NCBI RefSeq assembly: GCF_900107415.1
Contig: NZ_FNPX01000013.1
Span: 1 to 64,000 of the forward strand
DNA: 64,000 bases
Direction of reading: 5' to 3'
Origin: Jannaschia faecimaris
GTDB taxonomy: Bacteria; Pseudomonadota; Alphaproteobacteria; Rhodobacterales; Rhodobacteraceae
A program made the position numbers and the translations under genes. Positions 1-64,000 of the stretch are shown here, in pieces. The notes below the pieces were generated by a model. It did no database searches. It saw only the letters and a list, made by a program, of their open reading frames with translations, and had not been told where the DNA came from. The first letter of the stretch is position 1; each line of letters opens with the position of its first letter.

Positions 1-410
1 AACTACGTAGGCCGGGCTGGTGATCAGGTCGTAGGACTTGAGAATGCGATAGGCTGAAGCCTCGGACACAAAATACTTTTCCGTTCCGGTGAAGCACACG
101 GCCAACTCCCGCGGCGACAGATCGCTTTCCTTCAGTGCGAGGTCCTTGACCTTCTCGCGCACCGGTTCGGGGATACGGTTCCAGACCCGGGACGGCTTGG
201 GGATTTGATCCTCAAGCGCCTCGGGGCCGCCCGCCAGATATCGGTCATATCCCATTGCCCGGCAGGCGATTTGCATAGCAAATCTGCCGAGAGGGGGCGA
301 TAGAAGGTGGTCTTCGGAATGCCGAGCCTGTCCAGCGTGCGCTTTGTCGGCAGGTGCGACCCTTCGACGAGGCGGATGATCTCCAGTTTCTCGGATGCAG
401 GATACCTCAT
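1..410 (-). pseudogene. IS3 transposase orfB, interrupted and partial
   Basis: This is the N-terminal part of the IS3 orfB product. It opens with MRYPASEKLEIIRLVEGSHL, the usual start of the helical orfB N-terminus, and reads to ...KTTFYR. The frame then enters about 47 foreign bases and comes out shifted. The correct continuation (YDRYLAGGPEALEDQ, then a stretch ending SPAYVV) is intact in another frame from 249 down to the window edge. The DDE catalytic domain would lie beyond the edge. The initiating ATG overlaps the orfA stop (ATGA), as expected for a coupled IS3 pair. The net shift leaves no continuous transposase, so this copy should not transpose on its own. Confidence 0.8.
250..296. 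repeat. 47-bp palindromic insertion inside orfB
   Basis: Aligning the two halves of orfB leaves an extra block between the codons for FYR and YDRY. It replaces one expected codon and adds about 44 bp net, which breaks the frame. Its core is a perfect inverted repeat, GATTTGC (268-274), ATA, GCAAATC (278-284). The arms extend with a small bulge through CCGGCAGG on one side and TGCCGAG on the other, so single strands could fold into a long hairpin. This has the form of a small REP/MITE-like palindromic element. Only one copy was noticed in this window. Confidence 0.6.
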
Positions 411-787
411 TCTTGGTCGCCCCCATCTCCGAGCATGCTTTTTTTGAGCAGCCGCAGTTCAAGGGCCTGTTCAGCCACGAACTCCTTTAGATCGCGGGCT
501 TCACGGCGTAGATCCTTGACCTCGCCTGAAGTCGCAGCGCGCGCCGTGTCGCCCGCCAGGCGCTTCCTTCCAGCTTCGAGGAACTCCTTGGACCAACTGT
601 AATACAGGCTCTGGGCAATGCCCTCGCGGCGGCACAACTCGGCGATGCTGCCCTCGCCCTTCAGGCCGTCCAGAACGATCCTGATCTTCTCCTCCGCCGA
701 ATACTGCTTTCGCGTCGCGCGGCGAATGTCTTTGACGACCTTCTCGCCGTGGCTCTGCTTGGTTCCGGCTTTCTGTCTCATCTCCAC
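407..787 (-). CDS. IS3 transposase orfA (helix-turn-helix subunit)
   Basis: The 126-residue product is an IS3 orfA-type protein. The helix-turn-helix lies around residues 25-75 (EEKIRIVLDGLKGEGSIAEL, then a recognition helix with SLYYSWSKEF). A C-terminal heptad-rich segment ends in ALELRLLKKSM, the leucine-zipper part used for orfA/orfB contacts. It binds the element's terminal repeats and works with orfB. The frame is intact although orfB is not. The start may equally be the second Met (781). Its stop overlaps the orfB start. Confidence 0.8.
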   Translation of the reverse strand: MEMRQKAGTKQSHGEKVVKDIRRATRKQYSAEEKIRIVLDGLKGEGSIAELCRREGIAQSLYYSWSKEFLEAGRKRLAGDTARAATSGEVKDLRREARDLKEFVAEQALELRLLKKSMLGDGGDQE

Positions 788-866
788 TCCTCGGTGGTTA
801 CGATGAGCCAGAAACCCTCCCTTATCAAATCGACCTAAACTGTCCCATTGGCGCTGACGTCAGACA

Positions 867-1143
867 CATTGTTGCGGCGTCCTCACGGAACCTTTTCCGT
901 CACCGCCTGACCTTGCATATATCGTCCGTACCGCTCGAAAGGCGCGCAACGCGACAGTTATGGCCCTGGTCAAGATCGTAGCCGGCGAATCCGAGTGGCC
1001 TTCTGAGAAGGCTTACCGGGAAGCCAGCTAATTGATTTAGCCGGTTTAGACAAAGGCAGCTACTGAGCGCTCGAGGGCCTTGGTCTATGAACGGCAGCTG
1101 CGTCCCGTACTGTGGACAAACACGGCTTGCGAACACCCCCTAG
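867..1143. other. non-coding stretch between IS end and sodB terminator
   Basis: About 280 bases between the insertion sequence and the sodB terminator. A minus-strand reading frame of 78 codons (1136-900) crosses most of it, but its product resembles no family I know and it has no ribosome binding site. I see no gene here. Confidence 0.5.
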
Positions 1144-1168
1144 AAAAAAAGGGGGCCAGATGGCCCCC
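1144..1168 (-). terminator. rho-independent terminator of sodB
   Basis: On the minus strand a perfect 8-bp GC-rich stem (GGGGGCCA / TGGCCCCC, 1168-1161 with 1158-1151) with a 2-base loop is followed directly by a run of seven T. It starts 30 bases after the sodB stop. Confidence 0.9.
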
Positions 1169-1198
1169 TCTTCAAATATCAATCATTTGGGTTCTGCC

Positions 1199-1798
1199 TT
1201 ACATGCGCGACGCGACATTCTCCCAATTCACCAAGTTCTTCAGAAAGTTATCAAGATAAGCTGGGCGTTTGTTGCGGTAGTCGATGTAGTAGGAATGCTC
1301 CCACACATCACAGCCCAGCAAAGCTGTCTGGCCAAAGCAGACCGGGTTTACGCCGTTTTCGGTCTTCGTGACCTTAAGGCCGCCATCACTGTCCTTCACC
1401 AACCATGCCCAGCCCGAGCCAAACTGACCGGCACCTGCGGCGGCGAAGGCCTCGTGAAATTTATCAACCGAGCCGAAGCTCTCGACTAGTGCGGCCTCCA
1501 ACTCCCCCGGCATCTTGCTCTCGCCCGGACCCATCATTTCCCAGAACTGGTTATGGTTCCACAACTGGCTAATGTTGTTGAATATTCCAGATTGCGCCAC
1601 CGAACCGGAATCATACGTACCGGTAATGATGTCTTCCAGAGACTTGCCTTCCCACTCGGTACCGGCGATCAGCTTGTTGCCGTTGTCGACGTAGGCCTTG
1701 TGATGCAGGTCGTGGTGATACTCCAACGTCTCCTTTGACATGCCTTTGGCGGCGAGTGCGTCGTGGGCATAAGGAAGATCGGGAAGATCGAAAGCCAT
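1199..1798 (-). CDS. sodB: superoxide dismutase (Fe type)
   Basis: The 199-residue protein is a complete Fe/Mn-type superoxide dismutase, which dismutates superoxide to peroxide and oxygen in the cytoplasm. The four metal ligands of the family are visible: His28 (in EYHHDLHH), His82 (in LWNHNQFW), and Asp164 and His168 (in DVWEHSYY). The C-terminal domain carries the dimer signature DVWEH. The GQFGSGWAWL context favours iron, though metal use cannot be settled from sequence. An AGGAGATG ribosome binding site precedes the ATG, and a strong terminator follows the stop. It is a single gene between the IS and the sarcosine oxidase operon. Flavin oxidases such as sarcosine oxidase generate peroxide, so proximity may be coincidental or useful. 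Confidence 0.95.
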   Translation of the reverse strand: MAFDLPDLPYAHDALAAKGMSKETLEYHHDLHHKAYVDNGNKLIAGTEWEGKSLEDIITGTYDSGSVAQSGIFNNISQLWNHNQFWEMMGPGESKMPGELEAALVESFGSVDKFHEAFAAAGAGQFGSGWAWLVKDSDGGLKVTKTENGVNPVCFGQTALLGCDVWEHSYYIDYRNKRPAYLDNFLKNLVNWENVASRM

Positions 1799-1855
1799 TA
1801 GTCATCTCCTGTTGATTGCGTCTTGGTGGCACATGTCGGGCCAATTCGGCTCGGG

Positions 1856-2353
1856 TCAACCCCTAGCAAGCTTAGCATTTTCCAACAGGTCGCGCGCGTA
1901 CTCGGCAACGGATCGAAAACAGATCAGGTGAAATCCGTCAGAATGCCGCCAGATCGCCGCTGGAATCTGGGCCATCCGCGTCCGTCGAACTTCGGTCGCG
2001 CCAAGCCGGACAAAATCCACGGGCATAAGCGCAGCCAGAAGGTCTTCGCACCCGAAACCTTTTATATCATATACTTGCCGGGCGTCGCTAACAATCGAGA
2101 CGGTCGCAAAATCATTTGAAAGCTCCGCGTCAATGCGTCTAGCAATATCCTGCGCCGCCTTGTAGCCGCAGACAACCAATAGTTCGTCGGGCGACATCCA
2201 CATTGACGTAATGTCGCCCGAGCGGGTCGACATCCGTCGTGCGGGCGCATCGCACCCCGTCACCATTTCGACGGCACAGTTCAATTTGTCGATATCACCC
2301 CGCAGTGTGATCATGCCCATGGGCGGCAAGGCGGCAATCGAAATGTCAGACAT
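1856..2353 (-). CDS. soxG: sarcosine oxidase gamma subunit
   Basis: The 165-residue product is the gamma subunit of heterotetrameric sarcosine oxidase, a GcvT-like fold that packs against the alpha subunit and helps shape the folate site. It lacks a catalytic motif of its own. The chosen ATG (2353) overlaps the end of soxA by 8 bases, which is typical of coupled sox genes; the frame stays open for 23 codons upstream, but those lie inside soxA. It is the last gene of the soxB-orf-soxD-soxA-soxG series. Assignment rests mainly on its place and size, supported by family-like segments such as SPDELLVVC and the C-terminal AEYARDLLENA. Confidence 0.85.
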   Translation of the reverse strand: MSDISIAALPPMGMITLRGDIDKLNCAVEMVTGCDAPARRMSTRSGDITSMWMSPDELLVVCGYKAAQDIARRIDAELSNDFATVSIVSDARQVYDIKGFGCEDLLAALMPVDFVRLGATEVRRTRMAQIPAAIWRHSDGFHLICFRSVAEYARDLLENAKLARG

Positions 2354-5324
2354 TTGCCTTCTCGCCCTCCGCATCAAAAAATACCGGGGACACGATCTTC
2401 GCATCGACCGGATCCTTACCAATGCGGGTAAACTGGATCACATCGCCCATCCGATCCGGGCCACGCTCCACCAATCCCATGGCAATGCCACGCCCCAATG
2501 TGGGGGAAATATAGGTCGATGTAACGCGTCCTTGGACATGCGTTTGACCGTTGTCATTTATCCCCTGCCCGATCGCATAGGCCCCATCCTCAAGCGCAGA
2601 TCCGTCGAGCGTTTCCAACCCGACCAATTTCCAGCGATCCGGCTTCTGGAATTCCGCCCTCTGCTGGCCGCGCTTGCCGAGGAAATCGTCCTTCTTTCTT
2701 GAGATCGCCCAGTCGAGGCCGAGGTCTTGCGGAATGACCGTCCCGTCAGTCTCGTCGCCGATCATGATAAAGCCCTTTTCCGCCCGCATTATATGCAGGG
2801 CTTCGGTGCCATAAGGAGTTACATTGAATTCGGCTCCCGCTTCCATCACCGCCTCCCACAGAGCCAAGCCCTGTGCCGATGCAACAGCGAGTTCGTAGGA
2901 CAGTTCACCAGAAAAGCTGATCCGATACGCCCGGACATCGAAATCCCCTAATCGTCCGTCAGCCCAGGCCATGAACGGCAGTGTCTCAGATGAGACATCC
3001 ATACCGCCCAGCTTTTCAATTACCTTGCGTGCATTGGGTCCGACGACGGCGATCTGCGCGAACTGTTCCGTGAGGTTGACGGTGTGGACCTGCCAGTCCC
3101 ACCATTCGCATTGCAGCCAATCCTCCATCCATGCGTGGATCCGATCCGCCCCGCCGGTCGTTGTGTGGCATAGCCACGACTGATCATCGATCCGGGCAAC
3201 CACGCCATCATCGATCAGAAACCCGTTTTCGTCGCACATCAGACCATAGCGACACCGTCCGGGCTTTAGGGTCGACATCGTGTTCGTATACATCATGTCG
3301 AGGAAACGCCCGGCATCAGGACCGCGCACAAGTATCTTTCCCAATGTCGATGCATCAATTATACCAAGGCTTTGCCTGGTGTTCTTCACCTCTCTGGCGA
3401 CTGCCTGTTCATGTGTTTCTCCCGGCTTGGGGAAGCAATACGCCCGCCGCCAATAACCGACCGGTTCCCAATATACACCACGCGCTTCGGCCCATTCATG
3501 CGTGGGTGTCTTCCGCAAAGGCTGGAAAGTTGGGCCTCGGGCTTCGCCCGCCAGGGCCCCAATAGTCGTCGGTGTGTAGGGCGGACGAAATGTCGTAGTG
3601 CCGACCTGAGGAATTGTGCTGTCCAACCGATCAGCCAGAACCGCAAGTCCGTTGATATTGCTCAATTTACCTTGGTCTGTCGCCATTCCCAGCGTGGTAT
3701 AGCGCTTGGCGTGCTCGACGCTTTCAAAACCTTCCTGCGCAGCCAGTCGGATGTCCGACACCTTCACGTCGTTCTGGAAGTCCAGCCACATCTTCGCGCG
3801 CAATTTGGGCCCAGCTCCTTCCGGCATGATCCAGACCGGCAGGATCGCGTCCTCTTCGGGGCTGGAACAGTCGATGGCATCCGCACCGGCAACCTCGATT
3901 GCATCCTCGATCACCTCGGCAAGCGTCAATGCGCCCGACGCCGCACCCGCTGTGATCACAAAACCCCTGCCGTCGGCACCTTTCGGCGGATTATCTTCGT
4001 CCGGGCGGAACATCGCGCGGGCTTCGTCCCACCAAAGCTTGCCACCGCAATGTGACCAAAGATGCACCACCGGTGACCAACCGCCAGACATCGCGACGGC
4101 GTCGCAGCGGATTTCCTGCATCACGGCACCTTCACCCGCCTGCAAGCATATGGATACAGCCGTAACGCGATCATCGCCGTGAACGCGCGAAACCGCGCGA
4201 CCGACATGAACATTGACCCCCATCGCTCTGACTTCGTTGACGATCAAGCTGTTCGGATTGGGTCGTGCGTCGACAACTGCCGCTACCCGGAGCCCTTGGG
4301 CGATCAAGACCTTGGCAGTCCGATAGGCGTCATCGTTGTTCGTGACGATAACTGTGCGTTCGCCAATCGACACACCATGGTTCACCACAAAGTCGCGCAT
4401 CGCCGAGGCCAGAACAACGCCGGGGATGTCGTTGCCTGCAAATGACAAGGGGCGCTCGATGGCACCGGTGGCCGTGATCACACGCCCGGCGCGCAGACGC
4501 CAGACGCGCTCTCTCGGTCCCGTCTTGTCCGATTTAAAACCGGTCAGGTCCTGCGTGCAGAGAACATATCCATGGTCGTAGACGCCAGAGCCTTCGCAAT
4601 GATTCACAAGCTTAACGTTATTAGCATTTTCAAGTATTTCAACGGCGTTTTTCACCCATTCCGCAGCAGGCTGTCCATTAATGACGCCACCATCGACCAT
4701 CGCGCGACCGCCGAAATGGCCCTTCTGCTCGACGAGCATCACCCGCTCATCGGTCCGCCTCATCGCACCCAATGCCGCGATTAGGCCGGCGATCCCACCG
4801 CCGACAACAAGTGTGTCGCAGAAGTCGTAGCGAAATTCGTAACGATCAGCGTCCGCCTCGGTCGGGGCCGCGCCAAGCCCGGCGGCCTTGCGGATTACGG
4901 GTTCGAAGACGTGCTTCCAGAACGGCTGCGGAGCCATAAAGGTCTTGTAGTAGAAGCCGGCGGGCAAGAACCGCGCACCCAGATCATTCACGCGACCCAC
5001 GTCGAAGGCCAGCGAAGGCCAGGCGTTCTGGCTGCGCGCAACCATCCCGTCCCACAAGGATTGCACGGTCGCGCGTTGGTTCGGCTCGGAACGTCCTCCC
5101 TCACCGATTTGCATCAGGGCATTTGGTTCCTCCGGACCGGAGCCGACGACAGAGCGGGGCCGGTGATATTTGAAGCTGCGCCCCATGACCAACTGGCCGT
5201 TCGCAAGCAAGGCCGAGGCCAGCGTATCACCGGAGTAACCGCGCATCGGCTTGCCATCGAAGGTGAATTCCAAAGGCTTGGAGCGATCGATTAACTGACC
5301 ACCGGTTTTCAAGCGACGGCTCAT
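2346..5324 (-). CDS. soxA: sarcosine oxidase alpha subunit
   Basis: The 992-residue alpha subunit oxidises sarcosine (N-methylglycine) to glycine together with SoxB, passing the one-carbon unit to tetrahydrofolate. Domains in order: an N-terminal ferredoxin-like fold without cluster cysteines (about 15-100), an NAD-binding Rossmann domain with GGGIAG at 175-180, a second dinucleotide-binding half, and a C-terminal GcvT-like aminomethyltransferase domain (about 600-990) that binds folate. The ATG at 5324 overlaps the soxD stop as ATGA; a longer frame upstream would run through soxD and is not used. Length matches the family (about 970-1000 residues). The complex supports growth on sarcosine and upstream compounds such as glycine betaine and dimethylglycine. 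Confidence 0.95.
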   Translation of the reverse strand: MSRRLKTGGQLIDRSKPLEFTFDGKPMRGYSGDTLASALLANGQLVMGRSFKYHRPRSVVGSGPEEPNALMQIGEGGRSEPNQRATVQSLWDGMVARSQNAWPSLAFDVGRVNDLGARFLPAGFYYKTFMAPQPFWKHVFEPVIRKAAGLGAAPTEADADRYEFRYDFCDTLVVGGGIAGLIAALGAMRRTDERVMLVEQKGHFGGRAMVDGGVINGQPAAEWVKNAVEILENANNVKLVNHCEGSGVYDHGYVLCTQDLTGFKSDKTGPRERVWRLRAGRVITATGAIERPLSFAGNDIPGVVLASAMRDFVVNHGVSIGERTVIVTNNDDAYRTAKVLIAQGLRVAAVVDARPNPNSLIVNEVRAMGVNVHVGRAVSRVHGDDRVTAVSICLQAGEGAVMQEIRCDAVAMSGGWSPVVHLWSHCGGKLWWDEARAMFRPDEDNPPKGADGRGFVITAGAASGALTLAEVIEDAIEVAGADAIDCSSPEEDAILPVWIMPEGAGPKLRAKMWLDFQNDVKVSDIRLAAQEGFESVEHAKRYTTLGMATDQGKLSNINGLAVLADRLDSTIPQVGTTTFRPPYTPTTIGALAGEARGPTFQPLRKTPTHEWAEARGVYWEPVGYWRRAYCFPKPGETHEQAVAREVKNTRQSLGIIDASTLGKILVRGPDAGRFLDMMYTNTMSTLKPGRCRYGLMCDENGFLIDDGVVARIDDQSWLCHTTTGGADRIHAWMEDWLQCEWWDWQVHTVNLTEQFAQIAVVGPNARKVIEKLGGMDVSSETLPFMAWADGRLGDFDVRAYRISFSGELSYELAVASAQGLALWEAVMEAGAEFNVTPYGTEALHIMRAEKGFIMIGDETDGTVIPQDLGLDWAISRKKDDFLGKRGQQRAEFQKPDRWKLVGLETLDGSALEDGAYAIGQGINDNGQTHVQGRVTSTYISPTLGRGIAMGLVERGPDRMGDVIQFTRIGKDPVDAKIVSPVFFDAEGEKANV

Positions 5325-5629
5325 TGGGAGCGTCCTTCCGCAATGTGCGCCAGGATATCGGCTGGGGGTTCTGTCGTCTGAGCGGAATAGGTCCCGAAAA
5401 CCTGTAGCGTTGCCGTATCGCGCGCGGCCAGAAACCATTTGCCGCAGCCATAGGCATGACGCCAGCGTTCAAAATGGACGCCCTTCACATTGTCGCGCAG
5501 GAATAGGTACTCTTCAAAGTCGCCGTCTGAAGCCCCCGGACCTGAGCGTTTCAGATGCGCCTCGCCGCCGGGCGAAAGCTCGGTCTCTTCGACCTGCAGG
5601 CCGCAGTTCGGACATGTCAGCAACAGCAT
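5321..5629 (-). CDS. soxD: sarcosine oxidase delta subunit
   Basis: This 102-residue protein is the zinc-binding delta subunit of heterotetrameric sarcosine oxidase. The N-terminal CPNC (residues 6-9) and the later HAYGCGKWF segment provide the zinc ligands, and ELSPGGEAHLKR and KGVHFERWRHAYGCGKWF are highly typical of the family. It lies directly upstream of soxA with a 4-base ATGA overlap, so translation is coupled. The role is structural within the tetramer. Confidence 0.95.
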   Translation of the reverse strand: MLLLTCPNCGLQVEETELSPGGEAHLKRSGPGASDGDFEEYLFLRDNVKGVHFERWRHAYGCGKWFLAARDTATLQVFGTYSAQTTEPPADILAHIAEGRSQ

Positions 5630-5668
5630 CGTGCACCCGCGATACTGTCGGGGCTACCCGTTGTCCGT

Positions 5669-5818
5669 TCAGTCGATCCGTACGCTTGGCGCGCCGCCGA
5701 CCGCAAAATCGAGTGAGCCCCCAAGAAGGACGAACACAGCGATACCGATAGCGACGACGGTCCCGCCAAGCAGGAAGTTGATCCCGCGCGGAAGGCGACG
5801 GTAAGATTGATAAGCCAT
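5669..5818 (-). CDS. 49-aa single-span membrane protein between soxB and soxD
   Basis: A complete 50-codon frame begins at an ATG (5818) and encodes a basic N-terminus (MAYQSYRRLPRG), one clear transmembrane helix (about residues 14-33, FLLGGTVVAIGIAVFVLLGG) and a short tail ending SVRID. It lies in the sox operon orientation, 121 bases after soxB and 39 bases before soxD. The distribution of charge before the helix predicts a cytoplasmic N-terminus. I do not recognise a family. Conservation beside soxD in relatives would decide whether it is a real sox-linked microprotein. Confidence 0.55.
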   Translation of the reverse strand: MAYQSYRRLPRGINFLLGGTVVAIGIAVFVLLGGSLDFAVGGAPSVRID

Positions 5819-5939
5819 GGCAGGTGGCCTCTCGTTGCACCAATTAACTGAATCCAGTGTACACCATCGGCGAACATCCGCCTAGTCCTCGATTGGCGCG
5901 TCATGGGAAACCGTAAGTGTGCGGATTGGATACAAAGCA

Positions 5940-7184
5940 TCAGTGCGCCACCCCCGCCGCGACGGATTCGTCGATGAACCGTCCCTCGCGAAACCGCTCC
6001 ATCCCGAAGGCGGCGGTCAGCGGTGAATGCCCCTTGGCGATCAGCTCTGCCATGCCCCAGCCCGATCCGGGGATGGCCTTGAATCCGCCGGTGCCCCAGC
6101 CGCAGTTGACGAACATGCCCTCGACCGGCGTCTTCGACATGATTGGAGACCGGTCGCCCGTCACGTCCACGATACCACCCCACTGACGCAGCATCTTAAG
6201 CCGAGAAATCATCGGGAATGTTTCGACGAGGGCGCGCAGCGTCTCCTCGATGTGATGGAAGCTGCCGCGTTGCGTGTAGTTGTTGTATCCGTCGGTTCCA
6301 CCGCCGATGACCATCTCACCCTTGTCCGACTGGCTCATATAGCCGTGAACTGTGTTTGCCATTACGACCACATCCATGCAGGGCTTGATCGGCTCGGAGA
6401 CCAGCGCCTGTAGCGCCACCGACTCCAGCGGCAGACGGAAGCCCGCCATCTTTGCCAGCACGCCCGAGTGCCCTGCGACCACGACCCCAAGCTTGTCGCA
6501 AGCAATGTCGCCTTGCGTGGTCTGCACGCCGGTGACCTTGCGACCGTCCCGCACGATGCCGGTCACTTCGCATTTCTGGATGATATCCATCCCCATGTCG
6601 GTGCACGCGCGGGCATAGCCCCAGGCGACGGCATCGTGGCGTGCCGTCCCGCCGCGCGCCTGCCACAGACCACCGAGGACCGGATAGCGTGGTCCTTCGA
6701 TATTCATGATCGGACAAAGTTCCTTGACCCGCTGCGGATCGATCCATTCGGTTGTGACACCTTGCAGCGAATTGGCATGGGCCGTCCGCTTGTAGCCCCG
6801 GACCTCGTGATGGGTTTGGGCCAGCATGATCACTCCACGCGGACTGAACATTATATTGTAGTTCAAATCCTGGCTCAGGCCTTCATAGAGGTTGCGACTT
6901 TTTTCATAGATCGCCGCGGACGGGTCCTGAAGGTAGTTCGACCGGATGATCGTCGTGTTGCGGCCGGTGTTTCCCCCACCCAGCCAGCCTTTTTCGAGGA
7001 TCGCCACATTGGTTATTCCGAAATTCTTGCCAAGGTAGTACGCCGTCGCAAGCCCGTGGCCGCCTGCGCCGACGATTATCACGTCGTAGCGCTTCTGCGC
7101 CGGGCGTTTGGCCCAGGTCCTGCCCCAGCCTTCGTGGTTTCTCATGGCCTCGCGCGCGATGGCGAAGGCGGAAAAGCGTCGCAT
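5940..7184 (-). CDS. soxB: sarcosine oxidase beta subunit
   Basis: The 414-residue flavoprotein subunit carries the amine oxidation site. It has a DAO-type FAD fold with the dinucleotide motif DVIIVGAGGHGLATAYYLG (about 34-52). In GGTARHDAVAWGYARAC, His183 is at the position where the family attaches FMN covalently. The C-terminal NCGWGTGGFKAIPGSGWGMA segment is characteristic. It heads the minus-strand operon soxB-orf-soxD-soxA-soxG. The 213-base gap to the divergent ccmI must hold its promoter, but I see no clear operator there. Confidence 0.95.
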   Translation of the reverse strand: MRRFSAFAIAREAMRNHEGWGRTWAKRPAQKRYDVIIVGAGGHGLATAYYLGKNFGITNVAILEKGWLGGGNTGRNTTIIRSNYLQDPSAAIYEKSRNLYEGLSQDLNYNIMFSPRGVIMLAQTHHEVRGYKRTAHANSLQGVTTEWIDPQRVKELCPIMNIEGPRYPVLGGLWQARGGTARHDAVAWGYARACTDMGMDIIQKCEVTGIVRDGRKVTGVQTTQGDIACDKLGVVVAGHSGVLAKMAGFRLPLESVALQALVSEPIKPCMDVVVMANTVHGYMSQSDKGEMVIGGGTDGYNNYTQRGSFHHIEETLRALVETFPMISRLKMLRQWGGIVDVTGDRSPIMSKTPVEGMFVNCGWGTGGFKAIPGSGWGMAELIAKGHSPLTAAFGMERFREGRFIDESVAAGVAH

Positions 7185-7397
7185 TCGGGTTCAGACTCCC
7201 CATCATCCGTTGTCCTTGGTGTGCAATGTCTCGGCGGTCGTCAATGGCGGTGCAGCGGCACCTTCTTGAACCTTTGCGACATCCCCCTGCGACATGGCGC
7301 GCACCTGCGCCCATTCGTCCGCTCACGATGATGCCAACGGGGGTTCAGTCGGCCCGCTTTCATCGCTAGATGAAGGGCAAATTTACTTGGTGGATAA

Positions 7398-8594
7398 ATG
7401 CTGTTCTGGATCGTCGCGGGCCTTCTTCTGGCTCTGAGTGTGGTATTCGTGGCCGGTGCGTTGCGCATCAGGTCCGATGATGCGCGTCCGGATGTCGCAG
7501 TCTACCGGGATCAACTGAAGGAACTGGACCGGGATCGTGCCCGCGGGACTTTGTCGTCGGAGGAGGCCGAGGCTGCCCGCGCCGAAGTCGCACGGCGCCT
7601 GCTGGCGGCGGATCAGCAGACGGCCCGTATCAGCCACGGTTCGGGCAACAAGTATATCGGGCTTGCCCTGATCGCCGTGCCCGTCATCGGAATCTCACTC
7701 TGGACATATCTCGCGCTGGGCGCGCCCGGCTATCCCGATCTCCCACTGCAAGGCCGGATCGCGCAAATCGAGGCAAATCGCGCCGACCGACCCGACCAGG
7801 CCACCGCCGAGGCGGCCGTGCCCGATATGATTGACGACAGCCGCGACGACATCATCGAGATGTCAGCGAAGCTTAAGGAGGTCCTGCTGGAACGGCCGGA
7901 CGATCTGCAGGGGTGGCAGCTGGCGGTGCAGACGCAGTCTGGCCTCAACGATATGGAATCCGCTTGGCGGTCGCAGAACCGGGTGCTTGCGATCATGGGC
8001 GACGAGGCCCGTGGTGCCGATTTCGCCTTGCTGGCCGAGCTGATGATCCTTGCTGCCGACGGCTATGTCAGTCCGCAGGCCGAGACAGCCCTGGCCGAAG
8101 CCGTGCGCCGTGACCCGCGCAATGGCACCGCGCGCTACTATGCGGGCGCAATGTATGCGCAAGGCGGACGACCTGACCGGGCGTTCACGATCTGGCGGTC
8201 CCTGATCGCCGACAGTACGCCCGACGCCCCGTGGCTGGCCCCGATATACGCGCAGATCGAGCGCGTGTCGGTTCTGGCCGGCGATCCGACCCCGATCGAC
8301 GAGCTGCCGCAACCACTGGGACCATCGTCGGACGATATCGCAGCCAGTCAGGACCTGACCCCCGAACAGCGGGTCGAGATGATCGGAAACATGGTTCAGG
8401 GCTTATCCGAACGCCTTGCCACTGAGGGCGGAAGCGCGGCCGACTGGGCTCGGCTCATCACGTCCTATGGCGTGTTGGGGCGAACTGATGATGCTTTCGC
8501 CATCTACGAGGAGGCGAAGACGGTTTTCGCGTCCGACCCAGATGCGCTGGACACGCTCGCCCGTGCAGCGGACCGCGCCGGCGTGAACCCATGA
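7398..8594 (+). CDS. ccmI: cytochrome c biogenesis protein CcmI
   Basis: The 398-residue protein is CcmI, a haem-ligation component of system I cytochrome c maturation that presents apocytochrome c to CcmF/CcmH. The N-terminus has two membrane helices (about residues 3-21 and 86-108) separated by a cytoplasmic basic leucine-zipper-like loop (YRDQLKELDRDRARGTLSSE), followed by a periplasmic TPR-like region (LAEAVRRDPRNGTARYYAGA). This two-helix-plus-TPR layout is the alphaproteobacterial CcmI form. The stop overlaps the ruvX start by ATGA. A ccmI-ruvX-DUF1289 order is common in Rhodobacterales. Confidence 0.9.
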   Translation: MLFWIVAGLLLALSVVFVAGALRIRSDDARPDVAVYRDQLKELDRDRARGTLSSEEAEAARAEVARRLLAADQQTARISHGSGNKYIGLALIAVPVIGISLWTYLALGAPGYPDLPLQGRIAQIEANRADRPDQATAEAAVPDMIDDSRDDIIEMSAKLKEVLLERPDDLQGWQLAVQTQSGLNDMESAWRSQNRVLAIMGDEARGADFALLAELMILAADGYVSPQAETALAEAVRRDPRNGTARYYAGAMYAQGGRPDRAFTIWRSLIADSTPDAPWLAPIYAQIERVSVLAGDPTPIDELPQPLGPSSDDIAASQDLTPEQRVEMIGNMVQGLSERLATEGGSAADWARLITSYGVLGRTDDAFAIYEEAKTVFASDPDALDTLARAADRAGVNP

Positions 8595-9067
8595 TCCACG
8601 AAACCATCGAAGATTTCGCCGCCTCCATCCCAGGTATGGGGGCGCTGATGGGCTTGGACCTTGGCACCAAGACCTGCGGCGTTGCCGTCAGCGACACGTT
8701 CCGCAGCGTTTCCACCCCACTGGAGACCGTGCGCCGGACCAAGTTCACCGCCGATGCAGAAGCGCTGGAGGTCATTCTTGCCAAACGTGCGGTCGTCGGC
8801 CTTATTCTCGGGTTGCCGCTGAACATGGATGGGAGCGAGGGGCCTCGCGCGCAATCGACCCGCGCCTTTGCACGCAATCTGTCCCGGCGCATTGACACGC
8901 CCATCACCTATTGGGACGAACGCCTATCGACGGTTGCCGCCGAACGCGCGCTGCTGGAGGCGGATACGTCACGAAAGCGTCGCGCGGAGGTGATCGATCA
9001 TGTCGCCGCAGGATATATCTTGCAGGGCGCGCTGGATCGCCTGCGCCATCTTGGAGTGAGCCCGTGA
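8591..9067 (+). CDS. ruvX: RuvX/YqgF RNase H-fold nuclease (pre-16S rRNA processing; putative Holliday junction resolvase)
   Basis: The 158-residue protein has the YqgF fold: MGLDLGTKTCGVAVSD (first catalytic Asp in LDLG), GLPLNMDGSEGPRAQ, a third motif YWDERLSTVAAER, and a C-terminal acidic site DHVAAGYILQ. Members act in 16S rRNA 5'-end maturation and have been described as RuvC-like resolvases; which applies here is not visible. The N-terminal extension of about 18 residues before the first strand is normal in this order. The start overlaps ccmI and the stop overlaps the next gene. Confidence 0.9.
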   Translation: MIHETIEDFAASIPGMGALMGLDLGTKTCGVAVSDTFRSVSTPLETVRRTKFTADAEALEVILAKRAVVGLILGLPLNMDGSEGPRAQSTRAFARNLSRRIDTPITYWDERLSTVAAERALLEADTSRKRRAEVIDHVAAGYILQGALDRLRHLGVSP

Positions 9068-9309
9068 CGAACGACCCGACCTCCGACCGTATCTGGTCGC
9101 GCGCTGAAATCGAAAGCCCGTGCGTGAAACTCTGTGTGGTGCACCCGGAGACCCGGCTTTGCGCCGGATGCCACCGCTCCATAGACGAGATTACCGCTTG
9201 GTCGCGCATGGCCCCGGAGGATCGCCGGGCGGTTATGGATCAACTGGCGGATCGTGCGGGATTGGCCAAGGGCCGACGCGGGGGGCGTACCGCTCGGCTG
9301 AAGCGGTAG
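9064..9309 (+). CDS. DUF1289 domain protein
   Basis: Read from the GTG at 9064, which overlaps the ruvX stop as GTGA, the product has 81 residues. It has the DUF1289 cysteine pattern SPCVKLCVV...RLCAGCHRSIDEI, probably a small metal-binding knuckle, followed by WSRMAPEDRRAVM and a basic tail. An upstream extension of the frame lies entirely inside ruvX and is rejected. Function is unknown; it usually accompanies ruvX in this order. Confidence 0.88.
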   Translation: MTNDPTSDRIWSRAEIESPCVKLCVVHPETRLCAGCHRSIDEITAWSRMAPEDRRAVMDQLADRAGLAKGRRGGRTARLKR

Positions 9310-9313
9310 TCCG

Positions 9314-10132
9314 TCAGAATATTGCCTTGCGCAGCATGTTCAGCGCGACGAGGAACAGAAAGAACGCGAACGCCCGCTTTAGCGGGGCCGGGTTCATCGA
9401 ATGCGCCAGTTTCACGCCCAACGGTGCAGTCAGCATGGTCATCGCAATGACAATCAGAAAAGCCGGGCCGTTGACCAGCCCAACCGTAAAGGGCGGCAAT
9501 CCATCGCCCGCTGGCAGCACCAGGAAGAGAATGACGGCAGGGACTGCAATCAACATTCCGAAACCGGCCGCTGTAGCGACGGCGCGGTGGATCGGCACCC
9601 CGTGCAGCGTCATCAGCGGCACGCCGAAGCTGCCCCCACCGATGCCCATCAGGACCGAAGCAAAGCCCACGGCGGGTGAGTAGATGAAGCGCTTCCAGCC
9701 TGTCGGCATAACCTCTGCAAGGCGCCAGTTCGGCTTGGAGAAGGTCATATAGACCGCCACAATGAGGGCCAGCACGGCGAAAATCGCCGTCAGCGTTTGA
9801 GAGCGAAGCTGCGTCGCGACAAGCGAGCCGACCAAGGCACCGATCACGATACCCAGCCCCCAGCCTTTCAGAATCGCAAGCTCGACCGCGCCCTTGGCGT
9901 GGTGCGCTCGGACCGATCGCCAACTAGTCACCACGATCGTCGCCAGCGACGTGGCGACGCAAACCTGCATGATGCTGCCGCTTTCATAGCCCAGGATCTG
10001 GAACACGTAGTAGAACGCAGGCACCAGAACGATGCCGCCGCCGACCCCCAGAAGTCCGGCCAACACGCCCGCGAAAGCGCCGACGACCAGAAGGAAAGCA
10101 ATGAGCGGAAGAAGCGTGGCAAAATCGGGCAT
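9314..10132 (-). CDS. TauE/SafE family membrane transporter (sulfite exporter type)
   Basis: From the ATG at 10132 the product has 272 residues and about eight membrane helices in two repeats. The family hallmark is the N-terminal GVLAGLLGVGGGIVLVPAF and its counterpart VLMGIGGGSFGVPLMTLHGV in the second half. TauE/SafE proteins export sulfite, sulfoacetate or related anions, or import small organic acids; no neighbouring gene fixes the substrate. A frame extension of 23 codons upstream lacks a membrane helix and is not used. The stop is 4 bases from the convergent DUF1289 stop. Confidence 0.85.
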   Translation of the reverse strand: MPDFATLLPLIAFLLVVGAFAGVLAGLLGVGGGIVLVPAFYYVFQILGYESGSIMQVCVATSLATIVVTSWRSVRAHHAKGAVELAILKGWGLGIVIGALVGSLVATQLRSQTLTAIFAVLALIVAVYMTFSKPNWRLAEVMPTGWKRFIYSPAVGFASVLMGIGGGSFGVPLMTLHGVPIHRAVATAAGFGMLIAVPAVILFLVLPAGDGLPPFTVGLVNGPAFLIVIAMTMLTAPLGVKLAHSMNPAPLKRAFAFFLFLVALNMLRKAIF

Positions 10133-10326
10133 CGGGGCCTCCGGTTGTATTAGGACGCCCATACAAGCCCCCCTACCGCGCGACCAGTGTCGATCGCGCA
10201 TTCTGAGATTCTAAACTGGATGTCGTGGGGCGGTATCGACGCTGAACACCGTCCTATTGGGAGGGCCGGAGATGTCTCGACGTTGGCAAGTGCCGGGGGC
10301 AACGCCGCCGGTTGAGTTTCGCTGCC

Positions 10327-11316
10327 TCAGGCCGCCGCTGTAACCACGTGGTCTAACGCTGCATGCAGGACGTCGGCCCCTGCCCCGGGCTTTGCCGCGC
10401 CTTCGGACAGAGTGCGCCGCCAGCCACGAGCCCCCGGCAAGCCGCCAAAAAGCCCCAGCATATGTCGCGTCACCTGGTTCAGCTTGCCACCGTCGGCCAG
10501 ATGCGCCTTGATGTGCGGCACCATGGCCATGGCCGCTGCCACGCGATCCGCTTGCGGACACGGCTGGCCAAAGACCCGGCTATCGGCGGAAAGCAGGACA
10601 TTGCCCGGATCGTGGTACGCCGCGCGCCCGATCATCACGCCATCTACATGTTTCAACTGCTCAACGGCTTCATCCAGTGTCGCGATCCCGCCATTAATCG
10701 AAATGTGCAATTCGGGAAAACGGGCCTTCATCGCATGGACCAACGAGTAGTCGAGCGGCGGAATATCTCGGTTTTCCTTTGGGGACAGTCCTTGCAACCA
10801 CGCCTTGCGGGCATGGATCTGCACACGGCGCACACCGGCATCGCCCATCCGCGCCAACAGGTCGGGAAGCACCTGTTCCGCCTCCTGCTCGTCCACACCG
10901 ATGCGGGACTTCATGGTGACCGGAACCGAACCCGCCGCGTCAGCCATCGCACGCAGGCAATCCGCCACCAACACCGGTGTTTCCATAAGGATCGCGCCGA
11001 ATGACCCCGACTGAACCCGGTCCGAAGGGCATCCGACGTTCAGATTGACTTCCGCGTAGCCTCGGTCGACGCCCATCCGCGTGGCCTCGGCCAATTCAGC
11101 TGGGTCACTTCCACCCAATTGCAGGGCGACCGGATGTTCTCTGGTGTCGAAGTCCAACAGATGCCTGGCCCCTCCCCTGATCAAAGCGGCCGCGGTGACC
11201 ATCTCGGTGTAAAGCAACACTTGTCGCGACAAGACACGATGGAACGCACGGCAATGCCGGTCGGTCCAGTCCATCATGGGTGCAACGGATAGCCTAGCGT
11301 GTTGAGTTTTCAGCAT
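10327..11316 (-). CDS. dusA: tRNA-dihydrouridine synthase A
   Basis: The 329-residue flavoenzyme reduces uridines in the tRNA D-loop. Signatures are SVAPMMDWTD near the N-terminus, NLNVGCPSDRVQSGSFGAIL with the catalytic Cys96, KSRIGVD, and QIHARKAWLQGLSPKENRD. The segment LLYTEMVTAAALIRG and the length point to the DusA subfamily rather than DusB or DusC. It stands alone, convergent with no partner, and has 194 bases to the TauE-type gene. Confidence 0.93.
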   Translation of the reverse strand: MLKTQHARLSVAPMMDWTDRHCRAFHRVLSRQVLLYTEMVTAAALIRGGARHLLDFDTREHPVALQLGGSDPAELAEATRMGVDRGYAEVNLNVGCPSDRVQSGSFGAILMETPVLVADCLRAMADAAGSVPVTMKSRIGVDEQEAEQVLPDLLARMGDAGVRRVQIHARKAWLQGLSPKENRDIPPLDYSLVHAMKARFPELHISINGGIATLDEAVEQLKHVDGVMIGRAAYHDPGNVLLSADSRVFGQPCPQADRVAAAMAMVPHIKAHLADGGKLNQVTRHMLGLFGGLPGARGWRRTLSEGAAKPGAGADVLHAALDHVVTAAA

Positions 11317-11663
11317 TATAATTTATCTTCAGTCGCTTGTGGGTCAATTTATTACGCAGCAATAAGCCCGAAGCCCCCCATTTTCCCTCATTTTTCGACG
11401 ACTCATTTCACAGACAGAACGTATGTTACCCAGTATATAAGCAAGCTTTCTTCCGATGAATACCGGGTCCAGTTCAAACGACGTTTCGGGCCGTCGCCTG
11501 GTCGGCTGAAACGCCCGTTCTTCTCGGTTGGAGAAACCCCCGATCGACCGCACGATTTGGCGCTTAGATGCCGGGGACTTGAGTTCAGGCATCGACCATG
11601 CGCCCGCACCGACAGCCTCTCTTGTTTAGACGGCCCCGCCCCCACGCGAAACCATCGACAGAG
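11317..11663. other. 347-bp stretch without a gene
   Basis: This gap lies upstream of dusA and downstream of the minus-strand LysR gene. Base composition is more AT-rich near 11310-11450, which suits the dusA promoter. Frames crossing it give products unlike any family and lack ribosome binding sites. I see no hairpin with a T run. Confidence 0.5.
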
Positions 11664-12590
11664 TCAGCCTTGGATAGATGACCCCGACGACACCGCCGAG
11701 ACTTTCTCGGCCAGACCCCGCGCGAGAAGATCGAATACCAGCCGAATCCGACGGTTTGTCTTCAATTCTCTATGTGTGACGAGCCAGATCGGGAACTGCA
11801 CCGAGGGAAAGTCAGGAAACACTTTCTCCACGCCCGGCGCGGCCTCACCCAGAACCTCGGGTTGCATGGCAATGCCGTAGCCGAATTTCACCAGCTCCCA
11901 AGCAACAACGCCACTGTCCGTTGACATGACGAAACTCTCGGGGCGGACGGGGATCCCCATGTCGGCATATGTCGCGACCAGATGCTCGGGATTGGTGCCG
12001 CCAACGAACGCATGATCGGCAAGGTCGAGCGGCGTTCGCGGTCGGCCAGCCCGATCAAGATAGCTGGTTGCCGCGTAGAGGTTCGCGCGGAAGTCGCCGA
12101 TATGTCGCGCGATGAGGTCCGGCTGATCGGGGCGGACATGTCTGATGGCGATATCCGCCTCACGCTTCGCAAGATTGCGAAGATCGCTCGAACATACGAG
12201 GTGCACGCGCACCCCCGGTGCCGTTTTCCGCAACGGTGCGAGTAATTCGGGCAGGATCGCAGCCGACGCCAGATCGGTCGCGGTGACGAAGACGTCTCCC
12301 GTCACAGACTGCGACTTGCCATCGGCCACCATCGAGATCAGCGTCGCCGCTTCGGCCATTGCCTTGACATGATCTAACAAGTCACTGCCCGACTCGGTAA
12401 TGTCCAACCCCCTGACGCTGCGCTCGAAGAGCGTTACGCCAAGTATTTCTTCGAGCGCCGAAATCTGCCGGCCGATCGTTGGCTGCGTCGAATTCAATGC
12501 CCTTGCGGCACCGCTGAACGATCCTTCCTCGGCGGTGGCAAGAAATGCCCGCACATGGTTCCAATCAAAGGATATTGCCGGCCAGTTCAT
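11664..12590 (-). CDS. LysR family transcriptional regulator
   Basis: The 308-residue protein has an N-terminal LysR winged helix (about residues 8-66: FDWNHVRAFLATAEEGSFSG, then AARALNSTQPTIGRQISALE) and a C-terminal inducer-binding domain. The ATG at 12590 (MNWPAISFDWNHVRAF) is chosen because it is the usual beginning; 21 more codons upstream would run toward the divergent gene. It is divergent from the methyltransferase 89 bases away, the normal LysR arrangement with its target. The inducer is unknown. Confidence 0.9.
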   Translation of the reverse strand: MNWPAISFDWNHVRAFLATAEEGSFSGAARALNSTQPTIGRQISALEEILGVTLFERSVRGLDITESGSDLLDHVKAMAEAATLISMVADGKSQSVTGDVFVTATDLASAAILPELLAPLRKTAPGVRVHLVCSSDLRNLAKREADIAIRHVRPDQPDLIARHIGDFRANLYAATSYLDRAGRPRTPLDLADHAFVGGTNPEHLVATYADMGIPVRPESFVMSTDSGVVAWELVKFGYGIAMQPEVLGEAAPGVEKVFPDFPSVQFPIWLVTHRELKTNRRIRLVFDLLARGLAEKVSAVSSGSSIQG

Positions 12591-12679
12591 GCGTTGGCGT
12601 ATAGCAGTTGGACGAAATTCCACAATAGACCTTCCGTTTGCGTATGCCGACATAGGCTGCGACAGAAGAAAGGCCCACT

Positions 12680-13324
12680 ATGCTAAGCTCACCCACTTCT
12701 CGCCCATCGATAAGGTTTTGGGACCGAGTTGCGCCGAAATACGCCCGGAAACCCATCTCTGACCCTGTCGCCTATGAGAAATCCCTGTCTGCGGTCGCCG
12801 CGCTTTTGAGAACAAGTGATCTGGTTCTGGAGATCGGCTGCGGCACCGGCACAACGGCGTTGCGATTGGCACCCAGGGTCGCACATTATACGGCAACCGA
12901 CGGCGCGCGTGGCATGGTCGAGATCGCGCAGGCCAAGCTTGGGCCCGATGCACCGGCCAACGTCACGTTTAAACACGCCGACGCGTTGGAAATGCCCGAG
13001 GCGACCAAATTCGAAGCCATCTGTGCCTTCAGCCTTCTCCATGTCGTGCGAGATGTGTCCGAAGTGCTGGAACGTTCCTACCGGCAATTGAAGCCCGGCG
13101 GTATCTTCATCTCGAAAACGGTCTGCCTGAAACACCTGAACCCACCGATGCGCGTGATGGTGCGCATTCTCAGCGCAATCGGTATCGCCCCAAGACTTAC
13201 GTTCCTGAGTCGTGATGAGCTTGTCGCGCTTCTGGGCGCAGCGGGCTTCACGGTTGAGCGGAGCACATACTTCGATGCCAAGCGGATGAGCCCGTTTATC
13301 GTCGCGCGCCGTCCGGCCAATTGA
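12680..13324 (+). CDS. class I SAM-dependent methyltransferase
   Basis: The 214-residue protein is a class I methyltransferase. Motif I is VLEIGCGTGTTALRLAP (about 49-65), motif II YTATDGARGMVEIA, then HADALEMP, FSLLHVVRD and LKPGGIFISKTV. The Methyltransf_11/25 architecture is used for many small-molecule and some quinone or lipid substrates; the sequence does not tell which. It is divergent from the LysR gene, which probably regulates it. Confidence 0.88.
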   Translation: MLSSPTSRPSIRFWDRVAPKYARKPISDPVAYEKSLSAVAALLRTSDLVLEIGCGTGTTALRLAPRVAHYTATDGARGMVEIAQAKLGPDAPANVTFKHADALEMPEATKFEAICAFSLLHVVRDVSEVLERSYRQLKPGGIFISKTVCLKHLNPPMRVMVRILSAIGIAPRLTFLSRDELVALLGAAGFTVERSTYFDAKRMSPFIVARRPAN

Positions 13325-13420
13325 TGCCAAGGCATACGGTCGAATGGATGTGCACACGCGACTATAGCCCAACAAGAACGACCGCCGCTTGAGAAAACTC
13401 GAAGCGAATACCCTCTCAAC

Positions 13421-13669
13421 GTGCAGTTTCGCGACATTCATCAACTGGCTAGGAAATCATATCTCGAAACGCTGCTCGCCAATGAAGTTTCCGAGACGCT
13501 GCTCCTCATTGTCGTCGTCGTCGTCATCGAAATTCCGATTGCCATGGTGCTGCTTTCGCTGCTGCTCACACGCAAGGTCCCGCGTCCCCTGACGCTCATC
13601 CCCGCCGCAGTCACCGCGTTGGGGATGGTTTCGGTCCCGCCCACTGACATGGACAACATGGCAAGATAG
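13421..13669 (+). CDS. small membrane protein, possibly a degenerate DUF6326 gene
   Basis: An 82-codon frame from a GTG start encodes two hydrophobic segments, SETLLLIVVVVVIEIPIAMV followed by LLSLLLTRKVPRP, then LTLIPAAVTALGMV. The IEIPIAMVLLS-RKV pattern resembles the central helices of DUF6326 membrane proteins, which normally have one further helix before and after. Both flanks are missing and there is no convincing ribosome binding site, so it may be a relic. The resemblance is from memory and weak. Confidence 0.35.
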   Translation: MQFRDIHQLARKSYLETLLANEVSETLLLIVVVVVIEIPIAMVLLSLLLTRKVPRPLTLIPAAVTALGMVSVPPTDMDNMAR

Positions 13670-13745
13670 GTGGCCGGTGTTCCATGGAGGCAAATGCGCC
13701 GGCACCCCGGCCTGGGCCGTCACTCGGGACAGCCCGGCGACCCAG

Positions 13746-13772
13746 CGAAAGGGCGCGCCGTTGGCGCGCCCC
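13746..13772 (-). terminator. hairpin after haloalkane dehalogenase gene
   Basis: Perfect 8-bp arms GGCGCGCC (13752-13759 and 13763-13770) with a 3-base loop lie 10 bases after the dehalogenase stop. On the minus strand the stem is followed by CCCTTTC, so the T tract is poor and termination may be weak. Confidence 0.55.
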
Positions 13773-13779
13773 GGGCCTG

Positions 13780-14760
13780 TCAATTTCGGCGAAGCCAGTC
13801 CGAAATCGCGCGACCAATAGCGACTGGTTGATCTTCCTGAATGAAGTGAAGCCCCTGACCGACGAAGGCTGTTTCAAGGTCATCAATCAGGCCCGTGTAG
13901 AAGGGCACCGCCTGTGGCGGTACAAGAGCGCCCGGCTCGGCATAGGCCAACAGAACCGGCATCTCGGTCTCACCCATGAAGGTGCCGATGTCATTGAGAA
14001 GTTGCACGCTGGACGTCGGCTCACCACCGATAGGCACTTCGCGGGGCCACATCCAAGTCGGCAGACGGCTTTCGACGGTTTCATACGGCGCACGATATTC
14101 CGCGGCGGCGGCGTCGCCCAGCGGACGGTTGACCATCATCGGCAAGATACCTTCGACGAACATGTTATCCTCCATGATCATCTGGCGGCCTTGCTCGGGG
14201 TCGCGCATGTCTCGGAACATGTCCCCCATCTCCTCCCCCATCGCTTCATAGCTGGCCTGGGGGAACGCGGGTGGCAGGAGGCCCTCCATAAAGGCCAGGC
14301 GGACAACCATGTCCGGATGGCGACGGGCGAAATCCCATGCCAGTGCCGCCCCCCAGTCGTGACCGACCAATGTGATTTCGGTCAGGCCCAACGCATCGAC
14401 GAAGGCGTCGAGGTGCCGCGCATGATCCTGAAAGGTATAGTCGAGATCGGGCTTGCCTGAGTGCCCCATTCCGATCAGGTCGGGCGCAATCGCACGATGT
14501 GTCGCGCTGACAAACGGGATTACATTCCGCCAAAGATACGCCGACGTGGGATTGCCGTGCAAGAAGACAACGGGATCGCCCTTCCCCTCCTCCAGATAGG
14601 ACATGGTCGTTTCAAGCACGGGGATCTCTTGGCGCGCGATGGTCAACTCTTCCGACACCGTGACAGCGGGCAATCGGGGTCCGGATTCTTGCGCGTGAAC
14701 GGCATTGAACGACACTGCGAGGAGCGCTGCGAGGGCGGATGGTCTCAGGAAATTGGACAT
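13780..14760 (-). CDS. exported haloalkane dehalogenase (HLD-II-like alpha/beta hydrolase)
   Basis: The 326-residue protein has the full haloalkane dehalogenase set: oxyanion/halide motif FLHGNPTSAYLWRN (Asn70), nucleophile elbow GHDWG (Asp135 with halide-binding Trp136), an acid at the HLD-II position (Glu159 in LAFMEG), and catalytic His305 (GLHFIQED). These enzymes hydrolyse haloalkanes to alcohols. Unusually it begins with a signal peptide (residues 1-23, cleavage after NAVHA), predicting a periplasmic enzyme, whereas most characterised members are cytoplasmic. GGAGAG precedes the ATG. It follows the DUF1330 gene by 63 bases and probably shares its TetR-controlled promoter. An epoxide hydrolase of the same fold is the main alternative, but the Asn/Trp halide pair argues for dehalogenase. 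Confidence 0.85.
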   Translation of the reverse strand: MSNFLRPSALAALLAVSFNAVHAQESGPRLPAVTVSEELTIARQEIPVLETTMSYLEEGKGDPVVFLHGNPTSAYLWRNVIPFVSATHRAIAPDLIGMGHSGKPDLDYTFQDHARHLDAFVDALGLTEITLVGHDWGAALAWDFARRHPDMVVRLAFMEGLLPPAFPQASYEAMGEEMGDMFRDMRDPEQGRQMIMEDNMFVEGILPMMVNRPLGDAAAAEYRAPYETVESRLPTWMWPREVPIGGEPTSSVQLLNDIGTFMGETEMPVLLAYAEPGALVPPQAVPFYTGLIDDLETAFVGQGLHFIQEDQPVAIGRAISDWLRRN

Positions 14761-14823
14761 AATCTCTCCAGTCCGGGGCGATATCGCGTACCGGTTATGT
14801 TGGGTTTTCAGGTTTGGAAGGGA

Positions 14824-15120
14824 TCAGGCGGCAGGAGCCTGATACGAGACGAACTGCATTTCGCCGGCTTCATCCCGCAGGCGCGCATGTTGTTGGTAAT
14901 CGGGGGAGTTGAACCATGCGTTCAATGCGTCAAGATCGGGGAACTGCACCACGCTCGTCATGTGCTGTTTCGCCTCGTCGCCGATCAACGTCGCCGAGGA
15001 TGCGCCGCGCAGCACAAGCTTGCCACCGTGCGCGGCGATCGTCGGGCCGGTTGCCGCCGCATACTCTTGCATCTTGGTTGGGTCGTTCACTTTGATACGG
15101 GATACGAAAAAGGCTGTCAC
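14824..15120 (-). CDS. DUF1330 domain protein
   Basis: From the GTG at 15120, which has an AAGGAG site 8 bases upstream, the product has 98 residues. It is a dimeric alpha/beta barrel of the DUF1330 type: TAFFVSRIKVNDPTKMQEYA, GGKLVLRG, VVQFPDLDALNAWFNSPDYQ. Function is unknown. A longer frame from 15261 would cross the TetR operator and start of the divergent gene and is not used. It heads the DUF1330-dehalogenase unit. Confidence 0.85.
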   Translation of the reverse strand: MTAFFVSRIKVNDPTKMQEYAAATGPTIAAHGGKLVLRGASSATLIGDEAKQHMTSVVQFPDLDALNAWFNSPDYQQHARLRDEAGEMQFVSYQAPAA

Positions 15121-15148
15121 TGCTGGTTCTCCTTGACCTGATCTAAGT

Positions 15149-15198
15149 TGTACATCTATGTATAAAACTGACTCAGACATATTGTCCATAGGTGTACA
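15149..15198. promoter_or_regulatory. paired inverted operator between DUF1330 and tetR
   Basis: TGTACATCTATG (15149-15160) and CATAGGTGTACA (15187-15198) are inverted copies of one 12-bp motif with a single mismatch, 38 bases centre to centre. They lie in the 104-bp divergent intergenic region and are the best candidate binding sites of the adjacent TetR protein for control of both directions. Confidence 0.65.
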
Positions 15199-15224
15199 TA
15201 ATAAGTTTGTGAAGGAGTGCCGAA

Positions 15225-15830
15225 TTGGGGAGACCGTCAAGTTTTCACCGCGGAGCGGCAATCGAGACCGCGATGCAGGAGTTCTGGAGCAACGGCTACG
15301 AGGCGACGTCCGTCAAGGCGATCTCGGAGACGCTCGGCATAACGCGGTCAAGTTTCTATAACGCCTTCGGGTCCCGCGAAGACCTGTTCAAGGAGGCATT
15401 GGCCGTGTACTTCGTGCAATCGCCCGATGCGGCCTTGAATGAGGTCCTTCCGGACACCCGTATTCTTGAACTGCTGACCTGGACATTTCGGGCCGTTTGC
15501 GCGGCCCGCGCCAGCAATCGAAAGGGTCGCGGATGCCTTGTGATCAATAGCCTGACCGAGCTGGGCGGCACGCATGAGGAACTTGGCGCGATGATCACGA
15601 ACGCTGTTCTAGGAGGTGCGGCCCGATTTGAAAAATTGCTGAAGATCGCGGTCGAGAGCGGTGAACTGGACGCCGAGACGGACGTGCACGCCAAGGCATT
15701 GGCGCTGCAAAACCTTTTGATAGGACTGAACGCCTTTGCCACAGCCCTGCACGACGAAGAGGAGCTTTGGTTGACGGCAAAAACCACCCTTGAAGCATTA
15801 GGCCTCTACGACGGCGTTCAGGACGCGTGA
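15225..15830 (+). CDS. TetR family transcriptional regulator
   Basis: The 201-residue protein has a TetR N-terminal domain (residues 8-58: AAIETAMQEFWSNGYEATSV, KAISETLGITRSSFYNAFGS, REDLFKEAL) and a helical ligand domain. It starts with TTG at 15225, supported by GAAGGAGTG about 8 bases upstream; no ATG lies nearby. It is divergent from the DUF1330/dehalogenase genes across a paired inverted operator, so it most likely represses them and itself until a ligand, perhaps a haloalkane or its product, binds. The ligand is inference. Confidence 0.9.
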   Translation: MGRPSSFHRGAAIETAMQEFWSNGYEATSVKAISETLGITRSSFYNAFGSREDLFKEALAVYFVQSPDAALNEVLPDTRILELLTWTFRAVCAARASNRKGRGCLVINSLTELGGTHEELGAMITNAVLGGAARFEKLLKIAVESGELDAETDVHAKALALQNLLIGLNAFATALHDEEELWLTAKTTLEALGLYDGVQDA

Positions 15831-15871
15831 CTTTGATGCCATCCAATTCGTCGTGGCCAAAGGTCGAAAGT

Positions 15872-15893
15872 GGGCGGTCGATTTGAACCGCCC
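15872..15893. terminator. hairpin between converging tetR and DUF6194 genes
   Basis: Perfect 7-bp arms GGGCGGT (15872-15878) and ACCGCCC (15887-15893) lie between the converging stops. Neither side has a real T tract, so a terminator role is only suggested by position. Confidence 0.4.
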
Positions 15894-15906
15894 GTAATCG
15901 CTACGT

Positions 15907-16389
15907 TCACTCTCGGTCCAGGCTTTTCAAACGCCTTTCAAAGGTGATCTGCGCTCTGGAATGTGCGTCGGCCAATAGCGTCTGACACTTGACCCAAGTA
16001 CCCGCCGTCGGACTCAGGACCGCTATCCATGACATCCATCTGTAAATCGGATGCGGTGTAATACGATCCAATGCGGTAAAGTCCCAAGGCCCCTCTACGA
16101 CGCCGCCCTTGCCGGGACGCGGCGGTGGCGGGCCAAAGTGGGAAAGATAGCACTTCTTGCTGACACCGATATTGAGCCGCCAGACGCCAGGACGATTCAA
16201 TGCAGAGGCGTTATCGTTTTGGCTATCTCTTTCTTTGATGGTTGCGAAGTAGGTCCCCGACTTTAACTGCAAGCCGGGATTGTAGAAATATGACGTCTCG
16301 CCCCAAGCGGGCTTGGGCACGACATCGCTCAACGTCGTGACGAGATATTCATGAACGGACTCGATCCCGTTCCATTTGGTCATCAACAT
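15907..16389 (-). CDS. DUF6194 family protein
   Basis: The 160-residue product resembles DUF6194 proteins: AWGETSYFYNP near the start, TYFATIKERDSQNDNASALN, RPGVWRLNIGV, then DRITPHPIYRWMSWIAVLSP and a C-terminal helix. The function of the family is unknown. Its start overlaps the preceding WYL-regulator gene by 41 bases, so it depends on that transcript; a start two codons downstream (16383) is possible. It is the last gene of a three-gene minus-strand operon. Confidence 0.75.
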   Translation of the reverse strand: MLMTKWNGIESVHEYLVTTLSDVVPKPAWGETSYFYNPGLQLKSGTYFATIKERDSQNDNASALNRPGVWRLNIGVSKKCYLSHFGPPPPRPGKGGVVEGPWDFTALDRITPHPIYRWMSWIAVLSPTAGTWVKCQTLLADAHSRAQITFERRLKSLDRE

Positions 16390-17050
16390 GTTTTAAATAG
16401 TCCTCAATAGTCTTACCCGGCTCGGGTTCAAAATGCTTGCCTGTCGTCTCAACGGTCAGCATCCGGTCAATGCGGAAAGCTCGGAAACCACCGCGCAACT
16501 CGCACCACGCCGAGCAGGTCCAAACGCGTCCCCAGTAGTCCGCTTGCAACGGACGGATGACCCGCTCGCTGCTCTGCTCGGTCAGTGAACGATACGCGAT
16601 ACGCAGTTTCATCCGATCCCGAATGGCACGACGCAAAAGGGGCATATGCTTGAAGCCCTCTTGCGCACATTCGAAAGCGTAGACACCAAACCCCCAAGAT
16701 TTTGGCGCGCGGCGTCGGTTTGAGGCATGATCGCCGACCTTGCCCAGCAAGGAGCGCGCAGCGGACTGCAATTCCTCGTCGGCCGCCTCCTGCACAATCG
16801 CCATTCCAAGGCTGAGCGCCTCCAGTTCGATCAGTGAAAGCGCCATGGGCGGCAGGAATACCGGTTCACGCAGGATGTAACCGACGCCGCGCTCACCATC
16901 TATCGGGACACCGCTTGCAGCGAGCGTGTCGATGTCGCGGTAGATTGTCCGCAAAGACACCTCCAACGCGTCAGCGATATCGCGGGCCAAGTGGAGCCGT
17001 CCGTCCCGGACGATCTCCACAATTTCCGCAAGCCGCTCACTGCGTCGCAT
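16349..17050 (-). CDS. WYL-domain transcriptional regulator (YafY type)
   Basis: The 233-residue protein has an N-terminal HTH_11 winged helix (MRRSERLAEIVEIVRDGRLH, then RTIYRDIDTLAASGVPI) and a WYL ligand-binding domain (about 135-215, ending FRIDRML). The WYL domain is thought to bind small molecules or nucleic acid. The gene sits 6 bases after the Dabb gene and overlaps the DUF6194 gene. It is likely to autoregulate through the palindrome at 17413-17433, which is inference from position. Confidence 0.9.
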   Translation of the reverse strand: MRRSERLAEIVEIVRDGRLHLARDIADALEVSLRTIYRDIDTLAASGVPIDGERGVGYILREPVFLPPMALSLIELEALSLGMAIVQEAADEELQSAARSLLGKVGDHASNRRRAPKSWGFGVYAFECAQEGFKHMPLLRRAIRDRMKLRIAYRSLTEQSSERVIRPLQADYWGRVWTCSAWCELRGGFRAFRIDRMLTVETTGKHFEPEPGKTIEDYLKHVDDQMERDRVRS

Positions 17051-17056
17051 GGCGCA

Positions 17057-17362
17057 TCAGTTGACCGAGATTTCCAGCTCGGAGTGGCTCATCTTGACGG
17101 ACGAGCCGTCGATCGCGCTCAGACATTCCGCATTGCCGGGATCCGTCCCCAGACCAGCCGCAGCAGCCTTGGCCGCATCCATGTCAGTCCATTCGATATG
17201 CTCGATCCAAGTGCCATCCTCTTCGCAGGACAGCCTGCGCGCGATGAAGCCCGCACAGCCGGTAACATAGGCGCTCATTGACTGGGCCGCCTGCGCGAAG
17301 TCTTCACGCGTGACGCCCTCGTTCAGCTTGAACATTACGGTTTCAATGATGTGTTTCGGCAT
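17057..17362 (-). CDS. Dabb (stress-responsive A/B barrel) family protein
   Basis: From the ATG at 17362, preceded by AGGAG, the product has 101 residues with a Dabb dimeric barrel: KHIIETVMFKLNEGVTREDF, ARRLSCEEDGTWIEHIEWTD, AKAAAAGLGTDPG. Homologues range from plant stress proteins to small ketide cyclases; the role here is unknown. It is the first gene of the operon with the WYL regulator and DUF6194. Confidence 0.8.
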   Translation of the reverse strand: MPKHIIETVMFKLNEGVTREDFAQAAQSMSAYVTGCAGFIARRLSCEEDGTWIEHIEWTDMDAAKAAAAGLGTDPGNAECLSAIDGSSVKMSHSELEISVN

Positions 17363-17412
17363 TGGATGCTCCTGAACCCTTGTTAGATGATTTGGGCTAA
17401 CTAGGCCACGCC

Positions 17413-17433
17413 AACTGACAAGATGTGTCAGTT
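17413..17433. promoter_or_regulatory. 21-bp palindrome upstream of the Dabb/WYL operon
   Basis: Perfect 8-bp arms AACTGACA and TGTCAGTT separated by 5 bases lie 51 bases upstream of the Dabb start. This is a probable operator, perhaps for the WYL regulator encoded in the same operon. Confidence 0.6.
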
Positions 17434-17710
17434 GAAACGAGCCCCGCATCCTCAATCGAACAGCAGGCGGGTATTTTTTCGACGAGGCGCACCGTCCCCA
17501 TGCCTCCGCCCGCATGAGCTGTCCCAAATCCGACGTTCAATCACAGTCCGTCTTTGACGCCCTCAGTGCTCCTGATCTGATGCCGGAGACGGGCCCGCTG
17601 AGCTTTAAGGGCTGCCACGAATTTCGATTGCGGCAGGGCCCACTTCTGTCGGCTACAATAGATCCAAGGGTAAAATCCGCTGCAACACACCCGACACCAC
17701 AAATTATGAA

Positions 17711-17724
17711 TTGATTTCAATCAA
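17711..17724 (+). promoter_or_regulatory. FNR/FixK box upstream of uspA
   Basis: TTGATTTCAATCAA is a perfect match to the TTGAT-N4-ATCAA consensus bound by FNR, FnrL and FixK proteins. Its centre lies about 63 bases upstream of the uspA start, a suitable place for activation under low oxygen. Confidence 0.8.
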
Positions 17725-17780
17725 GGATTTACTGCCAATGGCGGTCGCATAGTCTGCTCACACACAAGGAGTATACTGTC

Positions 17781-18215
17781 ATGTTCAAGAAAATCCTGGT
17801 TTCTTTCGACGGATCGGATCACGCAGACCATGCGCTGCGTGTAGCTGCGGATCTTGCGCAGAAGTATCAGGCGAAACTGGAAATCGCGCATGTGCCAGAG
17901 GTCGAGACAACCGCGATCGCGATGGGCGCTGGCGCTGTGGAAATCCGTGTGCATGACGATGAAACAAAAAAGCGATCTCAAGAAACGCTCGCGCGGGCTG
18001 CCAGCATCGCTAAGGAAGCTGGTTGCGACTCCGCGTCTGCGCAGGCTCTTCAAGGCAGCCCGGCCGAGGCCATTCTGGCTCATGCAGAGAAGACGGGCAC
18101 CGATCTGATCGTGGCCGGACGCCGCGGCCTTGGAACATTGCAGGGCTTGCTGATGGGAAGTGTTTCACAAAAGCTGACGACCCACGCGCATTGCCCCGTG
18201 TTGACAGTCCACTAG
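17781..18215 (+). CDS. uspA: universal stress protein UspA family
   Basis: The 144-residue single-domain Usp has the start MFKKILVSFDGSDHADHALR and the ATP-binding loop VAGRRGLGTLQGLLMGSVSQ (G-2x-G-9x-G-S), so it should bind ATP. AAGGAG lies close upstream. A perfect FNR box precedes it, indicating oxygen-dependent control. No downstream gene shares the direction before the riboswitch-controlled operon 465 bases on. Confidence 0.93.
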   Translation: MFKKILVSFDGSDHADHALRVAADLAQKYQAKLEIAHVPEVETTAIAMGAGAVEIRVHDDETKKRSQETLARAASIAKEAGCDSASAQALQGSPAEAILAHAEKTGTDLIVAGRRGLGTLQGLLMGSVSQKLTTHAHCPVLTVH

Positions 18216-18500
18216 TGCACACCAGCGACAGTTTTACTTCTCATTGGCCCTTCCGAACAAATCTCGCTCCGAAGTCATCTCATGGCTTTGGGGCGGCGGC
18301 TATGAACAGCCCCGGTTGCCGTCAAGACGGGCCGTTAAATCCTATTACCGGGCGCGCGGATAACGTCGTCGATGTCGCCATGCTCTCAACTATAGGCAGC
18401 TTCGTTCTGTTTGCGTAAAAAACAGGCACTCCGCGGCTTTTTCATCCCTCACGATCAGAATGTTTTTGTACTGCGGTGCCAGAGTCCGGTTAATCAAGAT

Positions 18501-18608
18501 GCAGGATGTCTAGGGTTCCGCCTCATTGCAGGGTCTGGTCCAAGAGATATCACCGCTCGGCGAAAGACCGTGCGGTACACGGCGGGGCAAAATCCCGGGA
18601 GGCTACTG
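18501..18608 (+). ncRNA. guanidine-I riboswitch (ykkC class)
   Basis: The leader of the ABC transporter operon contains the conserved blocks of the guanidine-I aptamer in order: CTAGGGTTCCG (18510-18520), CTGGTCCAAGAGA (18535-18547), and ACACGGCGGGGCAAAATCCC followed by GGGAGGC (18578-18603). GCAG (18501-18504) and CTGC (18605-18608) can close the outer stem. Guanidinium binding normally turns on the downstream genes. The expression platform in 18609-18665 is not obvious, since no T-run terminator is visible, so control could act at translation. The aptamer lies 72 bases before the binding-protein start. I identify the motif by eye; a covariance search would confirm the limits. Confidence 0.9.
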
Positions 18609-18679
18609 CGCAGGTTTGGCCCGCGCTCCGTTTCTGCCCTGACGCGGTCATTCCATTCTTGAACTGATGGGGACCGAAA

Positions 18680-19726
18680 ATGAAAAATCTCACGACACTG
18701 ACCGCGATGGCCCTGTGCCTTGCTTCCACCGCCCACGCGCAAGAGAAGACCGACTTCCGGGTTGCTTGGTCGATCTACGTCGGCTGGATGCCATGGGGCT
18801 ATCTTGAAGACAGTGGCATCATGGACAAATGGGCCGACAAGTACGGCATCGACGTCGAGATCGTGCAGATCAACGATTACATCGAGTCGATAAACCAATA
18901 CACCGCCGGTGCATTTGACGGGGTGTCGGCCACGAACATGGACACGCTCTCGATCCCGTCTGGCGGCGGCGTGGACACCACGGCCCTCATCGTTGGGGAT
19001 TATTCCAACGGCAACGATGCCGTTATCCTAAAGGGCGAAGGCGATCTGACCAGCCTGGCAGGTAAGCCGGTGAACCTGGTCGAACTGTCGGTCTCGCATT
19101 ATCTGCTGGCACGCGGTCTGGACAGCGTGGGGCTCGCAGAATCCGATCTCGACGGCGTGATAAACACGTCCGACGCGGATATGATCGCGGCCTTTGCAAC
19201 CGACGACGTGGAAGCGGTCGTGACTTGGAACCCGCTGGTCTCTGCGATCATGGAAGGTCCATCGGCCAACATGCTGTTCGACAGCTCCGACATCCCGGGC
19301 GAGATCATTGACCTGATGGTCGTCAATACCGAAACGCTGGCCGCAAACCCAGACTTTGGCAAGGCGATGGTCGGGGCCTGGTACGAGGTTATGGGCCTGA
19401 TGGCGTCGGGCGATGAAGACGTGCTGACGGCCATGGCCGAAGCCTCGGGCACTGATCTGGCGGGATACCAGGCGCAGTTGGCCTCGACCGAGATGTTCTT
19501 TGACCCGGCCGCCGCCGTAAGCTTTACCGAAGGTACCGAATTGCCGGTAACCATGACCAGCGTGGCGGAGTTCCTGTTCGACAAGGGGATCCTGGGCGAA
19601 GGCGCGCCCTCGGCCGACTTCGTAGGCGTGGAATACCCCGATGGCACCGTCACGGGCGACGCCGGCAACGTCATGTTCCGTTATGACACGACCTATATGC
19701 AGATGGCCGCCGACGGCGCGCTGTGA
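18680..19726 (+). CDS. ABC transporter substrate-binding protein, probable guanidine binder
   Basis: The 348-residue protein starts with a signal peptide (residues 1-20, MKNLTTLTAMALCLASTAHA) and continues as an NrtA/SsuA/TauA-type periplasmic binding protein (TDFRVAWSIYVGWMPWGYLE). It is rich in acidic residues, and mature-domain motifs such as DGVSATNMDTLSIPSGGGVD are typical of this fold. Automatic annotation would call it nitrate, taurine or sulfonate binding. The guanidine-I riboswitch upstream and the GdmH-like hydrolase downstream make guanidinium the probable ligand. The permease follows after 44 bases. Confidence 0.85.
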   Translation: MKNLTTLTAMALCLASTAHAQEKTDFRVAWSIYVGWMPWGYLEDSGIMDKWADKYGIDVEIVQINDYIESINQYTAGAFDGVSATNMDTLSIPSGGGVDTTALIVGDYSNGNDAVILKGEGDLTSLAGKPVNLVELSVSHYLLARGLDSVGLAESDLDGVINTSDADMIAAFATDDVEAVVTWNPLVSAIMEGPSANMLFDSSDIPGEIIDLMVVNTETLAANPDFGKAMVGAWYEVMGLMASGDEDVLTAMAEASGTDLAGYQAQLASTEMFFDPAAAVSFTEGTELPVTMTSVAEFLFDKGILGEGAPSADFVGVEYPDGTVTGDAGNVMFRYDTTYMQMAADGAL

Positions 19727-19770
19727 ACTAGGGGAGAGGCCTGCCCCGGGATCGGGACGGGCCGCCTGTC

Positions 19771-20583
19771 ATGCGATTGATAAACATAAAGCCCGGCCGC
19801 CTTTTGGGCGTCGCCCTGATGCTTTTGCCATTCGTTGCAATCTTCGTGGCTTACGCCGTCGGGTCGGACATCCGGCTGACCGCAAATCCGGCAGACAAGC
19901 TGTTACCAGCCCCTCAAAAAGTCTGGGGGACGGCCATCCGCCTGATGACCGAAGCTGATCGGCGCAGCGGCGACATCCTGTTCTGGCAAGACACATGGGC
20001 CAGCCTGCAACGTCTTGCGCTTGGTATCGGGATATCCGCACTTGTCGGGTTGGTCTTCGGGCTGGCTATCGGACTGCTGCCAATGGCGCGCAGCCTGTTG
20101 GAGCAATTTGTTGCCGTGATCTCGATGATCCCGCCGCTGGCACTTCTCCCGATCCTGTTCATCGTTTTCGGGCTGGGGGAGTTGTCGAAAGTCGTCCTGA
20201 TCGTGGTGGGCACCCTGCCCTTCCTGATCCGCGACCTGTCCCAACGCGTGCTGGAAGTTCCGCAGGAACTGATCGTGAAAGCACAGACCCTGGGCGCGTC
20301 CAGCTGGGTCATCGCCATGCGCGTGGCCCTGCCGCAGTTGATGCCGCGTCTTATACAGGCGGTGCGCCTGTCGCTGGGTCCGGCCTGGCTGTTCCTGATC
20401 GCGGCCGAAGCCATCGCGGCTGACGCGGGGCTTGGCTATCGCATCTTCCTCGTGCGTCGCTATCTGGCGATGGATGTCATCCTGACTTATGTAATCTGGA
20501 TAACAATATTAGCCTTCATCATGGACCGCCTGCTGCGCCACCTGTCACGCCGTGCCTTTCCTTGGGCGGAGGACGGGATGTGA
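19771..20583 (+). CDS. ABC transporter permease, probable guanidine uptake
   Basis: The 270-residue protein has about six membrane helices and the BPD_transp_1 coupling loop VKAQTLGASSWVIAMRVALP (EAA-type motif). It is a SsuC/TauC-like permease. The stop overlaps the GTG start of the ATPase gene, so the two are coupled. It forms the membrane channel of the riboswitch-controlled transporter. Confidence 0.88.
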   Translation: MRLINIKPGRLLGVALMLLPFVAIFVAYAVGSDIRLTANPADKLLPAPQKVWGTAIRLMTEADRRSGDILFWQDTWASLQRLALGIGISALVGLVFGLAIGLLPMARSLLEQFVAVISMIPPLALLPILFIVFGLGELSKVVLIVVGTLPFLIRDLSQRVLEVPQELIVKAQTLGASSWVIAMRVALPQLMPRLIQAVRLSLGPAWLFLIAAEAIAADAGLGYRIFLVRRYLAMDVILTYVIWITILAFIMDRLLRHLSRRAFPWAEDGM

Positions 20584-21347
20584 GCTTTGTCACCGTCGCG
20601 AACCTGTTCCAGAGTTATGACCGCCGACCGATCCTGGAGCGCGTGAACGTATCGGTCGCAGAAGGGGAGTTCATCTCCATCGTGGGGGCCTCCGGCTGCG
20701 GGAAATCCACCTTCCTGCGCCTGCTCTTAGCGCAGGAGGAGCCCACCCGCGGCACCATTAGCATCGCCGGTGCCCCGCCGGCGCGCGAGCCAGGACTAGA
20801 TCGCGGCATCGTTTTTCAGCGTTATTCCGTTTTTCCACACATGACCGTTCGCGAGAATATCGTTGCTGGCGAAAGCCTGCGCCGGGGATGGGGCCGCTTC
20901 TGGGGGGCAGAGCGTCGCGCGGCATTGACCCGTGCGGACGAAACGCTGGCCCGCGTCGGACTGGATCACGTGGCGGGTCAGTACCCCGCCACCCTCTCGG
21001 GCGGGATGCAGCAGCGGCTGGCGATCGCCCAGGCCTTGATGGCACGGCCCAAGGTGCTGTTGCTGGACGAACCTTTCGGCGCGTTGGATCCAGGCACACG
21101 GCTTTCAATGCATGCGTTCTTGACCGATCTGCGGGCCGAGACCGGCATGACGGTGTTTATGGTCACCCATGACCTTGAGGAGGCGTTCAAACTGGGCGAC
21201 CGCGTGCTGGTTTTCGACAAGACCCGCTGGGACCCGCAGGATCCAAGCCTGAACGGGGCAACCATCACCTATGACTTCGATGCTCGCAATGGCGGCATCC
21301 CATTCCAGACACTTCAGGAGGAACTCGATGATCTTCAACCCGCGTGA
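20580..21347 (+). CDS. ABC transporter ATP-binding protein, probable guanidine uptake
   Basis: Read from the GTG at 20580, which overlaps the permease stop, the ATPase has 255 residues. It has Walker A GASGCGKST (36-44), a Q-loop in VFQRYSVFPH, the signature LSGGMQQRL, Walker B VLLLDEP and the switch His in MVTHDLEEAF. The C-terminus is longer than the minimal domain, with an unusual tail (PSLNGATITYDFDARNGGIP). The end of the gene overlaps the start of the hydrolase gene by 20 bases. Confidence 0.9.
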   Translation: MSFVTVANLFQSYDRRPILERVNVSVAEGEFISIVGASGCGKSTFLRLLLAQEEPTRGTISIAGAPPAREPGLDRGIVFQRYSVFPHMTVRENIVAGESLRRGWGRFWGAERRAALTRADETLARVGLDHVAGQYPATLSGGMQQRLAIAQALMARPKVLLLDEPFGALDPGTRLSMHAFLTDLRAETGMTVFMVTHDLEEAFKLGDRVLVFDKTRWDPQDPSLNGATITYDFDARNGGIPFQTLQEELDDLQPA

Positions 21348-22572
21348 CCGCAGCCGGTCCCACAACCCGCAGGACATGGGTGTCGATACCCGCCGCCACC
21401 ACCACCCCGACCTGAGCCAGTTGCGCGGCTGGAAGGCCATGCAGGCCGAGGCCGACATCCCCGGAAGCGGTTGGGAGCAGGAGAAGAAATGGGCCCTGCG
21501 CATGGGCCTGACGGGGGCCGACAGCATCGAGGACAAGTCGATCCCCACCTTCGCACGCGGCGAGCTGCCGCATTACGCGGGCATCAACACTTTCCTCAAG
21601 GCTCCTTACGCCGAAGACGTGACCGAGGTGGGCGACTACGATGCCACCGTACTGGGCGTTCCGTTTGACGGGGGCACGACCTACCGCGCGGGCACGCGCT
21701 TCGGGCCGCAGGGCGTGCGCAAGATCAGCGCGCTCTACACGCCCTACAACTACGAGATGGCGGTCGATCTGCGCGAGCAGATGACGCTGTGTGACGCGGG
21801 CGATGTCTTCACCATCCCCGCGAATATCGAGAAAACCTTCGATCAAGTCAGTCGCGCGGTCAGCCACGTCGCCTCATCGGGTTCCCTGCCGATCATGATC
21901 GGTGGCGATCACTCCATCGGCTTTCCCTGCGTGCGCGGTATCGCGCAATGCACGTCGAAAAAAATCGGGATCATTCACTTCGACCGCCACGCCGACATTC
22001 AGGAAAAGGACCTGGACGAGCGGATGCACACGACGCCGTGGTTCCACTCGACCAATCTTCCGAATGTTCCGGCCAAGAACCTTGTCCAGATCGGCATCGG
22101 CGGCTGGCAGGTGCCCCGCGACGCGGTGAAGGTCGCGCGCGACCGCGAGACGAACATCATCACCATGGGCGACATGGAGAAGATGGGTATCGACCGCACC
22201 GCCGAGATGGCGCTGGAAATGGCGTGGGACGGGGTCGACATGGTCTACCTTTCGTTCGACATCGACAGCATCGACTGCGGCTTCGTGCCGGGAACCGGCT
22301 GGCCCGAACCGGGCGGTTTCCTGCCGCGCGAAGCGTTGGGCCTTGTATCCCGCGTGGCCGCCGAAGGCATCTGCGGCATGGAACTTGTCGAAGTCGCACC
22401 GCCCTATGACCAGTCGGAGATTACGGCGCTGATGGGAACGCGCGTCATCGTGGACGTACTGGGAAGCCTTGTCGCATCGGGTAAAATGGGCGCGCACAAG
22501 CGGCACATGGACAAGCCCGTGACCATTCCCCACGGCGAATTCGAAGGAAAGCGGTGGTCCAATGCCACATGA
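21328..22572 (+). CDS. gdmH: guanidine hydrolase (GdmH-like, ureohydrolase superfamily)
   Basis: The 414-residue protein is of the arginase/agmatinase fold with all metal ligands: His195 in GGDHS, Asp219/His221/Asp223 in HFDRHAD, and Asp311/Asp313 in SFDIDSID. It differs from agmatinases in the HFDRHADIQEKDLDERMHT block and in GFVPGTGWPEPGGF, both hallmarks of the Ni-dependent guanidine hydrolase of cyanobacteria (GdmH, Synechocystis Sll1077), and it has the long N-terminal extension of that group. The reaction would be guanidine to urea plus ammonia in the cytoplasm. The ATG at 21328 has an AGGAGG 6 bases upstream; the frame also opens 19 codons earlier inside the ATPase gene. Its place behind a guanidine-I riboswitch and transporter strongly supports the call. 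Cyanobacterial GdmH depends on HypA/HypB-like nickel chaperones; here a His-rich protein follows instead. Confidence 0.88.
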   Translation: MIFNPRDRSRSHNPQDMGVDTRRHHHPDLSQLRGWKAMQAEADIPGSGWEQEKKWALRMGLTGADSIEDKSIPTFARGELPHYAGINTFLKAPYAEDVTEVGDYDATVLGVPFDGGTTYRAGTRFGPQGVRKISALYTPYNYEMAVDLREQMTLCDAGDVFTIPANIEKTFDQVSRAVSHVASSGSLPIMIGGDHSIGFPCVRGIAQCTSKKIGIIHFDRHADIQEKDLDERMHTTPWFHSTNLPNVPAKNLVQIGIGGWQVPRDAVKVARDRETNIITMGDMEKMGIDRTAEMALEMAWDGVDMVYLSFDIDSIDCGFVPGTGWPEPGGFLPREALGLVSRVAAEGICGMELVEVAPPYDQSEITALMGTRVIVDVLGSLVASGKMGAHKRHMDKPVTIPHGEFEGKRWSNAT

Positions 22573-23023
22573 TCACAGTCACGACCACGGGCACCGGCAC
22601 ACACACGACCACGGGCACATCGGCCATAACCATTCCCATGGCGATGCCGATCATCTGCACAGCCACATGCACGAAGCGGACGACGCCGCCGAACTTCAGG
22701 TCCTGACCGAGCAGTTCATCGAAGGCTTTGTCTCAGCCAAGGACAAAATGTCCTACCTGCGCATCGCCGGCGTGCCGCTTGAAATATCAGCGCCCGGTGG
22801 CGGGCCGTCGATGAAACTGGTGGATGTGAAGCTCACGACGGAATGGCAGGTCGGCACGGCCTCGCCTTCCTTCGGGTCGCGCGAACTCAGCTATCTGCCC
22901 TATCCCGGTGAAATGGTGACGGAGCGGACGAACATGGGCCTTGTCTATGTCTCGCTGGACGCGAAACAGGTCACCGACCTGCGCTCGTTCCTGCAAAGTC
23001 ACCCCGCCTCGCAAAGGGACTGA
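22562..23023 (+). CDS. His-rich protein, putative nickel-binding partner of the guanidine hydrolase
   Basis: The 153-residue product opens with alternating histidines: 16 of the first 37 residues are His (pattern H-x-H-x, beginning MPHDHSHDHGHRHTHDHGH). The rest (about 43-153) is a compact domain with no Cys, containing LQVLTEQFIEGFVSAKDKMS and PSFGSRELSYLPYPGEM. It does not match HypA, which has zinc cysteines, or HypB, which has a GTPase P-loop. The start overlaps the gdmH end by 11 bases, so production is coupled to the hydrolase. His tails of this type store or deliver Ni in HypB, SlyD and UreE. A Ni reservoir or insertion factor for GdmH is the likely role, by inference. I do not recognise the C-terminal family. 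Confidence 0.8.
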   Translation: MPHDHSHDHGHRHTHDHGHIGHNHSHGDADHLHSHMHEADDAAELQVLTEQFIEGFVSAKDKMSYLRIAGVPLEISAPGGGPSMKLVDVKLTTEWQVGTASPSFGSRELSYLPYPGEMVTERTNMGLVYVSLDAKQVTDLRSFLQSHPASQRD

Positions 23024-23654
23024 CGCAAGTCGTCTGCGCAGACCTCCCGCCGTACATGGGTCCTGAACCATTGCGGCGGGCAGGACATCGCCATCCCGGT
23101 ATGCGCGGCAAGGCCTCAATGACCTTGTCGGCGTGTACCAGCTTCCGGCAAGCGGCGCGGCGACTGCACGAGGGACGCCAGACGTTGCCCCGCCTCCGGA
23201 GCCGGCGGATCGCCAGCGCTCGAACCTGCAATTGAGTGACCGGCAACGGACCCGCGCGCGCCAGCAGAAGCCGAGAGGGCCAAGGGATATGCGACGCTGG
23301 CCCGGTACCCCTTGCTTTGCGGTCGGCTCCTGCGATCACCACCCAATTGCGTCAGGCGGCTTTTGAGCGGGCGCTGACGGGCCTGTCGGGAGTGGTTTGG
23401 CAGCTGCTGCGAAGATACCATCGCGGGCACATATCCGACCTTTCCCCAAACAGATGGCTGCTCCTGTTGTGGCTGCATTTCGCATCGAAACCGGCTGATC
23501 AACCGGGAACTTGGATACGCGTATTCCGCCGGGGCCGGTCGCAGACTTTGTCCTAGTAAGGGATGCCGCACACGGTCCTGCCTCGGCGACAGTCCCATTC
23601 ACCGAGGCCCCTGCACAACGCGTCGCATATTGTCGTGATCGGGCGAAAGCCTTT
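23024..23654. other. 631-bp stretch without a recognisable gene
   Basis: Several frames are open here on both strands, but none has a ribosome binding site or a product resembling a known protein, and all have low-complexity Arg/Pro/Ser-rich translations typical of non-coding GC-rich DNA. I see no terminator with a T run after the His-rich gene. Decayed gene remains are possible but unproven. Confidence 0.45.
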
Positions 23655-24296
23655 CTACCACTCAAGAACACGGTCCAGCGCTTCTAGCGCGGCCATACCA
23701 ACCAGCATCGCCAGCAAGGCCAGCGCCACAGTCGCGGCGACTCCGATCAGAACGAACAAGCCGTCGCGCTGCACCATGCCCCAGGCCAGCACCGACAGGA
23801 TCATTGCCAGAGGTACGTTGACGAACGGGATCGGCAAAAACAGCAAGAACGAAATCACCGCCGCCAGCAAGCCGATCATACGCTCCCGGTTGGCGACAAA
23901 CGGAATTCGTGATCGGGACAACCGCTCCATCCAACGCAGCACCGGACGTCCATATTTGCCCATCACGGCTAGTGCCCGCCCCGGCACACGCCGATTCAGG
24001 AGCTTCGCGGGAAGGGTCATCCGCTCGCCGTAGAGAGCAAGGTGACCCGAGATCAGGATCAACGGCACCCCCAGGACCGCGCCGATGCTGGGCAACGGCA
24101 ATGGAACAGCCTCGGGCAAGGCCAGCAGCAGGATCAGGATGCCATGAACCCGGCTGCCTGTCAGATCGAGCATATCCCGAAGTCTCACGTCCTGCCCGGA
24201 TTCTGACCGTTTGATCAACGTCTCAAGGACCTTGTCCAGGGGCGGGGCCCTTAAGGGATCAACATCGTCCACGTATGCCCCCCTTCCGGTTGCCAC
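23655..24296 (-). CDS. exoD: ExoD family membrane protein
   Basis: The 213-residue protein matches ExoD: a cytoplasmic start (LDKVLETLIKRSESGQDVRL), the signature GSRVHGILILLLALPEAVPLP, then PSIGAVLGVPLILIS, and about four more membrane segments. ExoD of rhizobia is linked to exopolysaccharide synthesis and alkaline or stress tolerance; its biochemical role is not known. It stands alone, with no exopolysaccharide genes beside it. Confidence 0.85.
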   Translation of the reverse strand: MATGRGAYVDDVDPLRAPPLDKVLETLIKRSESGQDVRLRDMLDLTGSRVHGILILLLALPEAVPLPLPSIGAVLGVPLILISGHLALYGERMTLPAKLLNRRVPGRALAVMGKYGRPVLRWMERLSRSRIPFVANRERMIGLLAAVISFLLFLPIPFVNVPLAMILSVLAWGMVQRDGLFVLIGVAATVALALLAMLVGMAALEALDRVLEW

Positions 24297-24698
24297 GGTT
24301 ACAATGTCGACCTTGCATCAGATCGGTCGCGCGATAAATCCCTGTGAACGACTTGCGTATTGGGTCTCGCGCGGCACCAAAGCGACCATGACCAAGGTGC
24401 TTTTTGACCAAGCAGACCGGCCCCAGGTGGACGCCGCCGCCGTGCCCGTCTTGCCGTCAGATCTTCCGTCGCGGCACACGGATAGCGTGTTGTGGCGGCC
24501 TGGGCAGAATATCCTGCGGCTTGACCAGTTGGCTCATCCGTGTCCGTTCGCCGACCGTTCCGCCGGTGGTTTGCAGGCAATATGCAGGCAGTCCGGGCAC
24601 TCTCTTCGTCGTCGCGCAATGACCGGCGACGGGAAAAACTGATGCACCGGCGCTGCGCGGCAGCTCTGTTGCTGTTTCTGATGCCACCTGCGGCGGTG
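24297..24698. other. 402-bp stretch without a recognisable gene
   Basis: The gap separates exoD from the DUF3775 gene, both on the minus strand. Open frames on both strands are unlike known proteins. It must contain the exoD promoter near 24300-24400; I see no FNR box, palindrome or hairpin with a T run. Confidence 0.45.
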
Positions 24699-25052
24699 CT
24701 ATGGCTCATCGCGCAGCGGGTCTTCGTGTCCGATTTCTTCCAGACCGGCGGCCAGCTCGTCCGCGGCCATTGGATGCGTCATCACGTAATCGAAACAAGG
24801 CCCGACGTGCCGCTCGCGTGCGAGGGCCACGGCCTCTTCCCACTCGTCTTGGGAAAAGTCACCCCGACCTATCCACAGAAGCGCGACCAACTCATGCTGC
24901 TGGTCTCTGTCCAAGGCCTCGATTTCTGCCTGCAATTCGTCTCGGCGCATATCGTGCCCACCTTCCTCGGGTGGGGTGTCGTTGACGCTCAGGGCGCGCA
25001 GTTGGTCCATCAGGATGCGCAGCCCTTGGGGAGGAATTGAAAGTTCGGTCAT
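24699..25052 (-). CDS. DUF3775 family protein
   Basis: The 117-residue acidic protein matches DUF3775, found mainly in alphaproteobacteria: RRDELQAEIEALDRDQQHEL followed by VALLWIGRGDFSQDEWEEAV and a C-terminal helix ending LAAGLEEIG. Function is unknown. The start lies 3 bases after the stop of the bactofilin-like gene, so the two form an operon, perhaps controlled by the FNR box at 26311. Confidence 0.85.
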   Translation of the reverse strand: MTELSIPPQGLRILMDQLRALSVNDTPPEEGGHDMRRDELQAEIEALDRDQQHELVALLWIGRGDFSQDEWEEAVALARERHVGPCFDYVMTHPMAADELAAGLEEIGHEDPLRDEP

Positions 25053-25055
25053 CGG

Positions 25056-26249
25056 TCAATCTCCGCTTTCGGATTTCATCATCTCGTCGCCGTCGTCCGG
25101 ACCAACGTTAGGCATCGCCCAGCGCAGAACGCCCTCGGTCATGGCACCGACGCCCAGGAACACGAGCGACACATTCAGGACCCAGCCCACGAAGGGAATG
25201 AAATTCAAAAGCGCCATACCCGTCACCGCCGCGGCCAGCACGGCCAGACGCACCAGAAAACTCGGACTGTCGCCCAGACCCGCCGCCTGCGCGATAGCCA
25301 TCGCCAGGACGTAAGCCCCAAGCAAGTATCCCAGAATCCAGGCCAGGATCACGGCGAGGACGGCAATCGGAACAAGCGGGATGCCGATGACCGTCAGTAT
25401 CGCAACCGGGATAACCCCGATCAGCGCCGAAATCCCCAGTCCGCCCGTCAGGATGGTCAGGCCGGGTCGGTTCAATGCCATCCGCCGCATATTCGCGACG
25501 CCATTCGGCATGAGCGCAAGGAATGTCGCCCCGGTGGCCAAAAGGAACGCCAGCATCAGGAGGTAGCCCCCGCCGATCGTCGCGGCCGAAGGCTGACCGC
25601 GCATGCCCTCCCAGCCCATCTCGTCATAGTTATTCCAGGTTCCGCCCTCGATGTATTCGTAGCTGACGCGTCCGGCGGTGGCGACATCGGGCGGAACGGT
25701 AATCTCCTCGGGCAGGGCAAGGGTCAACTGTCCGTCCACCCGCGCGTCTGGCCCGAAGCTAAGCGTGTCCGCAAGGATACGAACGTCGCCTCCGACGGGG
25801 CCATCCAGAAACACCTCCGACGCGACGACCACCAGCGAACCGTCAACCGAACCCCGCGATGTCGCCGTCCCGCCGAACAGGCGGGCGTTTCCCGCGATGT
25901 CGGTGCCGGTGTCCAGCGTGACGATGAAACCCGAAAGGGTCACGTCGCCGCCGACCTCACCATCCAGTCGCACGCGCGCGCCAGCCGCCGTGACATCACC
26001 CCCGGTCCGCCCCTCGACGTCGATGGAAAAACCTGCAGCATGGACGTCCTCAGCCACCTGACCGCGGGTGACGATCTGTGCCCCCGAAACCAGAAGATCA
26101 CGTAGCACGTTCTGCGCCTCCTCAACGCGCGCGCCACTCACCAAGCGGTCGCCTCCGACGGTCGTGCCGAATTGCTCTGCAGTGGTTGGGACAGCGGCTG
26201 CCGCGACCGCCAAGGCCACAGCGCTTGCAGTCAGAAACCTGTACGTCAT
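25056..26249 (-). CDS. bactofilin-like beta-solenoid fused to a multi-span membrane domain
   Basis: The 397-residue protein has a signal peptide (residues 1-24, MTYRFLTASAVALAVAAAAV...), then about 150 residues of repeating GGDV/G-x-V strands (TGGDVTAAGARVRLDGEVGG) characteristic of bactofilin-type right-handed beta helices. A region with four to five membrane helices follows (about 230-370), with an acidic tail. The solenoid would lie in the periplasm, unlike cytoplasmic bactofilins. The ATG at 26249 has GGAGA upstream; 25 upstream codons add a charged stretch before the signal peptide and are rejected. It precedes DUF3775. Function is unknown; an envelope-scaffold role is a guess. Confidence 0.75.
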   Translation of the reverse strand: MTYRFLTASAVALAVAAAAVPTTAEQFGTTVGGDRLVSGARVEEAQNVLRDLLVSGAQIVTRGQVAEDVHAAGFSIDVEGRTGGDVTAAGARVRLDGEVGGDVTLSGFIVTLDTGTDIAGNARLFGGTATSRGSVDGSLVVVASEVFLDGPVGGDVRILADTLSFGPDARVDGQLTLALPEEITVPPDVATAGRVSYEYIEGGTWNNYDEMGWEGMRGQPSAATIGGGYLLMLAFLLATGATFLALMPNGVANMRRMALNRPGLTILTGGLGISALIGVIPVAILTVIGIPLVPIAVLAVILAWILGYLLGAYVLAMAIAQAAGLGDSPSFLVRLAVLAAAVTGMALLNFIPFVGWVLNVSLVFLGVGAMTEGVLRWAMPNVGPDDGDEMMKSESGD

Positions 26250-26310
26250 CTGAAGTTCTCCGAAAGCTGGATGATCTTGTGCTTGGTACTTCATCCGGCC
26301 CGGCAACCTC

Positions 26311-26324
26311 TTGATCCTTGTCAA
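26311..26324. promoter_or_regulatory. FNR/FixK box between bactofilin-like gene and tandem usp
   Basis: TTGATCCTTGTCAA fits TTGAY-N4-RTCAA. It lies 62 bases from the minus-strand start and 54 bases from the plus-strand start, so it could serve either or both. Confidence 0.7.
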
Positions 26325-26377
26325 GAAGCCGCGCGTGCGGCGGTGCTAGCGTTTCCGAAACACCTATGGAGAGCGCC

Positions 26378-27214
26378 ATGACCATCCGCAGCATCCTGAC
26401 CTGCCTGCTCAATGAACCTTCCGCCGCGCGTCTGTCCGAGGCAGGATCAGCGTTGGCAGAACGCTTTGACGCGCATCTCGTGGGGCAACACACGATGGAG
26501 GCAGTCGTCATCTATCCCGGCATCGCCATGCACGTACCCGGCCCGACTTTCGAGACATTCAACATCGCGCAGCGCGAGGAGGGTGAGGCGATCGAAAAAG
26601 TGTTTCGGTCTGTCACCGAACGCAGGGGCGTCAATGCCGAATGGCGGTTTGTTCGGGCGGATGCGACAGCTGCATCTGATCGTATGATCGACAGCGCACG
26701 CGCCATGGATCTTGTGGTCATGGGACGGCCGGACAAGGCCTATGATCGGGCCGATCAGCGCTATGCTCTGGACCGCGTGATCCGAGACGGCGGACGGCCG
26801 GTTCTGCTGATCCCCGAGGAAGGCATGGGTGAGACGGTCGGCAAACGCATCGTGCTGGGCCACGCGGGCACGCGGGAATCCACACGGGCTACTTTCGACA
26901 TGCTGCCGCTGCTTCATAAAGGGGCGGATATCCACATCGTGCATATTGGGGACGAAGTGGACGAGTTGCGAGACAGTGCCATGACCGACATAAGTACGAC
27001 ATTGGCGCACCATGGCCACAACGTCACGATGACCCACCGCGTGCCGCACGGAAAATCCGTTGCCGAGATGCTGATCCATGAAGCGAATGAAGTCGGCGCT
27101 GACATGATCGTCGCAGGGGCCTATGGCCACTCGCGCACCTATGCCTTCTTCCTGGGGGCCACGACCGGCGGCCTTGTCGAACATTCCAAGGTGCCTGTAC
27201 TCTTCTCCGCATGA
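26378..27214 (+). CDS. tandem-domain universal stress protein
   Basis: The 278-residue protein carries two Usp domains: an atypical N-terminal one (TIRSILTCLLNEPSAARLSE) and a C-terminal one with an ATP-type loop VAGAYGHSRTYAFFLGATTG. The ATG at 26378 has GGAGAG upstream; the frame also opens 20 codons earlier, overlapping the FNR box, which would be unlikely as coding sequence. An FNR/FixK box centred 61 bases upstream suggests induction under low oxygen. Confidence 0.88.
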   Translation: MTIRSILTCLLNEPSAARLSEAGSALAERFDAHLVGQHTMEAVVIYPGIAMHVPGPTFETFNIAQREEGEAIEKVFRSVTERRGVNAEWRFVRADATAASDRMIDSARAMDLVVMGRPDKAYDRADQRYALDRVIRDGGRPVLLIPEEGMGETVGKRIVLGHAGTRESTRATFDMLPLLHKGADIHIVHIGDEVDELRDSAMTDISTTLAHHGHNVTMTHRVPHGKSVAEMLIHEANEVGADMIVAGAYGHSRTYAFFLGATTGGLVEHSKVPVLFSA

Positions 27215-27237
27215 AGTCAGGAGATAATAATCCTGCA

Positions 27238-27909
27238 TCAGGTCAGGTCGAGGTCGGCCCAGATCGGCAAATGATCCGAGGCGCGCCGTGCCTCGGGCGT
27301 ATCGAGAACGCCGCCGCCGTGAAGGCGTGTGCCGTGGCGCACGGCGAAACGGTCCAATCCGGCAAGGGGCCGCGCGGAATGGAAGCTGTGGCCCGGCGTG
27401 TGGATATCGAACTCTTCAGTCAGGGGCTCCAGGCCAGCGCTGCGGGACCATTCATTGAAATCCCCCGCGACGATGATCGGCCCTTTGTGCCCCCGAAGGC
27501 GATCGGCCAGGGCGGTCAGTTGACTGCGCCGGTGCCGCCGCATCAGCCCAAGGTGCACCGCCGCCACGATCAGGGACCGGCCCCGTGCCTCGATCCCCGC
27601 AAGCAGGGCCCCGCGCGGCTCAAGCCCCGGCAAATCGATGGCCTCGGACCACAACAGTCTGGAGCCGGGGGCCAGCAAGATCGCATTACCATGCCACCCG
27701 AGGTTCGCACCCGGCCCGACCGGCACATGTCGCCAGCCCGACCTTGCCAACAGGCCCGGCGGCAAGGCAGAGGGGCGCAGGCCCAGCCGCTTGTCGGCCT
27801 CCTGCAACGCCAGGACGTCGGCACCGATATCGTCTGCCACCCGGAGGATCCGCGCGGGGTTCCGCCGCCAGTCCAGCCCAACGGCCTTGCGGATATTGTA
27901 GCTGGCCAG
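27238..27909 (-). CDS. endonuclease/exonuclease/phosphatase family hydrolase
   Basis: The product (about 223 residues) has the EEP fold motifs: LASYNIRKAVGLDWRR, LALQEADKRLG (metal-binding Glu), LIVAAVHLGLMRRH, GDFNEWSR and the terminal SDHLPIWADL (catalytic Asp-His). EEP proteins hydrolyse phosphodiesters or phosphomonoesters; the substrate is unknown. The start is unusual: no ATG, GTG or TTG lies in frame near the first motif, and the open frame upstream runs through the divergent membrane gene. The CTG at 27909 is used here as a provisional start without a clear ribosome binding site. Confidence 0.75.
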   Translation of the reverse strand: MASYNIRKAVGLDWRRNPARILRVADDIGADVLALQEADKRLGLRPSALPPGLLARSGWRHVPVGPGANLGWHGNAILLAPGSRLLWSEAIDLPGLEPRGALLAGIEARGRSLIVAAVHLGLMRRHRRSQLTALADRLRGHKGPIIVAGDFNEWSRSAGLEPLTEEFDIHTPGHSFHSARPLAGLDRFAVRHGTRLHGGGVLDTPEARRASDHLPIWADLDLT

Positions 27910-27939
27910 CCGGACGAGCCCGGGAGGCTGCGCCCCCGT

Positions 27940-28563
27940 TTGCGACGCCGCGTGATCGTCGGTGTCTGGATCGCTTTCGCGCTGCTTGCCGTGACGGCGC
28001 TGGTCGTGGATCGACCGATCCTCGCTGCGGTGTCCACTCTGGCCTTGGCCCTGACGGTGGCCCCATTGGTTTTGGCCGCCCGGTTCCAGATCGTGCTTCC
28101 CCTGCCCTTCGTGTTGGCACTGGCCGGCTTTCTGACGGCCTCGCTTCTGCTTGGGGAGGCGTTCGACATGTACGAGCGTATCTGGTGGTGGGACATCGCG
28201 CTGCACACCGTCGCCGCCACGGGTTTGGGCATGGCGGGCTTCCTGTTCGTGCTCATGCTGTTTGAGGGGGCCCGTTTCGCTGCGCCGATCTGGGCGCTGA
28301 CACTGATTGCCGCCTGCGTGGCCATCACGCTTGGTGTCATGTGGGAGCTGTTCGAGTTTACGATGGATCACACCTTCGGCCTGACGATGCAGAAATCCGG
28401 TTTGAACGATACGATGGGCGACCTGCTGGCCGACCTCATCGGTGCGACCTTGGGCGCGCTGACGGGAACGATCTACCTGACAGGCCGCAAATTTGGCTTC
28501 GCGACCGCCCTGATCGTGCAGTTCGTGCGTATCAACGGACGATACTTCCGCAAACGAAAATGA
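27940..28563 (+). CDS. YjdF/DUF2238-like membrane protein
   Basis: The product has about 207 residues and five to six membrane helices. The motif DMYERIWWWDIALHTVAATG and the later WELFEFTMDHTFGL resemble the YjdF/DUF2238 family (D-H-x3-H and E-L-E-W patterns), whose function is unknown. The start is uncertain: TTG at 27940 follows GGGAGG by 12 bases, and GTG at 27952 is the alternative. It is divergent from the EEP gene with only about 30 bases between them. A much longer frame running upstream through the EEP gene is not coding. Confidence 0.72.
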   Translation: MRRRVIVGVWIAFALLAVTALVVDRPILAAVSTLALALTVAPLVLAARFQIVLPLPFVLALAGFLTASLLLGEAFDMYERIWWWDIALHTVAATGLGMAGFLFVLMLFEGARFAAPIWALTLIAACVAITLGVMWELFEFTMDHTFGLTMQKSGLNDTMGDLLADLIGATLGALTGTIYLTGRKFGFATALIVQFVRINGRYFRKRK

Positions 28564-28705
28564 GGTGACATGCTTCATCGGCGCATTATTCCGCATGACG
28601 CGGAACCGCGCCTTGACCACGATCATGCCGACTTGGATCACGCCGGATCCGGGGGCGATCTTGCAGGGGACGTGTGTCGAACGCCCCCTGCCCCGTCGCG
28701 AGATT

Positions 28706-29170
28706 TCACGCCGCCTCGATCTTTACCTTGCGCGCTTTCGTCTTCGCATCGCTCGGCTTGGTGATGGTCAGATGCAGTACACCGTCGGCCAGCTTGGCCT
28801 TCATCCCCTCGGAATCGGGCGAAAAGCCCAGCGGCACGACGCGGCGGAAACTGCCTGAGCGGCGCTCGACCATGCGCCAGTCCTTGCCGCTCTCTTCGCG
28901 CTTTTCGTCATGCCCACCCTTAAGAACCAGGCGATCATCAACGATCGAAACATCGATTTCGTCGGGGCTAAGTCCTGGTACCTCGGCCGTGACTTCTACC
29001 GCATCGTCGGTTTCGGACATGTCGATGGCGGGGACAAGCCGCGATCCGACTTCGGCCCGTAAACCATCGAAACGGTCAAGCAACTGGTTAAATTCCATCT
29101 GCAGTGCCGGAAGGAAAGGCCAGCCGGCACCTTGCGACACTTCGGTTTTTGTCACGTGCTTATTGGACAT
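28706..29170 (-). CDS. Hsp20 family small heat shock protein
   Basis: The 154-residue protein has an alpha-crystallin domain (about 45-145): VPAIDMSETDDAVEVTAEVP, PDEIDVSIVDDRLVLKG, and the conserved AKLADGVLHLTITKP. Small heat shock proteins hold unfolding proteins as oligomers in the cytoplasm. It is divergent from DUF2267 across an intergenic region with an FNR/FixK box 72 bases from its start. This protein resembles oxygen-stress-linked Hsp20 genes more than the ROSE-element type, and no RNA thermometer was seen. Confidence 0.92.
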   Translation of the reverse strand: MSNKHVTKTEVSQGAGWPFLPALQMEFNQLLDRFDGLRAEVGSRLVPAIDMSETDDAVEVTAEVPGLSPDEIDVSIVDDRLVLKGGHDEKREESGKDWRMVERRSGSFRRVVPLGFSPDSEGMKAKLADGVLHLTITKPSDAKTKARKVKIEAA

Positions 29171-29242
29171 ATGTCGTCTCCAGAAAAAATTTGATTTGCC
29201 ACATCGGCGGGATCAGTTTGCCCCTGGCGGACAGATCGTGCG

Positions 29243-29256
29243 TTGACGTCCGTCAA
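29243..29256. promoter_or_regulatory. FNR/FixK box between hsp20 and DUF2267
   Basis: TTGACGTCCGTCAA fits TTGAY-N4-RTCAA and is itself a near-perfect palindrome. It lies about 72 bases from both divergent start codons, in good position for shared control. Confidence 0.7.
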
Positions 29257-29330
29257 TGCGACGGATGACCGGCGTCCTAGACTTAAAGTGTGTCCGCAGG
29301 CCGCGGGACGAGCGGGATAGGAGTTGGATG

Positions 29331-29777
29331 ATGTCGGCACAGAATCTGGAAGTTCTCGATCACACGGTTCAGTTGACCCATGAATGGGTCAACGAGTTGC
29401 GCGAACGGATCGATTGGCCCAGCAGCCGCGACGCATTACGCTTGATGCGGGCGGTTCTGACCGAGGTACGTGACCACATCCCGCACGAAGAGGTCGCGCA
29501 GCTTTCGGCGCAGATGCCGCTTTTAATCCGCGGAATGTTTTTCGAGGGTTGGCGCCCCGCCATTACGCCTCTCACGGACCGCAGCGCCGAGCATTTCATC
29601 AAAGCGATTGAGGCCCGGGTGGGCCAAGTCGACGGGTACCGCGGGCGCGAGGACATCGCCGCGGTCTTTGCCACCATCGGCAATCGTGTCTCCGACGGCG
29701 AATTGCGACAGGTGCGCCATGCATTGCCCCCGGCGATCCGTGACTTCTGGCCAACGGATACGCTCGGCGGCGACTGA
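29331..29777 (+). CDS. DUF2267 family protein
   Basis: The 148-residue protein matches DUF2267: DHTVQLTHEWVNELRERIDW, SRDALRLMRAVLTEVRDHIP, VAQLSAQMPLLIRGMFFEGW, with a second repeat after residue 90. An ATAGGAG site precedes two adjacent ATG codons (29328 and 29331). The family has no assigned activity but is frequent in stress loci with Usp and Hsp20. It probably shares the FNR/FixK box with hsp20. Confidence 0.85.
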   Translation: MSAQNLEVLDHTVQLTHEWVNELRERIDWPSSRDALRLMRAVLTEVRDHIPHEEVAQLSAQMPLLIRGMFFEGWRPAITPLTDRSAEHFIKAIEARVGQVDGYRGREDIAAVFATIGNRVSDGELRQVRHALPPAIRDFWPTDTLGGD

Positions 29778-29852
29778 GTTTCAGCAAGAGAGCATTTCGC
29801 TCAAGGCCATTTCACCGAAGCCAATTTCAGTACGGTTCCGGCGATGGCGGAA

Positions 29853-30509
29853 TTACTCCGCCATCGCCAATTCCTCCAGACCGGTGCGGTCAAGGATGAT
29901 GATGCGCTGCGATGTTTCCAGCCGGATCAGGTTGCGCGTGCGCATCTTGGTCAGAGACCGGCTGACGGTTTCGACGGTCATGCACAGATAGTCGGCGATG
30001 TCGGCGCGCGGCATCTCCAACTCCACGACGAGGCGTCCCTCGACATCAGAACCATGACGGTTCGCAAGCGCGAGGATGAAGGACGCCAGTTTTCCACAGG
30101 CTCCCGGTCTTGCCATCAGCAGCAGGTGATCCTGCAACGTCTCGATCTGACGCAGGGCGGCCAGCTGAACCTGTTGATGCGTGTCGCCATCGTCTTCCGA
30201 ACCCTCCAGAACACCCCTTGGGTGAGCAAGAAGCGCTGCAGGCGAAAGCGCCTCGCAATCGGCGGAATGCCTTCCATCGGCTGAAAAGCCCACGATATCG
30301 CCTGCATGTGCAAAGCCGATCACATGGCGGCGTCCCGTCTCCAGCAGGCGGGTCAGTCGCAAGACCCCTGACACGACCTCGAAGAGGTACGACGCGGGAT
30401 CAGTCTCGCGAAAGAGAGACTCACCTTCGCGGAGCGTGCGGACAGGATGAAGTTGTATCCGGCGCGGTGCAACGTGGACGCGTCGTTCGCTAGGATTAAG
30501 CGCAAGCAT
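29853..30509 (-). CDS. Crp/Fnr family regulator, FixK-like
   Basis: The 218-residue protein has a cyclic-nucleotide-binding fold (about 20-130) and a Crp winged helix with the recognition segment MPRADIADYLCMTVETVSRS, the form found in FNR, FnrL and FixK proteins that read TTGAT half-sites. It lacks the N-terminal cysteine cluster of FNR, so it should not carry a 4Fe-4S centre itself and is more like FixK. The ATG at 30509 follows GGGGGG by 6 bases; the frame opens 27 codons earlier. It is divergent from the response regulator and near genes with matching boxes. Confidence 0.88.
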   Translation of the reverse strand: MLALNPSERRVHVAPRRIQLHPVRTLREGESLFRETDPASYLFEVVSGVLRLTRLLETGRRHVIGFAHAGDIVGFSADGRHSADCEALSPAALLAHPRGVLEGSEDDGDTHQQVQLAALRQIETLQDHLLLMARPGACGKLASFILALANRHGSDVEGRLVVELEMPRADIADYLCMTVETVSRSLTKMRTRNLIRLETSQRIIILDRTGLEELAMAE

Positions 30510-30673
30510 TTCAAACCCCCCAGTTTGGAAGCCTCCACCATCGACTTGCCTTGTCGCAGTCATTACGTGGTCAGTGTATCTTTTTGTCACAGATTGTAGC
30601 GAGAAGCGCTTTCAAAGCATGATCGGTTGGGCCAGAACCGTGCCGGATCACCATTTGCCGTCGGAGAAATGGC

Positions 30674-31387
30674 ATGAATGCACGGAGAATACTCGTCATC
30701 GACGACGAGGAGAAAATCCGCGCCTTGTTGCGCAAGACCTTCGAGAGCGAGGGCTTTGACGTGGACGAAGCCGCAGACATCGCGGCTGCGCGCCGCGCCC
30801 TGTCGGACCGCACACCGGACCTTGTGACGCTGGACCTGAACCTTGAGCGGGAGGACGGATTGGATCTAGCCCGCGAGATCAGCACTGAGACCGACATCCC
30901 CATCATCATCATCACCGGCAAAGGCGATGTCATCGACCGCGTCGTCGGGCTGGAATTGGGTGCGGACGACTATATCTGCAAGCCGTTTCATCTGCGCGAG
31001 GTTCTGGCGCGGGTGAAAACGATCTTCCGCCGGACATCGACCAAAAGTCGGCCCGACAAGTCGCCCGAGGGCCTTTTGCTGGACGGCCTGCGGATCGATC
31101 TGGACCGGATGGAAGTGCGCGACCGGAACGGTGCCCCCTGCGAAGTGACGGCGGCAGACATCAAACTTCTGCGCGCGCTTGTCGAAAATCCGATGCGGCC
31201 GCTGTCTCGGGATCGGTTGATGGACCTGGTCAACGGGACAGATTGGTCGCCACTGGACCGGACGATCGACAACCAGGTCGCGCGCCTGCGCAAGAAGATT
31301 GAACGTGACCCGGCGCATCCAGACCTGATCCGCACGGTCCGGGGCGTGGGCTATATGCTGACGGAGCGGCCGGAAATCGACCACTGA
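30674..31387 (+). CDS. OmpR-family response regulator
   Basis: The 237-residue regulator has a receiver domain with phosphoacceptor Asp54 (LVTLDLNLEREDG), acidic pocket DDEE near residue 10, Lys in YICKPFHLRE, and a C-terminal winged helix (VRDRNGAPCEVTAADIKLL ... TVRGVGYML). Its partner is probably the hybrid kinase encoded convergently; the two stops are separated by a single base. Targets are unknown. Confidence 0.92.
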   Translation: MNARRILVIDDEEKIRALLRKTFESEGFDVDEAADIAAARRALSDRTPDLVTLDLNLEREDGLDLAREISTETDIPIIIITGKGDVIDRVVGLELGADDYICKPFHLREVLARVKTIFRRTSTKSRPDKSPEGLLLDGLRIDLDRMEVRDRNGAPCEVTAADIKLLRALVENPMRPLSRDRLMDLVNGTDWSPLDRTIDNQVARLRKKIERDPAHPDLIRTVRGVGYMLTERPEIDH

Positions 31388-31388
31388 G

Positions 31389-32915
31389 TCACTCGGGCTT
31401 CTCCTTGAGTACAGTCGCGAAAGCTTCCGCCAGATCGGCTTGGCGATAGGGCTTGCGCAGCAACCGCGGTGCCCCCTCGATCCCTTCCAGGTTCGCCATT
31501 CCGCCCGAGAACCCCGAGGTCAGCAGGACTGCGACGTCAGGTCGTTCCTGACCAATGCGATGGGCCAGATCCTCGCCGGTCATCTCGCCCGGCATGATCA
31601 GATCCGTGAAGACGAGGGCCACGTCGTCGCGGGCGGTCAGAATATCCCAAGCCTCCTGCGCGTTGAACGCACCAACGACATCGAACCCGAGGGAGGCCAC
31701 GCGGGCTTCCGACAAGCGGCGGACGACAGGATCATCTTCGACCACCAGCACCATGCGCCGGTCTCCAAACGTGGCGACTTCCTTGTGTGGGAGGCTTTTG
31801 GGAAATGGCTGTTTTTCAGCCCGTGGAAAATACATCGATACGGTCGTACCCCTACCAACTTCGCTGTAAAGCGTCAGGTGGCCACCCGATTGACGCGCAT
31901 AACCATACACCATCGACAGGCCCAGACCCGTGCCCTTTCCGGGCGATTTGGTGGTGAAGAACGGCTCCAGCGCGCGACGTCGCTGATCAGGTGTCATGCC
32001 CACGCCGGTGTCGCTGACGGAAAGTCGGACGTATTGTCCGGGCGGAAACTCTACGTCCTGCGCAATGTAATCGTCGTCGATCGTCACATTCTCGACCTCC
32101 AGCCGCAGTCGGCCGCCGCCGGGCATCGCGTCCTGTGCATTCAGCGCGAGGTTGATGATCGCGGTCTGCAACTGCATCGGGTCGAGCGAGACCGGCCACG
32201 GGTCCGATCCGACACGCTCCTCGACCTCGATGCGCGCGCTGAGCGTACGTCTCAGCAGGCGCATGGTTTCTTTCACAGCCTCGCCAATATCCAGACGCTC
32301 GGGCCGAAGCTCGCCCTTGCGGGAAAACAGCAAGAGCCGGGACGTCAGATCCGCCCCCATCTCGGCAGCAGACAGCGCGTCCGTGATCAGTTCGGTGGAC
32401 TTGCCATCCACTCCGGCAAGCTCCAAAAGCTCCAGGTTACCAACGATGATCGTTAGCAAATTATTGAAATCATGCGCAATACCACCGGTCATCTGACCGA
32501 TTGCGTCCATGCGCTGGGCGCGGGTCAACGCCTCTTCCGCGATCAGCCTGCGGGTCTGATCGTGCATGATTGCAACGAATGTCGGCTCGCCGTTGATATC
32601 GGTCCGTCCCAGCGACAGATGGAGGGGAAACCTCGTTCCATCGCTGCGTTTGCCCTGAACGTCACGTCCCGATCCGATGATACGCTTGACGCCGGTTGTT
32701 AGGTACTGATCGACAAACTCCCCATGTTTAGCGGCCATGTCATCGGGCATCAGCATCGACAGGTTTTGCCCCGAAATGGCATCGGCGGAATACCGGAATA
32801 GGGTGGCCGCGGCTGCGTTGACGCGCAAAATGCGACCGTCGGCGTCTGCGATCAGGATTGCATCCACCGCAGCGCCCAGCAACGCGTCCAGCAGCGCTTT
32901 GTTATCCTCTTCCAT
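31389..32915 (-). CDS. PAS hybrid histidine kinase with FixL-type haem-PAS signature
   Basis: The 508-residue kinase has a PAS domain (about 8-125), a HisKA region with His148 in GGIAHDFNNLLT, an HATPase domain (about 245-365, with DTGVGM and GKGTGLGLSMVYGYA), and a C-terminal receiver (about 385-505, TDLIMPGE). In the PAS domain KHGEFVDQYLTTGVKRIIGS continuing GR aligns with the FixL haem region: His64 sits at the proximal haem ligand position and Arg84 at the distal Arg that contacts O2, with Ile79 in the pocket. Oxygen sensing is therefore likely, by inference. The ATG at 32915 is taken over one 14 codons earlier. No membrane helix is present. Confidence 0.9.
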   Translation of the reverse strand: MEEDNKALLDALLGAAVDAILIADADGRILRVNAAAATLFRYSADAISGQNLSMLMPDDMAAKHGEFVDQYLTTGVKRIIGSGRDVQGKRSDGTRFPLHLSLGRTDINGEPTFVAIMHDQTRRLIAEEALTRAQRMDAIGQMTGGIAHDFNNLLTIIVGNLELLELAGVDGKSTELITDALSAAEMGADLTSRLLLFSRKGELRPERLDIGEAVKETMRLLRRTLSARIEVEERVGSDPWPVSLDPMQLQTAIINLALNAQDAMPGGGRLRLEVENVTIDDDYIAQDVEFPPGQYVRLSVSDTGVGMTPDQRRRALEPFFTTKSPGKGTGLGLSMVYGYARQSGGHLTLYSEVGRGTTVSMYFPRAEKQPFPKSLPHKEVATFGDRRMVLVVEDDPVVRRLSEARVASLGFDVVGAFNAQEAWDILTARDDVALVFTDLIMPGEMTGEDLAHRIGQERPDVAVLLTSGFSGGMANLEGIEGAPRLLRKPYRQADLAEAFATVLKEKPE

Positions 32916-32978
32916 CCGTGGCCCCTCGGTTGTGCCTCCCAGACGATGACAGGTCACGCCACGTCCGACCAGTCCGGT

Positions 32979-34115
32979 TCAGCCCCGCGAATGACCAAGC
33001 TCGGTGTTGAGCCGACCGCGGGCCATCAGATCGGCCAGCGTCACGACCCCCACGAGACGCCCGTGTGTGACCACGGGGAACTTGCGCCGATCGCCACGGA
33101 TCATCCGTTCGAACACATCTGTCGCGTCGACATCGGGGGTCACGACATCCTCGGGTCCGAGAGCAAGGAACACATCGTCAACACGGGTATGGGCCCAATT
33201 TTCGCGCTCGATCCGCCGAACCGTCTCATGATCGACGATGCCCAGAAGCTGGCCGTCTTCCACCACCGCGACGAAGGTGATCCCGTTTTGCATCATCACG
33301 TCTTCCACCAGAACGGCGAGGGTCAGGTCCGGGTCGACCGAGATGGGATCGCGCCGCATCACCTGCCGAACCGTCAGCCCCGCCAGAGCTTCGCGCATAT
33401 CCGTCTGCAGCCGCGCAGAATGCGAGGCCGCGAGGATGAACAACGCAAGCAAGACCGGCCAAAGCCCTGCCGCCCCGGCACCCCACAAAATCTGAATGCC
33501 CCCAAGGGTCATCATTGCCAGCGCGATACCCGTGGATATGCGATCCGCCGTACGCGTCGCTTGGGCAAAATCTCGGCTGCGCCGCCAGAGGAATGCGCGA
33601 AGCACTCGACCGCCGTCGAGCGGAAAGGCCGGTAACAGGTTGAAAACCGCCAGCACGAAATTCGCGAGCGAAATGTACTCCAGGACCGCAACCGCCAGGT
33701 CGGCTGCCCCGACCGCGGCCGCGACCCAACGGGCCATCAGAAATATCGCGGCGATAGCTAAGCTGGCCAGCGGGCCCACGATGGCCACGCGAAATTCGGT
33801 CAAGGCATCCGGCGGTTCGTTGCGCAACTCGGCCACACCGCCAAAGACAAACAAGGTTATCCCCTCGACCGACATGCCATAGGCGCGGGCGACCATCGCG
33901 TGTGACAACTCGTGCAAGATCAGCGACCCGAACAGTCCCAGCATGGAAATCAGTGCTGCAATCAGAAGTTCGGCCGGGCCTGTCCCTGGAACCAACGCTG
34001 GAAAATAACCCTCGGCCAGCGACCACGTCAGCAGCGCGGCAATCAGGAACCAGCTGGCGTCGAGGCGGATGTCGATACCAGCGACACGGGTCAGGCGTAT
34101 CGATCTACCCCACAT
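32979..34115 (-). CDS. site-2 protease family protein with CBS domains
   Basis: The 378-residue membrane protein has the S2P metalloprotease motif HELSH (His68, Glu69, His72) and the third-ligand region [16 protein letters not shown], within about six membrane helices, then two CBS domains (about 235-370). S2P-CBS proteins (M50B) cleave membrane-bound substrates, possibly tuned by nucleotide binding. The ATG at 34115 follows GGAGGG and overlaps the preceding VIT-family gene by 11 bases, giving a two-gene operon. Confidence 0.9.
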
Positions 34116-34818
34116 TGAACAGCCCTCCGACCAGATAGGCAATGCACGCCGCTGCGCCGCCAATGACCAACGTTTCGATCGAGGAAACCCACCACCGCGC
34201 CAGCGACCAACGACTCTTGATCGCGCCGATCAGCAGGAACGTCAGCAAGGTGATGACGACCGACACCGCGAACGGGTCCGGCAGCGGCAACATGAACGGC
34301 AGCAACGGCATCATTCCGGCGGCAAGGAACGCCCCGAAGGTGACCCCTGCCGCAACGAAAGGTGCCGGGTCTGTTGGGGCCAGGCCGTATTCGTCCGTCA
34401 GCATCATCTCGATCCAGGCCTCTTTGTTCGAAGCGATTGCATCGACAGCAGAAGCGAGAGACGCGCCTTTTAACCCTTTGAGTGCAAGAATCTGGCGCAG
34501 CTCTTCCCGCTCGCCGTCGGGATGCATCCGGATATGCCAGTCTTCGCGCACACGCAGGCGCGCACGTTGGTCGCGGTCGGCCTTGGTCCCCGCATAATTC
34601 CCGACCGCCATCGAGAACCCGTCGGCCAGGACATTGGCCATGCCCAATATCAAGACCACGCTAACCGGCAGTCCCGCCCCGGCCACGCCCGCGACGATCG
34701 CAAAGGTCGTGACCGCTCCGTCAATTCCCCCATAGAGAGCGTCGCGCAGATGGCCGGGTCCGTCCGGGGCCGCCAGCCGGGAGGCGATTTCCTCTGGGGA
34801 GTGTCCGTGCTCGAGCAT
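34105..34818 (-). CDS. VIT1/CCC1 family transporter
   Basis: The 237-residue protein has five predicted membrane helices. The VIT signature near the start is [20 protein letters not shown] followed by [20 protein letters not shown] and [20 protein letters not shown]; a charged cytoplasmic loop with acidic helices lies at about 75-135. The family moves Fe(II) or Mn(II). An FNR/FixK box lies 55 bases upstream. It overlaps the S2P-CBS gene. Confidence 0.88.
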
Positions 34819-34872
34819 TTATTAGCTCCTACTGTCCCACATGGATCATGGAGCAGGTCACACCGGCACAAC

Positions 34873-34886
34873 TTGACGGGGATCAA
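34873..34886. promoter_or_regulatory. FNR/FixK box between VIT-family and phasin-like genes
   Basis: TTGACGGGGATCAA fits TTGAY-N4-RTCAA. It lies 55 bases from the minus-strand VIT start and 61 bases from the plus-strand start. Confidence 0.7.
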
Positions 34887-34946
34887 GGCACGAGGCCCGC
34901 GTCGCGCCTAACTTTATGACAGGAAAACGCCCCGAACAGGAGACAG

Positions 34947-35294
34947 ATGATGACCGAACGGCAGTCCAAGTCGCCAAAGATCGACGCCCCATTCCCGGCG
35001 TCTGCGGCATCGAGCATGTTCCCGATGGTGCCATGGGCTATCGGGGCACAAATGCCGCTGACCATGCTCGAAGGGGCCACACGGATTCAAGGCGAATGGG
35101 CCCGATTTCTAGCGGAGCGCCTGACCAAGGACGCCGAAATTCAGCATCAGTTGTTCAACTGCACTTCGCCGACTGATGCGCAACAGATCGGGGCGAACTT
35201 CGTGCACGATATCGTGTCAGATTATCTGACCGAGACCGCGCGCATAACCGCAATGGGCTCACAGGTTTCACAAGGAGCCGGGCTCGACGTCTAA
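34947..35294 (+). CDS. phasin-like protein
   Basis: The 115-residue protein is mainly helical (GATRIQGEWARFLAERLTKD, NFVHDIVSDYLTETARI) and resembles short phasin_2-like proteins of Rhodobacterales that coat polyhydroxyalkanoate granules or act as general granule or stress proteins. The start is one of two adjacent ATG codons after AGGAGAC. It precedes the DUF2892 gene by 10 bases and has an FNR/FixK box upstream. No PHA genes are near. Confidence 0.6.
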   Translation: MMTERQSKSPKIDAPFPASAASSMFPMVPWAIGAQMPLTMLEGATRIQGEWARFLAERLTKDAEIQHQLFNCTSPTDAQQIGANFVHDIVSDYLTETARITAMGSQVSQGAGLDV

Positions 35295-35304
35295 GGAGAA
35301 CAAT

Positions 35305-35517
35305 ATGACACCGAATGTGGGAACCGTGGACCGCGTGGTCCGACTTGTCGTGGGCCTGGTCCTGATCTTGGCCCCGTTACTCAATATTCCGGCCATCTGG
35401 TCAAGCGGTGTGCTGGCCTACGGCTCGATCATCGTCGGACTGGTTCTGGTCGCTACCGGGCTGCTCCGTATGTGCCCGCTCTACCGCCTGCTGGGTATGA
35501 ACACTCTTGAAACATGA
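35305..35517 (+). CDS. DUF2892 (YgaP-like) membrane protein
   Basis: The 70-residue protein matches DUF2892: MTPNVGTVDRVVRLVVGLVL then a second membrane helix GVLAYGSIIVGLVLVATGLL and the ending CPLYRLLGMNT. In YgaP the same two-helix unit anchors a rhodanese domain; here it is free-standing. AAGGAG precedes the ATG. It forms an operon with the phasin-like gene. Confidence 0.88.
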   Translation: MTPNVGTVDRVVRLVVGLVLILAPLLNIPAIWSSGVLAYGSIIVGLVLVATGLLRMCPLYRLLGMNTLET

Positions 35518-35751
35518 CCGACTTCTGACCGGCCGGAAGGAGCGCCTCATCGCCAGCAACACTTATCGTAATCGCGCTGCGATGCAGCTGGATGCATCAT
35601 CGCCCGTCTTGCCCGCAATCGCCCCGCAGCACGCCGCCCCCAGTCGATCGAAATACCGCGCACTCGGGGCGGTGGCCTGCGGAGCATCCATTGCCAATCG
35701 TATATCCATGATGACAAGACAGGGGTACGCGCAACGCTTTGCGCGCGGTTT
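35518..35751. other. 234-bp stretch before the arcB relic
   Basis: No gene is visible. If the downstream relic derives from a full ornithine carbamoyltransferase gene, most of that gene would have been deleted, and this stretch holds no further part that I can recognise. Confidence 0.4.
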
Positions 35752-35865
35752 GGGTTGAAGGAAACCGAGGTGTCGAACAACATCTTCAAAAGTCCACATT
35801 CCATTGTCGGCGACCGTGGGAAGCACTGGATCAAGGCGGCCCTCGTGGTCACCTTGGGGCGATGA
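35752..35865 (+). pseudogene. C-terminal relic of ornithine carbamoyltransferase (arcB/argF type)
   Basis: The last 37 codons of an open frame read GLKETEVSNNIFKSPHSIV, GDRGKHWIKAALVVTLGR and stop. This lines up with the carbamoyltransferase C-terminus (pattern EVTdevFESpHSIVfDqAENRmHTIKAvMVATLG). The substitutions at the QAENR and HTIKA positions and the lack of the rest of the enzyme show decay. It ends 3 bases before the carbamate kinase start, the order expected for an arginine deiminase (arcBC) cluster, so an ancestral arcB was probably lost. Confidence 0.65.
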
Positions 35866-35868
35866 ACC

Positions 35869-36771
35869 ATGCTGGTGGTGGCCGCACTTGGCGGCAATGC
35901 TCTCTTGCAGCGCGGCCAGGCGATGACTCCCGAGGCGCAGAGCGGCAATGTAGGGCGCGCCGCCGAGGCATTGGCCAGAATCGTCCGAGCGGGACATGAT
36001 CTGGTGATCACCCATGGAAACGGGCCGCAGATCGGAATGTTGGCGATGCAGTCCGACCTCTGGCCCCTCGATATCCTGGGGGCCGAGACCGATGGGATGA
36101 TCGGTTATGTCATTGAACGAGAGCTTGAGAATGCGCTGGACCATGACCGCCCTGTCGCAACCCTCTTGACCCAGGTCCTTGTCGACGCCGCCGACCCTGC
36201 GTTCAAAAACCCCACCAAGTTCGTCGGCCCCGTCTGGACGCGGGCCGAGGCCGAGGCCCGCGCTCTTCCGAAGGGTTGGAAAATCGCGAAGGACGGCAAC
36301 GGCTGGCGCCGGGTCGTGGCTTCTCCGACGCCTATCGAAATTCCGGATATGCGCGCTCTGCGACTGCTATTGCAGAGCGGCGCGGTGATCATCTGCGGCG
36401 GCGGTGGAGGCATCCCGGTGGTCCGCGGTCCGGATGGACGACTCAGCGGTGTCGAGGCCGTTGTCGACAAGGACCGGACAACATCGCTTCTGGCGCGGAG
36501 ACTGGAGGCAGGGGCCCTCTTGTTACTGACCGACGTGCGGTCGGTCATGGCGGACTTCGGCACCAGCCACGCCCGCGGCATCCCCCACATGACCCCCGAC
36601 GAAGCCGGCCACATGGACCTGCCGGCCGGATCCATGGCCCCGAAGGTCGATGCAGCGGCGGATTTTGCCCGACGCACGGGCCGAAGTGCATATATAGGAC
36701 GGCTGGAGGACGCCGCCGAGATGCTGGAAGGGAACGCCGGTACCCGCATCGGGCTGGGACACCCTAGGTGA
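35869..36771 (+). CDS. arcC: carbamate kinase
   Basis: The 300-residue kinase interconverts carbamoyl phosphate + ADP and ATP + carbamate. It has VVAALGGNALLQRG at the start, LVITHGNGPQIGML, IICGGGGGIPVV, and VDKDRTTSLLA, and ends with the DAAEMLEGNAGTRI segment of the family. It follows the arcB relic, so its carbamoyl phosphate source must be elsewhere (anabolic OTC, or purine/allantoin breakdown). The stop overlaps the mlaE-like gene as GTGA, an unexpected pairing with a lipid transporter. Confidence 0.92.
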   Translation: MLVVAALGGNALLQRGQAMTPEAQSGNVGRAAEALARIVRAGHDLVITHGNGPQIGMLAMQSDLWPLDILGAETDGMIGYVIERELENALDHDRPVATLLTQVLVDAADPAFKNPTKFVGPVWTRAEAEARALPKGWKIAKDGNGWRRVVASPTPIEIPDMRALRLLLQSGAVIICGGGGGIPVVRGPDGRLSGVEAVVDKDRTTSLLARRLEAGALLLLTDVRSVMADFGTSHARGIPHMTPDEAGHMDLPAGSMAPKVDAAADFARRTGRSAYIGRLEDAAEMLEGNAGTRIGLGHPR

Positions 36772-37850
36772 GCGGGGTCGATCTGCGCCTCTCTGATAGC
36801 AGTCTTTACCTGTCGGGTGACCTGTCGATCGCCCACGTCAGCGAGGTCGCGTTGCCGGCCGACGCGAAGGCGGATCGCGTTCTGCTGACCGATGTGTCGC
36901 GCCTTGATACGGCGGGTGCCTGGCTGGTTCTTGACCTCGCACAGCGACTGGGAGGGGCCACCATCGAAGGGGCCACCGAGACGCAGGCCGCCCTGATCGA
37001 AACCGTCCGCCGGAACCTTTCCTCGGATCCGGAGCCTGAGACCCACCGCCCGTTGCGCAATACACTTGTGGGTCTGGGTCATGCCGTCTGGGACATCGCG
37101 CGCGAGGGGCTGACCCTGACCGCATTTCTGGGTCAGGTGGTGGTCGAGATGTTCCGCCTGCTGCGCCATCCCGGCCGCCTGCGCGTGACTTCGTTGGTCC
37201 ACCATATGCAGGCTACGGGCGTCGACGCGGTTCCGATCGTCGTCCTGATGTCCTTCCTGATCGGTGTCGTCGTCGCCTTTCAAGGGGCCAGCCAACTTCA
37301 GCAATTCGGTGCCGAGATATTTGTGGTCGACCTGATCGCCATTTCCGTTCTGCGGGAACTCGGCATCCTGCTGACCGCGATCATCGTAGCGGGCCGCTCC
37401 GCCTCGGCGTTCACGGCCTCCATCGGATCGATGAAGATGCGCGAGGAAATCGACGCCCTTCGCGCCCTGGGCCTCGACCCGATCACGGTGCTGGTGGCCC
37501 CGCGTATCCTGGCCCTGGTGCTGGTCCTGCCGATCCTTGGCATATTGTCCGACATTTCCGGGTTGATCGGCGGTGCAACGATGGCTTGGCTGGACCTCGG
37601 CATCACTCCGGTCGCCTTCGCGGCGCGGATCGCCGAGGGCATTGGTCCGTGGCATTTGGCAGTCGGCCTCATCAAGGCACCGTTCTTTGCCCTGATCGTC
37701 GGCGTGGTGGGCTGCCGGAACGGACTTCGGGTCGGGGGCGACGCCGAAAGCCTTGGACGTCAGACGTCATCCTCCGTGGTAGCGGCAATTTTCCTCGTGA
37801 TCGTCGCTGACGCAATCTTCTCGGTATTTTTCGCCATTGTGGGGGTCTAA
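36768..37850 (+). CDS. mlaE: MlaE-type ABC permease with N-terminal STAS-like domain
   Basis: The 360-residue protein has an N-terminal STAS/MlaB-like segment (about 1-95, VLLTDVSRLDTAGAWLVLDL) fused to an MlaE permease (about 120-360) with five membrane helices and the conserved block RELGILLTAIIVAGRSASAF and MREEIDALRALGLDP. In E. coli these parts are separate proteins (MlaB and MlaE). It belongs to the phospholipid transport system of the envelope. A GTG start overlaps arcC, and its stop overlaps mlaF. Confidence 0.9.
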   Translation: MSGVDLRLSDSSLYLSGDLSIAHVSEVALPADAKADRVLLTDVSRLDTAGAWLVLDLAQRLGGATIEGATETQAALIETVRRNLSSDPEPETHRPLRNTLVGLGHAVWDIAREGLTLTAFLGQVVVEMFRLLRHPGRLRVTSLVHHMQATGVDAVPIVVLMSFLIGVVVAFQGASQLQQFGAEIFVVDLIAISVLRELGILLTAIIVAGRSASAFTASIGSMKMREEIDALRALGLDPITVLVAPRILALVLVLPILGILSDISGLIGGATMAWLDLGITPVAFAARIAEGIGPWHLAVGLIKAPFFALIVGVVGCRNGLRVGGDAESLGRQTSSSVVAAIFLVIVADAIFSVFFAIVGV

Positions 37851-38614
37851 TGAATGACCCGGTGATCAAGGTCCGCGCGCTGGAAACCCGGTTCGGCGAC
37901 AACGTTGTTCACCAAGGGCTGGACCTCGACGTGCATCGTGGCGAAATCCTGGGCGTGATCGGCGGGTCGGGCACCGGCAAGTCGGTCTTGCTGCGCCAGA
38001 TCGTCGGCCTGCTGGAACCGTCTGCCGGCGAGATCGAGGTACTTGGAGAGCCGGTCCGTGACACCAGCCCCGAGGCGTTCGTGCGCCTGCGCCGCCGCTG
38101 GGGCGTGATGTTTCAGGGCGGCGCGCTCTTCTCATCGCTCAGCGTGCGCGAGAACGTGGAGGCCCCCATGCGCGAGCAGATGGACCTGCCCGAGGATCTG
38201 CGCCGCACGTTGGCCGCTATAAAGGTCCGGATGGTCGGCCTGCCCGAAAACGCGATGAACAAACCGCCATCCGCCCTGTCGGGTGGGATGCGCAAACGGG
38301 CCGGGTTCGCCCGGGCCATCGCGCTCGACCCAGAGATCGTTTTTCTTGACGAGCCGACTGCTGGGCTTGACCCGATAGGGGCCGCGGCGCTCGATTCACT
38401 GGTCGCGCAACTGCGCGATGCTCTTGGGCTGACCGTGTTTCTGGTGACGCATGATCTGGATACGCTGCACGCGATCTGCGACCGCGTGGCCGTTCTGGCC
38501 GAGGGGCGCGTGTTGGCCACCGGCACGCTGGCGGAATTACGCGAGTTGCAACATCCTTGGCTTCAAGAGTATCTCGGAGGCCCGAGGGGACGGGCCGCGA
38601 TTGGGGCTGGCTGA
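37850..38614 (+). CDS. mlaF: MlaF-type ABC ATP-binding protein
   Basis: The 254-residue ATPase has Walker A GGSGTGKSVLL, a Q-loop in MFQGGALFSSLSV (typical of MlaF), the signature LSGGMRKRAGFARAI, Walker B IVFLDEPTAGLDPIG and the switch His in VTHDLDTLHAI. It powers lipid transport with MlaE and the MCE protein. The ATG overlaps the mlaE stop, and the gene end overlaps the MCE gene by one base. Confidence 0.93.
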   Translation: MNDPVIKVRALETRFGDNVVHQGLDLDVHRGEILGVIGGSGTGKSVLLRQIVGLLEPSAGEIEVLGEPVRDTSPEAFVRLRRRWGVMFQGGALFSSLSVRENVEAPMREQMDLPEDLRRTLAAIKVRMVGLPENAMNKPPSALSGGMRKRAGFARAIALDPEIVFLDEPTAGLDPIGAAALDSLVAQLRDALGLTVFLVTHDLDTLHAICDRVAVLAEGRVLATGTLAELRELQHPWLQEYLGGPRGRAAIGAG

Positions 38615-40128
38615 TGGAAATCAAGGCGAACTTCCTGCTGATCGGCCTGTTCACCCTGCTTGGGATGGGTGCCGTGCTGGGCGCGTTCCTGTGGCTGGGC
38701 GCGGTCCGGCTGGATCGGGAGACGGCGGTTTACGGCGTTTTGTTCACCGATGTCTCCGGTCTGACGGTCAATGGCGAGGTCGTTTACAACGGTCTGCCGG
38801 TGGGACGTGTGACGGACCTGCGGCTTTACGAACAGGATCCTTCGCTGATCTACACCCGGATCGAGGTCGAAGCCGAAACGCCGATCCGCGAGGACACGAT
38901 GGCCCAGTTGTCGTCCCAAGGTGTCACAGGCGTTGCCTATGTCTCACTCACGGGCAGCACCTCCAATGCCCCTCGGTTGGTCACGGACAATGCCGCCCCC
39001 CCATTGATCCCGTCGCAGCAGACCGGGTTTCAGGCCCTGCTGACCGATGCACCGGAAATGATTGCGGATGCCGCAGCGTTGATCGCCGATCTGCGCGGCT
39101 TCGTCCAACCCGAGACGCGGGATAAGGTCGCTCGTATCCTGACCAATTTGGATGCGGCCTCGGGCAAGCTGGACGAGACGCTCGACGGGATGGCAGGGCT
39201 GACCGAAGGGCTGGCATCGGCCGCCACGCAAATTGGTGGCTTGGGCGATACGATCAGCGCGCTGGAGGGCCAGGTCCGCGACACGCTGACCAACGCCGAT
39301 GCAGCCTTGATCGCGGCGGCGGAGGCCTTCGAGGCAGCCACGCCGGCCTTGGAGGAGGCGCGCGAAGTCGTCGATCTGACCAAGACCTTACTGGCCGAGG
39401 ACGCGCCGCAGACGCTGGACGCCTGGCGGTCGGGCGTGGGGCGCCTTGACGCCGCGCTGGCCTCTGCCGAGACGGCGTTCGCGTCGCTTGAACAGACTTC
39501 GGACCGGATCGAAGCGCTGGCGTCGGGTGACGGTACCGCGCTCCTGTCCTCCGCGCGCGCGGCGATGGACGCTGCGGCCCCTGCCCTGCGTGACGATCTC
39601 CCTGCGGCCTTGGCCGATCTGCGGGCGGCAGGCACAGAAACCCGCGCCGCCTTGGGGCGGATAACCGAGGACATCGCCGGTGCCACGGATCAGCTGGACC
39701 CGCTGGCCACGGAGACCCGGGCAGCCATCGCCAGCGCAACCGAACTGCTGGACCGGGCAGGCCCAAGCCTTGACCGGCTGGACAGCGCGCTTGCCGCCGC
39801 AGACAGCGCGCTGACCTCGGCGGCCGACACCCTTCGGGCCGACATCGGTCCGGCAATGTCGGACATCCGCGCCGCCGCCGCCGCTGTCGCGCGCGACCTT
39901 CCTACGTTGACGGCACGTGCGGAATCCGTCCTTGTAGACATTGGCGGTGCCGTCGCCGCCGTGACCCCCGGTCTGAGGACCTTTGGCACCTCGACCTTGC
40001 CGGAATACGGACGGCTCGCCACCGATGCCCGGTCGCTGATCCGCAACCTGTCTGATGTGGTGCGTCGGATCGAACAGAACCCGGCGGGCTTCATTCAAGG
40101 CAGCCAAGTGCCCGAATACCGGAGATGA
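38614..40128 (+). CDS. MCE domain protein (MlaD/PqiB-like) with long helical tail
   Basis: The 504-residue protein has an N-terminal membrane anchor (ANFLLIGLFTLLGMGAV), one MCE domain (about 38-118; GLTVNGEVVYNGLPVGRVTD), and about 380 residues of Ala/Asp-rich helix that predicts a long coiled or tubular periplasmic extension. MlaD itself is about 180 residues, so this is the long single-MCE type that may bridge toward the outer membrane. The ATG at 38614 shares a base with the mlaF stop. Confidence 0.9.
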   Translation: MEIKANFLLIGLFTLLGMGAVLGAFLWLGAVRLDRETAVYGVLFTDVSGLTVNGEVVYNGLPVGRVTDLRLYEQDPSLIYTRIEVEAETPIREDTMAQLSSQGVTGVAYVSLTGSTSNAPRLVTDNAAPPLIPSQQTGFQALLTDAPEMIADAAALIADLRGFVQPETRDKVARILTNLDAASGKLDETLDGMAGLTEGLASAATQIGGLGDTISALEGQVRDTLTNADAALIAAAEAFEAATPALEEAREVVDLTKTLLAEDAPQTLDAWRSGVGRLDAALASAETAFASLEQTSDRIEALASGDGTALLSSARAAMDAAAPALRDDLPAALADLRAAGTETRAALGRITEDIAGATDQLDPLATETRAAIASATELLDRAGPSLDRLDSALAAADSALTSAADTLRADIGPAMSDIRAAAAAVARDLPTLTARAESVLVDIGGAVAAVTPGLRTFGTSTLPEYGRLATDARSLIRNLSDVVRRIEQNPAGFIQGSQVPEYRR

Positions 40129-40132
40129 TGCG

Positions 40133-40744
40133 ATGATGCCCCTGCCCCGCCGTGCCCTGATGATAGGCCTTGCCGCAAGCTGCTCGGGTTGCACGACGCT
40201 CGGGGCGTTCGCGGGCGCATCGCGGGCCTTGCCGACGTACGAATTGGCCCCGGTGCCCGGCCGTACCGGCGCGCGTCGCCAGGTGACGCTGGTCGTGGCG
40301 CGCCCCGAAGCGCCCGCCGCCATCGCCACCGACCGTATCCTGGTGAAACCAGACCCGCTTTCGGTGGCCTATCTGCCCGACGCCCGCTGGTCCGAGGAGG
40401 TGCCGATGCTGGTGCAATCGCTGGTCATCCGCTCCATCGCCGGGACCGGGCGCCTTGGTCACGTCGGCACGGCCGAAAGCGGCCCGGTACCTGACGTCGC
40501 GCTTCTGCTACGTATCGACGCGTTTCAGGCGGAACCCATCCCCGATCAGGCCGCGATCCCGGTTCGCGTCGCCCTATCGGGCAGCCTTATCCGGGACCGC
40601 GATCAGCGCTTTCTGGGCTCCCGCGATTTTACGGGTACGGTCGTGGCTGCGTCCGAAAGTCCTGATCTTCTGATTCCGGCATTTCAACAAGCCTTGGACC
40701 CGATCCTGCCCGCGCTGGCCGATTGGGTCGCCGGAACGGTTTGA
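40133..40744 (+). CDS. ABC-type transport auxiliary lipoprotein (PqiC/LptE-like)
   Basis: From the ATG at 40133, just after GGAGA, the product has 203 residues and a lipoprotein signal with lipobox ASCSGC (Cys about 20). The rest has the ABC_trans_aux fold: ILVKPDPLSVAYLPDARWSE, VQSLVIRSIAGTGRLG, and a C-terminal QALDPILPALADWV. Such lipoproteins complete MCE transporters at the outer membrane. It is the last gene of the mla-like operon. Confidence 0.88.
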   Translation: MMPLPRRALMIGLAASCSGCTTLGAFAGASRALPTYELAPVPGRTGARRQVTLVVARPEAPAAIATDRILVKPDPLSVAYLPDARWSEEVPMLVQSLVIRSIAGTGRLGHVGTAESGPVPDVALLLRIDAFQAEPIPDQAAIPVRVALSGSLIRDRDQRFLGSRDFTGTVVAASESPDLLIPAFQQALDPILPALADWVAGTV

Positions 40745-40759
40745 TCGCGGCGGCAAGAC

Positions 40760-41431
40760 ATGACTGATACCATCTTTGACTGGACCGCACGCTTTCCCGG
40801 CCTTTCACGCCTGGAACAGCCGATCCGCGACCTTCTGCTGTCACGGAGCCAAGTGGTCAAGATGCCCGCCGGAACCGTCGTTTTCGGGCCGGGAAAGTCG
40901 CCTGAAAACATGCTTTTCCTTCTGGATGGCTCGGTCCGGGTGCAACAGGTGTCGGACACCGGGCGCGAAATCGTGCTCTACCGGATTCATGCAGGCGAAA
41001 GCTGTGTTTTGACGACGGCGTGCCTGTTGGCATACGACGATTATTCAGCTGAAGGACTGGCCGAAACCCAAGTAAGGGCCGTAGCCGTCCCACGCACGGT
41101 TTTCGATGATCTGGTCGCGAAATCTTCGGCTTTTCGGAACTTCGTCTTTGCGACCTTTTCCAAGCGGATAACGGACTTGTTCCTGGTAATTGAAGAGGTC
41201 GCGTTTCAACGGATCGACGTACGGCTGGCCCAGAAATTACTGGAGCTGTCGGACGGCGCGGATGTGCTCTCGACGACGCACCAGAAACTGGCGGTCGAAC
41301 TTGGCACCGCGCGCGAAGTCATCACCCGCCAGTTGCAGGAATTCCAGCGCCGCGGCTGGATCGCCCAATCGCGCGGTACGATCGACCTGCTGGACCGCGA
41401 TGGCCTGCAACGCCTAGGCGACAGTACCTGA
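40760..41431 (+). CDS. Crp/Fnr family regulator, putative sulfur-module regulator
   Basis: The 223-residue protein has a cNMP-binding-like domain (about 20-135, PAGTVVFGPGKSPENMLFLL) and a winged helix (LAVELGTAREVITRQLQEFQ, RRGWIAQSRG). Two Cys in GESCVLTTACLL might serve as a redox or persulfide switch, by analogy with other sulfide regulators. It directly precedes the sulfide/persulfide genes and probably reads the palindrome at 41452. Confidence 0.88.
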   Translation: MTDTIFDWTARFPGLSRLEQPIRDLLLSRSQVVKMPAGTVVFGPGKSPENMLFLLDGSVRVQQVSDTGREIVLYRIHAGESCVLTTACLLAYDDYSAEGLAETQVRAVAVPRTVFDDLVAKSSAFRNFVFATFSKRITDLFLVIEEVAFQRIDVRLAQKLLELSDGADVLSTTHQKLAVELGTAREVITRQLQEFQRRGWIAQSRGTIDLLDRDGLQRLGDST

Positions 41432-41451
41432 TCCCCCGGACCTGAGACCAC

Positions 41452-41466
41452 GGTGACATTGTCACC
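41452..41466. promoter_or_regulatory. 15-bp palindrome upstream of the sulfur operon
   Basis: GGTGACA-T-TGTCACC is a perfect palindrome 54 bases before the leader ORF start. It has the dyad size of a Crp/Fnr operator and is the likely site for the regulator encoded immediately upstream. Confidence 0.6.
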
Positions 41467-41519
41467 GACCCACTACCGCGGATCTGACACAGTGGTCGGG
41501 TCCAAAGGAGGTTCGACTC

Positions 41520-41597
41520 ATGTTCAATCACTCCCGCTTACACCCCTCTGCGTTGATGACGATCAATGATCCATCTGCCCCGCGCGATAGGGTCTGA
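41520..41597 (+). CDS. 25-aa leader ORF coupled to yeeE
   Basis: A 26-codon frame starting ATG TTC AAT CAC TCC and ending TGA has a very strong AAAGGAGG site 8 bases upstream. Its product (MFNHSRLHPSALMTINDPSA, then PRDRV) resembles nothing I know. The next gene starts 3 bases after its stop and has no ribosome binding site of its own, so ribosomes finishing the leader probably restart on yeeE. It may be a coupling or regulatory leader peptide. Confidence 0.6.
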   Translation: MFNHSRLHPSALMTINDPSAPRDRV

Positions 41598-41600
41598 GCC

Positions 41601-42032
41601 ATGGAAACACTTTTCACCCCCGTGCAATCGCTTCTGGGCGGTGCCCTGATCGGGCTCGCGGCTGTTATGCTGATGGGATTGATGGGCCGCATCATGGGCG
41701 CGACAGGCATTCTTGCCGGGATCGTGGCACCAAGCAATCGCTCTGAATGGACCTGGCGCACGGTGCTTTTGATCGGGATGGTCAGCGGGCCTGCCGCCGT
41801 TCTCTTGATGACGGGGGCAATGCCGCCAGTTCAGGTACCTGTCACCACGCCTATGCTGATCCTCGGCGGGTTGACCGTCGGAATCGGCGTCACCTTCGGA
41901 TCGGGCTGCACCTCCGGGCATGGCGTCTGCGGCATGGCGCGCCTGTCGCCCCGGTCGATCGTCGCGACGGTCACCTTCATGATTGCAACCGCGGTCACGG
42001 TCTATGTGATCCGCCACGTGATTGCGGGGTGA
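41601..42032 (+). CDS. YeeE/YedE family thiosulfate/sulfur transporter, first half
   Basis: The 143-residue membrane protein has four helices and the YeeE/YedE signature GIGVTFGSGCTSGHGVCGMA with a conserved Cys-containing SGCTSGHG loop. YeeE-type proteins carry thiosulfate or other sulfur species. Two half-size proteins in tandem (this and the next) replace one full-length YeeE. It starts directly after the leader ORF. Confidence 0.88.
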   Translation: METLFTPVQSLLGGALIGLAAVMLMGLMGRIMGATGILAGIVAPSNRSEWTWRTVLLIGMVSGPAAVLLMTGAMPPVQVPVTTPMLILGGLTVGIGVTFGSGCTSGHGVCGMARLSPRSIVATVTFMIATAVTVYVIRHVIAG

Positions 42033-42036
42033 TCGG

Positions 42037-42471
42037 ATGAGACTGATCGCAAGCTACATTGTCGGCCTCGTCTTTGGCGTCGGCATTTCCCTTTCAGGGA
42101 TGGCGAACCCGGCGAAGGTTCTGAATTTTTTCGACATCTTCGGCAGTTGGGATCCTAGCCTTGCCTTCGTTATGGGCAGCGCGCTGATCGTAACGGCCAT
42201 CGGTTACCGGTTTGTATTGCGCGCCAACAGGCCGCTGCTGGCAACCCGGTTTCTTGTTCCGACCCGCACCGATCTGGATGCACGTCTGATCGGTGGCTCG
42301 GCGCTATTCGGCGTCGGCTGGGGCATCGCGGGCTTCTGCCCCGGTGGAGCGCTTCCGGCGCTTGGAACCGGTACCCCTGCGGTTTTCATCTTCGTCGCCG
42401 CCGTCATCGCGGGCATCTGGATTGCCCGCGCCCTTCAACGCCTGACCGCTCCGCACGCGGCGGACGTCTGA
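42037..42471 (+). CDS. YeeE/YedE family sulfur transporter, second half
   Basis: The 144-residue protein has four helices with GISLSGMANPAKVLNFFDIF and GWGIAGFCPGGALPALGTGT, the second-half signature of YeeE/YedE with its Cys (GFCPGG). The ATG at 42037 is taken over one 5 codons earlier because it is the usual start (MRLIASYIVGLVFG). It pairs with the preceding protein. Confidence 0.88.
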   Translation: MRLIASYIVGLVFGVGISLSGMANPAKVLNFFDIFGSWDPSLAFVMGSALIVTAIGYRFVLRANRPLLATRFLVPTRTDLDARLIGGSALFGVGWGIAGFCPGGALPALGTGTPAVFIFVAAVIAGIWIARALQRLTAPHAADV

Positions 42472-42482
42472 GAGGAGGAACC

Positions 42483-43367
42483 ATGACCAACTATCCCGTG
42501 AATATGGATGTCCGTCCCGATGTTTCGGCCCATTTCGACCCGGCGACCAACACGATCAGCTATATCGTGAAGGACCCAGACAGCACGCATTGCGCCGTCA
42601 TCGACAGCGTCATGGACATCGACTACGCTGCGGGGCGGATCACGCAGGGCCACGCAGACGCCCTGATCGAAGAAATCCGCAGTCGAGGCCTGACGCTGGA
42701 CTGGATCATCGAGACGCATGTCCACGCCGACCACCTTTCGGCCGCGCCCTATATTCAGGAGCAACTGGGCGGCAAGATCGGCATCGGGGCCGATATCGTC
42801 ACCGTGCAGGAAACCTTCGGCAAGGTTTTCAACGAGGGGACCGAGTTTCAGCGCGACGGCAGCCAGTTCGACCGGTTGTTCCGCGACGGCGACACCTATG
42901 AAGTTGGCGGTATGGCCTGCCTTGCGATGCACACGCCAGGCCACACGCCCGCCTGCATGACGCACGTGATGGGCGATGCGGCCTTCGTAGGTGACACGCT
43001 CTTCATGCCCGACGGAGGCTCGGCCCGCGCTGATTTTCCGGGCGGGGATGCCGGTGTGCTCTACGACAGCATCCAGAAGGTACTGGCCCTTCCGGACGCG
43101 ATGCGCCTGTTCATGTGCCACGATTACGGTCCCAACGGACGCGACATCGCGTGGGAGACGACGGTCGGCGAAGAAAAGGCGAACAATATCCATGTCGGCG
43201 GTGGGACGACCCGCGAAGCCTTCGTCAAGATGCGCACCGAGCGCGACAAGACGTTGGACGTGCCCAAGCTGATCCTGCCGTCATTGCAGGTGAACATGCG
43301 GGCCGGCGAACTGCCGCGCGATCCTGACGGACACCCGGTGCTTAAGGTTCCTGTCAACGGTATCTGA
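42483..43367 (+). CDS. persulfide dioxygenase-like MBL-fold protein (ETHE1/Blh type)
   Basis: The 294-residue protein is a metallo-beta-lactamase-fold enzyme with THVHADHLSAA (His79, His81, Asp83, His84), HTPGHTPACMTH and VGDTLFMPDGGSARADFPGG. This combination marks ETHE1/Blh-type persulfide dioxygenases, which oxidise glutathione persulfide to sulfite with a single Fe. AGGAGG precedes the ATG. It sits between the YeeE pair and the SQR fusion, consistent with sulfide oxidation. Confidence 0.9.
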   Translation: MTNYPVNMDVRPDVSAHFDPATNTISYIVKDPDSTHCAVIDSVMDIDYAAGRITQGHADALIEEIRSRGLTLDWIIETHVHADHLSAAPYIQEQLGGKIGIGADIVTVQETFGKVFNEGTEFQRDGSQFDRLFRDGDTYEVGGMACLAMHTPGHTPACMTHVMGDAAFVGDTLFMPDGGSARADFPGGDAGVLYDSIQKVLALPDAMRLFMCHDYGPNGRDIAWETTVGEEKANNIHVGGGTTREAFVKMRTERDKTLDVPKLILPSLQVNMRAGELPRDPDGHPVLKVPVNGI

Positions 43368-43377
43368 AGGAAAGCTC

Positions 43378-45051
43378 ATGGAGTTCCGCAAACTCACCTC
43401 CGGCCTCACCGTCAGCCCGCAAATCGCGCCGGGCGACATGAAGGCCATTGCTGCCGCCGGATACCGCGCGATCATCTGCAACCGGCCCGATGGGGAGGGG
43501 CCGGATCAGCCGTCGTTCGCCGAGATCGAGGCCGCCGCCCGCAAAGAGGGGCTGGAGGCCCGCTACCTGCCCATCGAAACAGGCAAAGTGACCGACACCG
43601 ATACGCAGGAATTTGACCGCGCACTGACCGAATTACCCGGCCCGGTGTTGGCCTTCTGCCGGACAGGAACTCGATCGGCGACGCTCTGGTCGCTGTCGCA
43701 GGCCGACCGGTTGGACGTGGCCGAGATTTTGGCGACCAGCAAGGCGGCGGGCTATGACATGGGCGGCGTCGTGCGCCGTATTGCCAACGGCGGGCGCACC
43801 CCGACGGAACAGGCCGATGCAACCTTTGAAATCGTAATCGTCGGCGGCGGGGCAGCCGGTATCGCCGTCGCGGCCAGTTTGCGCAAGCGCCTGCCCCGCG
43901 TCGAGATCGCGATCATCGACCCTGCCGACACGCACTATTACCAACCCGGCTGGACCATGGTCGGGGGCGGTATATTCGACGCGGCGGAGACCGCCCGGAC
44001 GATGGGCTCGCTCATCCCCAAGGACGTTCGCTGGATAAAGGCCGCCGTTGCCGCGTTCGAGCCGGACGCGGACGTGATCATCCTCGATGGGTGCCGCGTG
44101 GTGCGATACGATCGCCTGATCGTATGTCCGGGGCTTAAACTCGACTGGCACGCGGTTGACGGATTGGTCGAGACGCTGGGCCGCAATGGCGTGACGTCAA
44201 ACTATCGCTATGATCTTGCACCCTACACTTGGGAGCTTGTCCAGGGTTTGAGCAAGGGGCGGGCCGTGTTCACGCAGCCGCCGATGCCGATCAAATGCGC
44301 GGGTGCGCCCCAAAAGGCAATTTACCTGTCTGCCGACGCGTGGAAACGGCGCGGCGTCCTTGGCGATATCGACATCCATTTCGCCAACGCGGGCGGGGTG
44401 CTGTTCGGGGTGAAGGATTATGTCCCTGCCCTGATGGAATACATTGATCTGTACGGCGTGGCCCTCGACTTTCATCACAACCTGATTTCCGTCGACGGGC
44501 CCGCAAAGATTGCGACCTTCCAAGTGTCGCACCCTGACACTCGACCCGAGCGGGTGGAGATGCCGTTCGACATGCTGCACGTCTGCCCGCCCCAGACCGC
44601 CCCAGATTTTATACGGGTTTCACCGCTGGCGGACGATGCGGGCTGGGTCACAGTCGATCAGGCAACGCTGCGCCATACCAGGTGGGACAACATCTGGTCG
44701 CTGGGCGATGTCATGAATGCGCCCAACGCCAAGACCGCGGCGGCGGCCCGGATGCAGGCCCCGGTCGTGGCCGCAAACATCACGGCCGACATCCGCGGAC
44801 GCGCCCCGGTGGCACAGTACAACGGTTACGGATCCTGTCCGCTGACGGTGGAGCGGGGAAAGGTTGTCTTGGCCGAGTTCGGATACGGTGGCACTCTGCT
44901 GCCCAGCTTCCCTAAGATGCTGATCGATGGAACCCGGCCCAGCCGCGCGGCATGGCTGTTAAAGGAAAAGATCCTGCCGCCGTTTTATTGGCAAGGCATG
45001 CTCAGGGGACATGAATGGCTGGTCCGGCCCGAAACGATCACAACCGACTGA
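43378..45051 (+). CDS. rhodanese-like/DUF442 - sulfide:quinone oxidoreductase fusion
   Basis: The 557-residue protein joins an N-terminal DUF442 (Blh phosphatase/rhodanese-like) domain (about 1-140; Cys94 in AFCRTGTRSA) to a type II-like sulfide:quinone oxidoreductase (about 150-557). The SQR part has VIVGGGAAGIAVAAS (FAD), TQPPMPIKCAGAPQKA with Cys307, and DMLHVCPPQTAP with Cys403, the two redox-active Cys positions. It would oxidise sulfide to persulfide and pass it to an acceptor, with the rhodanese-like domain perhaps taking the sulfane sulfur. The persulfide dioxygenase gene lies 10 bases upstream. Confidence 0.88.
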   Translation: MEFRKLTSGLTVSPQIAPGDMKAIAAAGYRAIICNRPDGEGPDQPSFAEIEAAARKEGLEARYLPIETGKVTDTDTQEFDRALTELPGPVLAFCRTGTRSATLWSLSQADRLDVAEILATSKAAGYDMGGVVRRIANGGRTPTEQADATFEIVIVGGGAAGIAVAASLRKRLPRVEIAIIDPADTHYYQPGWTMVGGGIFDAAETARTMGSLIPKDVRWIKAAVAAFEPDADVIILDGCRVVRYDRLIVCPGLKLDWHAVDGLVETLGRNGVTSNYRYDLAPYTWELVQGLSKGRAVFTQPPMPIKCAGAPQKAIYLSADAWKRRGVLGDIDIHFANAGGVLFGVKDYVPALMEYIDLYGVALDFHHNLISVDGPAKIATFQVSHPDTRPERVEMPFDMLHVCPPQTAPDFIRVSPLADDAGWVTVDQATLRHTRWDNIWSLGDVMNAPNAKTAAAARMQAPVVAANITADIRGRAPVAQYNGYGSCPLTVERGKVVLAEFGYGGTLLPSFPKMLIDGTRPSRAAWLLKEKILPPFYWQGMLRGHEWLVRPETITTD

Positions 45052-45270
45052 TCCGTCTGTCCCCATCGCAACCGGGGCCAATCCTTGATGCGCGTGGCCC
45101 TTGCCGACCCGTTATGGTGCGGGCCTGACCGCGGCAAGCACCGGGGTAAAACCTGCGCTGGAAACGCGACGGTCCCGAGGTTTGGACCACAAATCGTTGA
45201 AGTATTTTGATGAGCGACACATCGGGGCGACATGACCCATTCGGAATGACTCACGATCGCGCCGTAGCCC

Positions 45271-45921
45271 TCAGGTCTGCGGGGATGGTGACGCAAAGAC
45301 TTTGCCGATCACGATTTCGGCAGCCAAAAAATTGATAGCCCATGAAAAAATCATCATGCCATCCCTGACCGGTCCCAAAAGCTCCGTCCCGGACGCGATC
45401 ATCCAGCAGATGCCAAGAACCGTTTGCGTCGAGGCCCCCTGAGCGATTGCATAGGCGCGCAGCATGGCGGCGCGATGCCCTGTGACGTTCCGGACCCTGA
45501 TGGCCAGAAAGGCCCAGGCGATCAGCCCGACCATCGAAAGGCTCAGTATGATCCGAGTGCGATAGAGCCATTCACCCTGAAGCTCGGTCGGGAGCGCATA
45601 GGCGTGGGTCATCCACAGCCCGGTCAAGCCACTGACGCAACCGGCGCTGGCGATTACGCGCCCGACCGCGCGGTGCAATGCCGGATGATGGTGCCTGAGA
45701 CTCGGCAGGAATTGCAGCCCGCCGACGATGCAAAACAGGAAACTGCTCAGAATGTGCAACACGACGGGGAGCGGGGCGGCGACGGCGCGCGGATTTGGCG
45801 GTGCGATCGACGGGCCGCCAAACAGTTCGACGACGCGAAACAACCCGCCGAAAGTCGGAATAAAACTATACACGAGAATGAACGCGAGCAGAGCCCATTC
45901 GCGCCGGGTTACGACTGTCAT
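45271..45921 (-). CDS. DUF2306 membrane protein
   Basis: The 216-residue protein has six to seven membrane helices. The segments LPVVLHILSSFLFCIVGGLQ, HRAVGRVIASAGCVSGLTGL and GHRAAMLRAYAIAQGASTQT are typical of DUF2306, a family of unknown function with conserved His that may bind haem or a metal. It stands alone, converging on the sulfur operon. Confidence 0.82.
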   Translation of the reverse strand: MTVVTRREWALLAFILVYSFIPTFGGLFRVVELFGGPSIAPPNPRAVAAPLPVVLHILSSFLFCIVGGLQFLPSLRHHHPALHRAVGRVIASAGCVSGLTGLWMTHAYALPTELQGEWLYRTRIILSLSMVGLIAWAFLAIRVRNVTGHRAAMLRAYAIAQGASTQTVLGICWMIASGTELLGPVRDGMMIFSWAINFLAAEIVIGKVFASPSPQT

Positions 45922-46336
45922 GGAAAGCCTCTCGCCTGAAATATGCGCAAATACCTCGTGCGTCAGGCGTCAGATACCCATGCCCCGCAGAGTGATTAAT
46001 CCCCGAAAGTCGTTCACTCGCCATGCGCTTACGCATGGCCGGAATCAGACGGCCCAGGTCCGGCTTTCGCACGTCCATATCCAGGAGCGAGCAGCTCTTA
46101 TATCGGGGCTTGTCAATGCGACCCCCGCATTCGTCGCACCGGGTTCGAGAGTAGAGGGTGGACTGTTCGAAGGGTCAGTCCGTTTTCCCGATACGACTCT
46201 TGCTGGAGAGGCATTCAGAACACACCTGCCAGCGCCAGAAATCATCGTTTGCCTGAATCTAATACCTCGATGGACCGGCGACCGGCCATGCGGTACCATT
46301 TTGGAAAAATGACCACACTTGAGGCCTTCCAATCCC
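45922..46336. other. 415-bp stretch without a recognisable gene
   Basis: This region lies between the divergent DUF2306 and NqrM-like genes. Open frames on both strands give products unlike known families. It must hold both promoters. No palindrome, FNR box or hairpin with a T run was seen. Confidence 0.45.
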
Positions 46337-46510
46337 ATGGAGCTGATCCTGTCCATCTGCATATTCACCCTCGTGTTCGGGGGCTTGGCGCTTGGACTTG
46401 TGCTGACGGGGCGACCGCCCCGGACGGCGTGCGAGGGTGTGTCCTGCATCGGCGGAGGGAGATGCGATGTCTGTCCGCGCCGCCTCCAAACCGCGAATTC
46501 CGATGACTGA
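46337..46510 (+). CDS. NqrM-like small Cys-rich membrane protein
   Basis: The 57-residue protein has one membrane helix (about 3-23) followed by a cysteine cluster, Cys32, Cys37, Cys43 and Cys46 (TACEGVSCIGGGRCDVCP). This matches the layout of NqrM/DUF539 proteins, which deliver iron to the Na-NQR or Rnf-type complex, with one TM and a Cys-rich tail. Its ribosome binding site is weak, and its 3' end overlaps the CBS gene by 44 bases in another frame. No nqr genes are in the window. Confidence 0.6.
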   Translation: MELILSICIFTLVFGGLALGLVLTGRPPRTACEGVSCIGGGRCDVCPRRLQTANSDD

Positions 46511-46895
46511 CGGGCGCATCTCATCCGTTATGCGGACCAACGTCCTTCGACTGTCTGCTGATACCCCGATCCGCACGGCCACAGCGCGCCTTCTTGATCA
46601 GCGGCAGTCAGCGGCACCCGTCCTTGACGCCGCGGGGCGGCTGATCGGGATCCTGACCGAGAAGGATTGTTTTCGCCCCGCGCTGAACGCCAGCTACTAT
46701 CAACAATGGAGCGGAACGGTCGCGGACGCGATGAGCACGTATGTGTCCACGATGGACCACGATACCGATATCGTGGCGGCCGCGAATATCTTTCTGGACC
46801 GACCGTTTCGCCGCTACCCGGTGGTCCAGGATGGAGAACTTGTCGGGATGCTCGACCGTGCGGACCTGTTGCAGGTCTTCCTCGAATACGGCTGA
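46467..46895 (+). CDS. CBS domain protein
   Basis: The 142-residue protein consists of a CBS pair: SSVMRTNVLRLSADTPIRTA, then APVLDAAGRLIGILTEKDCF, and VADAMSTYVSTMDHDTDIVA with RYPVVQDGELVGMLDRADLL. CBS pairs bind adenine nucleotides and act as sensors. The ATG at 46467 has GGAGGGAG upstream; a second Met at 46503 is an alternative that would nearly avoid the overlap. Partner unknown. Confidence 0.85.
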   Translation: MSVRAASKPRIPMTDGRISSVMRTNVLRLSADTPIRTATARLLDQRQSAAPVLDAAGRLIGILTEKDCFRPALNASYYQQWSGTVADAMSTYVSTMDHDTDIVAAANIFLDRPFRRYPVVQDGELVGMLDRADLLQVFLEYG

Positions 46896-47027
46896 CGCGG
46901 CACGATCCAGCTCAGCAGGAGCGGCGCAGTCAGCCCGCCAATATGCGATATCCGTTCGGCAATCGCATTCCCGAAACGAGTATAACTATCGCGACCGCCA
47001 GAACGTAGACGGCGAAACCGGTCACAG

Positions 47028-47744
47028 TCAGCGAGCGGCGCGCCCCGACAGTGTTTCGACGGTGGCGTCAAAATGAGACTTGGTCAGGTCGAGAGCGCGC
47101 TCCACGTCGCGCGCCAACACCGCGTCGGCGATGGCGGCGTGTTCGGCCCTGAGATCTCGCGCGCCGCGCCGCCGGTCAAGCGCGGCCCGGCGATAGCGTT
47201 CGCATTGATCGTGCAGTCTCTTGCGCACCCGAAGGAGCCAGTCCGACCCGCATGCCGCGACCATTGCAAGGTGGAACATCTCGTTCATTCCCTCCCAAGC
47301 GTCGATGGAGGCCCCCCCATCGGACATCAGCGTCGTGTCTGCCTTGGCCATCCGATAGGCCGCCGAGACGACCCCCGCCTCCCACAGGTCGTCGCCGTTG
47401 GTGATCGACAGGCGGAGGGCTTGGGTCTCAAGCGCAGTTCGCGCGATATTGAGATCGATGAATTCGGCGGCATCGAGCGATGCGACGGAAAACCCCCGGT
47501 TGCCCGATGCCGCTACCAGACCGTCAGCCGACAACCTTTGGAGCGCTTCGCGCAAGGGGGTCGGCCCGACACCGTAGAGGGCCTTGAGCCGTTCAATCCG
47601 CAATCGTTCGCCCGGACCGCGCAGGCCACGGATGATGTCCACCCGCAGCGCATCGTAGGCCGCGTCTGTTAGCGTCCCGCCACCTTCACGCGAGAGCGAG
47701 GTGGCGCGGGCATCTGACACGCTGGGTGCATGATCTTGCAGCAC
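47028..47744 (-). CDS. GntR family regulator (FadR/FCD subfamily)
   Basis: The product has 238 residues from a GTG at 47744 that follows GAAAGG by 7 bases; a TTG five codons earlier is possible. It has a GntR winged helix (about 20-85, DAAYDALRVDIIRGLRGPGE, PTPLREALQRLSADGLV) and an FCD effector domain (about 95-225) with the metal-site Asp/His pattern. It is divergent from the FAH-family gene, with a 25-bp palindrome between them, so it probably regulates that gene. Confidence 0.9.
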   Translation of the reverse strand: MLQDHAPSVSDARATSLSREGGGTLTDAAYDALRVDIIRGLRGPGERLRIERLKALYGVGPTPLREALQRLSADGLVAASGNRGFSVASLDAAEFIDLNIARTALETQALRLSITNGDDLWEAGVVSAAYRMAKADTTLMSDGGASIDAWEGMNEMFHLAMVAACGSDWLLRVRKRLHDQCERYRRAALDRRRGARDLRAEHAAIADAVLARDVERALDLTKSHFDATVETLSGRAAR

Positions 47745-47821
47745 TGACCGACCTTTCAAGATTTAATCGCTTACGGTGCCCTGAAAATATGGTGGGCCAA
47801 AGGCATTTGACAGTCCTTTCT

Positions 47822-47846
47822 ATCGATGAAACGCCATTTCATCGAT
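47822..47846. promoter_or_regulatory. 25-bp palindromic operator between gntR and FAH-family gene
   Basis: Perfect 10-bp arms ATCGATGAAA and TTTCATCGAT with a 5-base spacer end 21 bases before the FAH-family start codon. The shape and position suit a GntR dimer site that would block this promoter. Confidence 0.75.
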
Positions 47847-47867
47847 TAAATTTGGGGAATCAATGAA

Positions 47868-48737
47868 ATGAAATTGGTTACATTCGAGATTGGCGGTAAA
47901 GTCTGTGCGGGATTCCTGGACGGTGATGCCGTGGTGACCTGCGCGTCCGGACCTGATGCAGGCAATGCGGTACGCGATCTGGTATCCGGTGCGTCAGGAT
48001 CCCTGGCCGACTGGAAGGCCAAGGCCGATGCGCGCCATCCGGTGTCCGATGTCCAACTGCTTGCCCCCATCCCCGAACCCCGTCGCGACATCTTTTGCGT
48101 CGGCAAGAACTACCGTGCTCACGCCGCGGAGTTTCACTCCTCGGGCTTCGACACGACCGCCAAGGCAGCGGTGCCGAGCGACCCGGTCGTCTTCACCAAG
48201 GCAACGACAACGGTTGTGGGCCCGGATGCGGAGGTCAGAGGCTCACTCGATACGACCGGAACCGTTGATTACGAGGGCGAATTGGGCGTGGTGATCGGGA
48301 CGCGTGCCTTCCAAGTATCGCGCGACGCGGCGATGGATTGTATCTTTGGATACGTCATCATCAACGATGTCACATCGCGGGAGCTGCAACAAAAGCACAA
48401 CCAATGGGTTATCGGCAAAGGAATCGACACCTTTTGCCCCATGGGCCCCTGGCTCGTGACAGCCGACGAAGCAGGCGACCCGCGCGCTATGCAGTTGGAG
48501 ACCACGATCAACACCGAAGTCCGTCAAAAGGCCAGTGTCGCGGACCTGATTTTCGACATCCCGACGCTCATCTCGACCATCAGCCAGACAATGACTCTCT
48601 TGCCGGGCGACATCATTGCAACCGGCACCCCGGAAGGTGTGGGCATCGGTTTTAAGCCTCCGAGATACCTGATCGCAGGGGACATCATGGAGGTCAGCAT
48701 CAGCGGTCTGGGCAGGCTTACGAACCGGATTGTCTGA
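47868..48737 (+). CDS. fumarylacetoacetate hydrolase (FAH) family protein
   Basis: The 289-residue protein has the FAH fold: an N-terminal SH3-like part (MKLVTFEIGGKVCAGFLDGD), then DIFCVGKNYRAHAAEF, YEGELGVVIG (metal-binding Glu pair), TSRELQQKHNQWVIGKGIDT and GDIIATGTPEGVGIGF. Members are acylpyruvate hydrolases, 2-keto-4-pentenoate-type hydratases or sugar acid dehydratase/isomerase enzymes acting on 2-oxo acids. With a divergent GntR and a hexuronate cluster nearby, a sugar-acid substrate is possible, but the sequence does not fix it. Confidence 0.88.
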   Translation: MKLVTFEIGGKVCAGFLDGDAVVTCASGPDAGNAVRDLVSGASGSLADWKAKADARHPVSDVQLLAPIPEPRRDIFCVGKNYRAHAAEFHSSGFDTTAKAAVPSDPVVFTKATTTVVGPDAEVRGSLDTTGTVDYEGELGVVIGTRAFQVSRDAAMDCIFGYVIINDVTSRELQQKHNQWVIGKGIDTFCPMGPWLVTADEAGDPRAMQLETTINTEVRQKASVADLIFDIPTLISTISQTMTLLPGDIIATGTPEGVGIGFKPPRYLIAGDIMEVSISGLGRLTNRIV

Positions 48738-48867
48738 CCGGAAGACGGGCGTCCGGCGTATCGAAATCATCAACCCGTGCCGGTCGGCGGTATTGCCGTC
48801 ACAGATCGTCCGTTGGAGCGGCCTTGCGTGTTGGCGGGACGCGGCGCACTCAACATCGCGGTCGGGC

Positions 48868-50040
48868 CTAGGTGTAGGCCAGACCGCGCATGACTCCACG
48901 CAACTCCGCAAGGCCACGCAGACGACCGACAAGCGGATAGCCCGGAATCATCTCGCGCACCTGATCCGAGAGCATGTGGTGACCGTGATCCGGGCGGAAC
49001 GGGATCGCGTGGTCGCCGCGCCCGGCATCCAAGCGGCGCGCCTCCTCGGTCATCAGGACCTTGATCAGGCTGACCATATCGGTGTCGCCGTCCAAATGCG
49101 CGGCCTCCTCGAAGGAGCCGTCGGCTTCCTTGCGCACGTTGCGCAGGTGGGCGAAGTGAATATGATCAGCCACCTTCGCCGCGATTGCCGTCACGTCATT
49201 GGCAGGATTGGCCCCAAGCGAGCCGGAACACAGCGTGATCCCATTGGCCGGGCTGTCATACGCGCGCAGCACCCATTCCAGGTCGTCACCATTCGACACG
49301 ATCCGGGGTAGCCCCATGATGTCACGCGGCGGGTCGTCGGGATGGACGCAGAGCCGGATGCCCAGATTTTCGGCCGTTGGTACGACTTCTTCCAGAAACC
49401 GCTTGTAGTTCGCTCGCAATCCATCACGGCCGATCCCGTCATACCCCCCGATTGCTGTCTTCAGCCCTGCCACGTCGTAGCGATCGAATGCACCGGGCAT
49501 CCCGGCCATGATCGCCGCCAGAAGGCCGTCCCGGTCCGCTTGCGTGGCCTGTTGAAACCAGTTGGCGGCGTTGGTCAGCACACCCTCGGGGTAATCGCCC
49601 TCGGCATCGCGCCGCCCCAGCATGTGGATCTCGAATGCCGCCATCCGCGTCGCATCGAATCGCAGACAAGTTGCGCCGCCGTCCACGGGCGCGGTCAGGT
49701 CCGTCCGGGTCCAGTCCAGCAGAGGCATGAAATTATAGCAGATGGTCGTCACGCCCTCGGCGGCCAGGTGCACCATCGACTGGCGATAGTTGGCGAACAG
49801 ACCCGACAGATCGCCTTCACCGCGCTTGATCCGTTCATGCACCGGCAGGCTTTCCACCACGACCCAGTCGAAACCGGCCTGCGTGATCCGCGCCCTGCGG
49901 TCGGCAATCGCCGCGCGCGACCACACCTCGCCGTATGGAATACCGTGAAGCGCAGTCACGATGCCGCGCGCGCCCGTCTGGGCAACCTCGGCAAGGGTGA
50001 TGCTGTCGAATTCGCCGTACCAGCGCCAGCTCTCGATCAT
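48868..50040 (-). CDS. uxuA: mannonate dehydratase
   Basis: The 390-residue TIM-barrel enzyme dehydrates D-mannonate to 2-keto-3-deoxygluconate. Signatures include MIESWRWYGEFDSITLAEVA, ALHGIPYGEVW, CVHPDDPPRDIMGLPRI (metal His) and HFAHLRNVRKEADGSF; the C-terminal HAIPFRPDHGHHML is typical. The ATG overlaps the uxuB stop as ATGA. It is the last gene of the minus-strand hexuronate operon. Confidence 0.95.
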   Translation of the reverse strand: MIESWRWYGEFDSITLAEVAQTGARGIVTALHGIPYGEVWSRAAIADRRARITQAGFDWVVVESLPVHERIKRGEGDLSGLFANYRQSMVHLAAEGVTTICYNFMPLLDWTRTDLTAPVDGGATCLRFDATRMAAFEIHMLGRRDAEGDYPEGVLTNAANWFQQATQADRDGLLAAIMAGMPGAFDRYDVAGLKTAIGGYDGIGRDGLRANYKRFLEEVVPTAENLGIRLCVHPDDPPRDIMGLPRIVSNGDDLEWVLRAYDSPANGITLCSGSLGANPANDVTAIAAKVADHIHFAHLRNVRKEADGSFEEAAHLDGDTDMVSLIKVLMTEEARRLDAGRGDHAIPFRPDHGHHMLSDQVREMIPGYPLVGRLRGLAELRGVMRGLAYT

Positions 50041-51452
50041 GTTGTCACCCCTTTGATGGCTCTACGTGCGCCGCCGGCCCACAGCGTCGTCGCGGCTTCG
50101 GTCACAGGGACACGCAGCCTGCGCGCCAAATCCGCGGGGAAAATCTCGTCCATTGAAAGAAGCGCCGCCACAACCTCGGCCGGCGTCGTACAGTTTTCGG
50201 TAAGCGCGCGCAGGGTCCCAGCAAGGGGGTCGCGCAGGTCGATCGGCTGTCCTGCCTCGTCGGTGCCGCAGACGTAGCGCATCCACGCCGCCACGGCGAG
50301 GCACAGGCCCGGCACGACGCGCCCGGCGTCGAGGTTGTCGCGAAGTGTGCCGAGAATGCGTTGTGGCAGCTTCTGGCTCCCATCCATCGCGATCTGCCAG
50401 GTTCGGTGGCGAATGGCCGGGTTGGCGTAGCGCGCGAACAACGCCTGCGCATATTCTGCAAGGTCTACGCCGTCGGGCGCGCGAACGGTCGGCGCGATCT
50501 CATGCCAAAGTGCACGGACGTAGTCTGCAAAAACCGGATCGGCCATCGCTTCGGCGATGGTCTCGTGCCCCGCTAGGTAGCCGGTATAGGCAAGCGCGGA
50601 ATGCGTACCGTTCAGCATCCGCAGCTTCATATGCTCGTGCGGCATGACGTCGACCACCATCTGAACCCCAGCCGCAGCAAGGTCGGGCCGTGCACCATCT
50701 ACGAAGTCATCTTCGACCGCCCATTGGGAAAACGGCTCGTGCAGGACGGGGGCTGCATCGTGGTACCCCGTCAGGGAGTCGATGCGGGCGATATCTTCCG
50801 GTGTGGTGGCGGGGGTAATGCGATCCACCATCGTTGACGGAAAGCGCCCCTGTTCTGTAATCCAGTCGGCCAGATCTGGGTCGATACGCTTGGCCAGTTG
50901 CAGAACCACGCGCCGCACCAGCTTCCCGTTATCCGGCAGGTTGTCACAGCTCAGAACAGTAAAGGGCGGAACGCCCGCCGCCCATCGACGGGCGAGCGCG
51001 CGTACAAGGAAGCCGGACGTCGAGATGGGCAAATCATGGCTCAGGTCATGCCGGATATCCGGGTGATCCAGGTTCAACGCCCCCGTGGCCGGGTTATGGC
51101 AGTAACCCTTTTCAGTCACGGTCAACGTGACGATCTTGACGGCGGGGTCGGCCATCGCGGCCAGGACGTCCTCCGGTGCCTCGGGTGCCACAAGAACATC
51201 ATTCAGAACATTGATATCGCGCCATTTCTCACCATCCTGACCCAGCGTTACCGAGGTATAGGCCCAGTGGCGCGCCCGCAGGGCATCGCGCGTGTCCGGC
51301 TTGCGCAGAGAGACGCCGACGATGCCCCAATCTCCGCCCGATGCCGCCATCGCATCGGCCACGTAGACGCAGCCGAAACCGCGAAAGAACGCCCCGAGGC
51401 CCAGGTGCACGATGCCGGTTGCCGGGCGCGGGTCCGGTGCGTCAGCGGCCAA
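50037..51452 (-). CDS. uxuB: mannitol dehydrogenase family / fructuronate reductase
   Basis: The 471-residue protein is a long-chain mannitol dehydrogenase family enzyme: Rossmann start GIVHLGLGAFFRGFG, VSLRKPDTRDALRA, TEKGYC, CDNLPDNGKLVRRVVLQLAK, and the active-site region HEHMKLRMLNGTHSALAYTG with Lys and Asn/His. Next to uxuA and uxaC it should reduce fructuronate to mannonate. It begins with TTG at 51452, overlapping the kduD end by 11 bases; no ATG is available nearby. Confidence 0.9.
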   Translation of the reverse strand: MAADAPDPRPATGIVHLGLGAFFRGFGCVYVADAMAASGGDWGIVGVSLRKPDTRDALRARHWAYTSVTLGQDGEKWRDINVLNDVLVAPEAPEDVLAAMADPAVKIVTLTVTEKGYCHNPATGALNLDHPDIRHDLSHDLPISTSGFLVRALARRWAAGVPPFTVLSCDNLPDNGKLVRRVVLQLAKRIDPDLADWITEQGRFPSTMVDRITPATTPEDIARIDSLTGYHDAAPVLHEPFSQWAVEDDFVDGARPDLAAAGVQMVVDVMPHEHMKLRMLNGTHSALAYTGYLAGHETIAEAMADPVFADYVRALWHEIAPTVRAPDGVDLAEYAQALFARYANPAIRHRTWQIAMDGSQKLPQRILGTLRDNLDAGRVVPGLCLAVAAWMRYVCGTDEAGQPIDLRDPLAGTLRALTENCTTPAEVVAALLSMDEIFPADLARRLRVPVTEAATTLWAGGARRAIKGVTT

Positions 51453-52185
51453 GCCAGCCCCCGTCTACGCTCAGGACTGCGCCATGCACATAACGGGCCG
51501 CCGGTGTGCAAAGATAGACTGCCGCCCCCGCGATGTCCGACGCCTCGCCCCAGCGACCGGCTGGAATACGGTCAAGGATGGCCTTGTTGCGCTCAGGGTC
51601 GGCACGCAGGGCCTCGGTATTGTTCGTCTCAATGTAGCCGGGGGCAATGGCGTTCACATTGATGCCCTTCGCCGCCCATTCGTTCGCCAGAAGTTTGGTC
51701 AATCCGGCCACTCCGTGTTTGGACGCCGTATATGACGGCACGCGTATCCCGCCCTGATACGATAGAAGCGAGGCGATATTCACGACTGCCCCCTGCCCGT
51801 GCCTGTCCATCACGGCCCGCGCGAAGCCTTGCGTGGTAAAGAACAGCGCCTTGAGGTTCACGTCCATCACGTCGTCCCAGTCCTCCTCGGAGAAGTCGAT
51901 GGCGTCGGCGCGGCGGATTATGCCCGCGTTGTTAATCAGGATGTCGATATCGCGTCCCTGGAACAGGCTCTGGCCGGCCATCGGATCGCTGAAGTCCACC
52001 ATGAGGGAGGATGCGGTCCCGCCGGCACTTTCGATCCGGGCGACGGTTTCGTCGCAAGAGCGGCGGCCGACGCAGATCACCTCTGCGCCCGCCTGCGCTA
52101 GACCCTCGGCGATCGCCTGACCGATACCCGTGTTGGCCCCCGTCACCATCGCGCGGCGCCCCTCAAGTGAGAAAGGATTTGTCAT
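51442..52185 (-). CDS. kduD: 2-deoxy-D-gluconate 3-dehydrogenase (KduD)
   Basis: The 247-residue short-chain dehydrogenase has the cofactor motif VTGANTGIGQAIAEGL, NNAG, and YTASKHGVAGLTKLLANEWA with Tyr/Lys. KduD reduces 2,5-diketo-3-deoxygluconate to 2-keto-3-deoxygluconate; the neighbouring kduI and the sequence PSYTASKHGV support the call. The stop overlaps the uxuB start, and its ATG overlaps the kduI stop (ATGA). Confidence 0.92.
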   Translation of the reverse strand: MTNPFSLEGRRAMVTGANTGIGQAIAEGLAQAGAEVICVGRRSCDETVARIESAGGTASSLMVDFSDPMAGQSLFQGRDIDILINNAGIIRRADAIDFSEEDWDDVMDVNLKALFFTTQGFARAVMDRHGQGAVVNIASLLSYQGGIRVPSYTASKHGVAGLTKLLANEWAAKGINVNAIAPGYIETNNTEALRADPERNKAILDRIPAGRWGEASDIAGAAVYLCTPAARYVHGAVLSVDGGWLGR

Positions 52186-53006
52186 CGCAGATCCCCCATT
52201 TCGATCATGTCCATGTCGGTGAAATCAGCGTTGTCGCCCGCCATCGCCCAGCAGAACGTGTAGGATGCCGTGCCAGCCCCCGCATGGATGGACCATGGCG
52301 GCGAAATGACCGCCTCCTCGTTGGCCATGACGATGTGGCGGGTCTGGCTTGGCTCGCCCATCAGGTGAAATACCCGACCATCTTCGGGCAGGTCGAAGTA
52401 GAGATAGGCCTCCATCCGCCGATCATGCACATGCGCGGGCATCGTGTTCCAGATCGAACCCTCGGAAAACTGCGTGTAGCCCATCGAAAGCTGACAACTG
52501 GGGCAAACCTCGGGGTGCAGGAACTGGAGGATTACCCGTTTGTTCGCGCTTTCCCCTGCGCCCATCTCGACGCGGCGCGCGTCGTCCTGCCGGATCAAAC
52601 GTGTCGGATAGGAGTGGTGCGCCGGGGCAGACAGGATGTAGAACCGCCCGGCCCCGCCGAATTCCACGGGGCCAGCACCCTTCCCGATGTACAGAACTTC
52701 GCCGTTGCTCACCTCGTGGGTTTCGCCGCCCACCCGAATTGTCCCGTCCGCGCCGATGTTGAGCACGCCCATTTCCCGACGCTCCAGGATCGTGGCTGTT
52801 CCCGTCGATGCAACGCTGTCCAGCGTCAGTGTCCCGCCCGCCGGCACTGCAGAACCAAGGATCAGGCGGTCATAGTGACTGTAGACCAGCCTAATCTCGC
52901 CCTCGGAAAATAGATCTCCGACATGAAAATGATCGCGCAACTGATCGGTGTCCAGCGTTCTGGCCGTCGCGGGGTTGATGGCATATCGGGTTTCGGGTTT
53001 CAGCAT
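52182..53006 (-). CDS. kduI: 4-deoxy-L-threo-5-hexosulose-uronate ketol-isomerase
   Basis: The 274-residue cupin-type isomerase converts the unsaturated uronate product of pectin or other polyuronide breakdown. The zinc site is visible in TMPAHVHDRRMEAYLYFDLP (His, His, Glu) and later SPPWSIHAGAG (His), with MGEPSQTRHIVMANEEAVIS between. It heads kduI-kduD-uxuB-uxuA; a 112-base gap separates it from the upstream uxaC. KduI implies that the organism can use depolymerised polyuronides. Confidence 0.93.
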   Translation of the reverse strand: MLKPETRYAINPATARTLDTDQLRDHFHVGDLFSEGEIRLVYSHYDRLILGSAVPAGGTLTLDSVASTGTATILERREMGVLNIGADGTIRVGGETHEVSNGEVLYIGKGAGPVEFGGAGRFYILSAPAHHSYPTRLIRQDDARRVEMGAGESANKRVILQFLHPEVCPSCQLSMGYTQFSEGSIWNTMPAHVHDRRMEAYLYFDLPEDGRVFHLMGEPSQTRHIVMANEEAVISPPWSIHAGAGTASYTFCWAMAGDNADFTDMDMIEMGDLR

Positions 53007-53118
53007 TTACTCAGTTCTCATTGCTTAGAATATCTATCAGCGATCGCGTGCGACATGGTTGGCCCGCAGGGCACAGGTCGTTTCGACAGAGGCCCGCTCC
53101 GTAAAAGACTTTTATCGG

Positions 53119-54525
53119 TCAAAGCCGATATGCCTGTTTAGCAAGCCGATACGAAAGATCATGGGCAACTTCCGGCGCTTCATCTCGTCCCAACCGACCG
53201 GTTTCGACGAGGGTCGCAAGGAACGAGCAATCGACCCGTCGCGCCACATCGTGACGCGCGGGTATGGAACAGAAGGCGCGCGTGTCATCATTGAAGCCGA
53301 CCGTGTTGTAGAAACCGGCGGTTTCGGTCGTCATCTCGCGGAAGCGCCACATACCTTCGTAACTGTCGTGGAACCACCAAGGCGGCCCCAGTCGCAATGC
53401 GGGGTAAACCCCGGCCAGCGGGGCGAGTTCGCGCGCATAGCTCGTCTCGTCCAGCGTGAAGAGGATCACCGTCAGGTCGGCCCGACCGCCAACCGCATTC
53501 AACAGCGGGCGCAGCGCGGTGACGTAATCGGTGCGCGTCGGGATGTCATAACCCTTGTCGCGCCCGAACCGGCGCAGGATATCGTGCGAATGGTTGCGCG
53601 CAGAGCCCGGATGAATTTGCAGGACCAGCCCGTCGTCCAAGCTCATCCGCGCCATCTCGGTTATCATATGGCCGCGGAAACGGTCGGCCTCCTCGGATGA
53701 GCAGGTCCCTTGAAGGGCTTTGTCGAACAAGGCTGCCGCCTCTGCCTGCGGCAGATCTTCGGTCCGGGCCGTCGGGTGGCCGTGATCGCTAGATGTAGCT
53801 CCGAACGTCTTGAAGAAGGCCCGTCGATTGCGATGCGCGGCAAGGTAGCCGGTCCAGGTCGTCGCGTCCTCACCAGCCATTTCGCCCATTAGCTGCACGT
53901 TGCGGGCAAACCCGTCGAAATCGGGGTCCACCACGGCGTCGGGGCGATAGGCGGTCACGACCTTGCCGGTCCAGCCGCTTTCGCGGATCATCCGGTGCCA
54001 CCGCAGGTCGTCGACCGCGCGTTCTGTCGTGGATATCGCCTCGATGTTGAACCGCTCGAACAGGGCGCGAGGGCGGAACGCCTCCTGCTTCAACTGATCG
54101 TCAATCCGATCGTAGATCGCGTCCGCCGTCTGCGCCGACAGGCGCATGGTGACGCCGAAGACCTCCTGCAACGCATGATCGACCCAAATACGCGACGGTG
54201 TGCCGCGAAACAGATGGTAGTTGCTGGCGAACAGGCTCCAGATCTTGCGGGGATCCTGCTCCGTCTCACCCCCGTCCACGCGCGGCACGCCCAGAGACTC
54301 CAGCGCGATGCCCTGCGAGTGGAGCATGCGAAAGACATAGTGATCGGGCGTCACGAACAGCTGCGCGGGATCAGAGAAGGCCACGTTCTCGGCGAACCAG
54401 CGCGGGTCGGTGTGGCCATGCGGGCTGATGATCGGCAGGGCTTTCACGCCTTCATAGAGATCGCGCGCCAAGGCACGCACATTCGGGTCCGTCGGAAACA
54501 GCCGATTGTCATCCAAGATCGCCAC
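53119..54525 (-). CDS. uxaC: uronate isomerase
   Basis: The amidohydrolase-fold isomerase converts glucuronate to fructuronate and galacturonate to tagaturonate. From the GTG at 54525, 5 bases after a GGGGAGG site, the product has 468 residues, matching E. coli UxaC; an ATG 16 codons earlier lacks such a site. Motifs: LPIISPHGHTDPRWFAEN (metal His), LFERFNIEAISTTERA, and CSIPARHDVARRVDCSFLAT. It probably forms one transcription unit with kduI-kduD-uxuB-uxuA. Confidence 0.93.
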   Translation of the reverse strand: MAILDDNRLFPTDPNVRALARDLYEGVKALPIISPHGHTDPRWFAENVAFSDPAQLFVTPDHYVFRMLHSQGIALESLGVPRVDGGETEQDPRKIWSLFASNYHLFRGTPSRIWVDHALQEVFGVTMRLSAQTADAIYDRIDDQLKQEAFRPRALFERFNIEAISTTERAVDDLRWHRMIRESGWTGKVVTAYRPDAVVDPDFDGFARNVQLMGEMAGEDATTWTGYLAAHRNRRAFFKTFGATSSDHGHPTARTEDLPQAEAAALFDKALQGTCSSEEADRFRGHMITEMARMSLDDGLVLQIHPGSARNHSHDILRRFGRDKGYDIPTRTDYVTALRPLLNAVGGRADLTVILFTLDETSYARELAPLAGVYPALRLGPPWWFHDSYEGMWRFREMTTETAGFYNTVGFNDDTRAFCSIPARHDVARRVDCSFLATLVETGRLGRDEAPEVAHDLSYRLAKQAYRL

Positions 54526-54577
54526 GACGCCCTCCCCGATTTGGCCGTCGACGCCTCCGTGCGCCGTGGCCAATCTG

Positions 54578-54623
54578 ATATCCTAGTTACCATGATTTGG
54601 GACTGTCAACTAATATCCCAGTT
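54578..54623. promoter_or_regulatory. direct-repeat operator between uxaC and gntR
   Basis: Two direct copies, ATATCCTAGTT (54578-54588) and ATATCCCAGTT (54613-54623), lie 35 bases apart in the divergent region. The second also sits in an AACT...AGTT dyad. They are candidate sites for the adjacent GntR protein, which would control both the uxaC-side and gntR-kdgK units. Confidence 0.5.
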
Positions 54624-54684
54624 GCAGCGGATTGGAAAAGCTGCAAAATGGACGAAATCTCGGATCTTAGCAGGAGGAGACACC

Positions 54685-55410
54685 ATGAACCGCGATCTTC
54701 CTCAGACCGATGAGGAAATTGCCCTTCCCGTAATCCGGCAGCTCACCCAGCCGACCGTCGCCGATCAGGTCTTCGATCAGCTGCGCCAGCGGATCTTGTC
54801 GCTGGAATTGCCGCCCCAAACGCGGATGTCCGAAGCCGAAGTATCCCGCAAGATGGGAGTTTCCCGTCAACCTGTGCGCGAAGCGTTCAAGCGACTGGCC
54901 AAGCTCGGGTTTCTACACATCCGGCCCCAGAGCGGGACGACCGTCAGCCTGATTTCGGAGGAGGCGGTGCTGCGGGCACGCTTTATCCGTACGGCGCTCG
55001 AAGCCAAGACCTGTCGCACCGCCTGCGGAGCGCTGAGCGCCGAGGGGCTCACCGTGCTTTCGGACCTGATCGAGCAGCAGAAAGCCGCCGTCGCCGTCAA
55101 CGACCGGGACCGCTTTCACGCACTGGATGATCAGTTCCACCAGCAGATCTGCGTTCAAGCCGGGGTCGGATACGTCTGGGACCTGATCCAGGAGAGCAAG
55201 GCGCACCTTGACCGTATCCGGATGCTGTCGCTCAGCGTGTCATCGCAGCATCTGGCGCTGAACGAGCATGTCGAGATGCTGAACGCGATCCGCGCCAACG
55301 ATCCCGACGCCGCCGAAGATGCGCTGGATCGGCACCTTGGCCGCATTCAGAACGTCATTCGCGCTATCAAGGCCGAAAACCATGACTGGTTCAGGGAGGG
55401 CATGGGATGA
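54685..55410 (+). CDS. GntR family regulator of hexuronate genes (FCD subfamily)
   Basis: From the ATG at 54685 (AGGAGGA upstream) the product has 241 residues: a GntR winged helix (about 22-88, SRKMGVSRQPVREAFKRLAK) and an FCD domain (about 95-225). The frame stays open for about 230 codons upstream across uxaC, but this is antisense to a real gene. Divergent from uxaC and coupled to kdgK by an ATGA overlap, it is likely to respond to a hexuronate or KDG. Confidence 0.92.
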   Translation: MNRDLPQTDEEIALPVIRQLTQPTVADQVFDQLRQRILSLELPPQTRMSEAEVSRKMGVSRQPVREAFKRLAKLGFLHIRPQSGTTVSLISEEAVLRARFIRTALEAKTCRTACGALSAEGLTVLSDLIEQQKAAVAVNDRDRFHALDDQFHQQICVQAGVGYVWDLIQESKAHLDRIRMLSLSVSSQHLALNEHVEMLNAIRANDPDAAEDALDRHLGRIQNVIRAIKAENHDWFREGMG

Positions 55411-56312
55411 GCCGGATCGTCTGCATTGGCGAATGCATGATCGAGATGGCCCCGACGACGCGGGACGCCGAGTACCGGATGGGGTTCGCGGGCGACACGA
55501 TGAACACCGCCTGGTACCTGCGCCGGCTTCTGCCGCACTCCGACGAGGTCGACTACTTCACCGCCGTCGGCAGCGACGCCGCCTCCGGGCAAATGGTGGA
55601 TTTCCTGGCCCGGGAGGGCCTTGGCACCGCGCATGTCCTGCGGCGCGCCGATCGGACGATCGGGCTCTATATGATCCAGCTGCAGGACGGGGAGCGCAGC
55701 TTCAGCTATTGGCGCGGTCAGAGCGCGGCACGCACACTGGCGCAAGATGCCGGCCCGCTGAGCGATGCGCTCGACCGCGCGCAGGTGGCATATTTCTCGG
55801 GCATCACGTTGGCCATCCTGCCCCAAGCTGACCGCGCGCGCCTTCTGGACACGCTCGGCCAGTTCCGCGCGAACGGGGGCGAGGTCGTCTTTGATCCCAA
55901 CCTGCGCCCTCGCCTCTGGCAGACGACCGAGGAGATGACGGCCTCGGTCATGCAGGCAGCGGGCATCAGTGACACCGTCCTGCCCTCCCACGAGGACGAG
56001 GCCGCTTGGTTCGGCGACGCCGACCCCGCAGCCACGGCCGATCGCTATTCCAAGGCTGGTGCCCGGACCGTTGTTGTGAAGAACGGACCGGGCCAGATCC
56101 TGGCCTGCCAGGACGGCACGATTACCGAGCACGCACCGGTCGCGGTTGCAGAGGTCGTGGATACGACCGCCGCCGGGGATTCCTTCAACGCCGGATATCT
56201 GGCGCACCGCATTGACGGGCAAACCATTCCGCGGTCTATCCAAGCTGCGGCGGAACTGGCCGCTCTGGTCGTTCGGAGCCGGGGGGCGCTCGTCTCAACC
56301 GGCGGCGCATGA
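55407..56312 (+). CDS. kdgK: 2-keto-3-deoxygluconate kinase (PfkB family)
   Basis: The 301-residue sugar kinase has the PfkB start SRIVCIGECMIEMAP, GDTMNTAWYLRRL, VFDPNLRPRLW and the catalytic VDTTAAGDSFNAGYLAHRI (general-base Asp). KdgK phosphorylates 2-keto-3-deoxygluconate to KDPG, the meeting point of the uxu and kdu branches encoded next to it. The KDPG aldolase is not in the window. The start overlaps the gntR stop. Confidence 0.92.
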   Translation: MSRIVCIGECMIEMAPTTRDAEYRMGFAGDTMNTAWYLRRLLPHSDEVDYFTAVGSDAASGQMVDFLAREGLGTAHVLRRADRTIGLYMIQLQDGERSFSYWRGQSAARTLAQDAGPLSDALDRAQVAYFSGITLAILPQADRARLLDTLGQFRANGGEVVFDPNLRPRLWQTTEEMTASVMQAAGISDTVLPSHEDEAAWFGDADPAATADRYSKAGARTVVVKNGPGQILACQDGTITEHAPVAVAEVVDTTAAGDSFNAGYLAHRIDGQTIPRSIQAAAELAALVVRSRGALVSTGGA

Positions 56313-56333
56313 ACGCGCGCGGCCGCCCGCTTC

Positions 56334-57044
56334 TTAGGATGCGCGCCCTTGCGCCGCCCAGATGGCACCGCGCCGGATGATCTCGGTCACTTGCGGCACT
56401 TTCAGATCGTCCAACTCGTGCCCGATGGAGCAATAGAAGACGCGGCCCTTGTCCCAGCGGCGCTTCCACAAGACGGGGATCACCGTGCCTTCGATCCACC
56501 ACAGATGATCGCCCGAGAACGTCGTCGTCGCCAAAACCTGGTTCGAGGGGTCCACCAGCATGTAATATTGCTCGCTCTTCAGACGAAAGCTTCCGATGCC
56601 CTGCACGATTGGGTCGTCGGGACGGCAGATCGTCACGTCGTAGTCGATGTAGTCTTCGCACGGTTGCAGATTGTCGGGCCAGCCTGGCGGATGGGCAACG
56701 AACTGCCCTCCGATCAGGAAGTGATACGTGGGGCGGTCACGGAACGCATCGCCCATGTGGCCATGCCAGCCCGCGATACCGCAGCCGTCGGCGATCAGCT
56801 TGAGCAGCCCGTCCTCCTGCGGCTTGGTCATATTGCCGAATTCCTCGCGGTGGCCCGACCGGGCGGAAGACCAGATCGGAGTGATCAGGTCGAGGTCGGC
56901 CAGGTCTTCGGGGCGATCCAGCGGCTCAAGGGTGTCGTAGACGACGACCTCGAACCCGTTCTGCTTAAGAAGGGCTTCGTACCAATCGGCGAAGCGGCTG
57001 GGGGCATGCCCCTCCCAACCCCCTACGAAAAGAGCTGCTTTCAA
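56334..57044 (-). CDS. ThuA domain protein
   Basis: The 236-residue protein has the ThuA glutamine-amidotransferase-like fold: KAALFVGGWEGHAPSRFADW, GIAGWHGHMGDAFRD, SEQYYMLVDPSNQVLATTTF, WKRRWDKGRVFYCSIGHELD. ThuA proteins occur with trehalose/sugar uptake operons; their chemistry is unknown. It is the last gene of the sugar ABC operon and overlaps the preceding gene by 4 bases. Confidence 0.88.
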   Translation of the reverse strand: MKAALFVGGWEGHAPSRFADWYEALLKQNGFEVVVYDTLEPLDRPEDLADLDLITPIWSSARSGHREEFGNMTKPQEDGLLKLIADGCGIAGWHGHMGDAFRDRPTYHFLIGGQFVAHPPGWPDNLQPCEDYIDYDVTICRPDDPIVQGIGSFRLKSEQYYMLVDPSNQVLATTTFSGDHLWWIEGTVIPVLWKRRWDKGRVFYCSIGHELDDLKVPQVTEIIRRGAIWAAQGRAS

Positions 57045-57907
57045 GGTGTTTCCCTTCGCATAAAATCGAGCATGGCAGCCATGTCGCGGGTGCCGTAGCC
57101 CGACGCCTCGGCCTGCCGCAGCTTGTCCAGCGTCGCGCGACCCTGCGGCATCGCGGTGCCCAGCTTTTCAGCCAGCGCGGCCGTGACCTCCATGTCCTTG
57201 CGGGCCAGCGCGACGGTGAAGGTGACCGCGTTGCTCTCCTCATCAAGGTAGAGAGGCCTGCGATACCGGAGCATCGGGGCACAGGCGGCGCTGGCTTCGA
57301 TCACGTCAAAAGCTCGTTCAGGGGCGACGCCCGCTGCCTCGGCCAGTGTCATCGCCTCGGCCAAGGTTTGATTGATGCCGTGGATCAGCGAATTGACCGC
57401 CAGTTTCATTACTGCGCCAGTGCCCGTCTGACCAAGGCAGAGTGTTTCTTTGCCCATCGCCTCAAAGAGCGGGTTTAGCGTCGCTGCGTCTTCTGGCGTA
57501 CACCCCGCCATGATCACCAACTGCGCATCGGCGGCGGCCTGTGTTGCCCCAGAGACCGGCGCATCGACGACGCGGGCCCCGACGGGTGCCTGTTCTGCCA
57601 GCCTTGCGATATGATCCGGGCTCATCGTGCCCATCTCGACATATGCCCGCGCCGATCCGGCGAACAACCCGTCCGGACCGCCGTGTACGGCTTCGGAAGA
57701 TGGATCGTCGGCCAACATGGTCACAACCACCTCCGCCGCATTCGACAGCGCACGGGGGCTGTCCGAAACGGGACAACCCAGCTCTGCAGCCAGATCTTGG
57801 GCCTTGTCCCGCGAGCGATTCCAGAGGGTCACGTCATGCCCGGCATGGGCCAGATTGCGTGCCATATGTGCGCCCATCCGGCCCAGACCGACAAACCCGA
57901 CCCGCAT
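57041..57907 (-). CDS. NAD(P)-dependent dehydrogenase, HIBADH/tartronate semialdehyde reductase family
   Basis: The 288-residue enzyme has the cofactor site VGFVGLGRMGAHMARNLAHA, the substrate motif VVDAPVSGATQAA, and the catalytic Lys region AVMKLAVNSLIHGINQ. Beta-hydroxyacid dehydrogenases of this family act on 3-hydroxyisobutyrate, tartronate semialdehyde or related acids; in this operon a sugar-acid derivative is likely. It overlaps the ATPase gene by one base and thuA by four. Confidence 0.88.
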   Translation of the reverse strand: MRVGFVGLGRMGAHMARNLAHAGHDVTLWNRSRDKAQDLAAELGCPVSDSPRALSNAAEVVVTMLADDPSSEAVHGGPDGLFAGSARAYVEMGTMSPDHIARLAEQAPVGARVVDAPVSGATQAAADAQLVIMAGCTPEDAATLNPLFEAMGKETLCLGQTGTGAVMKLAVNSLIHGINQTLAEAMTLAEAAGVAPERAFDVIEASAACAPMLRYRRPLYLDEESNAVTFTVALARKDMEVTAALAEKLGTAMPQGRATLDKLRQAEASGYGTRDMAAMLDFMRRETP

Positions 57908-59418
57908 CAGGCCACTTTTTCGGTGTCCAAGCCCGAAATCGCGGCAATCAGGTTCTCCTCATTCACCTCGGCAGAGGTGAACGTCCGCATGATCCGGCCC
58001 GAATACATCGCCACGATGCGGTCGGCCACATGCAGCACCTCTGGCATTTCCGAGCTGATCACGATCACCGCATAGCCCTGCGATGCCAGCTCGCGGAGCA
58101 GATTGTGGATCTCCGCTTTTGATCCAACGTCGATGCCGCGTGTGGGTTCGTCCACGATCAGCACGTTGGGATGCATCGACAGCCACTTGCCGATAACGAT
58201 CTTTTGCTGATTACCGCCTGACAGGTTGCCCACCGTTTGCTTCCAGCCCGGCGTCCTGATGTCGAGCTTGTCGCGGTATTGATCGAAGATTGCGATCTCG
58301 GCACCGTTGGCAACAAAGGGGCCGGACTTGAGATCATCAACCTGAGGCAGGGTCATGTTATCGCGGCAGTTCATGCCCAGAACCAGTCCCTGGCCCTTTC
58401 GATCTTCTGGCACCAGCGAGATGCCCCGCTCGATCGCATCATAGGGCGAGTTTATCCGCACCTCTTCACCATTCATCAGGATCGAGCCGGCTGACGGGTT
58501 TCGCAAGCCGAACAATGTTTCCGCAATTTCCGTCCGGCCGGCCCCGACGAGCCCATAGAACCCGAGAACCTCACCACTCCGGACCTCAAAGCTGACATCT
58601 TGGTAAAGCTTGCCACAGCTGAGCCCGCGCACTTCGAGCGCGACGTCGCCCAGTTCGTGAGTTGCTTCGGTCCGGCTGAGGTCGAGCTTGCGCCCGATCA
58701 TCATCTGGGTCACGCCTTCTTCGTCCGTGTCTGCCGTATTGACCGTGCCCTGATATTGGCCGTCGCGCAAAACGCTGATCCGGTCAGTGATCTTGAATAT
58801 CTCTTCCATCCGGTGCGAGATATAGGCGATGCCAACGCCCTGCTTTTGCAAGTCAGAGATGACCTCGAACAGAACCACCTTTTCCGCGTCGGTTAGCGAC
58901 GCAGTCGGCTCATCAAAGATCACGGCCTTCGCGTCCACCGTCAGCGCGCGGGCTATTTCCACCATCTGTTGGTTGGCAATCGAAAGGTCCCCGACCCGTG
59001 TCTTGGCGTTGAAACTGACCTTCAGCTTTTCAAGGATCGCGTTGGTATTGGTCTCAAGTTCGGCCCAGTCCACCAGCCCGAAACGCTTGCGCGGCAATTC
59101 TCCGAGATAGATATTCTCGGCCACACTCAGCTCATCCGCGAGGCTCAGCTCCTGGTGGATGAAAACGATGCCTTTGGCTTTCGCATCCAACGGGCCGGAC
59201 ATGATCACTGGTTGTTCTTCTATAATGATCTGGCCTTCGTCAGGCTGGTGAATACCGCCGAGCACCTTCATCAGGGTGGATTTTCCAGCGCCATTTTCAC
59301 CCATCAGGGCATGTACTTCGCCAGGCAGGATCGAAAGCGAGACGCCATCAAGGGCGCGTACACCGGGAAAGGTCTTTACGATGCCTTCCAGTCGCAGGAC
59401 AGGGGTTTGTTCGGTCAT
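57907..59418 (-). CDS. sugar ABC transporter ATP-binding protein (RbsA type)
   Basis: The 503-residue protein has two ATPase cassettes. The first has Walker A GENGAGKST, VFIHQELSLADELSVAEN and Walker B VIFDEPTASL. The second has a degenerate A site (GLVGAGRTE), signature LSGGNQQK and VDEPTRGIDVGSK. This is the ribose/galactose (CUT2) class. It energises the two permeases encoded just upstream, overlapping the second by 4 bases. Confidence 0.94.
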   Translation of the reverse strand: MTEQTPVLRLEGIVKTFPGVRALDGVSLSILPGEVHALMGENGAGKSTLMKVLGGIHQPDEGQIIIEEQPVIMSGPLDAKAKGIVFIHQELSLADELSVAENIYLGELPRKRFGLVDWAELETNTNAILEKLKVSFNAKTRVGDLSIANQQMVEIARALTVDAKAVIFDEPTASLTDAEKVVLFEVISDLQKQGVGIAYISHRMEEIFKITDRISVLRDGQYQGTVNTADTDEEGVTQMMIGRKLDLSRTEATHELGDVALEVRGLSCGKLYQDVSFEVRSGEVLGFYGLVGAGRTEIAETLFGLRNPSAGSILMNGEEVRINSPYDAIERGISLVPEDRKGQGLVLGMNCRDNMTLPQVDDLKSGPFVANGAEIAIFDQYRDKLDIRTPGWKQTVGNLSGGNQQKIVIGKWLSMHPNVLIVDEPTRGIDVGSKAEIHNLLRELASQGYAVIVISSEMPEVLHVADRIVAMYSGRIMRTFTSAEVNEENLIAAISGLDTEKVA

Positions 59419-60416
59419 GCCTTCAACTCCTCTTTGCCTTTCACGTTCAGCTGCCGGTCAAGGAATAGCACGGCGATCAAAATCAGACCGATCACAAGGT
59501 TCACGGTCGATGTGTCAGCACCGATGTGGCTCAGCCCCTTGCGCAACAGCTGGATCGCAACCACCCCGCCGAAGGTCGAGATGATCGAGCCCGCCCCTCC
59601 GGTCAGCTTGGTGCCGCCCAGCACGACGGCGGTGATCACCCACAATTCATAAAGCTGGCCATCGTTGGGGTTCACCGATCCGGATTCCGAATAGAACACC
59701 ACCGCGGACAGCGCCGCCAAGAAACCGATGATCATGAAGTTGATCATCATATGCGGACCGACACGGATGCCGGCATTGACCGCCGCCTCGCGGTTGTTCC
59801 CGATGGCATAGGCATTGCGGCCATGGACTGTACGGTTCATCAGAAACCAGATCGCTGCAGTAACGATCAGCAGGAACCAGGTTGCAGTGTGAAGACTCAG
59901 GAACTGCGCCTCGGCGAAATCGACCAGCGTCCAGTTGAGATGGCTTGTCGGCTGCTCGCCGTTATACATGAAGACCAACCCGCGAAAGCCCAGCATAGAA
60001 CCAAGCGTCACGATAAACGCGTCCACACCGGTCTTCCACACAATCAATCCGTTGATCGCACCGAGAACCACGCCGGTCAGAAGTGCCAGGCTCCAGGCCA
60101 CGGGAATGACCCAGTTTCCGAGCCCTCCAAATATTGCCCATGTCATCGAGTCCAGCAGGACAACGGCGCAAATCGCGTATATCGCCCCAACCGATAAGTC
60201 GATATTGCCGTTCACCATGACGATGGTCATGCCCATGGCGATGATCCCGATGGGGGCCGACTGCTTGAGCAGCAGCAGCATGTTGTCACCGTCCATAAAG
60301 GCCTTCTCGCTGACGGAGAAGAACTCGCCCGCTACCGAGAAGAAGATCAACTCAAAGACGATAAAGCCCCAGATGGCACCTTCCTTAAGATATTTTGAGA
60401 GTTTTCCAGCTTCCAT
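59415..60416 (-). CDS. sugar ABC transporter permease (RbsC type), second
   Basis: The 333-residue CUT2 permease has eight to ten membrane helices and the family segments NGNIDLSVGAIYAICAVVLL, VTLGSMLGFRGLVFMYNG, YAIGNNREAAVNAGI, AVVLGGTKLTGGAGSI. The ATG at 60416 follows GGGAGGGAAG; an extra 24 codons upstream enter the preceding gene's end and are rejected. It pairs with the permease encoded 13 bases upstream. Confidence 0.93.
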   Translation of the reverse strand: MEAGKLSKYLKEGAIWGFIVFELIFFSVAGEFFSVSEKAFMDGDNMLLLLKQSAPIGIIAMGMTIVMVNGNIDLSVGAIYAICAVVLLDSMTWAIFGGLGNWVIPVAWSLALLTGVVLGAINGLIVWKTGVDAFIVTLGSMLGFRGLVFMYNGEQPTSHLNWTLVDFAEAQFLSLHTATWFLLIVTAAIWFLMNRTVHGRNAYAIGNNREAAVNAGIRVGPHMMINFMIIGFLAALSAVVFYSESGSVNPNDGQLYELWVITAVVLGGTKLTGGAGSIISTFGGVVAIQLLRKGLSHIGADTSTVNLVIGLILIAVLFLDRQLNVKGKEELKA

Positions 60417-60429
60417 GTTCTTCCCTCCC

Positions 60430-61404
60430 TTACGCGATCGGCGACATGAGCTTGCCGCGCTTGGCTGCAATATCAAGCCAGACCGCAAGGATGATGATAA
60501 TCCAGGTCACGACGTACTGTACGGAGAAATCAAGCCCGACCAGCAGCAGGCCGTTCTGAATGAATCCGAGGATTAACACCCCGATCACCGTCTTGAAAAT
60601 CGTGCCCGATCCACCCAAGAGGGACGCGCCACCAAGAATGACGGCTGCGAGGACTTCAAGCTCCAGTCCTTGCCCCACTGTGTTTTGCGAGCCCATTGAG
60701 CGGCTGGCCTGGATGAGACCGGCCGTGGCTACGCAAAGCGCACTCATAATATAGCACAGGAAGACCACGCGTGCCCGCCGGATGCCTGAGAAGGTCGCCG
60801 CTGTCCCACTGCCGCCCACCGCGTAAACCTTTCGGCCAAACGGGGTCTTGGACAGTATGATGCCTAGCAAAGCCGCCAGCGCGATGAAGATCAGGATCGG
60901 CGTCTGAATTCCCAAGATATTGCCTTGCCCGAAGATGGCAAACCAGGTGCCTTCTTTGTCGGCGATGTCCATGTTCTTGCCGCCCGAATAGGTCAGCGTC
61001 AGCCCGTGGATGGCCGAAAGCATTCCCAAAGTTACAATCAGAGAATTGAGCTTGAGATAGCCGACGAGAAACCCAATGAAGGCCCCGAGGCATAGCGTCA
61101 TCGCAAACATGGCAGGGATCGCGAGGGTCGGTCCCAGTTTGTCGTGAAGATCAAGGACCACGATGGTCGAAAAGGACATCATCGACCCCACGGAGAGATC
61201 GAGGTTGCCGCTGATAACGACAAAGGTCACCCCCAGCGCCATCACCCCCAGAATCGCCGAAGACCTGACCACGTTCTCGAAATTGTCGAGCGTCAGGAAT
61301 TTCGGATTGGCAATTGTGAACCCGATTATGAAAAAAGCGAAGGCGATCAGGATGCCCTGCTTCGCCAGCAACTTTCCGATGTCCTGCTTCGTAAACTCAG
61401 CCAT
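60430..61404 (-). CDS. sugar ABC transporter permease (RbsC type), first
   Basis: The 324-residue CUT2 permease carries SGNLDLSVGSMMSFSTIVVL, VTLGMLSAIHGLTLTYSGGK, YAVGGSGTAATFSGI, and AVILGGASLLGGSGTIFKTV. Two different permease genes in tandem imply a heterodimeric channel. It lies 83 bases after the SDR gene; the gap contains a hairpin. Confidence 0.93.
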   Translation of the reverse strand: MAEFTKQDIGKLLAKQGILIAFAFFIIGFTIANPKFLTLDNFENVVRSSAILGVMALGVTFVVISGNLDLSVGSMMSFSTIVVLDLHDKLGPTLAIPAMFAMTLCLGAFIGFLVGYLKLNSLIVTLGMLSAIHGLTLTYSGGKNMDIADKEGTWFAIFGQGNILGIQTPILIFIALAALLGIILSKTPFGRKVYAVGGSGTAATFSGIRRARVVFLCYIMSALCVATAGLIQASRSMGSQNTVGQGLELEVLAAVILGGASLLGGSGTIFKTVIGVLILGFIQNGLLLVGLDFSVQYVVTWIIIILAVWLDIAAKRGKLMSPIA

Positions 61405-61456
61405 TGTTCCCTCCCTTGGACCGCTCTCGGCGGCCCTTAGTTTTTCTTACATCCAG

Positions 61457-61482
61457 CCTGCCGAAATCCCTCCCCCGGCAGG
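61457..61482 (-). other. intercistronic hairpin between SDR and permease genes
   Basis: Arms CCTGCCG (61457-61463) and CGGCAGG (61476-61482) can form a 7-bp stem 5 bases after the SDR stop. It is followed on the minus strand by CTGGATGTAAGAAAAA and no T run. This might stabilise or attenuate the transcript. Confidence 0.45.
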
Positions 61483-61487
61483 TCAGA

Positions 61488-62300
61488 TCAAACCAGTGTC
61501 ATGCCCCCGTCGATCATCACGATCTGCCCCGTCATGTAGTCACTTTCCCGCGCTGCCAGAAAGGTTGTCGTTCCAGTGATGTCTTGCGGCTTGGCCACGC
61601 GGCCGCGCAGGATTTCAGACGAAAACTCCTCCATCGCCTGACCGGGCCGTTCGGACGCACCAATGGCCATCAAGTCCTGATCGACCTGTTCCCACATCTC
61701 GGTCGCAACCACTCCGGGGGCAAAGCCCGTGACGGTAATGTTGTGTTTTGCCAGATCGCGCGCGCCCGATTGGGTCAGCGCCACAACGGCCCATTTGCTC
61801 GCGCAATACGGGGCCACGTTATCAAAACCCTGACGGCTGGCGATCGAGGCGGTGTTGACGATCTTGCCGGCTACTCCGTCTGGTCCGGGGCCCTGCGCGA
61901 TCATCTGCCGGGCGGCTTCCTGCATGCCGATCATGCAACCCAAGCCATTGACCCCCATAATGAAATTCCAGTTGTCCTCGGTTACGTCGAGGAAGTTCAT
62001 CGGTTTGTTCACGCCGGCATTGTTGAATTTGACATCCAGCTTGCCGAAGACGGCGACAGTATGCTCGATCATGGCGCGGACCGATGCGCGGTCGGTCACA
62101 TCGACTTTTGCGTGGGTCACCTTGCCGCCTGTGTCGTTTGATCGTCGGCGGTTTTCATCGGCAACGGCAGCAGCTTTCGCGCCGTTGATATCCGCGAAAC
62201 AGACATCGGCACCTTCCGCCAGAAGCGCTTCGCCGATTGCACGTCCGATTCCTTGCGCGGCACCGGTTACGATGCACGATCGACCAGAAACACGTCCCAT
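61488..62300 (-). CDS. short-chain dehydrogenase/reductase
   Basis: The 270-residue SDR has VTGAAQGIGRAIGEALLAEG, NNAGVNKPMNFLD, catalytic SIASRQGFDNVAPYCASKWA (Ser, Tyr, Lys) and the ending YMTGQIVMIDGGMTLV. It probably oxidises the imported sugar or polyol, or an intermediate, given that it sits between the binding protein and the permeases. The substrate is not visible from sequence. Confidence 0.9.
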   Translation of the reverse strand: MGRVSGRSCIVTGAAQGIGRAIGEALLAEGADVCFADINGAKAAAVADENRRRSNDTGGKVTHAKVDVTDRASVRAMIEHTVAVFGKLDVKFNNAGVNKPMNFLDVTEDNWNFIMGVNGLGCMIGMQEAARQMIAQGPGPDGVAGKIVNTASIASRQGFDNVAPYCASKWAVVALTQSGARDLAKHNITVTGFAPGVVATEMWEQVDQDLMAIGASERPGQAMEEFSSEILRGRVAKPQDITGTTTFLAARESDYMTGQIVMIDGGMTLV

Positions 62301-62332
62301 AGCCCCCTCCCAAATTGGCTACTTGGAGATTT

Positions 62333-62360
62333 GGACGCGGGGGTCGCCCCCCCCGCGTCC
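62333..62360 (-). other. strong hairpin after the binding-protein gene
   Basis: Perfect 11-bp arms GGACGCGGGGG (62333-62343) and CCCCCGCGTCC (62350-62360) with a 6-base loop lie 10 bases after the binding-protein stop. There is no T run after it on the minus strand, so a transcript-stabilising hairpin that raises binding-protein output is more likely than a terminator. Confidence 0.75.
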
Positions 62361-62370
62361 GGGGAGGAAC

Positions 62371-63336
62371 TCAGAACACCGGCTTGGTGAACTCGGTCAT
62401 GTTGTCCTGAGTGATCTTCGGTGTGTCGAAGTAGTTCAGGAACGGCAGCTCTTCGCCGTTGAGCAGGTCAATCGCGGTCTTCAGCGCGGCTTCTGCGTCA
62501 TCAACAGGCGACTGGTAGATTGAACCCCAGTAGGTGCCTGCGGCCATCGCCTCATAACCCACTGCGAAGTTGGTGGCACCGACGAAGGTGATGCCCTCGC
62601 GGCCGGCAGCGATAGCTGCGTTCATTGCGCCAACACCCATGTTGTCGTCACCGGCGTAGACACCGTCGATGTCGTCATACTTGACAAGGAACGCTTCCAT
62701 GACCTGCTGCGACTTTTCACGGTTCCAGTCACCTGGCTGCTCGTCGATCTGCTCAACGTTCGGGCAGACTTCGGGCAGACGGTCGTTGAAGCCCTTGGCG
62801 CGCTCGATGGCGGTCGTGTAGCCCGGCTGGCCGGTGATGTGCACAACTTTGGCTTCATCCTCAATGCCCAGCTCCTTGAAGCGGTCGCACATAATCTCGG
62901 CAGAGCGCGCGCCCTGCGTGATGTTGTCTGGCCCCGAGAATGACGCGACGAACTCGAAGCCCGCTTCCGCGATGTTCGAGTTCGTGACGACCACCGGGAT
63001 GTCGGCCTGCGCGGCCTTGCGCACGGCTGGGATCACGGCTTCGCCGTTGGTCGGCCAGATGATGATCGCGTCGACTTCCTGCTGGATCAGGTCTTCCATC
63101 TGGGCGATCTGGCGGGCGACGTCACCGCCCGCATCCAGAACCACCACTTCAACGTCCGGGTTAGCCTCGGCTGCGGCGATGAAGGCCTGTTCGTACGTCG
63201 TCTGGTAGCTGTCGACGCCCACATTGTTTTGCGTGATGCCGATGCGCATCGGCGCGTGTGCATCCGCCAGTGCGGATCCCGCGATGGTCATCGAAGCAGT
63301 GGCGACAGTGGTCGCTAGGATAGTGCGAAGTTTCAT
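62371..63336 (-). CDS. sugar ABC transporter substrate-binding protein (RbsB type)
   Basis: The 321-residue protein has a signal peptide (residues 1-24, MKLRTILATTVATASMTIAG...) and a periplasmic-binding-protein type 1 fold: MRIGITQNNVGVDSYQTTYE, DLIQQEVDAIIIWPTNGEAV, VVTNSNIAEAGFEF, YAGDDNMGVGAMNAAIAAG. GGAGG precedes the ATG at 63336; the frame stays open 67 codons upstream into the operator region. It is the first gene of the seven-gene minus-strand operon. The ligand is unknown. Confidence 0.93.
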   Translation of the reverse strand: MKLRTILATTVATASMTIAGSALADAHAPMRIGITQNNVGVDSYQTTYEQAFIAAAEANPDVEVVVLDAGGDVARQIAQMEDLIQQEVDAIIIWPTNGEAVIPAVRKAAQADIPVVVTNSNIAEAGFEFVASFSGPDNITQGARSAEIMCDRFKELGIEDEAKVVHITGQPGYTTAIERAKGFNDRLPEVCPNVEQIDEQPGDWNREKSQQVMEAFLVKYDDIDGVYAGDDNMGVGAMNAAIAAGREGITFVGATNFAVGYEAMAAGTYWGSIYQSPVDDAEAALKTAIDLLNGEELPFLNYFDTPKITQDNMTEFTKPVF

Positions 63337-63468
63337 TGTTGGTTTCCTCCCAGGAAATACTCTCGGATTTTGATTCAAGCCCCCTTCTCCCGTCGGGGAA
63401 TCATCGACCGGCTGGCCGGTATGATTGCTCCAAGGATGCGCTGCCATGACGCGACGTGAGTCACAAAT

Positions 63469-63508
63469 AATATCCAATACAAATATAACATAGTTCATTT
63501 TGGATATT
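63469..63508. promoter_or_regulatory. inverted-repeat operator before the sugar ABC operon
   Basis: AATATCCAA (63469-63477) and TTGGATATT (63500-63508) are perfect 9-bp inverted copies with a 22-base AT-rich spacer. The whole lies in the divergent region, with the 5' ends of both genes beyond it. It is the likely site of the winged-helix regulator at the window end. Confidence 0.6.
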
Positions 63509-63559
63509 TTGGAGATACATTTCGGCAGCTTGTGCACTCATAACACGAGGAGCTTTGCG

Positions 63560-64000
63560 GTGCCCGACTCCGTTCCGATCAAAACGAATATTTCAATGTC
63601 GCACCCGTCGGAAGGTCCGGCGGCACGCAAGACGGCCCGACCGAGAAAGGTGAAAGCAAGACCGATGAATGCGATGACGGCAGATCACAGGAACCGGTTC
63701 GTGCCGCCCAAGGCTAAGACCGAGATGCTCCAGATCATCGCATTTCTGGAGGATCTTGGCGACGAACTCGATGATATGATTGATCTGTCGACACCTAACC
63801 CGAACCTGCGAATGGTTCTGTTGCTGATGCGCGGGCACCTTGACGGGAGGGTCATCACCGCAACATCCCTCATCGGGGCGAGCCGGGTGCCTTACGCAAC
63901 CGCCAACCGGCGCCTTAAGGAGATGCTGGCCGCAGGTCTGATCGAACAGCGCCCCCGCACGAAGACCGGCAAGAGCTTTTCAATGCATCCCAGCGAGACG
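63560..64000 (+). CDS. winged-helix transcriptional regulator, N-terminal part (cut by window end)
   Basis: An open frame runs to the last base (147 codons, no stop). The GTG at 63560 has GAGGAG 7 bases upstream, so the product begins MPDSVPIKTN; an ATG at 63596 is the alternative. After a basic, probably disordered stretch (about 20-45) a MarR-like winged helix is visible: MLQIIAFLEDLGDELDDMID, VITATSLIGASRVPYATANR and RLKEMLAAGLIEQRPRTKTG. The C-terminal effector domain is outside the window. Divergence from the sugar operon makes it the probable regulator. Confidence 0.75.
   Translation, partial: MPDSVPIKTNISMSHPSEGPAARKTARPRKVKARPMNAMTADHRNRFVPPKAKTEMLQIIAFLEDLGDELDDMIDLSTPNPNLRMVLLLMRGHLDGRVITATSLIGASRVPYATANRRLKEMLAAGLIEQRPRTKTGKSFSMHPSET

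Follow-up and report, generated by a model that had tools for sequence, protein, structure and literature searches.

A predicted guanidine-utilization operon of Jannaschia faecimaris encodes a His-rich protein that may deliver nickel to guanidine hydrolase

Organization of the locus

The window analyzed here is the whole 64,000-nucleotide stretch at the start of Jannaschia faecimaris contig NZ_FNPX01000013.1. Its open reading frames and our reading of the sequence reveal a five-gene operon behind a Guanidine-I riboswitch, encoding a binding protein, a permease, an ATPase, the hydrolase GdmH, and a His-rich protein, HISR. The features are as follows:

18499..18603, + strand: Guanidine-I (ykkC) riboswitch aptamer (RF00442, 78.9 bits, gathering threshold 63, full length, model positions 1-107)
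18645..18676, + strand: possible hairpin enclosing the purine-rich ribosome-binding region upstream of the first ATG, speculatively the expression platform (MFE and centroid fold)
18680..19726, + strand: periplasmic substrate-binding protein, predicted to bind guanidine (TIGR03427 ABC_peri_uca, 512 bits, cut-off 333.9; also NMT1-like PF09084)
19771..20583, + strand: ABC permease (PF00528, 74.1 bits)
20580..21347, + strand: ABC ATPase (PF00005, 119.6 bits; start picked from the sequence)
21328..22572, + strand: GdmH, predicted Ni-dependent guanidine hydrolase, 414 aa (PF00491, PDB matches, T118/H234/W325)
22562..23023, + strand: HISR, His-rich, 153 aa, candidate for nickel delivery to GdmH (matches no family of Pfam or NCBIfam; linkage to GdmH)
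22562..22573, + strand: HISR N-terminus MPHD (MPHD in 84 of 100 profile hits)
22574..22666, + strand: HISR His-rich stretch, GHNH...DHLHSH, variable in length (alignment of 30 members)
22667..23020, + strand: HISR C-terminal folded domain, predicted alpha/beta (AlphaFold2 model; 43-row alignment)

An earlier sequence-only reading had placed a riboswitch and five consecutive genes here, and both the Rfam match and the open reading frames agree with it. It had also described overlapping ends for the last four genes (permease, ATPase, GdmH, and HISR); these overlaps measure 4, 20, and 11 nt, respectively, the first of them if the ATPase begins at GTG 20580, the start we chose, rather than at TTG 20562, the mechanical start of the open reading frame. 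We set the GdmH start at ATG 21328 instead of position 21271 of the open reading frame list because an AGGAGG site precedes this ATG. The binding protein and permease genes do not overlap and are separated by 44 nt. For comparison with other genomes, 80 of 183 HISR relatives were taken in, and gene order was identical in 73 of the 80 loci retrieved in this way. The operon is therefore not a chance arrangement.

Scored with the Rfam covariance model, the aptamer belongs to the Guanidine-I family, and it was the sole Rfam match in the window to reach a gathering threshold. This riboswitch, described as highly specific for guanidine (PMC11410670), was also present in 11 of the 12 loci examined among the 73 named full operons. 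The downstream hairpin appeared in both the MFE and the centroid structure of 18499-18690, a fold whose overall z-score (0.24) lends it no statistical support. Promoter and terminator scans returned counts no higher than the shuffled level.

GdmH resembles known guanidinases

GdmH is a PF00491 protein (254 bits). Its best matches in the PDB were 7esr/7oi1 from Synechocystis (550 bits) and 9fek from Nitrospira inopinata (544 bits), all named as guanidinases (PMC11410670), followed by the ureohydrolase 1gq6 with 168 bits. Guanidinases require a Thr, a His, and a Trp, which are T105, H222, and W313 in N. inopinata (PMC11410670). As judged from the alignment with 9fek, whose numbering runs 2 higher, T118, H234 (within DERMH), and W325 of GdmH correspond to these residues. 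GdmH also fell under both NCBIfam agmatinase cut-offs (TIGR01230, 166.3 versus 174.3 bits; NF002564, 207.5 versus 302 bits). The HFDRHAD and GTGWPEPGG signatures noted earlier are both found in the protein. The complete Thr/His/Trp set, the nearest solved relatives, and the sub-threshold agmatinase scores are consistent with the earlier preference for a guanidine hydrolase over an agmatinase, and we consider this assignment well supported, with nickel dependence and substrate as predictions.

The same reading had called for a search for urease genes, and a urease alpha gene was found in the genome. Of the guanidine pathway that it proposed, sensing, import, and hydrolysis are well supported by sequence, while the reading as a whole was upheld only in part.

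Features of HISR

HISR (153 aa) contains 17 His and no Cys. Neither the window protein nor its domain rows matched any Pfam or NCBIfam family. With HypA (PF01155) there was no match at E<=1 for HISR, and none among the 43 domain rows at E<=0.1; no GTPase family of the HypB/UreG kind matched within the 153 aa, and no UreE family of Pfam or NCBIfam did so. HypA starts with MHE and carries a cysteine zinc site, and UreE often has a His-rich end. The AlphaFold2 model of the C-terminal domain (pLDDT 90.7, pTM 0.76) matched no solved structure. The sequence-only reading had listed the His-rich protein and missed its unusual nature.

The C-terminal domain is far better conserved than the His stretch in an alignment of 30 members. 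The stretch varies strongly in length and lies at the C-terminus in two loci (L009 and L204), while three members (L165, L167, and L168) have few His and yet retain the domain and MPHD. Three features of HISR count against nickel delivery: the domain model resembles nothing solved, the invariant columns of the domain in the 43-row alignment comprise neither His nor Cys, leaving it with no conserved ligand of this kind, and L168 has almost lost the His stretch.

Of 73 loci measured, 57 have MPHD codons that overlap the GdmH stop, whereas in 16 MPHD starts without touching the GdmH gene; the overlap may explain part of the MPHD conservation. Distant HISR members begin with MH. A long open frame at L170 resembling a GdmH-HISR fusion was rejected, as the HISR coordinates lie in a different frame from GdmH.

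HISR accompanies GdmH across genomes

GdmH was counted with one query at E<=1e-60 (family sample) or E<=1e-90 (class and phylum samples), thresholds that more distant GdmH could escape. In the family sample, GdmH occurred in 36 of 248 genomes and HISR was present in all 36. By comparison, only 1 of the 212 family genomes without GdmH contained HISR, apparently as an operon remnant. Similar results were obtained in the class sample (11 of 11 GdmH genomes, with two further HISR-only genomes that resemble remnants) and for the new GdmH genomes of the phylum sample (4 of 4). Across the three samples, every alphaproteobacterial GdmH genome carried HISR (50/50). We did not count the three HISR-only genomes (G159, G371, and G609) as independent uses of HISR; they look like remnants, and assembly faults are possible.

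In 35 of the 36 family genomes, HISR and GdmH are encoded on one strand of a shared contig and no more than 0.7 kb apart; in the remaining one they are split over two contig ends. Among alphaproteobacterial plasmid records, neighborhood profiles detected HISR in all seven that carry GdmH, compared to three of seven with plain tblastn, which thus misses Hyphomicrobiales members. The pairing persists down to 21% identity, on a Hyphomicrobiales plasmid. Four actinobacterial GdmH-like loci have no HISR.

Seven family genomes have the binding protein and no GdmH hit; in four of these (G022, G046, G175, and G216), genes of the carboxylase route lie next to the importer and HISR is missing. G704, on the other hand, has riboswitch, GdmH, and HISR with no adjoining importer. 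These two observations indicate that HISR tracks GdmH and not the importer.

Nickel supply in GdmH genomes

Both cyanobacterial GdmH and metformin hydrolase have been reported to need chaperones of the HypA/HypB type (PMC12186494, PMC11399263, PMC11271267); in cell extracts, metal chaperones were dispensable (PMC11271267). HypA scored above the cut-off in 9 of the 36 GdmH family genomes, all nine of which have a [NiFe]-hydrogenase, and in none of the other 27, an absence that is weaker for the 5 of the 36 genomes that are <90% complete. In the J. faecimaris genome itself, HypA gave no match, and HypB, for which this genome alone was searched, gave none above the cut-off. According to the available text of PMC11410670, the comammox guanidinase functions with no chaperone known for it, and its loading mechanism is called unclear. 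Given this and the actinobacterial loci lacking HISR, GdmH can obtain nickel in other ways. The urease nickel chaperones could serve GdmH too. These points, like the dispensability of chaperones in cell extracts, weigh against nickel delivery by HISR.

A proposed role for HISR

From these data we infer the following course of events. Guanidine would act on the riboswitch and switch on a single transcript, and the ABC importer would bring guanidinium into the cell. GdmH would hydrolyze guanidine to ammonia and urea, a urease of the cell would complete the breakdown, and guanidine would serve as a nitrogen source. GdmH is predicted to require nickel. HISR would bind Ni2+ through its N-terminal His region and pass it on to GdmH. 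Removal of the first Met would leave PHD at the N-terminus, the GHNH...DHLHSH stretch would act as a buffer, and the C-terminal domain would dock on GdmH. HISR would thus fill the role of the HypA/HypB-like GhaA/GhaB pair of cyanobacteria in a GTPase-free manner.

The gene content, the riboswitch match, the GdmH signature, the HISR-GdmH linkage, and the rarity of HypA are observed. Genome context makes nickel delivery the most likely function of HISR, and we consider it reasonably probable that the explanation as a whole is correct, namely a guanidine operon in which a dedicated nickel-delivery protein replaces HypA/HypB. Alternatively, HISR could be a small His-rich nickel store or detoxifier that raises the local nickel pool with no contact to GdmH. 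The variable length of the His stretch and its C-terminal position in two loci are as expected of a buffer; however, the much stronger conservation of the domain, its retention together with MPHD in the three low-His members, and the pairing with a single enzyme in all 50 genomes, which a pure buffer would not need, make this unlikely. Equal and similarly low weight is given to HISR as a small subunit that serves the structure or assembly of the GdmH hexamer, with a secondary role for its His residues. This would fit the linkage, the translational overlap, and the second subunit required by metformin hydrolase, a relative (PMC11399263). Against it, the guanidinase of N. inopinata forms an active homohexamer with no subunit of this kind and is described as similar to the Synechocystis enzyme (PMC11410670).

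It is quite improbable that the cellular substrate is another small guanidino compound, such as methylguanidine, with guanidine as a side substrate. The authors of the N. inopinata study raised this option, the Km of their enzyme for guanidine being 13.6 mM (PMC11410670), but it conflicts with the reported specificity of the riboswitch, the complete Thr/His/Trp set, and the two guanidinases as nearest solved relatives. Marginally less probable still is that the HISR-GdmH link reflects mere inheritance of one operon and that HISR acts elsewhere, for example on the importer or urease. Most HISR copies (73 of 80) do come from the same syntenic operon, yet HISR is absent from the four carboxylase-route importer operons, present in G704 with no importer adjacent, and still paired with GdmH at 21% identity.

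HISR might even be the first member of an additional class of nickel metallochaperones; we make this proposal tentatively and rate it a little short of an even chance. Such a protein would be single and GTPase-free, and it would carry the metal at its N-terminus (PHD once mature; MH in the distant members) and in its His stretch, with a domain of unseen fold recognizing the guanidinase. It would have replaced HypA/HypB independently across Alphaproteobacteria. Like UreE and HypA, HISR would be a small protein serving a nickel enzyme; it matches neither by sequence.

Comparison with known guanidine systems

The combination of importer and GdmH had been thought little described. The riboswitch-importer-GdmH set is in fact already known from Synechocystis (PMC12186494) and marine picocyanobacteria (PMC10119275) and is here a new case of a known arrangement, while the available text of the literature searched yielded no alphaproteobacterial version. 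The unexpected part of the operon is HISR, not the riboswitch, importer, or GdmH. The Synechocystis PCC 6803 operon (sll1077 GdmH, GhaA/GhaB, and an ABC importer) likewise combines this riboswitch and an importer with GdmH and an accessory function for nickel (PMC12186494, PMC8390497), but its HypA and HypB homologues are replaced here by one unrelated His-rich protein. The picocyanobacterial speB2 cluster also has a ykkC riboswitch, a guanidinase, and a TauABC-like importer; unlike the present operon, it includes homologues of hypA/hypB and, in many cases, a Rieske protein, and HISR is unmentioned in the available text (PMC10119275).

The comammox Nitrospira locus shares the Guanidine-I riboswitch and guanidinase, with no HypA/HypB nearby, but has an APC permease in place of the ABC importer, and the available text describes no dedicated nickel protein (PMC11410670). 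Nickel loading of guanidinases without HypA/HypB is presented there as an open question (PMC11410670), and HISR is a directly testable candidate that stands in the chaperone's place in 36 of 248 sampled family genomes. HISR might also prove useful as a simple partner to co-express when fully nickel-loaded guanidinase is to be produced. Guanidine is a likely nitrogen source for Rhodobacteraceae, of which our literature search found no report.

Guanidine carboxylase operons of the same bacterial family (L208 and L209) share the Guanidine-I riboswitch and the importer family. In contrast to the operon described here, their importer genes are followed by a Guanidine-II riboswitch and a DUF1989 pair, and both GdmH and HISR are absent.

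An operon for guanidine uptake and hydrolysis

The sequence-only reading proposed a riboswitch followed by genes for a binding protein, a permease, an ATPase, a hydrolase and a His-rich protein. The Rfam match and the open reading frames bear out this series, with all five genes 3' of the riboswitch on the same strand:

18499-18603 (+), Guanidine-I riboswitch (Rfam; 78.9 bits, gathering threshold 63)
18680-19726 (+), substrate-binding protein
19771-20583 (+), permease
20580-21347 (+), ATPase
21328-22572 (+), GdmH, arginase-family hydrolase, predicted Ni-dependent guanidine hydrolase, 414 aa
22562-23023 (+), HISR, His-rich protein, 153 aa

The last four genes overlap as proposed, by 4 nt (permease/ATPase), 20 nt (ATPase/GdmH) and 11 nt (GdmH/HISR) with the starts that we chose. 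The riboswitch is the sole Rfam match at the gathering threshold in the 64-kb window, and a universal stress protein gene lies immediately upstream of it (17781-18215; PF00582, 111 bits). The binding protein matches the NCBIfam equivalog TIGR03427, labeled a putative urea ABC transporter substrate-binding protein, at 512 bits (cut-off 333.9).

Among solved proteins the hydrolase is closest to 7esr/7oi1 (550 bits) and 9fek (544 bits), while the next ureohydrolase scores 168 bits. According to PMC11410670, these structures are the guanidinases of Synechocystis and Nitrospira inopinata, respectively, and guanidinases require Thr105, His222 and Trp313 (N. inopinata numbering). T118, H234 and W325 of the window's GdmH align with these residues in the 9fek alignment, whose numbering runs 2 above that of the paper; H234 was counted by hand from HFDRHAD at 217. 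The protein falls under both NCBIfam agmatinase cut-offs. Taken together, these sequence comparisons favor the proposed guanidine hydrolase over an agmatinase, and we regard the protein as a predicted guanidinase. Elsewhere the genome encodes two further PF00491 proteins and, as a suggested search for urease genes revealed, a urease alpha subunit.

A dedicated importer linked to GdmH in an alphaproteobacterium had been considered little described. The combination of riboswitch, importer and GdmH is already known. Our search of an open literature library returned neither a description of HISR nor a report of the riboswitch-importer-GdmH-HISR operon in Rhodobacteraceae, and an earlier mention of either is possible.

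Sequence features of HISR

HISR of the window contains 17 His and no Cys. NCBIfam gave no match at E≤0.1, and Pfam at E≤1 gave none beyond a chance-level one to viral movement protein, which at E 0.044 stays under the cut-off. When the 43 rows of the domain alignment were scanned, two isolated weak matches appeared, each confined to a single member (E 0.072 and E 0.007). Annotated plasmid records label it a hypothetical protein.

In 30 aligned members the start, MPHD, is invariant; it is followed by a His-rich stretch that contains GHNH and DHLHSH and differs in length between members, and by a well conserved C-terminal domain. Neither His nor Cys is among the invariant positions of this domain. 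It is modeled confidently (pLDDT 90.7, pTM 0.76), and the model matched no fold among solved structures. MPHD occurs in 84 of 100 profile hits (four places being counted under two locus ids), and several distant members begin with MHDD, MHRG, MHGG or VHDA instead. MPHD starts were measured at 73 named loci, and at 16 of these they lie clear of GdmH, so the motif is not merely a by-product of the overlap. The His stretch is long in other members but almost absent from the protein of locus L168, which keeps MPHD and the domain; those of L009 and L204 carry a His-rich C-terminal tail.

HISR accompanies GdmH across Alphaproteobacteria

In the family sample (248 Rhodobacteraceae genomes; GdmH at E≤1e-60), GdmH occurred in 36 genomes and HISR in 37, including all 36. 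The two genes lay on the same contig and strand within about 0.6 kb in 35 of these; in the 36th, G098, they occupy the ends of two contigs. The class sample (385 genomes; GdmH at E≤1e-90, HISR by profile at E≤0.001) contained GdmH in 11 genomes and HISR in those 11 plus two, G609 and G371. All seven GdmH genomes among 398 from the phylum were Alphaproteobacteria, and the four new ones all had HISR. HISR was thus present in 50/50 distinct alphaproteobacterial GdmH genomes (36 + 10 + 4).

Among 11 plasmid records with GdmH-like genes, HISR adjoined GdmH in all seven alphaproteobacterial ones (five from Sinorhizobium fredii) and was absent from all four actinobacterial ones. Of 183 HISR loci found in named genomes we kept 80; 79 had GdmH upstream and 73 the whole gene order, and the one locus lacking an upstream GdmH starts 35 bases from a contig end.

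HISR pieces without GdmH were seen in three genomes (L204:5519-6535, L205:6290-6595 and L203:6104-6355). G159, from the family sample, has a match of only 26 residues, where a riboswitch is followed by a short binding-protein-like start merging into the HISR piece. G609 has a Guanidine-I riboswitch and a partial binding protein merging into HISR, and G371 has a domain piece with no other operon part. In two of the three, riboswitch and binding-protein start merge directly into HISR, which looks like the result of an internal deletion in the operon, or of a collapsed assembly.

HISR follows the enzyme rather than the importer

Forty-three of the 248 family genomes encode the binding protein, namely the 36 with GdmH and seven that gave no GdmH match; we inspected all seven. 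In G175 and G046, riboswitch and importer precede a Guanidine-II riboswitch and two DUF1989 proteins; PMC11410670 uses this family for carboxyguanidine deiminase. In G022 the importer is accompanied by a carboxylase of the urea/guanidine type (TIGR02712, 1736 bits) and a urea-amidolyase-associated protein, and in G216 by an allophanate hydrolase. None of these four importer loci contains HISR. In G193 no other operon genes were found near the binding-protein gene. The loci of G118 and G207 end at contig ends, the latter inside GdmH, and are therefore uninformative.

Conversely, no importer adjoins the Guanidine-I riboswitch, GdmH and HISR of G704 (L176:4793-6855). In G127 (contig C1:661353-673516) about 10 kb separate the binding-protein gene from GdmH-HISR, which is on the opposite strand, so importer and GdmH-HISR pair are separable. 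HISR accompanies GdmH rather than the importer.

A proposed role in nickel delivery

Synechocystis GdmH is co-encoded with nickel-delivery proteins needed for activity (PMC12186494). Metformin hydrolase, a GdmH relative, depends on HypA/HypB when co-expressed (PMC11399263); in a second study the dependence was seen in vivo and not in cell extracts (PMC11271267). For the comammox guanidinase no chaperone is known (PMC11410670).

HypA exceeded the cut-off in 9 of the 36 family GdmH genomes, and a tenth, G052, had a weak, partial match below it. All nine encode a [NiFe]-hydrogenase large subunit, which accounts for their HypA. HypA had no match in the window's genome, where matches to the HypB model stay under the cut-off; the better of these is probably UreG, as only 3 kb separate it from the urease alpha gene. 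HISR thus occupies the place of GhaA/GhaB, the HypA/HypB-like pair accompanying Synechocystis GdmH, in most family GdmH genomes.

The nickel-binding end of HypA is MHE, and Met before Pro is usually removed. Mature HISR would then begin with PHD or MHx, with His in second position, and the N-terminus should be its metal end. Because its invariant positions lack His and Cys, we infer that the folded domain serves docking or recognition and is not the metal site. Terminus and domain would form the core, given that L168 nearly lacks the His stretch and others have it long or are C-terminally tailed; the stretch may be a tunable nickel buffer.

Riboswitches and importers in related operons

Of the 73 named full operons, 12 were examined for Guanidine-I and all but L141 had a match. 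The riboswitch was also found in both L177 and L178 and in 6 of 10 loci from the class and phylum samples; among the remainder L167 is cut by a contig end, and L164, L166 and L170 had no match at the gathering score. Two carboxylase-type operons of the same family (L208:5223-8113 and L209:3493-6386) use two riboswitch classes, Guanidine-I before the importer and Guanidine-II before the DUF1989 pair. One of the actinobacterial loci, on a Rubrobacter indicoceani plasmid (L180:4798-11167), combines a Guanidine-I riboswitch, a GdmH-like gene and urease genes, without HISR, with a sodium:solute symporter that is perhaps another type of guanidine importer.
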